A stretch of 64,000 nucleotides of DNA from assembly GCF_026151205.1 (NCBI RefSeq), contig NC_087081.1, positions 2,423,246 to 2,487,245 of the forward strand, in the 5' to 3' direction. Made by a program: the position numbers and the translations under genes. Below the pieces are notes generated by a model that had not been told where the DNA came from, did not search any database, and worked only from the letters and a program-made list of their open reading frames with translations. The DNA is from Bolinopsis microptera (taxonomy: Eukaryota; Ctenophora; Tentaculata; Lobata; Bolinopsidae). This document shows, one piece after another, positions 1 through 64,000 of this stretch (positions are counted from its first letter, which is position 1; each line of letters opens with the position of its first letter).

Positions 1-8
1 ATTGAATT

Positions 9-887
9 ATGATAGTGCTACACTGTTTAACTGCTATACTCGTCCTGGAGGAAACTAACTGTGACCAAGGTAAGTCATTACTATCTGTCATACTGTCAGT
101 ACTGTCACAAGTGTTGCTTAAACTTGTTGCAAAGCATTTCAACATGAAAACCGATCAGACTTATCCGTGGACTATATCAGCTTCAGTCCCATTACAGAGA
201 TATGGAATATTGGGCTGGTGGGGAGGTGAAACCCATATTTTTTATATGAATCATATATTTGATTTGACACGTCACAGTGATTCTAACTTTTGCTTATTGT
301 ATCATCTGTTCAGAAGAAGTAATATACGAAAACATAGCAAGTAAAGGTGAGGTTGACGCTGAAAGTGAGTGGGGAAGTTACTCAGTAAAATACTTGATTG
401 ATGGAAGGTAACTATAGTTCACTGACTTTATTTGTAATATTCTGTATTATAAGTATTTACATGAGATTATTACAAACTCAGTGTTTCGAGCCGGACCTCA
501 ATATTCCGCCCAAGACACAGAGGCCCACCTGAACAATCTGAACACCCATTACAAACAAACTTTATTTTCAGTCCTGAAGGGGTTTGTTTCATCGCAAACG
601 GAATTGACCGTACCGACCAATGGTGCAGGCTCACGTTTCCTGAGACTTACTACATAGAGAGGATATCTATATGGAACAGACGAGAAGAGACGAGCGCTCC
701 CAGGATAGACGGAGTGCAGGTGCACATAGACCATGTTCTCCTAACCAGGATAGAGTACGTAGAGGGGAAGGAAGAGTACGGATACTCACTTCCTCAGAAG
801 AAAGGCAAAGTGATAACGATCTGCTGCAGCAAGGTTAATCTGGCCATAGCTGAGTTGGAGGTCTACGGGTCAACTACTAAAGGTTAG
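9..887 (+). CDS. Secreted F5/8 type C (discoidin/fucolectin-like) domain protein, 3 exons
   Basis: Exons 9-69, 314-407 and 482-887 join in frame (phases 1 and 2, canonical GT-AG) into 186 codons plus TAG. The first exon encodes a short hydrophobic leader (MIVLHCLTAILVL) that looks like a signal peptide, so the product is probably secreted. The rest reads as one F5/8 type C beta-sandwich: an N-terminal stretch ending in YLIDG, the core 'DQWCRLTF..YYIERISIWNRR' followed by 'RIDGVQVHID', and the closing strand 'AIAELEVYG'. These are the landmarks of fucolectin and discoidin domains, which bind sugars or phospholipids outside the cell. The protein is a single domain with almost no tail, as in small fucolectins. 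A GGTTAG at the stop codon could also be a splice donor, so a longer isoform is possible. Ligand not inferable. The family call is from pattern recognition, the exon structure from phase agreement. Confidence 0.72.
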
Positions 888-955
888 TTTAGCGCGCGCC
901 AGAGCATTACTAGTCAACTACTAAAGGTTAGTTTAGCGCACGCCAGAGTGTGCTA
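870..955 (+). repeat. 43-bp tandem duplication at the lectin gene 3' end
   Basis: The segment beginning TCAACTACTAAAGGTTAG occurs twice back to back (about 870 and 913), so the last codons and stop (or donor) of the lectin gene are duplicated. The second copy lies in the 3' flank and has a few substitutions. Confidence 0.7.
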
Positions 956-1607
956 CGGAGTGTTCCTCAATCCTCATAAATGGCCAAGACATGATGTTCT
1001 TGTGGAAGCAAGATGGTGAGAAAATATGGGCTTCTAGTTTGGTGAACTACCTCAACTCAGATATCATTTTTCAAGCGAGGCAGTGCGCCAGTACTGTGTG
1101 GGATTCTTATTTTATCTTTTGGTAAACCTGAAACATACCTATCATTGCCCACATTACACTTGAAGTATTATACATGGTGGTTTAGCAATTGCTTTATTTG
1201 CTCTGTCTTAAAGTGAAAGTGAAGTCCATCATTCAAATTTCCCAGCTCTTATTGTATACATTTTAATGAAAACGAGCATTATCCTGGCCATTTGGCGCCA
1301 TAATATCAATAGTCAACATGTCATCAGTATTTTACATAATTGTACAAGTAAGGTGATTTGATAGTTTGTCGACAATATCGACCCTTCTTCTGAGTTTTAT
1401 TTATAGGGAGTTAAGTTTTATTTGTTTTTATCCAGACTGCTGCTGACTATGGAATCATTCAATACAAAGTTTGATGAGAAGTGTGAAAAGCAAAAATCTA
1501 AATATTTACATGTTCTTAATATCAAAACCAAGTATTATTTTTAAGTTATTAGGCTAGAGTCGGTATTCGACATTAACCATATATATATATATACTCAAAA
1601 TGTTTCA
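956..1607. other. Intergenic, no gene seen
   Basis: AT-rich sequence with stops in all frames and a short (TA)n tract near 1580. No exon, RNA gene or repeat that I can support. Confidence 0.5.
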
Positions 1608-1792
1608 AGGTGCAGTTTTAAGGTGCAGTTTTAAGGTGCAGTTTTAAGGTGCAGTTTCAAGGTGCAGTTTCAAGGTGCAGTTTCAAGGTGCAGTTTCAAG
1701 GTGCAGTTTAAGGTACAATTTCAAGGTGCAGTTTCAAGGTGCAGTTTCAAGGTGCAGTTTCAAGGTGCAGTTTCAAGGTGCAGTTTCAAGTA
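1608..1792 (+). repeat. 13-bp minisatellite (TTTCAAGGTGCAG)n
   Basis: About fourteen nearly perfect 13-bp copies. The first few have TTTTAA in place of TTTCAA. The apparent open frame across it (repeating VQFQGA) is a product of the repeat and is not a gene. Confidence 0.9.
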
Positions 1793-2047
1793 TGGAGTTG
1801 AGAATCAGGTATAAGAAGTTCACTTTTGAGAGGTTCGGGATGATCAAGGTCAGGATCAGTATTCACTATTCAGTGCCAGGCAAACGAGGATTCATGTTCA
1901 GAAACACCACCGGGTTTTGAAAGCTAATTTTAGGATCGGTGATCAGGATCAGGAACAGGAAAAATCTTTGGCTGGGCTCTGGGTTTGATTTAGTTCAGGT
2001 TCATAACTAGAACCCAGCAGCTTTCAACTTTAAATCATAGAGGAGCC

Positions 2048-2299
2048 TTAGGAATGACAGTTATCAACTGCAACATAAGAGAGACTCTCCGGCTTGAATC
2101 CTAAACATCTCTTTGGTTTTAGTAGAGCTTTTCGTTTACCAGGAACATCGTTCCGTCGAGCGGATGTAGCTGACTTCAGGGATATTACCAGAGTAAGGAG
2201 ATCGTTGGTGGTAGCATCGTGTCCTAATCTGGAGAGAGCCACTTCTGCGTCATCAGCAGTATAACCGAGTTTGGTAGCGTACTGAATAAAAGAGTGCAT
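2048..2299 (-). CDS. Orphan ORF or exon with Regnase/N4BP1-type UBA-like N-terminal domain
   Basis: An 83-codon frame opens with ATG. Residues 3-42 contain KLGYTADDAEVALSRLG followed by 'DATTNDLLTLVI', the pattern of the small three-helix (UBA-like/CUE-like) module that precedes the PIN nuclease in Regnase/ZC3H12 and N4BP1 relatives (KLGY, L..LG, TN.LL..LV). A basic tail follows. No PIN domain (DGSNVA-type motif) is visible here or in the flanks. A GGTAAACG inside the ORF could be a splice donor, so this may be one exon of a gene whose other parts are lost or outside the window. It may also be a domain fragment carried by a repeat. The resemblance is seen in the sequence; function is not inferred. 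Confidence 0.35.
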   Translation of the reverse strand: MHSFIQYATKLGYTADDAEVALSRLGHDATTNDLLTLVISLKSATSARRNDVPGKRKALLKPKRCLGFKPESLSYVAVDNCHS

Positions 2300-2890
2300 C
2301 TTGTAGAATGTAGAGATAGTTTGCGGAGTAGCAGAGGAGGTTTAGAGTGAACTTTGTTGATGAGTTGTGAGGTTTTTGCAAGATTGGTGTACCGTAAACT
2401 ATAGATAACAATTACAAGATATTATATCCTTTTATATCTGAGCCGAGGTTAACCTGGTTCCAGAAGATTCCATCGCAGGAGAGTCTGGTTACACAATTGA
2501 TTGGATCGAATAGTCAGGATCAGAATATTTGTAATACTGTTATACTGCCTCATTGCCTGTAAATCACGTGACCTCTCGACCAATCAACCTCACCCATCGG
2601 TGTCACATGGAATCTGATTGCACGGGAATTACCCGATCACCTGATCAATAGGCAACCGGCAAGCTTGATAGACTGCCAGGGATAATTTTTGCAAATCCGT
2701 TAAAGAAACAGAAGTGCAGACGCCTTAAACCTCCTAAATTCCAAAGACTTGTGACCCTATTGTAACCCTTGTAACCCCCATTGATAATAAGTAAAGTTAA
2801 TAACTACTCACAATAGTGGAGCCCATAAACAGGGCTATAGTTGAGGTTTACAAGAAGTGTAGTACAGTGTTCCAGAGAGTCCGGGTTCTT
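2300..2890. other. Intergenic, no gene seen
   Basis: No coding signal. It leads into the tandem array that begins near 2900. Confidence 0.5.
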
Positions 2891-2897
2891 GGGACGA

Positions 2898-3865
2898 CTT
2901 ATCAGCTTAGCGTGATACAGTTGGAACTGAGAAGATTAGTCGTTAATTAATTAATTAATTAGAAGAATTAGAAGCTTAGCGTGGTACAGTTGGAACTGAG
3001 AGGATTAGTCGTTAATTAATTAATTAATTAATTAATTAGAAGCTTAGTGTGGTACAGTTGAAACTGAGAAGATTAGTCGTTAATTAATCAATTAATTAGA
3101 AGAATTAGAAGCTTAGCGTGGTACAGTTGAAACTGAGAGGATTAGTCGTTAATTAATTAGTTAATTAGAAGCTTAGCGTGGTACAGTTGGAACTGAGAGG
3201 ATTAGTCGTTAATTAATTAGTTAATTAGAAGCTTAGCGTGATACAGTTGGAACTGAGAGGATTAGTCGTTAATTAATTAATTAGTTAATTAGAAGCTTAG
3301 CGTGGTACAGTTGGAACTGAGAGGATTAGTCGTCAATTAATTAATTAGATAATTATCAGCTTAGCGTGGTACAGTTGAAACTGAGAGGATTAGTCGTTAA
3401 TTAATAAGTTAATTAGAAGCTTAGCGTGGTACAGTTGAAACTGAGAGGATTAATCATTAATTAATTGATTAGTTAATTAGAAGCTTAGCGTGGTACAGTT
3501 GAAACTGAGAGGATTAATCATTAATTAGTTAATTAGTTAATTAGAAGCTTAGCGTGGTACAGTTGGAACTGAGAGGATTAGTCGTTAATTAATTAATTAA
3601 TTAATTAGAAGCTTAGCGTGGTACAGTTGGAACTGAGAGGATTAATTGTTTATCAATTAATTAGTTAATTAGAAGCTTAGCGTGGTACAGTTGGAACTGA
3701 GATGATTAGTCGTTAATTAATTAATTAGTTAATTATCAGCTTAGCGTGGTACAGTTGAAACTGAGAGGATTAATCATTAATTAGTTAATTAGTTAATTAG
3801 AAGCTTAGCGTGGTACAGTTGAAACTGAGAGGATTAATCATTAATTAATTAATTAGTTAATTAGT
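2898..3865 (+). repeat. 60-65 bp satellite-like tandem array, left block (about 15 copies)
   Basis: Each unit has a conserved core (AGAAGCTTAGCGTGGTACAG, then TTGGAACTGAGAGGATTAGTCG) and a variable AT linker made of TTAATTAA steps. Unit length varies through the linker. I count about 15 cores. All copies point the same way and match the block at 5197-5690. Confidence 0.93.
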
Positions 3866-5196
3866 TTTCAGTGCAGTTATACACGCTTTTATTTCGTTGC
3901 TAATTTGTGCCTCTGTTATCAGCAGCGCTTATCATCTCAACAACTATCTCATACTCGCAGCTACAGCTTGTTTTACGGATACTATACACTGTGTATAACT
4001 GATCAACGATATGCCGACAGTAGCAGAACGTTTCAAATTTGACTTAGTAGAGACCGATGGACAAAAGTTTCTACTTGATACCGTGAAACAGTGTAAAGTC
4101 GATTGTGTTTAAGAACTAAATCATGAGAGCGTGAACAAAATTGGTAACAAGGGGGATTTAGCGGCAAAGTTTTTGCAAGCTATGCAGCTCATTGAGAGAC
4201 AGCATAACATGATCATAAATCAGAGGGTACACGTTAGTCAGTATCAGTCCGGTATGATACAGCTGCAGGACCAAGTTATAAAACTACAGGAGCAACTATT
4301 ATCTGCAAAAGAAGGACTTTCTAAGGCGATAGAGTTTAACGAACATCTCAAGACTGAGTTTTTTGAGGGTGTTCAGAAAGAAGTCAGTTCAGTTAAACAA
4401 AGTTTTAGCGATGTGGTGAAATCCGGTAGTATCGAGAACTCAGCTGCGATTTCTACAGAATCCATTAAATCAGTTGCCAAGCAAATTGCTTTGGAGGAGG
4501 AGTTGGGTAGGAACATCATGGTCTTTGGGCTATGCGAGGAGGTCAATGAGGAGATCAATACAAAAGTCGCTGAAGTATTGGAATCATTGGGAGAGAAACC
4601 CCGAGTTGAGGCTTGTAGAATCGGCAAGAAATCACCGTCAGCTGCAAGACCGGTTAAAGTTTCCTTTTCCAGTTCTTCGATTGTGCAACAAATACTGAAG
4701 AAGTCGAGTAAACTGTGTGGAACAGAGAGATTTAAGAGGGTGTTCCTAGCTCCAGATCGTACAGCAGAAGAGAGAGCTCAGCGTAAAGAACTTGTCCTAG
4801 AGCTAAAAAGAAGAGCTGGTATTGAGAAGGACAAAAAACTCTTCATTCGTGAAGGGAAGATTTGTAGCCTTGAGAGGCAAAAATGAGTTTCTAAATATTT
4901 TTCGTGTTGTGAGCAAATCAAAAAGTTTAGCTCTATGAGTATTTGTCTTCTGTGTGCTTAGTTTTTGTCGAAGGATCTAACCATTTTATTTCACTTATAC
5001 AAAACTGTATAGTTTTCAAGGGATTAATCTGGTTTTAGGCGAATCTTGTTCAGAGATCGCTGTTTCATTACTCTTAGTCAGCTGGTGCAGCCTTTATACA
5101 TACTTTTATATGTATATTTACAATTTTAAATTGCTGTTCAATATCTATTTTTAGTAAACATTAACTGGGGTAGTAAAACCCAGTTCCCAATCAATC
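3866..5196 (+). mobile_element. LINE-ORF1-like element inserted in a tandem array
   Basis: Unique sequence splits two blocks of the same tandem array. It has a leader of about 145 bp, an ORF1-like coding region (4011-4886) and a 300-bp tail. The tail ends in a short hairpin, AACTGGG-loop-CCCAGTT, about 5167-5188, a few bases before the array resumes. A 3'-terminal stem-loop is usual for many non-LTR elements. No reverse transcriptase or endonuclease frame is present, so any mobility would need proteins in trans. Boundaries are those of the array and may be off by a few bases. Confidence 0.55.
4011..4886 (+). pseudogene. ORF1-like coiled-coil/RRM-like protein, one in-frame stop
   Basis: An ATG at 4011 opens a frame that runs to 4886 (291 codons) except for a single TAA at 4110-4112. 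Downstream of it the frame is open for 258 codons, but its first in-frame ATG is well inside, so the intact ancestral start is most likely 4011. The protein has a long heptad-rich coiled coil over roughly the first half, then an RRM-like segment: NIMVFGL, a CRIG motif, a 'PVKVSFSS' strand, APDRTAEER and a final 'LFIREGKICSL'. This is the layout of ORF1 nucleic-acid chaperones of non-LTR retrotransposons, also found as stand-alone copies in invertebrate genomes. The stop may be a recent lesion or a readthrough site. Confidence 0.6.
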
Positions 5197-5690
5197 AGAA
5201 GCTTAGCGTGGAACAGTTGAAACTGAGAGGATTAATCATTAATTAATTAATTAGTTAATTAGAAGCTTAGCGTGGTACAGTTGGAACTGAGAGGATTAGT
5301 CGTTAATTAATTAATTAATTAATTAGAAGCTTAGCGTGGTACAGTTGGAACTGAGAGGATTAGTCATTGATTAATTAATCAATTAATTATAAGCTTAGCG
5401 TGGTACAGTTGGAACTTAGAGGATTAGTCGTTAATTAATTAATTAAATAATTAGAAGCTTAGCGTGGTACAGTTGGAACTGAGAGGATTAATTGTTTATT
5501 AATTAATTAGTTAGAAGAATTATAAGCTTAGCGTGGTACAGTTGGAACTGAGAGGATTAATTGTTTATTAATTAATTAGTTAGAAGAATTAGAAGCTTAG
5601 CGTGATACAGTTGGAACTGAGAGGATTAATCATTAATTAGTTAATCAATTAGAAGAATTAGAAGCTTAGTGTGGTACAGCTGAAACTGAG
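5197..5690 (+). repeat. 60-65 bp tandem array, right block (about 8 copies)
   Basis: Same core and orientation as 2898-3865. The last units decay and a divergent half-unit (CAGTTGAAACTGAGACAAGA) recurs near 5817. Confidence 0.9.
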
Positions 5691-5699
5691 ACAAGAGGA

Positions 5700-6487
5700 A
5701 AAGGTGTTAGGACAAGAAGTAGCTTATTGTGTTAATTAATTAAGGGGCCGGGGCTGTAATCATGAAAATTCTCTCGACTTTATAGTTGTTTCTGATAGAG
5801 GGGAATGATATCTGTCAGTTGAAACTGAGACAAGAGGAGCAGGTTAGGTATTAAAACAAGAGGAAGCGTTAACTGATAGTGTTAACTAATTATCAGAGTT
5901 GTAAGTGTTTTGATTGGTGAGGAAGTAAAGTGACGTCCTGTGCGCTGTGACTGGTAAATTAATGTCTCGGGTAAAATTGCTTATTGCTCAACCTTCTTAC
6001 CTCTCTTTGGTGAGGCGCATTATCGACTTATTTTACAAAAGGGACTAACCAATTATGAATTAGGTTACCAATTAGTTAATTGTCTAGTAAGGTGATCTGA
6101 TGGAAGTTACCTGTATAGTGATGGGAACTGTACAGGACCGTATAAAGTTACACACATCTCCAGGGATATCCACACTGCGGGTTATTAGGTGTCAGTTAAG
6201 TAATTATATAATTATTTAATTTTAAACAATTCAATGCAAAATTTATTTTCTGATCATGAACATAATATTGAAGACCAGTTTAAATGAACTACCAGATTGA
6301 ATGAATTACAGAATGATTATTAACATCTCTTTGGGCCGTAATAAAGGAAACATAAAGAAGGTTACGTCAGCATAATCCAACAATTCCCCAATTTAGCCCT
6401 TTAAAGCTGCACAATCTATTTGCGGTCCATGTATTTTTATATCCATTATATATTAACGACCAGTCTACAGATCATGTACTGATTTAA
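5700..6487. other. Intergenic, no gene seen
   Basis: Decayed array half-units to about 5890, then AT-rich sequence without a coding signal. Confidence 0.5.
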
Positions 6488-7850
6488 CAGAGGCACATAT
6501 TAGGTGCGGTAAAAAAATCGAAATTATGCGGTACCGCACCCGACTATAAAGGTAAAATGTGCGGTAAGGTGCGGTAAATTTTTACCAATTATGCGGCAAA
6601 TGTGCGACGATTTTTTCCAAATTTGTGCGGGAATTGTGCGGTTTTCTTTTGCATTTTCTGAAGGACTTTGGAAATTCTAAACGTATAACCGCCGCTCTTA
6701 TCAAAAATAGGTCTGTTTATGTGTTACTGAGGGTGTAGTTCTTTACTAAGACCATGATTGAACCTATATTGAGATTCAGTTATCTGAGAACAGTGACTTG
6801 ATCTGGTAGAGATCAGGAGACAGTTATTTGAAGACGCCTCTTGATAGAGTCGATCAGATCCCATGCGTGATCGCAAATATGTGACCTCTTATGTTAAATT
6901 ATTATTTCAGCAATTATTTCTATTTCGGTTCTTTATACGGGAGTTAAATTTTAAGTGACTTTGTTTTAAATTTTCATGATTCTTGAAATTCGAATTTTAC
7001 TTACTCTAGATATGGTATTCATTCATGTATAGTCGAGACGATGGTGTTAGTGCCATCTCCGACAACTTTACGTTTAATTCCGTTTAATTCACGCTTGTTG
7101 GCATTGATCGTCAGTAATTGTAAACCATTTGATCCAAGATCCATTAAGCCCACTACAAAGCCAACGCTACAACGAATAGAGCTCATTACCCGATAAAAAG
7201 GGCTGCAGGTATGATCGAAGTACGGTAACGACTAGGGTTCCATAACGGCCTGGGTCACGGTCCCGAAAGGGCCTGGGTCACGGTCCCGAAAGGGCCTGGG
7301 TCATGGTCCCGAAAGGGCCTGGGTCACGTGGTAACCGGGTCACGTGGCCTAGGCATGAGTTCCAAAAGGGCCTGGGTCACGGTCCCGAAAGGGCCTGGGT
7401 CAGGGTCCCGAAAGGGCCTGGGTCACGTGGTAACTGGGTCACGTGGCCTAGGTATGAGTTCCAAAAGGGCCTGGGTCACGGTCCCGAAAGGGCCTGGGTC
7501 AGGGTCCCGAAAGGGCCTGGGTCACGTGGTAACTGGGTCACGTGGCCTAGGTATGAGTTCAAAAAAGGGCCTGGGTCACGGTCCCAAAAGGGCCTGAGTC
7601 ACGGTCCTAAAAGGGCCTGAGTCACGGTCCTAAAAGGGCCCGACTTTTAACATATTTTGGTTTTTACACTCGAAAATCTTAACGCGAAAATTTCAAAATT
7701 ACGCAGAAAATGCTAGATTATGCGGAAATATGCAGAAAATTACAAAATGTGCGGAAGTGTGCGGAAAACAATAAATTATGCGGAAATGTGCGGAAAACGG
7801 TAAATTGTGCGATCCCGCACCCATCGCACCTAATATGTGCCTGGCCTCTG
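6488..7850. mobile_element. hAT-like non-autonomous element with TGCGG subterminal arrays
   Basis: The ends are inverted: CAGAGG followed by CACATATTAGGTGCG on the left, and the same with an extra CCAGG on the right (ending GGCCTCTG). Subterminal regions carry many TGCGG/TGCGGTAA motifs on the left and ATGCGGAAA motifs on the right, as expected for transposase-binding arrays of hAT elements. CAGAGG is a typical hAT terminus. The target duplication is not clean: GTACTGA occurs on both sides, but 5 bp away from the left end. No transposase frame is inside. The middle holds a 24-bp minisatellite. Confidence 0.62.
7232..7640 (+). repeat. GC-rich minisatellite inside the hAT-like element
   Basis: Tandem copies built on GGGCCTGGGTCACGGTCCCG, about 23-24 bp, with a higher-order unit of about 115 bp that adds GTAACTGGGTCACGTGGCCT. 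Open frames across it are repeat artefacts. Confidence 0.9.
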
Positions 7851-7894
7851 GTACTGAAACAGTGCGGATATGTAACATTGTCCCTTACAGTCTA

Positions 7895-8106
7895 GTAAAT
7901 CTATCAGCACCTAGCACTTAGCACGTAGCTTTATCTCTAAGGGGAGAGATTAGATTCTAGGATCATCAAAGGTTGTAACCGGTTTTCACGTGACTTATTA
8001 ATAGTGTGATTAAAGTTCAAATTAATCTATCAGCACTTGGCGCTATCTTTTGAGTGTGCGATGAGATTGCCGGTTGTCACTTATATAGTGTGATTAAAGT
8101 TTAAAT
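7895..8106 (+). repeat. Imperfect direct duplication, about 110 bp
   Basis: Two diverged copies share ATCTATCAGCAC near the start and GTGTGATTAAAGTT near the end. No coding content. Confidence 0.5.
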
Positions 8107-11100
8107 AATTAGCAGTTTAGTTAGTAGGAGTTATACTAAGTAAGTTTGGATTTCCAAGGCTAAAGATTGGAGAGTACTAGTAAACTGTTGAGGTGTAGTT
8201 AAAATATTTTTGAAGTTATCATCAGCATTCAGCAACATACCTCAATTATTTGATATGTATCAAAATATGTATAATATAGCATTGTAGAAAGTGTTAGAAG
8301 TAATACGTAGTAAGTTATGATATTATGGTAAAACATTGTTTATTATTGATTACGTATAGATCATAACTTAGGTTAAATTTTACTGATAAGCTCAACAGAA
8401 GTATTTGTAATTCCTACTGGCATTTCACAGACAGGATTGTAAAAACAATGAACGTTCAACATTGAATTATCTGGAATTATTCATTTGCTAGGCTTACTTA
8501 TTTTACTTTTAAGACACGATACGAGGTGATGAATTTGTACACTGTACAGAGTGTAAACTGTACACATGGTATATATTTAAAATAAATATAAATAATAATT
8601 AACGTGTTTTCAGTTTCATTAGTCTCATATCTATTAAAGCTTTTTATATAAGTTACAACAAAGTCTTTATGTTATGTATCCTGGGTTTGGACAGGATATT
8701 ACCCGTTTAAAATATTTCCGTCACGTTACATAATTCTCAATAAATGTAATAGATTTGTAGTGTTATAATTAGTTTATGTTATCAGGAACGCAAACTGAAA
8801 TCAATGAATACAATATTCTAACAGAAGGACTCAGTTTATTTTGCACATGGTAATTGCAGTAAGAATGTCAGACATTTCCGGAGAACTAAAGCAGGCAGTA
8901 CACCGCGGTACTACCTGTAGTCTACACTAGACTGCTGTTCCATGTAGTGCATGACTTGGTGGCTACACGTCATTGATTTCAATATCATACGACACAATGT
9001 AGATATTTACTATCTACACTATACGTGACGCGGGTGCACTGTGCAGTATAGTCTATACTGCACAGTGCACACACGTCACGCGCACAGTCGTTGGCATGAT
9101 GAAGTTTATCACAATGAGGGCGAAACAATAGTGAGTAGAGGCAAGCTATATACCTGTACCTGTTTTACACTGTGCTAAGTTAAGATATTCATTATTATAT
9201 TATGTGGAAAAGTGTGAACTGTGGAATAGTGTGAACTGTGGAATGTACGTGGTTTGTGGAATGTACGTGGTTATACAGACAATGCTGGACATTGTTCCGG
9301 TGTCTTCCAACTGCCAGACATTATAAGTTACGCGAACAGTTGTGAAAGCAAGAGAGGGAGGCTTGCGAAGAAATGGTGATGTTTAACCATTACATCTGCA
9401 TCTGGAAGTATAATTCCTGTACTAATTTGTGATAAATTAACTAAAATAAAACATTAAGCAGATCCTGTAAAAAACGCACCGCACAGAGTATCGGTTACAC
9501 AGATAAAGAGATATGCATATTGCACGATCACATTATATCTTAGCTTGTCCATCATGATATTCCACGTAATTACATTGAAGAAATGGACTGGTTAGTGGTA
9601 AATGTCTTAAAAATACTATTTGCTGAAACTCCAAAAGAAACAGAACTACCACCACCGGAGATACTGATATAATTATAATGCGATAATTTATTGGATTATT
9701 TACACCGCTACTTTGTAAAGTACATAGTTTCAAATTATTAGATTTTCCAAGCGGTTCCTTTGCCCTAAATTCGGACGTTTTTTCAGATTAATTGCCATGA
9801 TTACAGCTAATTAAAACAAAGTTTTCAACTCTGTTTTATTTCAAAATTTGCTGAAAGACATCAACAAAGGAGATATTTTCATAATATGACTTATTCATAA
9901 TTATATGAAAAGGGCGTGGCTCCTCCAGCCATATGCCATCAGACATGAAATATTTCAAGAATTATAAAACTGATAAGAAGTTACCTGAAAATAAACGCGT
10001 TCCTCAGCTTGATAACAGCTTTCTTCATGATAACCTTAAACGTGCTCGAAATCGCAGTGTTGTCCTGAAACAAAAACTTGCATTATAATTTCATAAATTT
10101 GACTATCAAATTACAACTTAAATTATCCACGTATAATACCAGATATTAATTTACATTTAAACGGGATTTGCCGTATAACCAACACCAGATATAACATAAT
10201 CGGTTATGTAAACATTAGTATAAGTTTACACAAAGTTTACACATAGATATTATAAATATATCTCATGTCAATTAGTGACGATATTAGTCCAACAATTTTC
10301 TTGCAGGATTACATGCAGACCGGATCCACCGTTTTCTGACAAATAAAGGCAATTTTTGGAATTACGAATTCCTTAACCCGAATTTATTTTTTGAATCAAG
10401 AACTTATATCCCTGAAAACAAAATTTGTCAAAAGTGTTAAAAAACTTCAGATTTTTGAGTGGTCCAAGCAGTTCTGTCAGAAAACGGCAGATACACCTAA
10501 ATACCAAAGATAGGCTGAATAGCAAGGTAGACAGATAAGAATAGCATTTAACCAATAATGTACGATGTGGAGCCATTAGTTTCATAATTAGTTAATTAGC
10601 TAATATAAGTTGCATTATTGCATTATCCCCTTCTTGCACTATAAGTAGCAAGCTGGTATGTATAATACATTTAATTAGCTTTGGTTGTAAATTTAAACGC
10701 CAGCTTGGGTAGTGTGCTTTACAAGAGCAATACGAGTGAAAATCTCTTTAAAAAGTTGGCAAACATGATAAAAGCTGGTTTAGTTTAAAACAGAATCTAT
10801 CATACAAAATTAAGGGCTCTTTTATCGCCAGAACGCTTTTCAGGATCAAATTTTAATTTTCACTTACAGATTTGGGAGCGGACAAACTGGGTACTTACAT
10901 TCTGTAATGATATTTTCATGGTTTCAATTTTAAAATACTCAAGATTCACAACTACAAGAAATTAAATAAACTTATTATCGAAGTACTATGTACTACTGAA
11001 CTGCTTACCATCTGCGCGGCGCTGTCTAAACCATACACAAGCAGTCATTATGGAGTCTACACTGACCAGCGTGTATAATATTATACAATGATGAATGAAC

Positions 11101-12669
11101 TACCAGTAGACTATACAATGTACACTGAACACTACTCATGGATAATTATCACGAAGTTGTTAGGAGATTCTATACAAAGAGTTCATGAACACCGCAAACT
11201 TGGAATAACTCCCCATAACTATTCTACATTATATTAATACAAACTAATACTAATAGTAATAAGATTATGTATTGACGGAGGCTGCATGAGGATGTATTAA
11301 ACAATGATTTTGGGCCAGATAATATTTAATAGTACAATCTAAATATGACACAAAGCATAAGATTAGCAGTGTCTCACGTCTGCCCTGCTATTGTGGATAC
11401 ACCCGAAAGAATAGCCCCGCCCGGCTGCAATGACTTAAACTTCAGCTCGTGTTTAAACTGTTCGTGTTATTATCATAGGATCTACATATTATTATGCTAT
11501 TTAAACATATTATAACATATTATAATGCTATAAGTTATAACACGAAAGAAACACAGAATGAATTTACCTGTATCCCCGGGCTGAGCTCCTGTGCAGTACA
11601 GTCCTGTTCATCTAACTGCAGTGACTCGCATATCACTGCTGCATTGGGAGGTCCTAATACTGTCGCTCTCACCTTGACAAGTATCAAGTTTTAAGTTTAA
11701 CTAATTTGTTCATAGGTTCATTAATCATTAACTTGTTAATTGGTTGAATTATTGACTCTAATTTGTGAATAGCTTGCCTATTTGGTTTGCGAAACAGCTG
11801 AGCACAGTTCCCTTACCATGACCGGGATTGTGAATAATTAGAAGTTATTCAACGCTCGGTATCTTATCATATACATGCTAATTTCTAATAAAATCATTAC
11901 TACCATAACAGTAAGATGTCAGCTTAGTTTAAGCCGATAATTAAGATTGCAGTTTATGTTCAAGAATATAATAACAATCATCGACTTGGTCTAACAAAAC
12001 TGAAATATTGAATTCGAACAATAATCGCAACGACAATGGGAGCAGACCAAGAACTAAATCAGAATTTAATTAATTAATTAACCATTAGTACCTGATAGAA
12101 TCCCTTCTCAAAGAGGTGAACATTAGTAAAGCGATTGAGCTCTAAGACTAGCGAATATCTGACTCGTAATTCGTCTAAACCCATTAAACCTCATCATTGT
12201 GTCATTCTTTGCTGAGGTGGGAATATTAGTTGTGTTATAATCATAGAATAAATGCTTTATATAGTAATTAGTAATGCACAATTTTAACTATTAAATTGAG
12301 TCAGACGACAAGTTTGGTCATGCAATTTACAGTAAATTCGACAGTTTTAACATGTTCTAAGTTCGAAGGGCGAAGACAAATTGTATTTGAATTCGCGAAG
12401 TTCAGATTGAGCATAATTTGTAATAAAAAACTGTATTTTTAAAATAAATATATTTGTAATTAACACGACAAATTTGCGATTTGCATATTACAAGTTCAAT
12501 TAAAATTAGTCGCCATCACACTAGATCCTAAAAATAAAACCCGTTCATGATTCATAGTCCGTGAAAATCATGACGAAAGCTCTCTATCAAACAGTTGATA
12601 AATTAGTTAAAAGTTAAAACCGGGTAATAATAAATTACAGCTGATAAAAATGACTTCTTCTCAAAAACC
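8107..12669. other. Gene-poor intergenic region
   Basis: No reading frame here has codon structure or splice partners I can support; short frames at 9533, 10373 and 11494 look random. The one clear structure is the palindrome at 9024-9080. Confidence 0.5.
9024..9080. repeat. Near-perfect 57-bp palindrome
   Basis: Arms of about 27 bp (CGTGACG, GTGCACTGTGCAGTATA and its complement) surround a GTC centre. One or two mismatches lie in the outer arm. It could extrude as a cruciform or be a foldback remnant. Confidence 0.85.
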
Positions 12670-14279
12670 TCACTTATTTCTTGCTCTGTTTTTGTTGTTA
12701 GCACGCTTGGTTTTGCCTGGTCTCTGGGGTTTACCACTTGGTTTGCCACTTGGCTTACCACCACCCATCCTCTTATCGTTCTTAGCACTGCGTTTTGGCT
12801 TGCTATGAATTCTTGAGCTGAATGTGGTAACGTCTTTAGCTGATTCTTGGGTATTTTTCTTGGCCATTTTCTTCTTCCCACCAAAACCATATTTAGAGTC
12901 CTTTGCTTTCCTCTTTTTGTTGATATCGTCCTTTCCTTTCTTGCCACTGCTCGTCTCTGGCTCGGTGTTCATTTCAAAATCATCTGCATCTGCCTGCTCA
13001 GCCTTTCCCTTTCTGATTTTCTTCACTTTTTCTATCATACCCTTTTTATCATCTGCCCTCTTTTTCAACACTTCTTGTTGCACTTTCTTTCCTAATCTCT
13101 TCATTTTCCTCATTTTCGTTACCTTCTCTGTTCGTTCCATGGTCAGTTGTTTACTTATCAGTTTCTCTTTCACTCTCTTCATGTGCACATCTGATTTTAC
13201 CATCTCTGCAAAATAGTCCTGAAAAATGTGGCTCTCTTAGTAATTTAAAACATAACTGCTACAATTTGTGGGTATTTTATTAGTAAGTATGGTATCAATC
13301 AATTTATCATTGTGATGTACAATAAATGTCATGACAGTACCTCTGGTCGTTCTGTGGATATTCCCATGGATATGAGTCTTGCTATAGATTGCTGAGCACC
13401 AACCTGACTTTGCTTGTAAAAAAGCATTTCCTGAAAATAAGTTTATACTTGCATATGCTGTTGAGTTGACATGAAATCATAATTTTTATGAGCATAGTTT
13501 TTGGAGACTCGTTAAGACATTCTATGACTGATGCAGTTAAAATGTGTAATTTAAGAAAGATTACCTGCTTAAAGTTGTCATTGATAACAGCCTTCATATC
13601 CTCGATGGGCACTTTCAAATCGACAGTAACATCCAGATTTTCTATCCAGGGTAGCTGAAAATTATCATGATTTAATTTAGACAATTAAAGTTTGCCCAAC
13701 AGAAAGACAGTGCAAACATGCTATACCTGTACCAATTTTAAATATAAACTAATAACCAAAAATTACCTTCTTTTGAATGGCTTCCAATCTTTCCTTCAGT
13801 TTTGGTACATTGTTGATGTGAGTCATTGTCTTCATACCTTCTTCACTGACTTTACCAGATTTCAGAGCACCTGATATCTGAAGTAGATAAACTTTTAGAG
13901 AAATAAACAGGCTGCATGAGTGTATGATCAGTTAAATAATTAAAATATTCCTGCAGTGTACAACAGTTGCAAGACTGTTATTAAGTTTTAAGATATAGAT
14001 TCTGGTGGGGAGGTGCAGCATATTACTTTACATGTGACAGAAATTAACGAATCAGCTTCCAATATTGACCAATCTCACACCAGAATCAATGTCACATGTC
14101 AAAAAATATGCTGCACCTCCTTGCCAGGATCCACATCTAGTCTGTAAGGCACACCTTAAGATTGACTATATAAACTATGTGAATATGAATATTACCTCCA
14201 TATCGTCAACTGATTCATCTCCACTTCCCTCTTCTTCTACTACTGTATCTTCCAACAGGGGGTTTTCAAGCACAATCAT
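12670..14279 (-). CDS. EBNA1BP2: rRNA-processing protein EBP2 (EBNA1-binding protein 2 homologue), 5 exons
   Basis: Exons in transcript order are 14279-14196, 13877-13767, 13654-13565, 13430-13341 and 13218-12670. Every junction is phase 0 and GT-AG. The product is 307 aa, against 306 in human. EBP2 is a nucleolar scaffold needed for pre-rRNA processing and 60S assembly. The N-terminus is short and acidic (EEEGSGDESVDDME). Exon 2 ends with 'VPKLKERLEAIQKK', exon 3 has LPWIENLDVTV and a conserved 'DMKAVINDNFKQ', exon 4 starts EMLFYKQSQ, and the last exon opens DYFAEMVKSDVHMKRV. The basic C-terminus includes the family signature KYGFGGKKK and a Gly/Pro/Lys-rich tail that probably serves nucleolar targeting. 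The gene looks intact. Start chosen as the only ATG in exon 1, directly before the acidic stretch. Confidence 0.93.
14002..14136. mobile_element. Foldback (MITE-like) repeat in EBP2 intron 1
   Basis: About 40-bp arms (GGTGCAGCATATTAC and CACATGT on the left, complements on the right at 14095-14136) flank about 55 bp. Ends near CTGGTG/CCAGGA. Small and non-coding; sits just 3' of EBP2 exon 1 on the minus strand. Confidence 0.55.
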
Positions 14280-14400
14280 TGCTGATGTCGAAACGGTAAA
14301 TAAATAATAGATCTATTAAGTGGATAAGAAATTATCACAGTTGGAGACACATAGAAAATCAGAAACATAGGTACCATTAAAAATAAAAAGCCCAAGTATG

Positions 14401-15169
14401 CTACCTATATCTATAAGGACAAGGTGCTTTCTGCACGGTGCCACATCTACAGGGTGGTTCATAGATCGTGTTGATATTTAGGCATATAAACTGAGTCATG
14501 ATGTGAGGGGACAAGCTTGTTGGCAACTCGTTGCTTGGCAATTCGAGGATGTTTTCCCCTAGCTTTGCTGAAGGCAAAAACATTGTACAGAATAAGTAAT
14601 CATGTTTTGTTATGTGGCCATACGTTGGATATGTGGTCAAACTATTCTTGTCAATAGAAATGCACTCTTTCGAAATAATAAACTCTACCAGCAACCAACC
14701 ATGCTGGTCTATCTTAAGACATAAAATTGATTATAGCATCACTGCTTTCCTCTGTCCCTATCAAAACTTGCCATTATGACAGTGCTTTCCCTACTCATCT
14801 CCTTGCCACTTTACTTCCGTTCAGCCTCTGAACATCATCAACTTTAGTTTAGATGAGAAGTCTAAACACCCTTGTCGTGTATTGTTGACCCACAAAATCC
14901 ACATGCCTTGCAACCTTATAACACAGTATTTGTGATGGTTTATGTTCCTTGTTCTTACCAAATATGGAGCCACTCAAGCCAATCGTCAGAGAATAGAAAG
15001 TTTTATCACATGTGTGCTCACAATCGATTGATGTGACCAAATTTTGTTCCATTTGATCTTTGTTGTTTTCAATGTACACGGGGCCATTCTTGAAGTCATT
15101 CTGGGTGTACCACCACTCCAAACAATGGGGAGAGTAATTTCGATCAAACATTACCTTAAGGTTCTCCAT
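14401..15169 (-). pseudogene. Decayed minus-strand coding remnant, family not recognised
   Basis: An ATG at 15169 opens 106 codons (MENLKVMFDRNYSPHCLEWW at the start, GQQYTTRVFRLL at the end). Coding-like sequence continues past the stop in the same frame (DDVQRLNGSKVARR, then 'LIGTEESSDAIINF') between further stops. A second open block, 14724-14401, continues in another frame (DQHGWLLVEFIISKEC and 'PTYGHITKHDYLFC'). A GGTAAGAAC near 14957 resembles a splice donor, but no acceptor gives matching phase. I read it as one old coding sequence broken by stops and frame slips. Its first 45 bp overlap the opposite-strand remnant at 15125-15853. Function unknown. Confidence 0.35.
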
Positions 15170-15853
15170 GACTCAGACGACATTCATTTTGACTTCGTGA
15201 GAACTCAACTAGATGAAATGAACCCAACAGTACTCTTCCATCTCCGAGACGTGCAGAAATTCTTAATATGGAAAGTAGAACATTTCAGCACTGAAGGTCA
15301 GACCTGTCACTTAACCCAGAGAAATCTAGAACAAGTTCTGTTACTACCCAAAAAGATTTATAAGTACACTAAAGGAATGATGCAGCAATTCACAGAGCTT
15401 CTTTGGCAAGAGAGCTTACAAAACCTACTACTGACAGAAGGATGGTCTGAAATTCCAAGAGTCTCCTGCAACCCCCTTCCTATCCCCTTTGGAGTGAGCC
15501 GCGAAGTGGAAGTATTAGTTATGAGTCTCATGTACAAGAACAATCTACTGAACTCGTTTCTCTTCAGAGTTGACAGAGCAGTGGCCTCTCCGCTATGCAT
15601 CTGTGGCTCGGATGAGCAAACAGCACTGCACCTACTATCAAGTGGTGAGCTTGTGGACACGAATCTACAATGTCAAGCTGAACGAATCATCACCCTGTGT
15701 AACAGCAGTAGGTCCATGGTCGATCTAGCAGCTGAGCAGGGCTCCATCATACTGAACTGTTCAAGGGACGAAATGTTTATAAGTGTGTGTGTTGAAATTG
15801 TAGAAAGCGAGGGGCTACATCTTAAGCGAAAGATTAATCGTTCGAAAAGTTAA
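15125..15853 (+). pseudogene. Remnant resembling the C-terminus of a non-LTR reverse transcriptase
   Basis: Open for 242 codons from the ATG at 15125. Near residue 185 it has 'LFRVDRAVASPLC' followed by CICGSDEQTALHLL, the C-x-C-G...E.T..H.LL zinc-knuckle-like signature at the C-terminus of many LINE polyproteins, although the final Cys of the usual motif is replaced. The upstream residues (MYKNNLLNSFLF) fit the helix that normally precedes it. No RT palm motif (F/YADD) is present, so at most a 3' fragment remains. The undamaged frame over 700 bp is longer than expected for a dead copy, so a retained or domesticated peptide cannot be excluded. Confidence 0.35.
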
Positions 15854-16780
15854 GGATTTATTAAAGCATCTAATTTTGCTAATCTTGCTACTACTATGAT
15901 AAAGAATGAAATACCATGTATATTGAAGTGTAGTAAAGTGTTATTGGACTTTGCTTATTTGATAACAAACACCTTCAAATTAAATATTGTTTTAATAACA
16001 AGGGAATGAGTTTTTCTATTTGAGCTGTTTAGTTCAAAGAAAACTTTTATTTTGGAAAAAGTTTGTTTCAGTAACCATTGAGAACCAGTGGCCTTTTGTA
16101 ACTGCATCTTTAACTGCACTTTCATTCATTCTGTATGTGCACGAAAATTTATTTCAATCAAAACCTCAGTTTCACTTTGAAACGTCAAGTGACTGGTAAA
16201 GTCAAATATTCTGTTCTATGAACATTTATTCTAGTATTTTGAAGTGTAGAAATTGTTAAGATCTTTAATTTTGTACTAAATTACTGATGTTTTATAACGT
16301 TTTAACGGGGTGTAATTTTGTTAGGTAGGTATTTAAAATTATTAGTCTTTTGGAAATTGAAGTTTTGATCTTTACTATTTATTGTTAATAAAATGCTCAT
16401 TGCAGCCAGTTATTTTAAGATTTTCATCATCAATGATCTTTGTACCCAAATATTTGTCTTTATCGTCCCTAAATCTTAAGTTTGTTCTTCGTAATTTTAT
16501 TTTAATGCAACCACTCAGATAGATTTTAAGCCAGGGCACATCAACAAGAAGCTTATTTTTATTAACAGGAAAAATACAAATTGAATTACAACGAACTACA
16601 AACGGACGGAAAAACGTGTGCAAAGTTTTTGAACTTAACTGCACGCCACCCTGAAGAACCCTTTCCTACTCGTGGTATGATAATTGAAAGAATTATGCTT
16701 CATTATCAGCTTACGTTCCACCAGCATTCGAAACAATTTAATGAAATTTTCAAGGCAACGCCTTTTAATATAATTTTTGT
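15854..16780. other. Intergenic, no gene seen
   Basis: AT-rich sequence following the RT remnant. No exon or repeat supported. Confidence 0.5.
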
Positions 16781-16998
16781 AGCGCGATGCGTTACTGTGC
16801 CGCGCCGCGCACTTGTCATACGTTGTATGACCCGCCGCGCACGAAGTGCGCGGCTCCCCTGTAGCGTCGAAGTGAAGCGACCGTGGGGGTGAAGCGACCG
16901 TGGGGGTCACCACGTGATACAACCTTGCACTTAATAAGGCTTCTCACAGCGACATCTGGCTAGATCGGTGAGATGCGCTACTGTGCCGCGCCGAGCTG
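16781..16998. repeat. GC-rich dispersed repeat with palindromic cores (copy 1)
   Basis: Contains GTTGTATGACCCGCCGCGCA, then the self-complementary CGCGCACGAAGTGCGCG, then GGCTCCCCTGTA. The same block recurs at 51045-51092. It also has two tandem GAAGCGACCGTGGGGGT units (about 16874-16907) and two copies of GCTACTGTGCCGCGCCG-like sequence (16790, 16977). Strongly unlike the AT-rich surroundings. Confidence 0.6.
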
Positions 16999-16999
16999 C

Positions 17000-19900
17000 C
17001 ATGAATTGACATCGTCAATTAACACATACCCATGTGTATACTGTATACGCTGTATACGCGTACTGCGGTCGCGCGCTACTGCAAGCGAGAGGGCTCTGGT
17101 TAGCTAGAGCAACTGAGCAGTTTATTTCGAATTACCCAAGATATAACGTGCGCCTTCAAATTTTAGCCGCTAAATATGATTACTCAACATTTCAAACCGT
17201 AATTTTAATTGTGGCAGTTTTTCATGCAGATGGATGACATTATTTACAACTTAACGCACAATTCCCCTGCAGGGCGCTCTTTTCATTTTGTATATTACAA
17301 TCAACAATACCGGTGATTAATTGACCAACGATGTGAATCCTTTTTAACTCATAACGGCACAAAAGTGTATTGATACGACGCGAGCCCGAGATTTGCAAAT
17401 GACAAAACATTATTTGATGCGCGGCGCGGCCCGGTAGTGCATTGTGCAACAAATGATTGCAAGCTAATTAATGAATAATGTTTATATTTGAATAAGTACG
17501 ATTGATGATGCTTCTCAGCACATTTATTTCATGTCCCAGCGGCCGGCCCCGTAATATAAAGGATGATAATGCGATGATAATGCGATTTGCAATAAAACAA
17601 CTACGTTTCAATATTTGTTTTTAAATGATAGTAAATAGCGCCTGTAGGATTAGCAATCAGTCCATTATACATTAACAATAATGTAACAATTAATGGCATT
17701 AAGCTTTTTTTCTTTTCATAAATAACCGAAATTGAATTTTATCAAATTAAAGATTGAACATTTTAATTCATATTTTATGTTTTAACCAATTATTAATGTT
17801 AATAATAACGTGCGCGGGTAAATTTGTTATTAATGGACAAAAAAGCCGATAGCTGTTTTTATATTACTAAGCTGCATTGTACGTAGCATATTTTACAAAT
17901 AAAATTTAACTCACTTGAACAAAAATGAACAAACAATTTGTTTATCCATTATCAATGTTCTACAATTCAATTATTTAAAATAAATTTGAGAATTTAGTCA
18001 TTTCCAAAATTTGCATTTTTCATGTAGGTAGGCATTAAGTTTATCCTCAAAAGTATAAGTTATGTCAAGAAAAAAACTAATTCTTAAAAGCTGTAACCGT
18101 ATGTTTCAAATATTTTGCTTTGTTTTATTAATTACGTTGTGACGGGAGTCGAACGATATGCGCGCTGCTCCATTCGCGCTACGAATGCTTCATTGTTTTG
18201 CTTTAATTTGATCCTGCGCAAGCGTTTTCATTGTATCTGCGCACGAACCGTCAGGAAGCAAAGAGGAAAGCCAGGGCACATCCAATTGGCTTGTTTTGAT
18301 CACGTGATGTAACTCTGCTCTTGCTGGTCCGCTGGGATTCTCTGCCTTTAGGAACGTTTTGAGTCTTAACTATAGTCTGCGGATGTAACGGGTTTAGGCA
18401 CATTGAAACACTCATTGCTTGGTTTATCTTCGCCTTTGATCGTCTAAATCGATTGACGGATGTTTTTTCGCCGATATTGACCAGTTGAACTTGATTTTCG
18501 TCCGAAAATTGTCGACCCACTACATTGCTCCAATACATAAATTCCCGGACTGACTTAACAAAAAACAGTTGTGAGATGCCACATTTCATGGTTTTGGATA
18601 TGTTAGGTTCTCGAGTAAGTTTGGTTTGTGACATAGTAACTGAACAGATCAACATATTATTTCTCTCCTGATCTTGTGTCACTGTGGAGAAAATCAGAGA
18701 CAGTTACAAAGTTCCCATTTTCTAACATCAGATATTTTCTTTATATTTCCCTCTGGTGTGTCTAATGTTCGCATCTAGGAACATTACGCCCCTCTCTGCC
18801 ACTACAGTTGCTGGAAATCATTGATGTAGCGGGATGTATTTCCGGATTTTATCTTCTTGACTATTAGCTAATGTTTGTACTTAACAGTGCTTGGTTAATG
18901 TTGGGTTATCGCCGGACCTTTTGTAGAGTAAGAACGACTAGTTAACTTCTCCTTTGATGTTCCAACGTTTATACACAAATTACAGATCAGTCCAATATTC
19001 TCGACCATTTATCTTGATCTACGGCCAAACAATGTTGAGCAGACTGATAAGTCCAATTGTAGTAGGATTGAAGGGGGTGGACACAACATGATCTCCCTTG
19101 GCATTCACTATTCCAACACCTCTAATAGCAATTAGGACTCATCGAAATAAACTGATGTACAGTTCGCGCTCAGCTGACTTTGTAAATTACTTCACACATT
19201 TTATGTTGTCCGAGCTGTCCGACAAATAGAAAGTTAAGGTTGTTCATAAAACAAGCCTCTTCTCTAGAACCGTTTTTGGACCATCAACGTTGGATTATTT
19301 TGGCGCATTTATCAAATTGAGTTCCTATTTTTTTGTAAATTCCAACACGACATTGCAAGCCATTCTTTGTTTGGATTACGCTAGTTTGTGTCAATTGTAA
19401 ACAACTATAAAGACGTTATTGTTGCATTGACCGTTAAAGTTGAACCTGAAGTTAAAATTGAACCAAGTTACTTCGCCAAGAACTAGAAAGTAGGAACCCA
19501 TTCCAACAAACCATGATATCTCTTCCCCTGTCTCTATGGTTGAAAGTTGGGCACTGATGGCCATGGTCTTAAAGAAAGGTATACACTATACATCCGTTCT
19601 ATTTCATTTACTGACAAAATATTAATTTTGCCATTAGCTTCCAGTTAACTTAACGATTTTGGACACGTATCAATCACGTGTCAACAAACATTAACTTTAC
19701 TACCTTTTAGTTTTACTCCAACCTCAGACTAGACACATAATATTATCCAGATATAGAAGGGTCTATGTTATTAATTTTAAAAGTAACCTATTTATTGTTA
19801 GTTTATTAAAAGAATAAAATGGATAAGAAAATTCCTTAGTTCATTTACGAAGAATCTGGTTGTAATTATAATACTTGCTGAATGCTATGTAACTTAGATG

Positions 19901-20512
19901 TGCTATAATTCTTAAAACTTTGCGTTTAGCCTCACACTAGTTTGTTACTAAAGTTGGCATTTGGCTTAAAAAAACATACAATTGCAAAGAACAGGTCATG
20001 GTCTTCGTACTGTTGTGACTTATGACTTGCTAATTTAAATGCTACAATGTTCATTCACTTTAAAATCAAAGTTCAATTACCTTTCAGCTGATCAATCAGC
20101 AATTGGCCATTAACTCGATGAGAGTGGTCCTTAATCTAGTTTATAATTACTGGTCGACAATCAAAATAGTTACAGCTAAACAGTTCTGCGCATGTTCTAG
20201 AACTGTCGTGCTAACTTAGTCTGAGAATTTATAATCTAAATTCATGATGACCGTGTACTGTGTATTCTAAACAAATTGGTTTTTAATATATTACATATTT
20301 TTCTTGAAATGTAGTAATACTAATTTAATATTTCTTCATCACTTATTTGTGAATATGCAATAAGAAATAAATCATTAATAGATAAATTAATAACAGATAA
20401 ATCATTTAAATTTACTTATTTAAATTTATTTACCTATTAAATATTTAGCACAGCGTAAGAATGCAGTTAGCTATACTTCTAAAGTACCTAAAGTGATGAA
20501 TGAGCCTCTTCT
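17000..20512. other. Upstream region of CBP, no gene supported
   Basis: AT-rich throughout. The longest frame, 143 codons on the minus strand at 18251-18682, has no recognisable motif or splice partner. CBP promoter elements must lie at its right end, but I see no TATA box or initiator I can defend. Confidence 0.45.
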
Positions 20513-23500
20513 ATGAGTAAACAAGAAAGTTTGGCGGATGTGCCCCCTCAGAAGCGGCAAAAGCTAGAGCCCTCCGAAAATGGCGGTAAGCACATTTTGA
20601 ATAAAATTATTTGTTTTCATCATGAATGTCGTCACTGAATGATTTTAATCGTTTAAAGCTTTGAATTTTTGTTTAAATTCTGGAATTGTATATGTTTTTT
20701 AAATGAGTCATCAATCATAAAAATGGTGGTTAACTATTTTCTTTAGATTGGCTCACACTATTCAAATTATTATTATTTACTGTCTATAAAAGACGAAGCG
20801 ACGTGAATTTCGTCCAAAATATAACAATTAATGTTACAATTGTGCTAGAATATTTAGTAATTGGGATCGATGTTAAAATAGTGGTAATTGCACTTTCGTT
20901 TTGCGGACACACGGGCACAAAAACCCTTGATTAAATTTCACGAATACTTTCATGCCATTATTTATACGGTCGCAAAACTTCGAATTCAACTTTATTTATA
21001 ATAATCCATGTACATATATATATGAGTTGACTGCCAAAATGTCATAAAATCATAAATGGGATATATATATTTTATGCTTGTTCATGCAATTTTTCACATA
21101 TAATAATCACGTTAATTCACACTTTCTCAAAACATTCATTCATAATTGCTTTTCAAATTGCTTTTCAAATTAAAGATAGCAACAGACAACAACAATACAG
21201 GAGATTAAGTTGAAGCTGCATTACGATTCGTGTTGAATCGATTTCAAATCCTTTCTTTGAATGCAAGCTGGAATGATCCAAAGTATATTGTGCTTAATGC
21301 CAAGTTCTTACAATTCAATACAATGATACTTAGTCCAGACACAGTTATTAGTTTTTCAATTACTACGCTTTGTCAAGTGTTCAATGACTTCTGATTCGCC
21401 CAAATTGTGACTCACGAATGTCCATCCAATCAACTGAACATTGAAAGTAGAAATGTTTAATATTGTCTAAGATCTAACGGCTTTCTTCTCTCTTACAGGT
21501 GCCGAGTACTACCCTGGATTGGGTGGATTGGACCCCCACAGCAATGGCAACGATCAGTTTAACGGGATGATGGGTCAGCAGCCCCCTAACATGGCATTCA
21601 ACCAGAACATGATGCCAAACCAGCGCTTCTCTTCCGCACAGATGGATAGGGTGAGTTGAGTTGTTTGTTTAGTTAGTTTGGGGGTTTCGATTTGAAGGTG
21701 TAATAAACCAGGGCTGCCACGTACTAGGCCTATCTAAGTAGGATAATTTCGAGACGTACTATTATTTTATGAAGGTGGTTACAATTCTGAGTTTAATTTA
21801 CGGTTTGGATTTTTTAAATTAGTCTGGTGGCAAAGACTAATTTGATTGTGCGATGTGCCCTTAATTATTATTGCTCAAAGACTCAAATAGGGTAGAGGTT
21901 AGGTTGTTTTCATAGTTAACTTGTTATTAAATTGTGGACGTCAAATAAATACAACATTTAAGGATGATAAATGATGTAGTGTTTTTAAAGCTAAGCATTA
22001 CTAATCGGTAGTATTAATAGTATTTGCCGCAGGGGATGTACCAAACAGCTGGCCAGACGTCCACGGCCCCTTCCCAGCCCATCTACCAGAACCAGCCGGT
22101 GATGACCAGCGCCCAGCCAACCCCGACTCAGCCCATTATCGGAGGTGGACCCCAGTTCTCCGGACCCCAGTACCCACAGCACATGATCGCACCTCCCAAT
22201 TACAACCCGTCCCACTATTCGGCGCAGCAGCGGATGCAGATGACACGACCCATGAATTATCCTCCTTATTCCAGTGCTATGCTTCCCCATCAACGTGAGT
22301 GTTTGTACTTGTAGTGAAATGAGACCTGGGGAAGATATATATTACTGTAGTACGGCCGCGAAAAGCTGGCAAAAATCTCGAAAATGCATTAGATTTACGC
22401 TAAGAGCTCTCAAGTTTGAAGCAAGCTTATCAAGGATGTGCTAGAATAGTTATCAGGATAGAACGTATCGTACGATAATAGTATATTGGCCTAACTTGTA
22501 ACAAAAAAGGCAACAAAATCGGCCAAGTCAGTTAAAAAACTGATCGATGAATTTAACGTCCCTTTTCGACTAAGTGATAAAAATAGTTAAGGTTTTTTTT
22601 CAGTCCCTTGCACGAATTTTGCATCTTTTACTATTGTAATATAAACATACCAACAAAAACACTCTTCCATATAATATTGCATGTATATCGTATATTGTAT
22701 ATAATGTGAAATATACCGTATAGAATCCTGTGAATCGAAATTCCCAATATTCCAAACCAAGTGTAATATTTATCTCCAGAACAATATTGTTTATAACAGA
22801 AAAAAAAACTAGATGAGAAAAACATAATGTAACGGAATGTCGTGAACTGTAAAATCATTATATTTTTCTGAAATATTTCAATCGCAGTAATCGCGGCAGG
22901 CCATGCGATCAAAGGGAACAAGTTGATATCCAACGAAAGAGGTAAAAGTTGGCGAGAATAGTTGCAGTTTTATCTATTGATCACGATCGTTTGAATGATT
23001 CAAAAATCCTAAATTCTTCTTTTTGTCCAATCCTCGATGGACAGCAAATTCTTCTTCGCTGTATTGTGAGCATTGGGACCATTGTAGACATCCTTTTGGC
23101 ATTCTTTAAAACCAGTTGAATTGCTTTTACTGTTTCTAGTCTACCCATGCTAGAACAAGTATACTATGATTTGTACCGGAGTATGATTCTGAATCCAGTA
23201 AACACTTGAAAATAGTAGAACCAATATGGTCCCTATAGTTGCAGTATTGTAGTTTAATGTAGATTGATCCTAGTTTCATCTCCTAGTCGAAATAGGGACC
23301 ATAAAGTTCATTGATCAGTTCTTACCGACCCTGAAACTACCAGAATGGCATTCTTTTACAGCACAATTATTCCTTCATTTTAATGAACATCCGAACATTC
23401 TTACACAGATCACACTGTTTTTGCAGATCTCATTGTTCTCAGCATTAATTTTAACAGTGATTTCCCGCAGCCAATCAGACGATGGTAATGAACCCCCGAC

Positions 23501-24849
23501 AGATGGGGGGACCGCCCACTGGTCCTCAGGATCAGATGGGCAACATCATGATCCCCAACCAGCTGCCCAACTTCAACCCGGTAAGTGTTATCTTAAATGT
23601 AACGTCTAGGAGTGTGTGTGTGGTATGTTTTTGGAGCTTTAATGTTCACGTTTTTGAGTAGCACATGCAGTCTTTTGTTGTCCTCTTCATATAATGGGGT
23701 TTGCAGATAATTGCAAAAATTCTTTGCCTAAAATAGCATCCATTTTTAGAGAACACCAGCTTTGGATCGGAGTTCATCCAGCGGGAGCACGACAGCTTTT
23801 TTTCAAGAACTCGTGCGTACTGCGTAATCAATGCTCGTCACCTCAATAAGGAATTGTTAGATTGTTGAATATCGAATATCGATACATTATGTAAATAAAT
23901 AATCACTTTAAAGTTGAATCTAAATATGTCTTTCACAGAACCAGCAGATGTTTCACGGCCCAAACCCGGGTAACCCACGCTCCCAAGACGGGTCAGGTGA
24001 CCACTGTCGCCTAATCCAACAGCAGCTTGTGTTGCTGCTCCACGCGCACAAGTGCCAGCAGCGTGAACAGACCAATGGTGAGACACAGCCGTGTAGGATA
24101 CAGAACTGTAGTACGATGAAGGGAGTTCTGGCCCACATGACCCAGTGTAACCTGGGTCGTGCCTGCACTGTAAGTATTATTACCCGATTATTGGATTAAT
24201 TACTTCGTATTAAATTCAGGAACTAATTCATTTCAAAACTTATGTAAAGTTAGCCATTTAAATGTTTTTGGCTGCATTTTCAAAAATTTCTATCAACTGA
24301 TCATCTGTGTTGTACTGTTAGTTATTTTACTGTAAATCTATCATTTACGTTTCTTTACAGGTAAGCCACTGCGCGTCCTCTCGGCAGATAATCATGCACT
24401 GGCGGAACTGTCCTCGTCGTGACTGTCCAGTGTGTCACCCCTTGCGTGACACAAACAGTCGAGCACTGACCGATGGAATGCCCATGGCCCATAACAATCC
24501 CGGAAATCCACAGAATCACCAATTGCCCAATCCTGGATACCAAAACGATCCTAATGCTAGCAATGCTAATGCGTAAGTTTGAACTAATTTTTTTTAACAG
24601 TTGTAGTAGGATGCCTAAGTGCAGTTGTCTTTTTTTTCAGTTAATATATCTTTATGGCAACAAGAAATGACAACTTTGCTGCTGCACCTTTGTCTTATTA
24701 AGAAGCTGTTGGCAACACAATTAATATGAAAATTAGAAATATTGCAGACAAATAACCGACAAATACCCAGGATGAACCATCAGCAACAGCAGCAGCATCA
24801 GCAACAACAAGCGCAGCAGCATCAGCAACAACAACAACAGCAACAGCAG

Positions 24850-24887
<38 letters not shown>

Positions 24888-27800
24888 GCAGCAACAGCAA
24901 CAACAGCAGCAGCCGTCCTGGGGAAGCCAACTCAGTGACGCGAAGCGTAAAAACGTTGTCATGAAACTGTAAGAAATATATTTAATCCATTAAGTTAAGA
25001 CTTTCTAGAAAAAAAGCATTATCAGTATTTGCTTACCTCTTATAAAGTTATAATCTTGCTTGGATATATTTTATAATATCTTAGCATAATATTGGTAATC
25101 ATATCTCCATACTGACAAGTTCTTTTTCCCCACAGGGTCCATGTGATTTGTCCGTCTACCAAGACAAACGAAGCAAACGCACACAGAGACAAACGATTTC
25201 ACTCGCTCTACCAGTATGCAGAGGTTGGTGTTCTAATTGTTCTAATTGAAATATAACAATCTGTAGTCTGTCATTGTTATGTTTCATGAGCGTTTCATAT
25301 TTGCGGCTGGTCTGACTAGGAAAGATTCATGGTTGACACTGTTTTATCCTTTTCAGCGGATAGAAAAGACAGTGTACATGTCGGTCAGATCTTTTGATGA
25401 CTACCATAAAATGTTAGCGGAGAAGATTTGGAAGATTCAGAAACAGCTTGACGAACAGCGACAGGTATGACTTCCAGATTTTAAGACTTAGATGTTTCAA
25501 GTAAATTCGCTTTATAACACACTTATCTTTATTTAATTACTATTTTAGATGCAGCATCGATTTTAAACGAAGCACTCAAATCGCAACTAGTTACTTACAC
25601 CTTGATTCCGGCAATCTTGCAAAATAATATGAGCTACGAAACTATAACCAAATGTTCAAATTGAACTGCCAACAAATATACTACTAAGATGTATGAGCCA
25701 AGTAGCCTCATCGCTGCTGCAGAAAATAGAACATACTTGCCTATCCATAGAAATGAAGAATATGCAGTAATACTTATATTTTAAACTTAAACGTTTCTCT
25801 CGGTAAAAATGGATGCCAGTCCATTTCACACGTGGCATTTTGTTAGGATGTTATGACTTTTATACTTCTAAACAGGAATACGCATTACACGTGACCTACC
25901 TATTACACGTGACCTACCTATTACACGTGACCTACCTATTACACGTGACCTACCTATGTCCTATTAAGAACCGTTCAATTGAGTGATCGAATTTTGTCCG
26001 CTGACTACTTCAATACTCGTGAGATAAATTAAACTGATCTATTAATTGATTAAAATTTGCTTCGTCAGAACCGGGATAGGATGAGGAACAGAGCACCAGA
26101 TCAGAACGGAATGCCTCCTCAGTCTCCTCGACTTCCGAACACTGCCTCCCCCAGCGCCAGCAACAACAGCGATTCCAATTCAGGCAAGTTCAAGGATCTA
26201 AGTTATAAAGCCTCCCTTAGTTTTTGATAATTTCTTAGTATTATGTTATTGCAGTTCTGGACTTAACTGTATTTGCAAGTAAATACCTCATTATTTCAAA
26301 ACGAGTAATCTTCAGCCGAATTTTGAGAAGAAAAAAAAAACAACATATTTATTAAAATTGCTCCCCAACCCACACGTTACAACTGAATTCATGCTTGTTG
26401 CAGGTCAAATTTCCCACCTGTTTTGATAGTAAATTATGCTCAGCGAAATATTGAAAAATGTTGTGGAGTTATTTGAATGAGCCCAGTTCTGGAGTTTTGG
26501 CATCATAGTTGGCAGGATAAATGTGTCCTTGTTACTTTTGACAAGACTCCCAACATTACGGTGGTGTAATGGATAATTAAGTAAGTGGTAGTTAAGAAAG
26601 TAAGTGGTAGTTATGATCAGTTTGGTTCCGCCTAACTTTAATGGAGGTAGCGTAGTTTGTAGTATGTCATTGAGGCTAGGAAGCTAAGTAGTGCAACAAT
26701 AATGTAAATGCTAAAATAGTTAAAATAGAGGGACGAGTTGGAGTGAACGTTTCAGTTTCACCAGCGCAGCATAAATATTTGGAAATAATGTAATTTCGAT
26801 TGTTAAATGCCGCCAGAGGGCAACGGTGCGGACACACACAAAAGGATGCTTCATACAAGGCGTCAAACCAGTTGCTATTTCAAAAACTTCGGGCAACTTC
26901 CACACTTACACTATGTTTCAGCAATTCAAGCAGAGTTGAAGCTATCAGTATTTTACAGACGGATATTGATTAAATGTATGGCAGTTTAGGTCCGTTGAAA
27001 AATGTTAAAATAGTCTGTTTTTGGATACAATAAAACACAATCGATAGCTGCTGTCAAAGCGGCTTTGTAGCAAAAAACCTTAAATAATTTGGATTATTCA
27101 TGGTATGATAATGTCTTAAAATGTAACACTCACACTTCACATTTTACCTCTTTCGTTTATTCGTATCCCCTTGTGCATTCTGGTTTAAGTTCAGTGCTTT
27201 TCAGTAACAGTCAGATAATATTATGTTAAAAGTTAATCTCCCTTCACTTTAACCAAAATATTGTGCTGCACAATTTGTGCACAATTGCAGGATTTCTAAT
27301 TTGCTAGGTGGCATCTTGTCAGGAGACTTCTCCTTGACGACAGTTAATCTGCTCGAAAGAATCATTGCTGACATTGTCACTGGTTAATTTACATCGTCCC
27401 AACCGAATATCATATCATTTCTAGCCAGATCTTCCTTGTTATAAAAATTCTGAAATACATTTTTCAAGTTTGCCGCCTTGAATCTTAGTGTTACACAGCT
27501 GTATCGAAATTTTCAGTGGCCTCAGTTTTGAAATTCTAAAAAGACAGTTATTGTTAGACGCGGCTATTTGAGACATCACTGAGTAAAGACTCTTTACAAA
27601 GTTCTAGGAGTAGGAGACTCCTAGTTTTTTGTTTCATCTTTGTGGGTCTCATTCAGTGTGTACACAATACGATATGTAGCGTTTACATCCAGACTGGTCT
27701 CTGATCTGCGACATGGATATTCCATTGAATAAACACACGTTCTTTGAACCCGAAAAATGACCAGTGAACCAATTTTCACACGTGGAGTTCTTCACTCCTT

Positions 27801-30800
27801 GGAAAGCCTATTTGACTCTAGCTTTAGCCTCTATCTCTGATTTACTGGTCGATAATTTTTATAAATTTTATAACTTCCAATATGACAAGTTATCATTCCC
27901 GGGTACACGCTCGCCAAATCCGGCTAAAAACATTCCAAATCACAATATCAATCATAACTGGGTAAAGAAATATAGATCCCAGATCACGAAGTCGAGAAAA
28001 CTTCGAAGCTGCAGCTGCGGGGTCTACTGTGCGTCTGTTCCTGAAAACTATGACTTTCGTTGATTTGTCGATCTGGGCTCCGATGAGTTTCATTTTTGAT
28101 GAAACTCTGAAAGTCTATCGACCAAGTATAAAGTGAACCTAGATCTGTATCTTGAACTTAGATTTCATTGAAAAATGTACCAAACTGTTAAATTCTATCC
28201 GCCACGGTTCAACAAAACGTCGCTCTTCTTAATCTTGACCCTGCCAGATATTCGTTAGGTCTACATTTTACGCGCGCGCGTAAAGAAACCACACAATTTA
28301 GGCATCGGCGGTAACCTAATATAGATTTTCTGAAGCTCTCTCTCTGTACTCTCTAGCTCTCACTCTTGGCTCGACTGTGTTTAACACGAACGCGAACGGT
28401 TAGAATAATCCCAATATTTCAGCTGACCAAGTGATGCCAAGTCCCAAGATAAAACAGGAGAAGACAGATTCCCCAGATCCGACGACAAATTCCGTCCCAG
28501 TACATCCGAACCCAGTGGTTAGCTCGCCAAATCTCACTTTTCTTAAATTTATGACTTGAGACCACACATTTAGCTTCGATTTGATGTGATAATAACTCCG
28601 TGAAACACAATGCGTAAAACAAAATCTTCTTTTCAGACTCCAAAACAAGAAGTTGTGGACACTCCAATGGTGAAGGTAGAGAAAACCTCGCCGGGTGGGA
28701 AGGAAAGTCCGGAGCCGCAAACTTCTCCCAAGAACGGTCCTATCAACAAAAAAGGTAAAAAATACTATTGGACGAGTTTGATCCTCTAATAAGGTCAGAA
28801 AGAACTGAAATGAATAGTTTTGACGACGAAAAAACATTCTATAACTGTCAGTCATTGCATATCGCCAAATTATATGGCAAACCAAATTGGAAGGTTTAAA
28901 ACAAAGGAGAGACAAGGAGAAAAATGCCGATTAGACGTAGTCAAAATCAGTTGTTGCATCTCATGATCTACAATCAGGGGTCGACCGGGATCGGAATTTT
29001 GTCCTGGCCGGGACCGGGCCGGGAATCGAGATGACCCTCATCCCGGCCGGGACCGGGACCGGGATCAGCTTAATTCCGGCCGGGACCGGGATTTTCACGA
29101 TATTTCTATGTTGAAATGGAACATTTTAAGCAACCTTCGTATAAAAGGTCCATTATTATATCTTCGGATGAAGATGAGCCTGAAATCTAATCAATCCTTC
29201 GAGTTTCGATTTTCATTTCGATTAGTTCGATTCTTAACAGTCGTTTCATTTGTCCAAATCAAAGTAATAAAATATGAATTTGAAGCTAAATTGGATTAAA
29301 AAGATCAAAATTCTGCATTAAAAATCCCGGCTAATATCCCGGCCAAAACGGTTATCCCGGCCGGGACCGGGACAAAAATGCCAAATCCCGGCTTTGCCGG
29401 GATCCCGGTCGAGCTCTGTCTACAATATCCACCTCACAATCATTGAGTTAAATTTGAATATGAGAAATAATATTTCCACTAGAATTCCACCAAGATTACA
29501 TCTTCCATCAAAAGCAAAGCTGGCATTTATTTTAAGGGTTTTAGTTTCAACCTATCTACAACTATGTCCTATTGATATTACTTTTCTTGCTTCTGTAGAT
29601 TTCTACGATTATTTCACAAACATATTTGCCAGTTTTCACAAGAGACGAGCTGTACACCGAGCTGCTGCCAATTCTGGAAACCTTGTATAACATGGACGAA
29701 GGGGTTTGGTTCAGGGAGCCAGTGGACCCCGAAAAGGAGCTGATACCAGACTACTTTGATGTTATTAAGAATCCTATGGATTTTGGAACGATCAAATCCA
29801 AGCTAAGCGATGGTGGACACTATTCTAATCCTTGGCATGTAAGTTATTTGTCAGGTTTTGACTGATAATAAGACAATTGAAAGGATCTCTTATAATCAAT
29901 AAGAATTCTTTCTCTCGTAGTTCTTTCTCTGATAATGCCTGCCCTTAAAATGCTAGTGGTATTTATCAGATTATACTGGAATTGGTAAGAGAGGTTGTCA
30001 GATGTACGAGGTTCTTAACGCAAGTTAAGATAAATGACTCGTTTAACCAACTAAGCAAAGGCGGGCAATTTGCAAGAGGGATGAAGATATTCGAAAGTAG
30101 GGGGTGAAGAGCCAATTTAGTGTTTTACCGGAGGCAAAACTCGATACGAACGCCAGAAAAGCTTTCTGAATTCATAAATCTAGCAACATAGAAAATCGTG
30201 GTCCACAAAATTATGAACAACAATTATATTATGATTTGGTACACCGAAGCAGTTAAGTACTAAGTATAAATTTCAGCAAATTTCTCGGAATCATACGAAT
30301 AAAGGGAATTGGAATACACTGTAAAATAATTCTTTTGAATAAGCTAAATCGAAATCCGGTCAATTCGATAAATTACCGGAAGCAATGAGATCAATCCAAG
30401 TCTAGACATTAATGGTTCTAGATAAATTGTGTCAAATTTGACCAAGAGAGCTAAAAATTTGCCTACTATTAGTATAGTTATTGTTTGACATCTGCTATTT
30501 TTAAATAAACTTTTGCATTTCACTAAATTTTAGAATATGGAGCTGAAATTAGGACTAGTGCAGTAGAATTAAAGCTCTTGTATGTTAGCAATATCGGCTG
30601 GCAGAGTTTTGAGATAAATTACCAATAGTGGGCTTAGTAAATGTTAGTGGTTATCGTATGCTTAAATAATTGAAAATATCAAATTAAAAAAACATGTTTC
30701 ATCTTCAGTTTATAGACGATGTCAATCTAATGCTGAAAAACGCGTTCACCTACAACCGCAAAAATACTCGAATCTACAAACATGCTGCGAGGTTAAAAGA

Positions 30801-33800
30801 CGTTTTCAAGGCGAAGATCGGCGCTCCCATGAAAAAGTTGGGATACTGCTGTGGCAAAAATGTGAGTGATTATATGGTGATAGTTAAACTCTAAAAGTGT
30901 TCTTATCCATCTGTTATGTAGTTGTGATTTGAAGAAACCATATCCCCAAAAATCTTTCGTCTTGACGCCACGAAAGTGCATCTTAAACTGAAACCATTCC
31001 CAACCAATTAGTAATTAATTAGGAATTTAAGCCTAAATTGATCATTTAATTAACCACACCCCAGTATGTGTACTACCCTCTGGTTCTCTACTGTAACGGT
31101 TACGGCGGTGCACTCTGCCCCTGGTCCATTGCTCGAGATGCGGAGTACTTGGAGTACATCTGTCCTAACACCAAATCTCCGTGAGTATAGCCCAGTAAAA
31201 TGCGATTTTCCCCCTTTTTTTTTCATTTCTTTTTTATAATCTTATTTCTTTTTTATCAAGACAACTTAAGTTTAAAATAATCAAACAATTAAATAATGAT
31301 ATTATTTGTCTCCAGATACCACTACTGTCAGCGGTGTTTTAACGAACATAAGACTGACTACATTCCCCTGCCGGACGAGAGTGGCAGCACCCTCAACACA
31401 GAGAAGATCTCCAAATCTCAGTTCACAAAGCTTTGCAATGACAAGATCACCGAGGAGGAGTAAGTTTTAGGGCCGTGATTACTGGCCACGTGATTACCAC
31501 GTGAATAATGCTCAAAATCACGCAGTATAGTTTAATTTGGGCTGTCAAATGAAATATTAGATGCGAAACTTTAGAATTTAGATTTGCTGTCGATAATATA
31601 ATATATTTTTTCTTAAATATCTCGAAATTTTGCCGCGAAAAATACAGAACTTTGTTTATTAATGAGCTCAGCTCCTGGAATAGCTTGTCTGGGTTCCCCT
31701 TGTACCCCCTCACCGCCTTAAGTAAGTTAAAATATTCTTAACTAACACAGTTACACTTAGTCTTAAGTAAAAAGCGTGTTCCCTCCCACTGCGGAGGTTA
31801 TGTAGTTATTGTTCGATAGTGCCGACTTGTAATGACTAATTTCTCAGGAAATGCGAATGTAAGGTGTGTGGTAGGATATGGCATAAAGTGTGTGCACTAT
31901 ATCTCGAAACAATATATCCTGATGGTTTTACTTGTCCTAACTGTAGACAGAGCCAAGAGGGCAAGAAGGAGCATCGCTTCGTCGCTAAAAGTAAGTGTTT
32001 TATATTTGGTTACCTGAGCCCCCATTCCCAATATTAAAAAGTAGCCGTAAAATCTTTGATTAGCGGTTATTTACGATACATGATAAAAATGTCAAATCAC
32101 ATGACTACTGACTTGTACAGTACATATTCAATATTCATTCACAAACAAAGGTAAATTTCCTTATGCCTGTTCATATTCCCTCTCTCTAGCTCTGAGAAAG
32201 AAAGAGACAGATCAATGCACAGATAGTCATATCTCCAGTTTCAATCCTGTCTACAGTTACACAACATGTACATATTGTGTTGTTGACAGAGAGCAGCTCT
32301 CCTCTTGCAGAGAGCTACGTGATATACACCATTATTACACATATAAAGTAACATATACACTTACACAGTACACACCAGTCACCACGTGACATATTGGGTG
32401 TATTATACCTGATATCTCGTGTAGTGTGTGTGTGCCTGATACGGCCTGGTTCTTGAACATCAGCCATACAATGACTTGAAATAATGGTATTCTAATCCGC
32501 TGCTCAAATGCTAACATACCCGCTTTAATGGCACTTTCAAGTTAGTTTCTAAACTAGGACCGATGTGAATGATGATAAATGTCCAGTGGGCTATAAGATA
32601 TATAATAACGTAATATAGCTTAGTGGATTTAAACCTAATAAAGAAATCGTACCCGGGTCAATTTGGCACGAGAGATCACTGTGTGTGTGTACTTTACACC
32701 CTACTGTACACTTTATAGCATGTATACTGTATAGTATACTGTATAGTCGTCTACTGTGTATAGCTGGGTACCGTGTCCGGTGTATAGCGGGACACTGAAC
32801 GTTTATACCTGGCATTAACTTCAGATATAATTCCACAAATATTCTTCTGATTTTCTTCAGATAATCAGTAGTCTGCAACTCACACCGATATCATTCTGTA
32901 GTCAGCGCGTCCTGTTAGTGTTCGACATGAAATACGCATTAATATGTTGCGAAGAGACAAAGTTGACGCCAAAATTATTCTGAAATTCAGTACAATGTCG
33001 AGCGCGTGTAGGTTGCGTGTACCATACACACGAACGCGTGTGATGAAGGTGTAAAATGTTGGTACATTGTTACGGCGGAATGCCCTTGCCGTTCAAGACA
33101 ATGTATAAAATGTGTATGGATATTGGATATCATGATATGCAATTAGTTTGTAATGATATGTGATTATGTGTTATGGTATGTACAGCTCGGTACGTAAATA
33201 TGTAATATATGTAAGTGTAATGTGTATAGTGTAGGTTAACACGTGTCATGTTGAGAGGGGCTGGATAATGACAAGTTGGTTACAAAATGTTACACTATCT
33301 GTGTGTTACACACGCTGTTACACGCGCTGTTACACGCGGGTCAATCGTGGACGGAATTCGGTTGAGTTTGTAATGGGCTATCGTACACTTTTCATGTAAC
33401 ATTGAGTGCGTAGTGTTTAGAAATACATGGGTAACACGGCGAGAATCCGTCTCAAAGTTTGCCAAGCGAGTTGTGTGTGGGTTATAATTATAACACATAC
33501 AACACTTTGCTTCAATGTTAGTTTCAGGGCTGAAGCGGACACTTTTTGCGGTGAAGTTCGGGTGTAATGATAGGTATCAGGTCATCTTACATGTATTGAG
33601 TTTATAGTGTAAAGAGCTACATCCAGGGTAATGTGTCTTATGTAGTATACACAAACACTAGACGGATTGTTTGAAGGGCGCGGGCGTACTCTCGCTCTCT
33701 CTCTGGGCATTTGTATGTGTACTTCATGGTATTACTTGAGGTGTATACATTTATACAATACACATTGTAAAATGGAAGTATTATGTGTTGTCATGTACAT

Positions 33801-35328
33801 TTGTATATATACATTCGCATTCTTCGCTATGTTTTCATTGAAATACGCGTACATTTAAGTATCCAATACATTTTTATGTATACTTTTCTCCAAAAAGGAG
33901 CAGAGGCGATTCTAGTCGATGAATTTGTTCCAAAGACGCGTGCGTGTGGATTGGGTGTCAAATTACACCCACAGTGAAGCAAGAAGGGTGTAACACAAGT
34001 AATGTACCATGGTACACTGTATGTACATTTTACAAAAAGAGTGTAACAAGTTATGTACCATGGTAAGCTGTATATAAATTTTACAAGATGGGTGTAACAC
34101 AAGTAATGTACCAAATAACGGAGTAGTTCGCTGTTTATTAGTCTCATGATTGAAATACTGATATCTGGATATTATCCGGTTGGAAGAGACAAGGACAAGT
34201 GAAACAAGGAAGTTAGGAGTAAGGGCAAATTTTCGGCGTCAACGCCATCTTCAGGCTAAAATTGTTATAAATGTTAGTATATAATAAATGCTTCTATACT
34301 AGTTAAAATGCTAAATTAAAATTACACACACTGAATACAGGTTACATCAAATGGTATTGTACATTACATTGAAAATAGTGATGTACACACGTTTTACACT
34401 CTGTCCAAGTACATAATATCTACTGAACAGCAGGGTCGTGTGCTATTTGTTTAAATTTGTCTTTGAATATGTTGTAAAAGAAATCCCTTAAGCTTCTCGC
34501 ACTCTTCTTTGTTATTGATACTAGGTTTAAATAAATTAATGTAGTAAGCTTCTGTCACTTTACGTTTAATGGTCAACAACGGTTACCAAGACCCACGACG
34601 TATAAACAAAACAGGACGACTTCACCCTCTCTCACCTACAACACGTCATAACCCTTCATCATCAAACATACAAGATACCGACCACGTAACATGCACTCTA
34701 CCATTCATCAACGAGCCATTTTCCAAAGAAGTCACTCAATTTGCCCTCTCACACAACTTACCGGTCAAATTCATATTCACACCAGGTAAGAAACTCTCAG
34801 AGATCTTATGTTCATCACGACCACACGACAAACCACACTGCACCATACCAAACTGTATCATATGTCCACTCATCACAACAAATCACGACTGCAAACCAAA
34901 ATGTGTCATATACAAAGTTACATGTAAATTATGTCAAGAGCTATATATAGGGGAAACGAGTAGAACAGCACACGATAGATTTTCAGAGCATCGAAGAGCA
35001 GTCAACAGGCCTTTAACCTATCCTGATAATGCGTTGGCTGCTCATTATTCAGAGTTTCACGATAACATAGAACCAGATATTTCCTTCGATATTTTAGAAA
35101 TTAACTTATATAGCACCATTAAACGTAAAGTGACAGAAGCTTACTACATTAATTTATTTAAACCTAGTATCAATAACAAAGAAGAGTGCGAGAAGCTTAA
35201 GGGATTTCTTTTACAACATATTCAAAGACAAATTTAAACAAATAGCACACGACCCTGCTGTTCAGTAGATATTATGTACTTGGACAGAGTGTAAAACGTG
35301 TGTACATCACTATTTTCAATGTAATGTA

Positions 35329-35362
<34 letters not shown>

Positions 35363-38300
35363 AATGGCATAAATGGAGAAAATGGAGAATTACTCATAGG
35401 TTTTTCCATTTTCTCCATAGAAATAGTCTCCATTTTATGCCATTTTATGCCATTTTATGCCATTGAAAACCTGAAAAATTTAGAATTTCGAGAAAAATTA
35501 TTTTAAAAAAAGATATTTTCGGCCAATAATGAACAGGGTAACATGAAACATGGAGAAAAGTGGTTTTTAGAAAAACTTTGAAAAATTTTGAAAAATGTTG
35601 ACTTAGAAAATGTTCGGTCCGAGTCATTTTCGATACGTACCTCCCGTATCGAGAGCTCCCGATTCCGAGCTTGTGTTGCAAAGGGGAGGCCTGCCTTCCG
35701 AGATCGCATTACCTCGAGTCCAAAATTGTGTATCGAGGGGAAGGTGTGGACTTCGAAAAACCGAAAAAATATTTTCGGCAAATAATGAACAGGGTAGCAT
35801 GAAACGTGGAGAAAAGCGGTTTTCAGAAATTTGAAAAATTTTCAGAAATTTGAAAAATTTCGGCTTATAATGAACAAGGTAGCATGAAACGTGGAGAAAA
35901 GTGTTTTTCAGAAAAACTTTGAAAAATTTTGACTTAAAAAATTACCCCTCGGGTACACAATTTTGGACTCGAGGCTTCCCCCTGGTAATGCGATCTCGGA
36001 AGGCAGGCCTCCCCCTCAGTGCGAGCTTGTTTCGACTTTCGAGGATGTAGGTCTCACTTCTCAGTGCCTATTACTCCCCTATTACTCACTCCTGCTGTAG
36101 CCTGTAGAAATAACTTTACACTAGGCTTGAGTAATTATGAGTTTGCCTGAAGTGTGCCTCTACTAACCTAGTATAAACATCTAGTAGCCTACTATGAGCT
36201 TTCACAAGCTTGTTACGCCCCTAGTAAGCGTAAATAAACATGTTAGGATGTCCAATTTAGGTGTTAAATGGTGTTAAAGATGAAATTTCGAAGACAAAAT
36301 TCATGGCATAAAATGGAGAAAATGGAGAATTACTCATGGGTTTTTCCATTTTCTCCATAGAAAAAGTCTCCATTTTATGCCATTTTATGCCATTTTATGC
36401 CATTGGCCCCCCCCCCCCCCCCCTAATGTACAATACCATTTGATGTAACCTGTATTCAGTGTGTGTAATTTTAATTTAGCATTTTAACTAGTATAGAAGC
36501 ATTTATTATATACTAACATTTATAACAATTTTAGCCTGAAGATGGCGTTGACGCCGAAAATTTGCCCTTACTCCTAACTTCCTTGTTTCACTTGTCCTTG
36601 TCTCTTCCAACCGGATAATATCCAGATATCAGTACAAGTAATGTACCATAGTACTCTGTACATAAATTTTACAAGATGGGTGTAACACAGGTAATAGGGT
36701 CCGGACTCTACGGCGTAAGACTCTACGGCGTGAGACTCTACGGTGGGTTAGGGTTAGGGTTAGGTTAAAGTCTTACGCCGTAGAGTCCCGGACCCGTTAC
36801 CTAATTAAGGTTGTGATTCGAGTTTCATGGTGAAATTCAGGGTATGTTTAAAGAACTGGGTGAGATAACAGTCTGTGTTTTAAGTAAAATTAACATGACG
36901 CACGTATTTCCCACTGAACCGCAACAGATTTTCACCCAAAGGCCAAAACACACTCTGGGCCACATAAAATTGTGAAATTGTGAAACTATCTAAAATGTGA
37001 AACTATCTAGCTAACTAGCTAACTTCAGACATCATTGTTAATGTAATTAATATGAAAGACGTGGAACCTGATAGTCTCTATAAAACAAACAATTATTGAC
37101 ATTATTTTCCCCGTTTACGTTGATCCCCTGGTAATTTAACACACTGTTACATTACCGAAGATTGTGACGAACTATTTAACCTATATGTACCAGTCGCGAG
37201 ATCAAGCGGGAGCCTAGACCAACATTGGTCATGTTCTCGGATATTTTCCCGAGTAATGGCTGACTACTCCGTTTTTGTAGTAGTCGGTGATTGGTCAGTC
37301 TTTGGTATCACGTGTGTGGTCACGTGTACACACGTTCAGGGGTATATTACACTGCCCTGGAATAATCCCTCAGTGTAAGAGTGTACATTTGCATATCACA
37401 TAAGGCCCAAGGGTTATTATATACAGATATACCGGCTGGTGTACATTGTCTCTGACCCGTATAAGAAAGGTTGTTAGATCATTGGTTGGGCACTGTTTTC
37501 TAAGTTTAAGAAGATTGGTATAGAAAATAGAAATTTCAACAGTTCACGAACTTATCATTTTGGATATTATAAGATTTATGGCATTTTAAAACTTACAATC
37601 GTATTCTATACTAAAAGTTGGTACGTTCGATCCCCAGTCATGTGAGAACCACAATTATGTAAGAATGGGGGTACAGGTGGTCTATCATATTAATCGCTTG
37701 AGATTTCTGTTTGCATCTCTCATGAACAATTTATTTTGTTAACTGACATGCTTATTAATTAACAAATTAGTTAATTGATTATCTAATAAAGTACTAAACA
37801 CTAAAAACCCCCCACTTCAGAACTACCCCACTCGAAGCTAGCCAAGCACGTGGAGGATCGTGTAGCTAACTACATGAAGACATGTGACATGGGCGGGAAC
37901 GTTGGAGAGGTGGTGATTCGAGTCCTTAGCTCTTTCGACAAGTTTGTCGAGGTCAAACCCCTCTTCAGGGCTAGGTAAGCTTATTTTTGCTTTTACTTAA
38001 GTTTAGGTATAGTTATTTGTAAACTCCCTCTTGCTAGTTTAACTTTTGCTTTCGGGTTGATCCTCTCTTCAGAAATGTATGTTGTAATTTTAACACTACT
38101 ATATAACAAATAATTTGGAGAAACGATGTAACAGAATCGATATATTTTAATGTTGCCATGGGGTGGCAAGTCCCTATACATCGTGGTCCGATAGTTTCAT
38201 CGCGTCTTAATATAACACTGTAAATCTAACTCTTCGATAGTTTTAATAAACATCTCCAAGAGCTAATCAGTCCTGCGTGAAAGACTACTAAACTTTCTAA

Positions 38301-41300
38301 AAATGTATACAAGCTGTAATTCACTAAATCAGTCATACTCAACGGCCACCATTTAAGGCTAACTCGTATGCATATTGCATGCTTATACTTTTGCTTTCGG
38401 TCAGCAATACTTGTTCTTGGCAATTTCAGTAATTTTATTAGATTCCAATCTCATTTGAGTCACTTCGCGAAGGCCCGTCTCTTTAGTTCGTTGTCTCATA
38501 TTTTAGTAGGTCCTCCTGTTTTGCCATAAACTGCCTTGTATCTTATTGTCGTTGTTTATATATTGCATCTCAAAGGAAAACTTAATTTTCAAAATGATTG
38601 ACACGAAGGTTACACATAAGGGCTTTTAAACAGTTATATAAAAATAAAATAATCATATTCAAAACAATCATATTCAAAATAATATTGGCTCATAATCCAA
38701 AATTGGCGCAAATAACTTTCTTCAGTCTTCATTAACTTCTCACTCATCACTTAAAATAAGATCAAAGATCAGCGTGCCTTATTCACATAACAATAAAATG
38801 AAACATCTCTATTGCTACGTAGTACCTAACGAAGAGTACCCTTGACCTCATGATCCGAGCCTTGTTATATCATTTCCGTGTACGTACGTGGTTTACAGAG
38901 TACGAGGTTTAGAGATTTAAGCTTTTAGTGTGTTAACTGTTAGGGTGCGCCGTGAGAGCCGCATTATTCATAGTTGTAAAGAACAATCGCGATGAAGAGG
39001 TTCTCCCTTTTTTGGGTGACCTTTTTCAAGATTTCGTTTTGGAAGAATCTTTACCGAGTTCAGAAATATAAACTTAAAAACTCATTAGTGATATTATATG
39101 GATCATTGGAACGTTTTTTCTTATTTAAAGATTAAATAATTTGAACTGATCCCATGCAATCCTTGCGGCTACATTTTCTCAATATCCGTTATTCCAGGTA
39201 TCCAGACGCAACTGCCAAGTTACCTTACCGAGCTAAAGCTTTGTTTGCTTTCCAGAGGATCGATGGTGTTGATGTTTGTTTCTTTGGGTTGCATATCCAG
39301 GTATGTCCAGTAATCGCTTCTTCGAGACAACTGTCTTTAATGTTTTTGTTCACAAATGGGAAAGAGATTATCGTTTTTTGTCTGAGAAACTCCAACATGT
39401 GAATAGAAAATATTGCAATCTCCATCATTTATTATCCTGAACATTTGATTTAATTTTGAGATTTTGACCGCTATTATTTTCCAGGAGTACAGCTCCGATT
39501 GTCCTGCACCCAACACCCGACGAGTTTACATCTCCTACCTGGACAGTGTCAACTACTTCAAACCCAGCAGATTCCGAACCAGTGTAAGAACCTGATTAGC
39601 TTGTTAATTTATCAATTAGTAACCAATTACATAATCTCATATCACATTACGTTCTTATAAACCTCATAATTTCATAACTCAAAGGGTTTTCCCAAAACGG
39701 CGAGTCCCCTAGTAAATCAAATCTTTAAAATACGTTCAGAACCTGAAACTCGATTTACACTTAAGTGGAGCAGGGACACTTATCTTAAAACACTGTTATT
39801 GGATCCTTCTTTCTACCATTTTATTCGGTTACTGAGCCCTCGCTTTAGCCAACTTATTCAATTTCTTACTCAGTTCCATCTTCGTTTGAACCTCACCTTG
39901 CACCCAGCCCTTGAACTAGACTTGACCTGAACCCGTTTTCCCGCCAGGTTTACCACGAGATTATACTGGGTTACCTGGGTTACGTGAAGCAGCGAGGTTA
40001 TGTTTATGCCCATATTTGGGCATGTCCACCACACGAGGGAGACGATTACATATTTCATTGTCACCCCGAAGCTCAGAAGACTCCAAAACCGAAGAGACTA
40101 CAAGAGTGGTATAAGACAATTCTAGATAAGGGGAAAGGTGAAGGCATCGTTTTTGAATACAAGGTAATCTTACAAACTCAATCGTATGGTAGCCTTGATT
40201 TAGTTTCACCTGTATAAAACTCGATTCCTAGATTAACTTAGGCATTAAAATGAGCTCATTATTTTAAAATTCATTTTAAATCATAAAAGCATTGTTAATT
40301 TAACTCCACACTTTCCGATATTGAACTTTCTTAGTTTCTTTATCACGTATTTATCACGTACTTTATCACGTACTTTATCATGTACAACAACTCCCAGAAC
40401 ATATTCGCGATGTGCAACGACGAAGATCTGAGGAGTGCTGTGGATACGTACTATTTTGACGGTGATTTCTGGCCCCAACAACTGGAGGACTCTATAAAGG
40501 AGCTGGAGAGAGAGGAACAGGAGCAGAGACAGCTTGAGGAGCAGGAGGTGAGTGTAGAATTATGTGGAGTTTATAGAGGGTTCATGTTAGAATTTATGGT
40601 TAGCGTCCTAACAATGTGCTACATTGAGTGGAACTTGGTATTTAGAAATTATGTTACAGTGAATATAACTTGAGGTTGAAACAAGAACTTGCAAGCCTGT
40701 ATTGTTTAGATAAGCAGGAAAAAATAATGTCCGGGAATTTTTTTAAAACGCCTAAGGTTCATAACTAGGTCTCTAGAAATAACTGTTAATATAAGAGCAC
40801 TAGTCACTAGTGCAGTAAAATAAAGTTTGGAATTAATATTTATACATTAAATTTGGAGAATTAGGATGGAAAACTGAGTATGAGTTATATTAAGAGGGAT
40901 ATTTATAGTTCATATCATGGTCGTTTGTAGTTTGGTAGGAGTAATAGACGAGTTTAGTTTTCTTTCACTCTATGATAATGCAGTTCTTTATCATCATTAA
41001 AGATTGATTCCCGTGCTAAAATTATACCGTAACATTTACTACATACGTCTAACAACATGATAATTTCAGATGCAGGAAGCAGAGGAGCCTAACGAAGAGG
41101 ACGCCTCCGCTACGGACGGCAAGAAAAACTCTTCAAAAGCAAAAGGTACCGTTTTATTACGTCGTATTTCTGCGGTACTGTGTGCCATGGGGAATTTGAG
41201 TGGTGACTTTATTCTGTATATATAATTGTCATGATGAAGGGAATAGTATCTATAGTAATGTAGTATTTATTATATACATTTCATTGCATAAGTAATGGTA

Positions 41301-44300
41301 GTTTTAAATCCTTTGTCGACTATTGTGACCAAGCAAAATTATGATTTTACAGGTCAGAAGAAAGCCAACAGCAAGAGCAAGAAAAATCAGATCAAGAGAA
41401 ATGCTGCGAAGAAAATACCAACAAACTCTTTTGGGGATGCTCTTTTTGACAAAACCTATCAAATTATGGAGAAGCACAAGGAGGTAAGTTATTTGGCACT
41501 GTACGATAGTACTAAAAATCTTATGTTTCTCTCGTGAGCTGCTAATGCTATAATAATGGATGACCTCAGACCTAAGAAAAGCCCGCCAAAATTCTGAATT
41601 CCATATGAAAGTGAGAGCTGGTACGTGTCTAACCTTTTACTGGGATTCTTACCTCAACCCTTGGTCCTGGTCCTGACCCCTACTTTATCCCAACCCTGAT
41701 CCCAATTTTTCTACACTGTAGAACGTTTTTGTCGTATTTCAAATTGACGTTTTGCCGCTTAATAACATTACAGCTTTACTTTACTACAATTTTTGGCATA
41801 CTTCCCTGTCCAAAGTTGAACATCTCCAAACTCCTGTGAAGTAATGGAGTTTGTTCCAAAAATTTCTGCAAACGCTACATTCTTGCCGACTTAGGGAATT
41901 TCTCTGTGTTGTCATTAATATGACATCAGGAAATACATTTTCTATTGCTGAGAATCTATTTAGTGTGAATCTATTTAGCGTTATAAAAGTTTGTGAACAA
42001 TCGTAAAAACACGGCCTGCAGCTGTTAAAGATCAGAAATTTCAATTTCCCCCTTCGTTCAAATTTGTGTCTGCAGGCCAACAGCGGAGTCAACATCAAGG
42101 TCTACAGGAGGTCTACTTAAATTCGCTTATTTCTGTTGCAAAGACTAAGTTGTCACCGCGCGCGCATGGCGCGCAACAATCACGTGACCAAATACGATGT
42201 CACGTTACCCTCTCCTAACGCTCTGACCAGTTTACCGCTTGCTTATCATGGCCTAAAATTCTCAGCCAACTTACCAGAACTGTACCTTATTCTGATTAAT
42301 TAATTTTCTTTTAAGACATCTGACAATAACTCTACTTTTCCCTCAGGCATTTTTCGCGGTTTATCTTCACGATCCTAAGACCGTTTGCACACTACCACCC
42401 ATACAAGATCCAGATCCGCTGATCAACTGCGAGATTATGGACGGTAGAGACAACTTCCTCACACAAGCCAAGGAACTCCGACTTGAATTCAGGTTAATAA
42501 ATAACTGCTTGTCAATGAAAAAGTGGTCCATATGACGTATGCATTGTGCAATGTAACATCTATCTAGGTCCTAGGACCTTCTTGTGACTTTTGGATACTT
42601 TTGTCTCTACTATACTATAAATCCTCAGCATTGTTAGTTTCAGAAGCCAATAGTTTGACGTTCATTGTACTCATTAAATCTCTCGTTGTAACACTCAATA
42701 TAATAGCTAATTGTAACTTTTCTCTGCAGTACGTTACGAAGATCTAAGTTCTCCACATTGTATCTCGTTTGTGAGTTGCACAATCGTGGCTCTGGAAAGT
42801 TTATCTACAACTGCAACAACTGCTCTAAAAACGTTGAAACGAGGTAAAGTGTTTTCCATTCGGCTTCTTTGCGATTTTATGAACGATGCTCAACTGCCAA
42901 GCATATCCCAACTGTAAGCTTCGACTTTTTTCGTGTGGCATAAACCGATCCGAGGCAGACAGGCTAGGAGCACACGTAACTTTTTTATTAGTCACTTTGC
43001 TGATAGAGAGAATTTGTTTATCGTGTTCTCGCGAGGCTTTCTTCACTATCATAACACAAGAAAGCCTCTAAAATGGGACCATATCCGTATTATTCAGAAG
43101 GCTTTACTCCTGTTTCTGACAAAAAGTCTTCTCATGACTTACACTGTGTAATATTAGTATAATTATATAATTAATTATATAATTACTAGGTACCATTGCT
43201 CTGAATGCACAGACTTTGATCTTTGTATACCTTGCTGGGAAAAGATAGGTCATCAGCATACCATGAAGAAACTCGGCCTCGGAATAATGATTGACCAACC
43301 GTCTATAAAACAAGAAGGTAAGTTTATATTTTATATGTCCATTTGTGTGCTGCTTGAATTTTTAATTTCATTGTATAACGTTTGTGATAGTACCTTACAA
43401 GACATATTTATGTGGATCATAATTATGGGGATCGGAATTATGGGGGAACGAAAATATGGGGATTTTTTTTCAGAAATCCCCAAATTTCGTACCCCAAATT
43501 AAATTGTCGCATTTTCACGCTAAATTATTTCAGAGAAATCAAAATCAGTTTTTGATGGAATTTTTTTAAATCGTGAAAAACTAAATTAATTAAAAATCAT
43601 TCTCTTCTTTAAATCGTCTTCATCCGATGAAGTTCATCGTCGTCTCTTTCACCTTGAGTCTGCTCACCGGTGTAGTCCCAGGTGTATGCCTCCCTCAACA
43701 GGGGTTTGAGCTTGTCAATTAAGTCTCCCCTACTCTTGAATGTGAGACTAAGTTTGACTTCTAACCCTCCAGAGGGTATCGGCGATTTTTATACTAAGTA
43801 ACTTTCTATTTACCTGAGAAATGCGTATCCTTGTTTCACAAAACACGTAAAACAACTTATTTGACAAATTCACCTCAAATTAGCCCTATTGAAGCCAATT
43901 ACATACAAATTAATGTGTGGGATTTTGGAATGGCGGCCACAATTTTGGTAGTACGAAAATATGGGGATTTTTTCCAAAAATCCCCAAATTTCGTACCATA
44001 TAAATATGTCTCGTAAGGTAATCATATTCATTTATTATTTGTTAACTTCATTTTTATGATTGAGAGTTGAGAAAAAATGTATTTACTTACACGCAGTTTC
44101 AACAGAGGGAACGAACAATCCTGTCGACGCAAAACGCATCAAGAAAGAAAGTATCCAACGTTGCATACAGTCTCTGGTTCACGCATGTCGATGTAAAGAT
44201 GAAGATTGTCATCTACCATCATGTGCTAAAATGAAGAAAGTTGTACAGCACACACGGACATGCAAGAAAAAGAAGAACGGTGGATGTCCAATCTGCAAGC

Positions 44301-47192
44301 AACTCATTGCTCTTTGCTGTTACCACTCCAAACACTGTGATGATGACCAATGTCCAGTGCCCTTCTGCCCCAGCATCAAGCAGAGGTATATTATTTTCCA
44401 CTATTTGTTAACATGTCCTCCAGACTGAGAAAAGAGTTGTGCTTCCTCGTATTTCTTTCACGTTAACATATCATTGTTATTGTAACAAACAAATAATAAT
44501 ATAATACATGTAATGGCCCCTACCACAGAATCACAAGCGTAACAGTAAATATTTTCAGGCTTAAGGTTCAGTCTCGCATTGTGAATCGCTCCCGGATGCA
44601 TGAGATGAGGCGAAGGTGCCAGATCATGACAGGTGGAGCAGACAGTGCCCCGGCTCCTCAACAGCCGCCCCAATTGGGTGCACCGCCCCAGCCACAGATT
44701 CAGCCACCTAAATCAGCTGCCGAGCAAGCAGCCAAGCAGGCAGTGGAAGTGGCTAAGAAACAAACTCTGTACAACAACAGTGGACCAATTGTAAAACAAG
44801 AAGCTGGCAAAAATGCTCCTATAGGTATGATTATTTCTCACCCAATAACGATCTCTACATGACCAATTGTGACTTGTGAGCTAGGATCACCAAATCCATA
44901 ATTACGAAATATCTCCTACAATTTTATTTCTGCGGTTTGGAAGAACCTAAATCTATTTCTCTTTTTTTTAAGGTGCGCATCAAAACTCTGGGCAGCAGAT
45001 ATACTCTGGTCCTGGAGGCAAGGCAAACATTCCTCAACAGCAGATGATAAACCCTCGCATGATGAACCCTCGCATGATAAACCCAAACATGGCACCTACA
45101 ATGAACATGGGAATGAGCAACATGTCGCCCCAGCAAATGCCCCAAGCTCCAGGAATACCACCTCAGCAGCTTGCCAACCAGGCGGCGATGCAGCAACAGA
45201 TGACAACCAATGCGGGGTCAGTGCCTCCCAACACGAGACCTCCAACCACCCAAATGGTGAGGAGGCAAGGAAAGCCAAGCCAGCACTTTTCCCAACAAGG
45301 TCCTGTGATGAGTAGTCAACAGATAATGAGACACGTTGCTCCCAACATACCTAACCAGGGCAACCCTACCCGACCACAGGTATAAACTCTCGTATTAATT
45401 ACACGTCCAAGTAATTACTCAGGTCGAAACTAACGTCTGAAACTTAATTTTATTTGTATAAGTTTTGAAAAGGAGACTTGATTGTAATGTTCAGTGATCA
45501 AGACATTATTTCTCTCAAAACACAACATTTTCCCCGATCCATATTGTATTTACTTGTGACTAACAATCATGTTTAGCAGAGTGGTATGACAAACAGCGGT
45601 GGACGTTGGATACCTGGCCCATATCAGAACATGCCCGGAAACTACCCGTCAGGGGTGTCGATGGGACCTGGCAACATTCAAAAGAACTTCCCTGGCATGA
45701 TGTATCCTCCCGGAAACATGATTCCACAGGTGAGATTTTTTCACATATTCCCAGTTATCAAGATATTATCCAAGGCTGCCATACACACACTCCACTGACC
45801 ACTCCCTTGTACTATCATCCGATTGTCTCATTCATCTGCCCTGCAAAGTATCCTCTCACTCTCATGGTCGACCAGCATTAACCAGGCTGCCTCTTCACAA
45901 TATAATGCTCTTAAGTTCAAAAAATTCACTTGCCGATTCCACTCTGTATCTTCAACCATGTCTCCACAACTGCACAACCTGTAAAACCTCGCCACACTCC
46001 ACTATTCAGCATGGCATGTAAACACTCAAAACCACCCAACACTTGTCCGCCACCATCCAGCACTTGACCACTCAGCACTGCACTTACAAAACCATGACAG
46101 AGTTTCTCTCTCTGAGCCGGCTCCTCGTTTCAGCCCGGCTATCCCGGTCCATCTCCGATGCCAGCCCAGCAGCTCTACCCTACCTCTGGCCAAGTGATGG
46201 TCCCAGCTCATCCCAACAACATGATGCCACACCCCAACGTCGTCCCTAATCGTCCCACTGTCCCAGCAGGACAGTATATGTATCCTCCCAGAAATCCCAC
46301 TACTGGAAGGGTAAGATCATAATTGTCGTATATTTATATATATATTTTTGTTTGTTTGTTTCGTGGTTTTCTTGAAATTTGTGTTTATTTTGTATAAAGC
46401 GTTTCTACAGGAAATTGTTATTGAAGACTATAAGTTCCTTACATTTTGGAGAAAAACTTTATTTTTAATTCAGTTATTCCCCCAGGGTCGCGGAACTACA
46501 AACAAGAAACAGTCTCGACAGCGTAACTCTCCGCGAGCCAACCCCGCACATTCCCCAGCTCATTCTCCAGTCATTGTAAGTTTTATACAAGTGAGCCGAG
46601 CGAGCTAAGTTCACTGCTCTTTATATAATACGTATTTTGTTGAAAATTATTACGTTTTTTCAGAACTGCGGCTTGGCGGAATCAGGAATGATGACTTGAA
46701 CCGTTGTTCATCGAAAGAACAACAGATACTAGGTTCCCAGTGTTAGTCTCCGATCGTCATTCGTCATCAATAAACCTAGTCAACTGTTCACATGATCCTT
46801 GCTCAGGTTTCACCGAAGCACCACTCGCCCTTGCCCAATTTGTCACCCCACCAGATGTCTGCCCAACCCGCACACCCTCCCCCTCCTATCGAAGCCATGG
46901 AGGCTCAAAACAACTCAAATATCTACAACGATGCTTCTGAAAGGGTATGTTTTCTAAAAGTGATTTTTAATGTGCTTTTCCTAAAGTTTTAGTTTTATTT
47001 TTATCTTTCAATCCTGTTTTGATATATTGGAAATTTGACTGAGCTTGATTGTTTTCAACTTTTTAATTTGTGTTTGCATCATAACCTAATTCATACTTAC
47101 ATTATTTTATTTTATTTTCACCCAAATTTCAGATGACGGAAAGAGAACGTCAACAGGAGAGCACGTTGGTCGAGTTTGTTGAGAACCTCTGA
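20513..47192 (+). CDS. CREBBP/EP300 homologue: CBP/p300 histone acetyltransferase, 35 exons, complete
   Basis: Exons: 20513-20585, 21499-21650, 22033-22294, 23471-23580, 23939-24169, 24361-24572, 24771-24968, 25136-25223, 25357-25464, 26069-26183, 28423-28517, 28637-28754, 29633-29838, 30709-30861, 31065-31180, 31316-31459, 31848-31990, 37821-37974, 39198-39300, 39485-39583, 39948-40163, 40398-40547, 41070-41145, 41353-41483, 42347-42492, 42730-42843, 43190-43317, 44097-44385, 44559-44824, 44973-45379, 45577-45729, 46134-46310, 46486-46575, 46807-46944, 47133-47192. They sum to 5421 nt (1806 aa) and phases match at every junction. The product is the nuclear coactivator that acetylates histones and transcription factors. 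The start ([19 protein letters not shown]) resembles the basic N-terminus of animal CBP. Human CBP has about 2440 residues; this one is shorter mainly in linkers and lacks a recognisable NCBD. Intron 10 uses a GC donor. Exon 7 uses an acceptor with a poor pyrimidine tract, chosen because the better AG gives a stop. Confidence 0.95.
23939..24572 (+). other. CBP exons 5-6: TAZ1 zinc domain
   Basis: Residues about 220-303. The four-helix zinc domain is complete: [19 protein letters not shown], then [19 protein letters not shown], then the [16 protein letters not shown] and CPVC turn. The three HCCC zinc sites of TAZ1 (each His-x(n)-Cys3) are all present. In the family it binds HIF-1alpha, CITED2 and STAT2 activation domains. 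Confidence 0.95.
24771..25464 (+). other. CBP exons 7-9: polyglutamine tract and KIX domain
   Basis: Residues 351-394 are Gln-rich, with an uninterrupted run of 30 Gln encoded by mixed CAA/CAG. The KIX domain follows at about 395-478: [19 protein letters not shown], an unusually polar loop ([14 protein letters not shown]), then LYQYAERIEKTVY and the C-terminal helix '[18 protein letters not shown]'. It keeps the YxxLLAEKIxKIQKxL pattern, with ML for LL. KIX binds CREB pKID, Myb and MLL. The mixed codons suggest the Gln run is fairly stable. Confidence 0.92.
25882..25957 (+). repeat. 19-bp tandem repeat, 4 copies
   Basis: ATTACACGTGACCTACCT repeated four times in CBP intron 9. Each copy holds a CACGTG E-box palindrome. 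Confidence 0.9.
26069..28754 (+). other. CBP exons 10-12: disordered linker, SUMO-like KxE sites
   Basis: Residues about 479-587, rich in Ser, Pro, Thr and Lys. It includes PKIKQEK and MVKVEK, which fit the psi-K-x-E sumoylation consensus seen in the same linker of vertebrate p300 (CRD1). Exon 10 ends CAG with donor GCAAGT: a GC-AG intron. Confidence 0.75.
26184..28422 (+). other. CBP intron 10 (2.2 kb, GC-AG)
   Basis: The 5' splice site is CAG|GCAAGT and the 3' site ATTTCAG. No nested gene or complete repeat seen; frames at 26676 and 27764 look random. A 21-bp palindrome sits at about 27604-27625. Confidence 0.6.
28975..29418. mobile_element. hAT MITE (444 bp) in CBP intron 12, perfect 8-bp TSD
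   Basis: TCTACAAT flanks both ends (28967-28974 and 29419-29426). The termini are CAGGGGTCGACCGGGATC and the complement of CAGAGCTCGACCGGGATC. Subterminal regions are stacked with CCGGGACCGGGA-type motifs in inverted orientation. The interior is AT-rich and without transposase. Termini, TSD length and motif arrays identify a non-autonomous hAT element. Confidence 0.9.
29633..30861 (+). other. CBP exons 13-14: bromodomain
   Basis: Residues about 588-707. Helix Z and the ZA loop read '[14 protein letters not shown]', then [18 protein letters not shown]. Helix B and the BC loop read [16 protein letters not shown], with the acetyl-lysine-binding Asn kept in YNRK. The segment ends KLGYCCGK, as in all CBP proteins. 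Confidence 0.95.
31065..31990 (+). other. CBP exons 15-17: RING/PHD (CH2) region
   Basis: Residues about 708-841. The discontinuous RING ([28 protein letters not shown]) packs around a PHD finger with [18 protein letters not shown] and FTCPNCR. In p300 this module restrains the HAT domain. Zn ligands appear intact. Confidence 0.88.
31991..34157 (+). other. CBP intron 17, 5' part
   Basis: AT-rich intronic sequence with short CA/GT-rich patches and E-box-like CACGTG sites. At 33980-34115 lies a 60-bp tandem repeat (GTGTAACACAAGTAATGTAC) which resumes at 36633 after the Penelope insertion. Confidence 0.6.
33980..34115 (+). repeat. 60-bp tandem repeat split by the Penelope element
   Basis: Copies contain GGTGTAACACAAGTAATGTA then TGTATATAAATTTTACAAG. 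A further copy lies at 36633-36692. Confidence 0.75.
34569..35237 (+). CDS. GIY-YIG endonuclease domain of a Penelope-like element (C-terminal fragment)
   Basis: The frame is open for 222 codons, but its ATG lies in the junction with the inverted copy, so the true protein began upstream and lost its RT domain. The order is typical of Penelope C-termini: a linker, a Cys/His cluster ([11 protein letters not shown], then CKPKC), then [20 protein letters not shown] (the GIY-YIG core), DRFSEHR with the catalytic Arg and conserved His, and '[16 protein letters not shown]', which carries the catalytic Glu and final Asn. All catalytic residues I can identify are kept, so this domain decayed little. 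The endonuclease nicks target DNA for priming. Expression is unlikely given the truncation. Confidence 0.85.
   Translation: MVNNGYQDPRRINKTGRLHPLSPTTRHNPSSSNIQDTDHVTCTLPFINEPFSKEVTQFALSHNLPVKFIFTPGKKLSEILCSSRPHDKPHCTIPNCIICPLITTNHDCKPKCVIYKVTCKLCQELYIGETSRTAHDRFSEHRRAVNRPLTYPDNALAAHYSEFHDNIEPDISFDILEINLYSTIKRKVTEAYYINLFKPSINNKEECEKLKGFLLQHIQRQI
35330..36423. mobile_element. Poly(G)/poly(C)-capped foldback element (1094 bp), 8-bp TSD
   Basis: Starts with 31 G and ends with 17 C. TAATGTAC flanks both sides (35322-35329 and 36424-36431). The inverted Penelope arm at 34360-34385 shows the same junction uninterrupted, which proves the insertion. Behind each cap lies a ~105-bp self-complementary block (35361-35465; 36301-36406). 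The blocks are direct copies of each other and each starts near ATGGCATAAA and ends near TTTATGCCAT. The interior has three imperfect copies of a unit with AATGAACAGGGTA, and a long inverted repeat (GGCAGGCCTCCCC type). No coding capacity. I cannot place it in a known superfamily. Confidence 0.85.
36690..36803. repeat. Foldback repeat with telomere-like loop
   Basis: Arms GGGTCCGGACTCTACGGCG and the complement at 36775-36795 flank GGGTTAGGGTTAGGGTTAGG. Extra GACTCTACGGCG-type copies sit in the left arm. The same terminal motif occurs at 63396 and 63700-63740. Confidence 0.8.
36804..37820 (+). other. CBP intron 17, 3' part
   Basis: AT-rich intron sequence with no recognised element, ending in the acceptor CCCACTTCAG. 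Confidence 0.55.
37821..42492 (+). other. CBP exons 18-25: acetyltransferase (HAT) domain
   Basis: Residues about 842-1200. Landmarks: [31 protein letters not shown], then '[19 protein letters not shown]' and '[14 protein letters not shown]'. Trp984 and Tyr1015 correspond to p300 Trp1436 and Tyr1467 (same 31-residue spacing), the residues of the Theorell-Chance mechanism, so the enzyme should be active. The Lys-rich autoacetylation loop is exons 23-24 ([19 protein letters not shown]). Confidence 0.95.
42730..44385 (+). other. CBP exons 26-28: ZZ finger and TAZ2
   Basis: ZZ (about 1217-1265): [33 protein letters not shown], with all zinc ligands. TAZ2 (about 1295-1380) is the most conserved stretch: '[15 protein letters not shown]', '[14 protein letters not shown]', [20 protein letters not shown] and CPVPFC. 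In the family TAZ2 binds E1A, p53 and bHLH activators. Confidence 0.95.
43440..43999. repeat. Paired 50-bp hairpins in CBP intron 27
   Basis: ACGAAAATATGGGGATTTTT followed by AATCCCCAAATTTCGTA occurs twice (43447-43495 and 43953-43998) about 500 bp apart. Each copy is a hairpin; together they could be the ends of one foldback element. Confidence 0.55.
44559..47192 (+). other. CBP exons 29-35: Gln/Met/Pro-rich C-terminus
   Basis: Residues 1378-1806. Low-complexity, with repeats such as '[15 protein letters not shown]'. No sequence resembling the NCBD (three-helix SRC-binding domain) is visible. The last coding exons end in a charged stretch and [11 protein letters not shown] second possible terminal exon is at 46664-46699. 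Confidence 0.85.
46664..46699 (+). other. Candidate alternative terminal exon of CBP
   Basis: A strong acceptor (TACGTTTTTTCAG) precedes a phase-0 frame [11 protein letters not shown] followed by TGA. Joined to exon 33 it would end the protein at about residue 1752, without the 65 residues of exons 34-35. Confidence 0.3.
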
Positions 47193-48124
47193 GCCGCGCA
47201 CACGTGTCACTTATCACGTGACCTCTCTTCTTGTAACCAAGAGTGCAGCTCTTCAGATCCTGAGTTCAGCTCCTTGGAGTAGACAGCCGCGCCAACTTGA
47301 CAGTGGAAGTGTGAAACCCGCCCTGGCACGTTGTCCGGGTCAAATGAAACGAAAAGACTGCAATCTTTGTTCGGTATCGACTATCGATATTAAATAACTC
47401 CCATTAGTAATTAATTTCATGATTAATTACCTTATGATACGTGGGCATGGGATAAAGTGTGAAATAATCGGTCGACTACGACGTTGCTCTTGCGATCGGT
47501 TTATAGTGTTATGATTGTCCTGCTTTGAATTTCCTTGGACGATATATGTTTCTTTATGTAGTGGTCACTTTTATATTATATAGGCGTGCCGCTTACAGCT
47601 TTGACTCCTTTTTGATCGCGATGGGCAATAACTTTTGAGCCCGAAGCGTTTTGTTACTTTTTATGATTTATGCTTGGGTTGCTCTATACTTCTCACATTA
47701 TCAGATAGGCTATGTGGTTCATGATGAAATGGATGCCCAAATTCTACGGACTATAAAATACTCTGTGATCATGTATGTAAAAACATATAAAACAGGTTAT
47801 AACAGCTGAACATGGGCTGAATATAATTACGAATGTTTCGGAGAAAACATACAAGAATTACATTTTCTGTGTAGTGGCGCTATAATATCACTTAGTTATC
47901 GATCGAAATTTACCACATTAGGCTGATTTGGAACTTTTTGGCCGTATTAATTTAAAAGGGTGAGTCAAAAGTTTTGAATGTTCGGGCTGGTGCCCAATAG
48001 CTTGCCATCTGAACAGAAAATTGAATACCATGAGTGACACAGGGACCAAACTTTGGCGTCACTTATTTGGCCCCGCACATACTCTTTAAAACTCTACTAA
48101 CTCTAGGTTTATGTCTCTAAAGCC
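47193..48124. other. CBP 3' flank, no gene seen
   Basis: Presumably holds the CBP 3' UTR. A canonical AATAAA close to the stop is not evident; ATTAAA-type sequence near 47389 is a weak candidate. Confidence 0.4.
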
Positions 48125-48714
48125 CAGAGGCGGCTCGTGGGAGCTGGCTGGCAGTTTTGTTGGGGGTCCAATCGATGGACTGGGGGGGAGGGGGGCTTGG
48201 GAGCCGGCTCAAGCTGATCCCTCCAAACTACCGATTACATTACACACAGGGCCTTGTAAATGTAATGTGTAACACTTTACAGGCGACAGCAAACAAAAAC
48301 AAAAACTTATAACATGGGTGAAACAGGACACCACACGTGTACGATCTCAGCCGCGCAGTATCACAACAGTCAATAGTTCAAAGGGTCCTGGACCCCCAAA
48401 TCGAGGCAAATCATAATAGATTACCTGTAGTGGGATGCGCACGATGTGCTTTGTAACGTTTACAATTAACTATGTGTTAAAACTGCGCGGCTGAGTAGTC
48501 CAGAGGTAGGATTGGACTCCCTACAACACAAAATTTCACGAAGATCATGCGTGCGCTTACATTAAAACGTATGATAGTAAACGAAGACCTTTATATTGCG
48601 ATTTGTTATTTCCTAACACTATTACTAATTACTATTTCTATTTTAAGCACCAGCCACCAGATAATAATTTAAAGGCGTCCACGGACGCCTGGACGCCCTC
48701 AATAGCCGCCTCTG
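48125..48714. mobile_element. hAT MITE (590 bp), perfect 8-bp TSD
   Basis: CTAAAGCC flanks both ends (48117-48124, 48715-48722). Termini CAGAGGCGGCTCGTGG and the complement of CAGAGGCGGCTATTG share an 11-bp TIR starting CAGAGG, as in hAT elements. The left third is G-rich. No coding frame. Confidence 0.9.
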
Positions 48715-48722
48715 CTAAAGCC

Positions 48723-50450
48723 CATGTTCAGCTCACCATTCTGTTTTGATAATTATCATTATGTTAAGATTTGTTGGTTGACTAATACTAATAATGTAAT
48801 AGGGTGTACAAAGATTTGTGCCGTTCCGAATTCTGTAACCATGTTAAAGCATTGTATTTCCCGTTCAAAAGATTTCATTTGATATGTAAGATTTCCACAG
48901 TTTTTGCGCATCACATTAATAGAAAATTACGAAATTGTTCAATTGAGTCATATTATACTGAATGGATATTTTAATTAAATAACACTCTTATAATATATGA
49001 TTTAATTCTATTTTACTTGGAAGCACGGCTATCAGCTTTGTTTGGAATCTTTCTATACTTTTAAGATCGTTCTTGTGATAACATGTGACACAGATTTCAC
49101 CCGATCTACTGAAGTGAGTTTCCAGCGCACAGAACTTTTACCTTTCGAAGTATTACCTGAAGACGCTGCGCACCTTGGAATCGTAATGTAAAGTCATCGT
49201 ACACTTTTAACATTCGATTTGAGAGAGCTGTGCACTTTCAGCACTATGTACTTTAAGTTCACTGAGATCTGCTAAGACATTACACCCGAGTAACACTGCG
49301 CAATGTGTAAAAGCGCTGTGTTAAGCAAAAGAGCGCTGTGTAAAGTGTAAAAGCGCTGTGCGCTGGGGAACACCACATTGGATCGCGCTCTCTCTCTGTG
49401 TCACAAGTTAGAACAGTGCTTGTGATACCATGTGTTGTTGAAGACGTATATATTTGTAAAATAGACCAATTCAGATTTTTTAACATATTCTATATATGAA
49501 ACTGTGTTCAACATATTATATATACGGTGCAACGATCTAATAATTTATATATAATTAAATATTGTTATGCCAATCATGCCATGTCATTTAACTGGTGGTA
49601 TTACTTTTGAAACATCTTACTTTCGTAGTCCACAATTGTCCATACGTACTCAAGAATCTGCTCGCCTTAATGAAATATCTTACACTGCAATTAATAATCA
49701 TGTGATTAACCAAGCCACCGTGCATGGTGCAGCACGAGAAGGTCGAGCTGTATGTGGGCCTCCTGTGCATAGCAAGTTTGTAAAAAGGACGAAAAATGGA
49801 TAATTTCTCGCTTAAAATGCCTGTAACTTCTAAAATATCAAATATTTTGAAATAATTTTTTCCCGATCCATGACTCAAAGTGCCGAAGGCACAAAAGAGT
49901 CAAGGACAAGGGGTAGCGAACGAGGTTCTTTTTGTATATGGTAGCTTGCGACCGTGCGTACCTGCCCTCGCCCCCAGTTATCGCCCACGTTTCTGCCTGC
50001 GCAAAGTTATTTTGCGCGATAATCTGAATTAAATTTAAACAATTGTTGGCGCGCGGTGCTGGACTGTCCAAGTACATTGTTAATTTCACCATGCACGCAT
50101 CCCGCTAGGGACTAATTGTATGATAGCATATTATTATTATTTTGAGTTAGTATTACTATTTTGTACAGATCCGTGTCAGGTTGCATAAACAATAAACATG
50201 GTTACATAGCAATATAACATGGTTACATAGAAATATAAATATACACGATTTTCAAATTCAATATGGAATTATATTAACTGGGCGGAGCTCGGCCTGTCAC
50301 TCCGCCATATCTGCATTCTTGTAAACAGTAAAGACTGGGGTCCCAAGGTGGTATGGAATATGATAAAATACGCCATCACGGATCGGGAAATTGAGTGGCC
50401 ATCCACATTCCACAAAAGAAAAGCGCCCGCATTTCTTGTTTACAGCATCG
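48723..50450. other. Intergenic, no gene supported
   Basis: Short tandem AAAGCGCTGTG units near 49310-49365. A 78-codon ATG frame at 49567-49803 has no recognisable feature. Confidence 0.45.
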
Positions 50451-50453
50451 TAA

Positions 50454-50624
50454 GGGGTCGTTCACATATTGCGTAATCATTTTTTTGGAACATTTTTACC
50501 CCCCCCCCCCCCCCCCCCCCGTAATCAGTTTTACACATAGCTATTGTGTCAAAATTACACTAGCGTAATCATTCGGAAACACCCCCCCCCCCCTCAGCTG
50601 ATTACGTAATATGCGAACGACCCC
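50454..50624. mobile_element. PIF/Harbinger-type MITE (171 bp), TAA target duplication
   Basis: TIRs GGGGTCGTTCACATATT and the complement of GGGGTCGTTCGCATATT continue to GCGTAATCA (24 of 26 match). TAA lies on both sides (50451-50453, 50625-50627). TIRs starting GGG with a TAA/TWA duplication point to PIF/Harbinger. A poly(C) run of about 23 and a second run are internal. Confidence 0.85.
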
Positions 50625-50627
50625 TAA

Positions 50628-52349
50628 GCTTGGTCAGACGCATCTTTTGGTACCAAAATTGTAATTTCGAAGGACAATATTTTCAGCGAAAATTGCTGCA
50701 CGGTAAAATTATTTTATTCACATTTCTAGACAACCTTTGGTACCAAATTTATTGCTACACGTTGTATACCTCTCGTGCACGCGAAGCGTGCACTCCGGCC
50801 GCCGGCCGGCGAGAGAGCCTTTTGCGGCCGGCCGGCCGCGCGCGCTTCGCGCGCGCTCAAAAGGGGTTACAGCGTGTGTCAACAAATTTATCAAAATCGG
50901 AGAAAAAAAATCCTGTGCCAACTCATAGCGCATTAAGTATACTGCCTCTAAGTCTAATGCTTGTTATCGAGTATAATAGACGCGACAGGTTTATTATACT
51001 TTTGCATTTCAACTGCGATAGTTTGTAGTTAAGTCTTTTTCATAAGTTGTATGACCCGCCGCGCACGAGTGCGCGGCTCCCCCTGTATCGTAGAAACTCT
51101 TACCTGAGGACCCCAGGCTATTATGTTCATTAACATAGCCTGGTGAGACTGAACCCTCTAATACGCGCAGGTCTCTCGGACGGGCGCGTTTTTGCGCGTG
51201 GAATGCTGAGCGCGCAAAATATATGTTTTGTAATGATAATCGCATATCGGTGGACCTTTTAAAAGCAGTATGTGACAGAGTGGCAACAAGCCGACAAGCG
51301 ACATGTTGTTGTTACTAGTGCGGTAGCGTTGTGATACTTTATGAAGTTTCTCATTTGTTTTGGTCAATTTGCAATTGCAATTGCAATCCCGAACTTTGAC
51401 GGATCAAAGGTTTCATGATGGTATAACTAGTATTACTATTACTGAATTGTTAATGATCACACGACAACTCGCCTAGCATTCCACACCAAAAACGCGACCA
51501 ATGTCATTCCACCATATTATATATCAATCGTGTTAAAGAACACAAAAGCCGGAGGTCTAAAGGTTAATACAATCAAGTGGAAAAAGGTGGTAGACATATC
51601 ATAGAATTTATGTCAACTTTCATATTTTAATCATTTTATTACATAATTTAATGATCATATTCTAATAATTTTATTACATAATTTAAAGAGAACGGTTAAT
51701 AATGGAGTCATTCGTAAACTATTGACAAATAGCTATTCACGAGAGTGCTCAGTTCACAGTTGTCAGTGCTATAGCCAGTACCATTACCAAATACACAAAT
51801 CACTCAGAATATTTTCAGCTTTAACTTACCCGGGGACCCCGGGCTTTGTGTTCTCAAACACAGTAGTTATATTAATATTAGATTTTAGTAAATATGCTTG
51901 ATTCATGACTGATACGTGTATGAAAACCTAAAACGGGGTCCCCAGGTACTCAATCGATTAGATATGTAAAAGATTCCGATACGAGGGATTATCATACCTC
52001 ATGCTAGCTATGCATTTTCGTATGATACAGAATGACATTAACTGCGGAGCACCGTACTGAGTTTCTACAACAAGGTCTACACTAAACTGAAACAGTAAAC
52101 ATGTGAAGATGATTGATCACTCAGTACTCGACCAACTGCACGTAGCATACTTTAACACGTACTACTTCAAGTAGTCCTTAGAGACTATTAAAAATCTAAA
52201 CCCAAATTAGAGTGTAGAACGTATGTTGAAAACCATTACCCGTACGACTACGACAAATTATGTACCAACATCCTTATTTGGTCATTATAAAGAGGTTCAT
52301 AAAAGGAAAACATATCCAAATAATTTTTTATCAATTAAGATAATTTTAC
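50628..52349. other. Intergenic repeats, no gene seen
   Basis: Two TTTGGTACCAAA palindromes (50646, 50738), a very GC-rich inverted stretch at 50775-50865, the second copy of the GC-rich dispersed repeat (51045-51092), a hairpin at 51112-51142, and an inverted pair TACCCGGGGACCCCG/CGGGGTCCCCAGGTA at 51831-51955. Confidence 0.55.
51045..51092. repeat. GC-rich dispersed repeat (copy 2)
   Basis: GTTGTATGACCCGCCGCGCA, CGAGTGCGCGGCTCCCCCTG: matches 16820-16865 with small indels. Confidence 0.75.
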
Positions 52350-53110
52350 GTTCATAAGGCTCAAAGAGTTTGTTGGCCTATTCTTGCTGCAAGGAGAGCT
52401 CTTCGCTCTAGAGGTAGGTCTTTATCAAACAAGGATTGTGGGACGAGCTTTTCAGTCAGGTCCATGTTTGCCTCTTCAGGACTGCCGTGGTGATGGCTGA
52501 TACTATGTCCACACTCTTGTACCTTTGAAGACTCTGTAACAAACGGGTGTCGGCGGAGGCTGTAGATTCAAGGAAAGGAGCGCTGAACCAAGCTCTCAAA
52601 TAAACGAAGACAACAAAGTGAGCCATCTTCTGCACGTTTCTCTTCTTCGTACAGTGAATTGGTATCTAGTGAAGAAAAGCCATCTTCATAATGTAGAATG
52701 TAGATGGACTTAGCCATCCATCTGGCATGGTGGTCAGCTCCAGGTCTTTGTATCTGGAAGACGTATCCTTTCTTCATATCTATGCTTTCTCTATGGATTA
52801 GTTTAGCAAGCTCTAGGAATTCCTTGTAATGTTCTGGGCTGGTTGTTGAGTTGACGGATGTGATTAATAAAGGATAGAATATCTCCTACGTCGTTCCTTT
52901 AGCGCGTAGGGATATCGGGAAGGACGATGTTCTGCAGATCGATTCCCAGGAGGTCTTCATGATCTTGAAGAGGGTTACTTCGAGTGATATTGTGTCACCG
53001 AACAGTTGCTTGGAGGCAGATCCTCTTACAAGCTCCGCCTCCAGGACGTGATGTCTGCAGGCCATCCAGAGGATCTGTCGATTGAGGACCTGCTGAAGAG
53101 AAGTACATGC
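52350..53110 (-). pseudogene. Decayed repeat-derived ORF with an HHARWMAK motif
   Basis: A 70-codon frame (52777-52568) contains RPGADHHARWMAKSIYIL. After one stop, coding-like sequence continues in frame, 'HPFVTESSKVQECGH' and then DLTEKLVPQSLFDKD and LPLERRALLAARIG, down to about 52370. I recall the motif from multicopy uncharacterised proteins of invertebrate genomes, probably mobile-element derived, but cannot name the family. Upstream (53110-53520) only scraps of coding character remain. Several stops and frame changes make it a pseudogene. Confidence 0.45.
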
Positions 53111-54249
53111 TCTTTTGTGAACTCCAGTATTGGATGATGTCGTATCAAATCCAACGGCTATTATTTTATCTGCTAGGTCCGGTCGTCGAGAATCTTCTTC
53201 ACTTTGTCTGCTTCGTCCTAGTCCTTTTAGACTGGAGAGTAACTAGTCGTACAGATTGCGAGTATCTTGTTCTCCTCCTCTTGTACTAGGACCATAGCCA
53301 GTCTGTTTACTTTACTAAACCCTCCGAGGTCTGTTTTCGTCAAAATTTATCTGTCTGACATCAGAGGTAAAGTCTCTTTTTATCTTTGCTGCTTACTCTG
53401 ATCGGACTGTGACAACGTTCAGTGGACTTTGAGAGGGAAAACTGCTTCATATCCCCGTGTCTCCACTGAGCAGTGAGATGCAGTGTCTCCTCAAACCGTC
53501 ACTGAGGGAAAGAAAATAAGCTACTACGTGTGAAAATGAGGAGAAAATGTTCAACTTCTATCATGAAATTACCAAATTAACAAATCTGATTCATTTCTAA
53601 TCAAAGATGAATATGCAAGGCGGCTTTTAGTTTTAACAACCAGGGTTTAAGCCAGGAAGGATAGTTTTATTTTAAAATAATGTATACCTGATTTTTAGAG
53701 ATACAACTGCAGCCAAGACTGATATCAAGACGATTGAACTCCGCAAATTTCTGGCCAGAAATAGATCATCTTTCATTATTGTAGATCACCTCCTGAAAAA
53801 TAGGTGTGCGTTTAGAAATCTATTTAGAATTTATAAGCTAAGTCTTATAATATTCCAGTTACGTGGGATGAGTTGCATGGGTACAAATTGTCGGAAAAGT
53901 GATTGATTACGTAATATAAAGTGGTTATGTAATATACAAACAAACATAAACACAAATTCATGGGATAAGTGCGTGGCTGTATTAATTGACGTTGAATGAT
54001 CCATGTTACGTGTCATATGGAATGTGGTATCTTGAAAATTCCCAACACGTTTGGGATGTAAAATAAACTGTGTCCTTAACAGTGAACATTCTTTTTAAAT
54101 TTTTGACGGAAATTACCAGTAAGTGAAGAAAAAATAAAACATTGTAACCCAAATATCAACTACCGTCTTCAACCGGCGAAGTTTTCTTTCTCTTAGTAGG
54201 GGTGAGCGATTGAAGGGGTGATAGAGGTGGTAGCGTAACTAAGTCTAAA
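53111..54249. other. Intergenic, no gene seen
   Basis: Possible further scraps of the decayed ORF to about 53520, then AT-rich sequence. Confidence 0.4.
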
Positions 54250-54257
54250 GGGTCGAT

Positions 54258-55916
54258 CAGGAGGTGACCGGGACATGATTTTAGGCCTGACCGGGACCGG
54301 GACCGGGACCGGGATACAAAATGTGACTTGACCGGGACCGGGACCGGGACTGAGATTATCAATTTACCGTGACCGGGACCAATAATTTCTGGGATTTCTA
54401 TCTTACCGGGACCGGGACCGGGACCAACAATCCAATTTTACCGGGATGACCGGGATGACCGGGACCAAAACTGGTATTCTCATATTGAAAGCTGCAACTT
54501 TCATTTACATTATAATTGAACAATTTGAATAAGTAATAACTAGAATATTAAATTAGAAAAAACTTTTAAAAAACCGTCAATATGGGGCATGGGCCTAATG
54601 TACTACACCAATAATGTTCATGTACTGATTACTCAAGTTCACCCTCATTCCTCATTCCTCAATCAATGATCCCTCAAATTATTCAACAGTTTCATTCTCC
54701 AATTCCAATTGACAATTGGGCGTAGCCCGAGTTGAAAACTTGATGTTAGTTTGCACTTATGAGTTATGTAACGATATTAGTTACCTAAACTTGTTTAGCA
54801 ATTTTAAACATTGTGTTATTTTGCTCAGAAGTTGTTTAAAGATGAAATTCACAATGAATGAAAGTAAAAACTTAAAATCACAGTGAATGAAATTATGTGA
54901 AAGATCCCGGTCAAAATCCCGGCAAATTTGAGTGATTGACCGGGACCGGGACCGGGACCGGGACCAAGAATCCTGAATTAACCGGGACGGGACCGGGACC
55001 GGGATCATAAATCAGCATTTGACCGGGACCGGGGGGGGGGGGGGGGGGGGGGGGGGTGATGCAACGTCAATTAATGTCAATTAATGTCAATTAATGTCAA
55101 TTAATGTCAATGTCAGTTTTGCAAAATTTTGGAATACTGACATTAATTGACACGATATTTTTCGACCAGAGATTATGTAGTTCTACCATATTTTTAGCAC
55201 TTTAGAACGTTTATATCATCAATTTATTCACTACTTTCACATATGGAAATGTGAAATGTGAAAAATTCAGATCATTAAACAATAAAACTAAAATAAAACG
55301 GTTTTCCGAAATTTAATTTTCTTAAATGGGCGTGGCCATCCAAGGGCGTGGTTCTCAACATCATCAGAACTTAAAACCCACATTAAACGAAATGCCTTCA
55401 TGACATTTATATTTGAATAACGAATCTTAAACAGCTAACATTACTCCTTCATGCTAAAAAAGCCGATTCTAGATATTTTACCTGTATAAGAAACCAATAA
55501 AATATGGGCGTGGCCGGTGGGGACCGAAGATGGAAGAGTTGGAAGCTAAATTTTTTTTGGTGGTCTTTGAACCTCAGGATCAACAGATAAGAACATAATC
55601 ATAATTATTCAAGGACATTTTGTTTTTTTTTTAACCGGTCTAACTTACATAGACGTGAATATCTATCGAATAATGATAATCTCAAATTTCAAGACAAATT
55701 AATGTCAATTAATGTCAATTAATGTCAATTAATGTCAATTAATGTCAATGTCAATTTGGGGTTTTTATGGAATACTGACATTAATTGACGTTGCATCACC
55801 CCCAGACCGGGACCGCGACCGGGATGAAAAATGTGACTTGACCCGGTTGACCGGGACCGGGACCGGGATAGCTCAAAATTGCCAATCCCGGTACCGGGAT
55901 TCCCGGTCACCTCCTG
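54258..55916. mobile_element. hAT element (1659 bp) with GACCGGGA arrays, 8-bp TSD, nested insertion
   Basis: GGGTCGAT flanks both ends (54250-54257, 55917-55924). TIR is CAGGAGGTGACCGGGA on both sides. Subterminal regions are long arrays of GACCGGGACCGGGA. The element at 55031-55803 is nested in the right array; without it the host is about 890 bp. No transposase frame is present. Confidence 0.9.
55031..55803. mobile_element. Second poly(G)/poly(C)-capped foldback element (about 773 bp)
   Basis: Starts with 26 G and ends with 5 C. Behind the caps TGATGCAACGTCAATTAATG is perfectly inverted at the two ends. Each end has a self-complementary block (55057-55152; about 55690-55798) with TGTCAATTAA tandem copies and GGAATACTGACATTAATTGA; the blocks are direct copies of each other, the same plan as 35330-36423 with unrelated sequence. 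The target duplication cannot be read because the site lies in a GACCGGGA array. Confidence 0.75.
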
Positions 55917-56008
55917 GGGTCGATCACTTTACCGTCTGTACGCGACAATTCACGTAACGTACTTAAATAATAGTTATTGACACGGTATTGTGTCGAATGA
56001 TTTAGGGA

Positions 56009-56200
56009 CAGTTCACATATTACGTAATTAGGTTATCACTATTGGCCAATTCTTACACCTCCCCACCCCCACTACGTTATCAATTTTACAGATAGTATAG
56101 CTATTGTTATGTGTCATAATAACACTAGCGTAATCTAAATCATTTGATGATTTGAAACCCCCGCCCTGCCCCATCGGCTGATCGGCACGCCCGAGAGCGC
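56009..56200. mobile_element. Diverged relative of the 50454 Harbinger MITE, spanning a duplication breakpoint
   Basis: AGTTCACATATTACGTAAT at the left, then ATAGCTATTGT and ACACTAGCGTAATC in the same order as in 50454-50624, then C-rich sequence and CGGCTGAT. The 3.06-kb duplication starts inside it at 56128. Confidence 0.6.
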
Positions 56201-57532
56201 GGTAAAATATAGAAATATATGCTGAAGTGAGTGTGGTTTATATAAAACTTTCGGATACATTTTATGAATGAATTTGTGCGTGACTATAAAATTATGGCAT
56301 GACTAGAGCCGCGCACACGTGCCAGCTACCACACATTTGAAACTTATTCTTACAATAACACTAATTACAGTGGAATGTGTAATGTCAAATGGGAGCGGTG
56401 TGAACAGAGCTGAGTGTAGCCGTGTGTACGGAGGAGCTGTATTAAGTGTCATCTAAGAAGATAATATGCCATTATTCCGTTTTATTAATATTACAGTATT
56501 TGGCGACTGGCTGGCCGATGGTGCTGTGTATCTTTTGGAAGGACAATACAAGGTCAGCAATATAAAGTATATCCCCGGGTCAAAATCGGAAAAAATTAGA
56601 ATATTTATATTCTTCGTTAAGATTTACATGATGAACTATATTTTTCGCTTAGATTCGCAAGATAAGCCTGTTTTAGGACTAGTACATGGATTTACATCCA
56701 AATTGGTCAAAAATTGGCTGAGTTATGAGCTTTAAAAAATATGCCCACATTTGGGCATACGATTTTGCCCAAATTTGCTTTTGCCTAAATTCGATCAAAC
56801 TTCAATATTTTTTAATGAGACTAACTCTATGTGAAAGATATACCTCAGTGTTTGTTGAATATAGTGATTACTAAGTAAAAAGACCTCTATGAAAAAAATT
56901 GGGAAAATTGCACATAATATTATCTCGGTTCGGAATACTAGCCAAAATTATGACTTTATTAAAATTGAAATAACTCTATCAGTTTTCAATATTTTTGCAA
57001 GAACTTTTTGGAATCGATTAAGAATTGCATTTCAAGCTTATTGTGCCGGCAAAAATTGTTGATGTAGGCCTCCAAGGAGATATCCGGGTCAAAATCGGAA
57101 AAAATCCTATATTTTAATATACTTTAATATGGTTGCCCCCCCCCCCCCCCCCCCCCCAATGTTTGAGTGACACACTAACTATGCAGTTTTACCTGTTTAG
57201 AGGGGTTTTCAAAGAAAGTTTTAGTTCCCAAAGTCCGTCTCAAATACCAAAAGCAAAACTACCAGTACCATTAGCTTTAAACCTGGGATATCACTAATTT
57301 TACAAATAATAACATAATATCGAGTATGGAGGCCGGAGGGGTTAGAGGATGGTATTAAACTAAAAGTATAACAGCTAGGCTGTAATAATATCCAAGATTG
57401 TCAGAAAATATCGTCTAATCAAGCCAGAAAAGTTTGGTAACTTATCGACTATCGAGTAATCGCACGTACGACAGGTTTCTCGTTTATCTCACCAAAAACT
57501 TCAGCAGCTTTTTTTCTCATCGTCAGATTCAC

Positions 57533-57610
57533 TTATTCCATACGTAATGACCCTCCTGCTTCTATATCGTCCTCTTCAGCTTCTGTCTTTACTGCTCTCT
57601 CCGCGGCCAT
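57533..57610 (-). other. Candidate terminal exon on the minus strand
   Basis: A pyrimidine-rich acceptor (TTTACAG) precedes 25 codons, starting MAAERAVKTEAEEDDIEAGG, and TAA. It is in phase with a candidate exon ending at 57858 (FFLSTVTGPLK, donor GTAAAATA). See the finding on exon disruption. The same exon recurs in unit 2. Confidence 0.25.
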
Positions 57611-57900
57611 CTGTAAATGGGGGGTTGTAAAAAGATAAAAAATGTAGTATACAGTTTTCAGCCAATCAGAAGACAGAATGAATCAAACGGTTTTTCTTTC
57701 CAAACTGATCGCTTGTTCAGGTTAGACGATACGAAATTTCAGTGGCCTTTTACTCCCAAGTTATAGACATATTTCATTAAAAACACTGTTTGTGGCTCTC
57801 GCAAGCTGATCTGTAAATTTTATAGCAAACTTAATATTGTGATAGTGAATATTTTACCTTGAGCGGGCCCGTCACAGTTGACAAAAAGAAGTATCTCGAC

Positions 57901-59097
57901 CGGTGACCGACAACTAGGAACCTCTCATTTCGGCCTCCCACAGGTATCACATCACATGGCCCAATCAGTGACGTATCATTTGTGATGTGATCCATATTAT
58001 AACCATCCTAACAGCCGGACAACCAAGAACCTGGGTAGGGTTTACATGTCAGTTCAGTAAGTAGCTGTGTATTATGAAGTATATTAAGAAGTGTTTGAGC
58101 TCTCGGTATGTGTTCACATTACGGACGTGAGCCGGGTCCGAACGATGTGAGCCGGGTCCGAAAGGGGCTGGTTCTCGTATCCAAGGATGTGAGCCGAGCA
58201 TGCAATGGGAGTGATACGAGACATAAAATCACAAGTGCGGGAGTTGATCAGCTGTTAATATACAACCGCACTTCTGGTATATATACTGAAACGTGAACAT
58301 GAAGAGTATCGGTTTCAATTCAACATGCCTGCTTTCTCCAAATTCATCGAAGGACAGAGAGGATCTCAACAGCTGGTGGACACGGACGGTTACATCTACT
58401 CCAGAAAGAAGGCTAAAGATACAGCCATCCACTCTGCTTGGCGATGCCGGAAGCACAACCCTCCTACCAAGTGTCCCAATCATGCCTACCTCAACCTGTC
58501 AGATAACGCTTTATCCCTTGGCTCCAAACTCCACAACCACCCTGCTGACAACATTGCACCACAGAAGCGTGAAGTCCTCTCCTCACTGAAGCGGAAAGCT
58601 GCTGAACAGCCCTTGTCGGTGACCCAGAACCTCCTCTCTGAAGTCCTAGCAGATTCAACTGATTCGATCGACTGGGTGTTGGAAAAAACCCCTTCTAAGA
58701 AAAGGATTAGAAGGAAAACTTCCAATGACCAGTTGTTCCAGATCTGTTACAAATACTCTGATTGCTCTAGCAAGGTTGACTATCTGTTTGAGATTGCCAA
58801 ATACTTTGGCCATGAGATTGATATTGAGTAATGTATTCTGTATGTAATTATTATGTTGGGTTTGAACTATCATTATCTTGAAAAAAATCTTTGTCTTAAT
58901 TAATGAGTGCAGAAATATATACAGCACAGCTGTGAAATCGGTGGACACCTGAAAGTTTAAAGTATCTCCAGAGGTTCCTAGTTGTCGGGGATATGTCATG
59001 ATTGGTTCCTAGTTGTCGGAACTGATTGGATTTCCCAAGCTTGCATGTTAATTAGTTAACTAGGTAAAATTGAAAGGTTCCTAGTTGTCCGTCAGCC
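57901..59097 (+). mobile_element. FLYWCH-carrying TIR element (1197 bp), 8-bp TSD, copy 1
   Basis: ATCTCGAC flanks both ends (57893-57900, 59098-59105). The 22-bp TIRs match at 19 positions; their inner part is GACAACTAGGAACC. Two further GGTTCCTAGTTGTCGG copies lie inside the right end (58972, 59004), and a degenerate GACAACCAAGAACC lies near 58018. The only ORF is the FLYWCH protein at 58325. TSD length and FLYWCH domain would fit a MULE-type element, but the TIRs are short and no transposase core is present. Confidence 0.8.
58325..58831 (+). CDS. FLYWCH zinc-finger protein (168 aa), copy 1
   Basis: Single-exon frame inside the TIR element, ATG at 58325, with GGTATATATACTG (TATA-like) about 45 bp upstream. 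Residues 4-75 form a FLYWCH zinc finger: the N-terminal Phe, QQLVDTDGYIYSRKK, WRC (Trp39, Cys41), Cys50, and HNH (His70, His72), spaced as in the C2H2-like FLYWCH fold. A Lys-rich linker (KKRIRRK, a possible nuclear signal) and a helical acidic tail ending HEIDIE follow. FLYWCH domains bind DNA and occur at the N-terminus of MULE transposases and in host regulators. Here the transposase is absent and the ORF ends cleanly, so it may bind the element's own ends. It is identical in the second duplicated unit. Confidence 0.8.
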   Translation: MPAFSKFIEGQRGSQQLVDTDGYIYSRKKAKDTAIHSAWRCRKHNPPTKCPNHAYLNLSDNALSLGSKLHNHPADNIAPQKREVLSSLKRKAAEQPLSVTQNLLSEVLADSTDSIDWVLEKTPSKKRIRRKTSNDQLFQICYKYSDCSSKVDYLFEIAKYFGHEIDIE

Positions 59098-60955
59098 ATC
59101 TCGACGAGGGAGCTGGGAGAGATAGAACTTAGCTAAAATGATAGGGAAAGGGTTAAACAAAGTTTTGAAAACATTAAAAACGAAATAGCGTAATCTAAAT
59201 CATTTGATGATTTGAAACCCCCGCCCTGCCCCATCGGCTGATCGGCACGCCCGAGAGCGCGGTAAAATATAGAAATATATGCTGAAGTGAGTGTGGTTTA
59301 TATAAAACTTTCGGATACATTTTATGAATGAATTTGTGCGTGACTATAAAATTATGGCATGACTAGAGCCGCGCACACGTGCCAGTTACCACACATTTGA
59401 AACTTATTCTTACAATAACACTAATTACAGTGGAATGTGTAATGTCAAATGGGAGCGGTGTGAACAGAGCTGAGTGTAGCCGTGTGTACGGAGGAGCTGT
59501 ATTAAGTGTCATCTAAGAAGATAATATGCCATTATTCCGTTTTATTAATATTACAGTATTTGGCGACTGGCTGGCCGATGGTGCTGTGTATCTTTTGGAA
59601 GGACAATACAAGGTCAGCAATATAAAGTATATCCCCGGGTCAAAATCGGAAAAAATTAGAATATTTATATTCTTCGTTAAGATTTACATGATGAACTATA
59701 TTTTTCGCTTAGATTCGCAAGATAAGCCTGTTTTAGGACTAGTACATGGATTTACATCCAAATTGGTCAAAAATTGGCTGAGTTATGAGCTTTAAAAAAT
59801 ATGCCCACATTTGGGCATACGATTTTGCCCAAATTTGCTTTTGCCTAAATTCGATCAAACTTCAATATTTTTTAATGAGACTAACTCTATGTGAAAGATA
59901 TACCTCAGTGTTTGTTGAATATAGTGATTACTAAGTAAAAAGACCTCTATGAAAAAAATTGGGAAAATTGCACATAATATTATCTCGGTTCGGAATACTA
60001 GCCAAAATTATGACTTTATTAAAATTGAAATAACTCTATCAGTTTTCAATATTTTTGCAAGAACTTTTTGGAATCGATTAAGAATTGCATTTCAAGCTTA
60101 TTGTGCCGGCAAAAATTGTTGATGTAGGCCTCCAAGGAGATATCCGGGTCAAAATCGGAAAAAATCCTATATTTTAATATACTTTAATATGGTTGCCCCC
60201 CCCCCCCCCCCCAATGTTTGAGTGACACACTAACTATGCAGTTTTACCTGTTTAGAGGGGTTTTCAAAGAAAGTTTTAGTTCCCAAAGTCCGTCTCAAAT
60301 ACCAAAAGCAAAACTACCAGTACCATTAGCTTTAAACCTGGGATATCACTAATTTTACAAATAATAACATAATATCGAGTATGGAGGCCGGAGGGGTTAG
60401 AGGATGGTATTAAACTAAAAGTATAACAGCTAGGCTGTAATAATATCCAAGATTGTCAGAAAATATCGTCTAATCAAGCCAGAAAAGTTTGGTAACTTAT
60501 CGACTATCGAGTAATCGCACGTACGACAGGTTTCTCGTTTATCTCACCAAAAACTTCAGCAGCTTTTTTTCTCATCGTCAGATTCACTTATTCCATACGT
60601 AATGACCCTCCTGCTTCTATATCGTCCTCTTCAGCTTCTGTCTTTACTGCTCTCTCCGCGGCCATCTGTAAATGGGGGGTTGTAAAAAGATAAAAAATGT
60701 AGTATACAGTTTTCAGCCAATCAGAAGACAGAATGAATCAAACGGTTTTTCTTTCCAAACTGATCGCTTGTTCAGGTTAGACGATACGAAATTTCAGTGG
60801 CCTTTTACTCCCAAGTTATAGACATATTTCATTAAAAACACTGTTTGTGGCTCTCGCAAGCTGATCTGTAAATTTTATAGCAAACTTAATATTGTGATAG
60901 TGAATATTTTACCTTGAGCGGGCCCGTCACAGTTGACAAAAAGAAGTATCTCGAC

Positions 60956-62152
60956 CGGTGACCGACAACTAGGAACCTCTCATTTCGGCCTCCCACAGGT
61001 ATCACATCACATGGCCCAATCAGTGACGTATCATTTGTGATGTGATCCATATTATAACCATCCTAACAGCCGGACAACCAAGAACCTGGGTAGGGTTTAC
61101 ATGTCAGTTCAGTAAGTAGCTGTGTATTATGAAGTATATTAAGAAGTGTTTGAGCTCTCGGTATGTGTTCACATTACGGACGTGAGCCGGGTCCGAACGA
61201 TGTGAGCCGGGTCCGAAAGGGGCTGGTTCTCGTATCCAAGGATGTGAGCCGAGCATGCAATGGGAGTGATACGAGACATAAAATCACAAGTGCGGGAGTT
61301 GATCAGCTGTTAATATACAACCGCACTTCTGGTATATATACTGAAACGTGAACATGAAGAGTATCGGTTTCAATTCAACATGCCTGCTTTCTCCAAATTC
61401 ATCGAAGGACAGAGAGGATCTCAACAGCTGGTGGACACGGACGGTTACATCTACTCCAGAAAGAAGGCTAAAGATACAGCCATCCACTCTGCTTGGCGAT
61501 GCCGGAAGCACAACCCTCCTACCAAGTGTCCCAATCATGCCTACCTCAACCTGTCAGATAACGCTTTATCCCTTGGCTCCAAACTCCACAACCACCCTGC
61601 TGACAACATTGCACCACAGAAGCGTGAAGTCCTCTCCTCACTGAAGCGGAAAGCTGCTGAACAGCCCTTGTCGGTGACCCAGAACCTCCTCTCTGAAGTC
61701 CTAGCAGATTCAACTGATTCGATCGACTGGGTGTTGGAAAAAACCCCTTCTAAGAAAAGGATTAGAAGGAAAACTTCCAATGACCAGTTGTTCCAGATCT
61801 GTTACAAATACTCTGATTGCTCTAGCAAGGTTGACTATCTGTTTGAGATTGCCAAATACTTTGGCCATGAGATTGATATTGAGTAATGTATTCTGTATGT
61901 AATTATTATGTTGGGTTTGAACTATCATTATCTTGAAAAAAATCTTTGTCTTAATTAATGAGTGCAGAAATATATACAGCACAGCTGTGAAATCGGTGGA
62001 CACCTGAAAGTTTAAAGTATCTCCAGAGGTTCCTAGTTGTCGGGGATATGTCATGATTGGTTCCTAGTTGTCGGAACTGATTGGATTTCCCAAGCTTGCA
62101 TGTTAATTAGTTAACTAGGTAAAATTGAAAGGTTCCTAGTTGTCCGTCAGCC
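60956..62152 (+). mobile_element. FLYWCH-carrying TIR element, copy 2
   Basis: Same element in the second unit, flanked by ATCTCGAC at 60948-60955 and 62153-62160. It came with the segmental duplication and is not a second transposition. Confidence 0.8.
61380..61886 (+). CDS. FLYWCH zinc-finger protein (168 aa), copy 2
   Basis: Same protein as the copy at 58325, without any amino-acid change that I can see. Upstream TATA-like sequence and downstream TIRs are also identical, so both copies have the same chance of being expressed. Confidence 0.78.
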   Translation: MPAFSKFIEGQRGSQQLVDTDGYIYSRKKAKDTAIHSAWRCRKHNPPTKCPNHAYLNLSDNALSLGSKLHNHPADNIAPQKREVLSSLKRKAAEQPLSVTQNLLSEVLADSTDSIDWVLEKTPSKKRIRRKTSNDQLFQICYKYSDCSSKVDYLFEIAKYFGHEIDIE

Positions 62153-62475
62153 ATCTCGACGAGGGAGCTGGGAGAGATAGAACTTAGCTAAAATGATAGG
62201 GAAAGGGTTAAACAAAGTTTTGAAAACATTAAAAACGAAATAAGCAGCATTAATAACAAACATGATGAGCCATAATCAGAGTAACACACCACGTAACCAA
62301 TTGCCATGGTTACGCGCAAGTTGAAGTAACACAGTTACGATAGATATTGATATAATTTCATAAATATAGCCGAAAAGACAGACAAGTAAGTATTTTAGTT
62401 GAGGTTATGATATGTTAAAGAGTAAAAGGTTTTGCAATTCAGCTGGCTGCCAAAATCAGCGGTCAATCCAAAGAT

Positions 62476-62522
62476 AGATTTTAGTGACGATCGTATAATA
62501 AACTATATCGTCACTAAAATCT
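62476..62522. repeat. Inverted repeat, 47 bp
   Basis: AGATTTTAGTGACGAT and its complement ATCGTCACTAAAATCT flank a 15-bp AT loop. It may be a small foldback MITE. Confidence 0.8.
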
Positions 62523-63394
62523 CATTATATGTAACTACTGACAGTTCTGCCCGACAGTTCCGCCCAATCTAGATCAATTGCTTCCATGGGATGATGCGAC
62601 GAATCAAAACAAAGTTTTAAAAACAACCTTTCGTTGGTTGTACGTAAATCCGGACCTCTGTCAAGGAGCTGGTCGGATCCACACTTGCCGGTGAGGAACA
62701 ATTACTGAAAACTGTCATGATATTTCACTTTCACTGCTTTTTACTAAAAAATGGCTTAATTTGCATGATTTTAATCCCATCCACCCTATTCTTACTAGTA
62801 ACATAGATTACTATTGAAAATATAGGTAGAGTGAATGGGTTCAGCCACAGACCTCAAATTACATTGCCCGTATGCATGGAAACGAGTCATCTTTAAGCAA
62901 TTCTAAGTAGTTTTGTATGTATCATCGCGTCTGGATCTGTCAGCATTGATTTACTTTAGCATATTATGACGTTTATACTTGTCCGGCTAAACACGGCTTT
63001 GTATAGATACGATAGGAAGTCTGTCTCATTAGGAAGAACTAATAAGAATTATTAAGAACTCATGCAGACAATTTTTAGAAGTGCAGCAACGTGTGTCAAG
63101 GTGTGCTACAAATAGAAATTATCATTGTCAGGTATATTACAGCAGCTTCCTGTCTTTTAGCTTTATTTTCTAAGAATTGCTACGATGTTGCTAGGGGACC
63201 ACTATGGCGTTACAATGGTGTTGCTGTGGCGTTGCTAAGGTACCCTTCAGCTCTGTTCAGACCATAAGTTGCTTTTAAAAGGTCAAATAAATATACTCAT
63301 GGGTTTACTTTTAGGAAGTTTCTGGAGTCAAAGAAATAACAACACAGATTTTGGCTGAATTTGCTTGAACTTATTCAAAACAATTCATTTCGGC

Positions 63395-63760
63395 GTCCGG
63401 ACTCTACGGCTTGAGACACTCTTAAATGCACTCGCTGTTTACATTTGAAAGTTTGCATGATATTAACGACCCAGGAATATCTATAATGTATAGTACAGTA
63501 TGACTATCGTTTTCAGATAAGTTCAACCCGCTATGTGTTCAAATCAGTGTTTCATTTCATCGGCTGTATCATAGGTCAAGATAAATATTTCTTGATGAGA
63601 TAAAAGCTTACTTTCGAAGAACATTTCCTGTAACCATGGGCACCCTAATTTGATATGGAATTCTATCTATTTTGATCGAAAATATGAAACAAATATTTCC
63701 CGCCGTAGAGTCCTAGTCTCTACTGCGCCGCCGTAGAGTCTTACGTCGTTGAGTCTCACA
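63395..63760. repeat. Relative of the telomere-loop foldback repeat
   Basis: Left GTCCGGACTCTACGGC (63396), right CGCCGTAGAGTC twice (63703 and 63731). The same termini as 36690-36803, but with a 300-bp unrelated interior. Confidence 0.6.
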
Positions 63761-64000
63761 CCCTATAAGAGTACCGGTAACCGGTACCATCGTTTAGATG
63801 GATACAGGCACCCTGGGGATCTCCAAATAATATGTAGATGGCTGAAATCATTGGATGATGATTAATCACTCTACACTCGACTGTCACGTGACTTTTGAAA
63901 CCTGTTCTCTAGGTGGCCATGAATAACCCTATAATATGATTCCAACCCTAATCCAACCCAATCTCTAACAAAAGCATATGCCAAAACCCTAACCCTTTAG

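What the first reader, a model, noticed from the sequence alone, without database searches (positions are those of the whole stretch)
35330..36423. Transposable element capped by poly(G) and poly(C), with its empty site preserved in the same window
The element begins with 31 G, ends with 17 C, and is flanked by TAATGTAC on both sides. It sits in the 3' UTR of a Penelope copy. The inverted partial Penelope copy just upstream (34158-34573) carries the same junction with one TAATGTAC and no insert, so insertion and 8-bp duplication are directly demonstrated. Homopolymer caps as transposon ends are not a feature of any superfamily I can name. The caps could form G-quadruplex or i-motif structures.
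Basis: seen in the sequence. Interest (0 to 1): 0.85.

Follow-up and report, generated by a model that had tools for sequence, protein, structure and literature searches.

The report
Transposons with slippage-grown poly-G ends
A short non-coding jumping element, present in hundreds of copies in what is probably a comb-jelly genome, starts with a run of G and ends with a run of C; the runs look real, but their great length is best explained by ordinary copying slippage of a short G-tract at the element's ends, a habit shared by several other jumping elements of the same genome.

Summary
The 1,094-bp element is capped G31/C17 and flanked by TAATGTAC; the inverted Penelope-like fragment is its empty site (416 of 416 bases, one TAATGTAC). 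It belongs to a family ("A") with 331 ends of one type and 154 of the other (reversed controls 0). A duplication of at least 8 bp is found in 40 of 45 two-ended copies (3 of 1,980 mispaired flank pairs), 43 of 45 if interrupted caps are read by eye. Caps run from 7 to 53.

The caps do not define a superfamily: families B (8 bp), C (about 6 bp) and D (TTAA) also have G-tract ends. B gives the mechanism. Its own tract is five; 53 of 53 ends whose run was 5-6 at insertion are unchanged, four of five that started at 8 are now 15-26. Four sets of duplicated insertions differ in run length. So: non-autonomous cut-and-paste elements whose terminal G-tract grows by slippage once long enough. No transposase partner was found for A. 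A similar case, terminal (GA)n of pineapple MITEs, is in print.

The parts
35322..35329 (+). left copy of the 8-bp target-site duplication TAATGTAC
35330..35360 (+). left cap, G31 (expanded G-tract at the start of the TIR)
35361..35466 (+). left subterminal block, hairpin-forming, with 9-10-bp tandem units (AAATGGAGA x2.1; CCATTTTATG x3.5)
35467..36299 (+). interior with diverged direct repeats and a 31-nt perfect inverted repeat (35683-35713 / 35984-36014)
   Evidence: longest frame wholly inside the element 112 aa; the two longest frames, 112 and 105 aa, have no Pfam match at E 0.1
36300..36406 (+). right subterminal block, direct repeat of the left one (98% over 95 nt), hairpin-forming
36407..36423 (+). 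right cap, C17
36424..36431 (+). right copy of the target-site duplication TAATGTAC
34158..34573 (-). inverted partial Penelope-like copy carrying the unoccupied target site, 416 of 416 identical to the joined flanks
34548..35237 (+). host element of the insertion: open frame with a sub-threshold GIY-YIG match (Penelope-like)
55031..55805 (+). a family-B element in the same window, G26 (read as 5 own + 3 target-site G, then grown; its 8-bp match has one mismatch) and C5 (not grown)
57136..57157 (+). right cap (C22) of a family-C element
60196..60212 (+). the same family-C end in a duplicated copy of that stretch, C17

Best explanation
The element is a non-autonomous (MITE-like) cut-and-paste DNA transposon. 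SHOWN: it is repeated, has terminal inverted repeats that begin with a G-tract, makes an 8-bp duplication, and its empty site lies in the same window. SHOWN for family B, INFERRED for A, C and D: the inherited terminal tract is short and carried by the element; G (or C) at the edge of the duplicated target adds to it; runs of 5-6 stay put, runs of about 7-8 and more grow by replication slippage after insertion, each end on its own. That run lengths change after insertion is shown by four sets of duplicated insertions; that slippage is the process is inferred. INFERRED: a transposase supplied in trans, Mutator-like or Merlin-like for the 8-bp families, recognises the TIR and subterminal repeats; grown caps can be carried along by later transposition.
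For: A: 39 of 39 copies fetched from hits of a query that begins just inside the cap (L004-L042) have left caps of G8-G53. The two caps of a copy are uncorrelated (r = 0.03, n = 45). B: 53 of 53 ends that started at 5-6 are still 5-6; of 5 ends that started at 8, the lengths now are 8, 15, 21, 21, 26. Same insertion, duplicated: B copies with nearly identical flanks have 8, 13, 15 and 26 G, the other end C5 in all three where it is seen; A copies L030/L031 G15/C19 and G15/C26; C copies L128/L129 G9/C14 and G10/C12; window C22 and C17. Of the 29 rows, 26 hold a long run by my count, and 21 of the 26 have lost the T that ends the five-G tract. D: 9 at 9 of 22 ends, tail to 34. Long C-runs also sit inside another MITE (50499-50520, 50582-50593), so growth is not peculiar to ends.
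Against: In A cap length does not rise with divergence (left rho -0.03, p 0.83, n 51; right rho 0.20, p 0.16, n 54): no slow steady growth; fast growth to a broad range, or long caps taken over from donors, is needed. The window copy is young by its empty site yet has G31/C17. The shortest A cap is 7, so its ancestral tract was not seen. In one search the start of runs of 8 or less was set to the observed length and only checked through the 8-bp match, so equality there is partly by construction; one copy set aside (L098) has a 7-bp match and may have lost one C; the window copy needed one mismatch. Three of the five runs that started at 8 (window, L100, L119) are one insertion event, and L119 was fetched because it is long. 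Seven of the 21 T-less rows would start at six, not seven or eight, if only two bases changed. Some caps are interrupted (L008, L013, L061; L142, L145). Run lengths rest on an assembly.
Confidence: 0.8

Rival explanations
1. The caps are made at each transposition by untemplated addition of C to the free 3' ends of the excised element (terminal transferase-like or end-joining polymerase).
For: Caps vary from copy to copy and the two ends are uncorrelated; the element's 3' ends are the C ends on both strands.
Against: B ends are five (plus target-site G/C) at 53 of 53 ends that started short; D has a mode at 9; copies of one insertion differ after the fact.
Confidence: 0.06
2. The elements prefer to insert into existing poly(G) and the caps are target DNA.
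For: Microsatellite-seeking MITEs exist: (TA)n in pineapple (PMC8449440, passages) and Medicago (PMC4486113, listing with start of abstract).
Against: The duplications lie outside the caps; the empty site of the window copy has no G-run.
Confidence: 0.01
3. The long runs are assembly or polishing artefacts.
For: If the genome is Bolinopsis microptera, it was assembled with wtdbg and polished with Illumina reads and pilon (PMC10232365, section read), so long run lengths are doubtful. One cap is assembled as G106, an 8-bp interruption, G62 (L145).
Against: Short tracts are reproduced exactly (B) and long ones follow family and starting length, which an artefact would not know.
Confidence: 0.08
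4. The caps are a selected, functional end structure (for example a G-quadruplex or i-motif that helps synapsis or shields ends) acquired by several families in this lineage. This does not exclude slippage as the way in which they grow.
For: At least four families with three kinds of target site have G-tract ends; TTAA followed by G12 occurs 988 times against 58 for the reversed control.
Against: B is abundant (449 ends) with only five G; runs also grow inside a MITE; the families were found by their G-runs, so the sample is biased.
Confidence: 0.12

Closest known systems
Microsatellite-associated MITEs of pineapple (Ac-mMITEs; PMC8449440, passages seen)
   Same: MITEs, some with 9/10-bp duplications, whose own first and last bases (GA...TC) are thought to have grown into (GA)n/(TC)n by replication slippage after insertion.
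   Different: Dinucleotide, plant, mostly inserted into (TA)n; here a mononucleotide G tract and no microsatellite target.
Mutator-like elements, e.g. Muta1 of Aedes aegypti (PMC5225508, passages seen)
   Same: 8-9-bp duplications; short subterminal tandem repeats of 9-15 bp; many non-autonomous derivatives.
   Different: No MULE transposase found in family A; perfect TIR beyond the cap only 13 bp in the window copy; no cap mentioned in the passages seen.
Merlin (PMC8101967, passages seen)
   Same: TIRs with terminal 5'-GG and 8- or 9-bp duplications; 58 Merlin-domain matches in this genome.
   Different: None of the 14 Merlin loci fetched carries the end motifs of A, B, C or D. In 4 of the 14 (L066, L070, L076, L077) flanking inverted repeats begin GGCA; one such repeat also flanks a MULE locus (L121), so even that is not surely Merlin's.
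Coral CMITEs (PMC2872659, abstract and passages seen)
   Same: MITE families with a conserved interior and different ends: C and D here share an interior at 68% over 448 positions but differ in ends and target sites.
   Different: CMITEs have TTAA targets and piggyBac-type CC[C/T]T ends; D has TTAA but begins with G.

Membership tests
Non-autonomous TIR DNA transposon (MITE-like) | terminal inverted repeats | tested here: met
   30 nt perfect, 17 of them cap; both ends recognised in 45 of 61 loci examined, one end in 16
Non-autonomous TIR DNA transposon (MITE-like) | target-site duplication of fixed length | tested here: met
   8 bp or more in 40 of 45 two-ended copies; 3 of 1,980 mispaired controls
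Non-autonomous TIR DNA transposon (MITE-like) | no transposase of its own, many copies | tested here: met
   longest inner frame 112 aa, no Pfam match for the two longest; 331 and 154 ends
Mutator-like (MULE) | 8-10-bp duplication | tested here: met
   definition from PMC5225508
Mutator-like (MULE) | long TIRs (over 100 bp) | tested here: not met
   perfect TIR of the window copy is 30 nt with the cap; the ~105-bp blocks are direct, not inverted, repeats
Mutator-like (MULE) | subterminal short tandem repeats, common in mosquito MULEs | tested here: met
   10-bp unit x3.5 at both ends
Mutator-like (MULE) | a MULE transposase bounded by the same ends | tested here: inconclusive
   88 MULE-domain matches in the genome; 5 loci fetched, 0 of 5 with the end motifs
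Merlin | terminal 5'-GG and 8-9-bp duplication | tested here: met
   definition from PMC8101967
Merlin | an IS1595-type transposase bounded by the same ends | tested here: inconclusive
   58 matches; 14 loci fetched, 0 of 14 with the end motifs
hAT | hAT transposase bounded by the same ends | tested here: inconclusive
   150 matches, 150 of 366 candidates scored; 1 locus fetched, no end motif
P element | P-type transposase in the genome | tested here: inconclusive
   0 matches to PF21787, but the control rang nowhere
piggyBac (for family D) | TTAA target with CC[C/T]T ends | tested here: not met
   TTAA in 11 of 11 copies, but the ends read G9 or more, then CCAATGG; definition from PMC2872659
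Kolobok-type (for family D and its TTAA relatives; TTAA target and name recalled) | a transposase of that kind bounded by the same G-tract ends | tested here: inconclusive
   L142 has a 140-aa frame matching Pfam PF20700 'Mutator-like transposase' (E 4.3e-15) about 1.9 kb from a poly(C)-TTAA end, but that end differs from D's, its partner end is not in L142, and the left part of L142 is a separate D-like piece

The most novel reading that the evidence does not exclude
In this lineage a terminal G-tract is a convergent, functional end structure of cut-and-paste transposons: families with different transposases (8-bp, about 6-bp and TTAA targets) have each acquired it because a host factor or a G-quadruplex/i-motif at the ends favours transposition or protects excised ends, and its unlimited growth is a tolerated by-product.
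Probability: 0.12. Interest if true: 0.75.

Novelty: new variant of a known kind. Interest (0 to 1): 0.45.

Why it matters
It gives a natural series for how a mononucleotide run is born: hundreds of similar insertions in which the starting G-tract can be read from the duplicated target site, stable at 5-6 and growing from 8. It also warns that poly(G) at a repeat boundary in such a genome can mark a transposon end rather than a sequencing fault, and it makes the question whether such ends matter for transposition directly testable.

Tried and rejected
Merlin as the carrier of the caps: 14 loci fetched, 0 of 14 with the end motifs; three have a G/C run of 9-12 and the rest none of 8 or more. 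MULE: 5 loci, hAT: 1 locus, 0 of 6 with the end motifs; the G20 and G25 runs in L121 and L123 lie beside GATTACG-type sequence resembling the MITE at window 50453-50625, judged by eye. P-type transposase: no match, control silent. Long members as autonomous copies: L078 (family D, 6.8 kb), L143 (TTAA group) and L141 (family C) hold retrotransposon frames (reverse transcriptase in L078 and L143, RNase H in L141); L079 has no frame over 62 aa; L144 none of 110 aa or more. L142 has a transposase fragment (PF20700) near a capped TTAA end but is a composite of two elements. Cap length against age in A: no correlation. The mispaired-flank control says nothing for D, whose target is always TTAA. Literature: the listings (0 papers; open-licence PMC papers only) showed no paper on poly(G)-ended DNA transposons that I could recognise from title and start of abstract; one search was off the point.

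Full report
What is there. The element at 35330-36423 reads TAATGTAC - G31 - CCAATGGCATAAA... - ...TTTATGCCATTGG - C17 - TAATGTAC. The inverted partial Penelope-like copy just upstream is the empty site: its reverse complement (34158-34573) equals the joined flanks of the element at 416 of 416 positions and holds TAATGTAC once. The insertion and the 8-bp duplication are therefore shown, and the insertion is younger than the duplication of the flanking sequence. Inside, two blocks of about 105 bp lie as direct repeats near the ends (98% over 95 nt); each folds on itself better than all 200 shuffles (z -6.4 and -6.3) and holds a 10-bp tandem unit. The longest frame wholly inside is 112 aa; the two longest have no Pfam match.

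The family. The window lies in contig 10 of a 264.65-Mb assembly with 232 contigs. A 340-bp query that begins just inside the left cap matched many copies (40 of 1,549 first-look candidates scored). The right-type end with about five or more G occurs 331 times (up to 2 mismatches; reversed control 0), the left-type end 154 times (control 0). I fetched 60 loci; with the window copy 61 were examined, 45 with both ends recognised and 16 with one. The 39 fetched from hits of the cap-free query (L004-L042) all have left caps, G8-G53. Over the 45 two-ended copies (90 ends) caps range from 7 to 53, median 13. Of the five without, L008, L013 and L061 show an 8-bp duplication by eye once a short interruption of the cap is allowed; L029 and L060 do not.

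Other families with the same kind of end. Nested insertions and the other G-runs of the window led to three more. D (G9 CCAATGGATATTTTTTTGTG..., 350 ends, control 0) sits in TTAA in 11 of 11 copies. TTAA followed by G12 occurs 988 times in the genome against 58 for the reversed pattern, and the eight TTAA loci fetched from that list hold sequence related to D (for seven of them against the eighth; end sequences). The G-tract is thus not the mark of one superfamily. These families were found through their G-runs, so they say nothing about how many families lack them.

How the caps arise. Family B is decisive because its own tract is short. Of 32 B loci, 29 have an 8-bp solution (one with one mismatch, the window copy); set aside were L118 (one end only), L091 (no duplication) and L098 (7-bp match, perhaps one C lost). 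In the 29, the starting length of each run can be read as five plus the G or C that the duplicated target brings to the edge. Of 58 ends, 46 started at 5 and are 5, 7 started at 6 and are 6, and 5 started at 8: these are now 8, 15, 21, 21 and 26. For runs of 8 or less the start was set to the observed length and only checked by the 8-bp match, so the test there is that the match holds. The window copy, L100, L118 and L119 have nearly the same flanks (L118 lacks one 6-bp unit; the window copy has one base changed at the right) and are one insertion that was copied with its surroundings; their G-runs are 26, 8, 13 and 15, while the C-run at the other end is 5 in all three where it is seen. L118 and L119 were fetched because one search showed them to be long, with the expectation that the target had added G; both bore it out. 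Three further sets of duplicated insertions also differ in run length: L030/L031, L128/L129, and the window's C22/C17. Among the 29 genome-wide B rows, by my count 26 hold a long run, of which 21 have lost the T that ends the five-G tract (14 would then start at seven, 7 at six); these may include copies of one another. B is not younger than A: median divergence from consensus 2.0% (26 of 28 loci L090-L117, with one badly aligned outlier) against 1.3% and 0.9% for the left and right parts of A (51 and 54 copies). What separates B from A, C and D is the starting length rather than age. D has 9 at 9 of 22 ends and a tail to 34.

What speaks against a simple clock: in A cap length is not correlated with divergence (rho -0.03 and 0.20, p 0.83 and 0.16), and the young window copy has G31/C17. 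Fast growth to a broad range, or transposition of already grown caps, is needed; I cannot tell these apart. Some caps are interrupted by other bases.

Who moves it. No autonomous copy of A or B was found. Mosquito Mutator-like elements have 8-9-bp duplications and subterminal tandem repeats of 9-15 bp (PMC5225508, passages), and Merlin has terminal GG with 8- or 9-bp duplications (PMC8101967, passages). Both kinds of transposase domain are in the genome (88 and 58 matches). The 14 Merlin, 5 MULE and 1 hAT loci that I fetched carry none of the four end motifs. MULE is my first guess for A and B (about 0.45), Merlin second (about 0.3); both are inference, and the long inverted TIR typical of MULEs is not met. 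For the TTAA group there is a lead: L142 holds a 140-aa frame that matches Pfam PF20700, 'Mutator-like transposase' (E 4.3e-15), about 1.9 kb from a poly(C)-TTAA end (C53, A, C23). That end differs from D's, its partner is not in the locus, and the left 780 bp of L142 is a separate D-like piece, so the frame is not proven to belong to a G-capped element. By recall, TTAA is the target of Kolobok; I did not test that.

Prior knowledge. Growth of a transposon's own end into a microsatellite has been described: in pineapple the GA...TC ends of Mutator-like MITEs are thought to have become (GA)n and (TC)n by slippage after insertion (PMC8449440, passages). I saw no paper on poly(G)-ended DNA transposons in the listings, which cover open-licence papers only. 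The organism is probably the comb jelly Bolinopsis microptera: 265 Mb (table passage of PMC11797021) and 13 chromosome-scale scaffolds (PMC10232365, passages), against 264.65 Mb and at least 13 contigs of 15 Mb or more seen here; but that table gives 346 scaffolds and this assembly has 232, and no marker gene was tested. The published assembly was made with wtdbg and polished with Illumina reads and pilon (section 12 of PMC10232365), so long run lengths are uncertain.

Verdict. It is a clean natural experiment on how G-runs are born, and not a new kind of transposon end unless assays show that the cap matters.

Noticed in passing
window 50453-50625: Another MITE (27-bp TIR AGGGGTCGTTC..., TAA on both sides by eye, Harbinger-like by recall) with C22 and C12 runs in its interior: G/C-run growth away from element ends.
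   Followed up: partly
L142 (G000:C1:1677350-1682330), 2548-2967 minus strand: A 140-aa frame matching Pfam PF20700 'Mutator-like transposase' (E 4.3e-15) about 1.9 kb from a TTAA end capped C53-A-C23; the only transposase fragment seen near a G/C cap.
   Followed up: partly
families C (L126, window 56678-57101) and D (L080): C and D share an interior at 68% over 448 positions although their ends and target sites differ, like the coral CMITEs.
   Followed up: partly
L016 (G000:C6:11386610-11390520): An A copy grown to 3.5 kb by an internal unit: nine further matches to part of the query at 246-bp spacing.
   Followed up: no
L078 (G000:C4:2513850-2520850): A D element with 558-nt perfectly complementary arms around a retrotransposon with a 973-aa reverse-transcriptase frame.
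   Followed up: partly
L066, L070, L076, L077 (Merlin loci), L122 (MULE locus): Inverted repeats built of short tandem units (for example 15-bp CGACAATTGACCCCC in L122); by eye 8-bp duplications in L066, L070 and L076 and 9 bp in L122. The repeat of L070 also flanks a MULE locus, L121.
   Followed up: no
window 36690-36800: A palindrome (ACTCTACGGCGT... / ...ACGCCGTAGAGT) around TTAGGGTTAGGGTTAGG, telomere-like, just right of the element.
   Followed up: no
L145 (G000:C1:3315140-3316870): A TTAA element whose left cap is assembled as G106, an 8-bp interruption, then G62; a good test case for reads.
   Followed up: no
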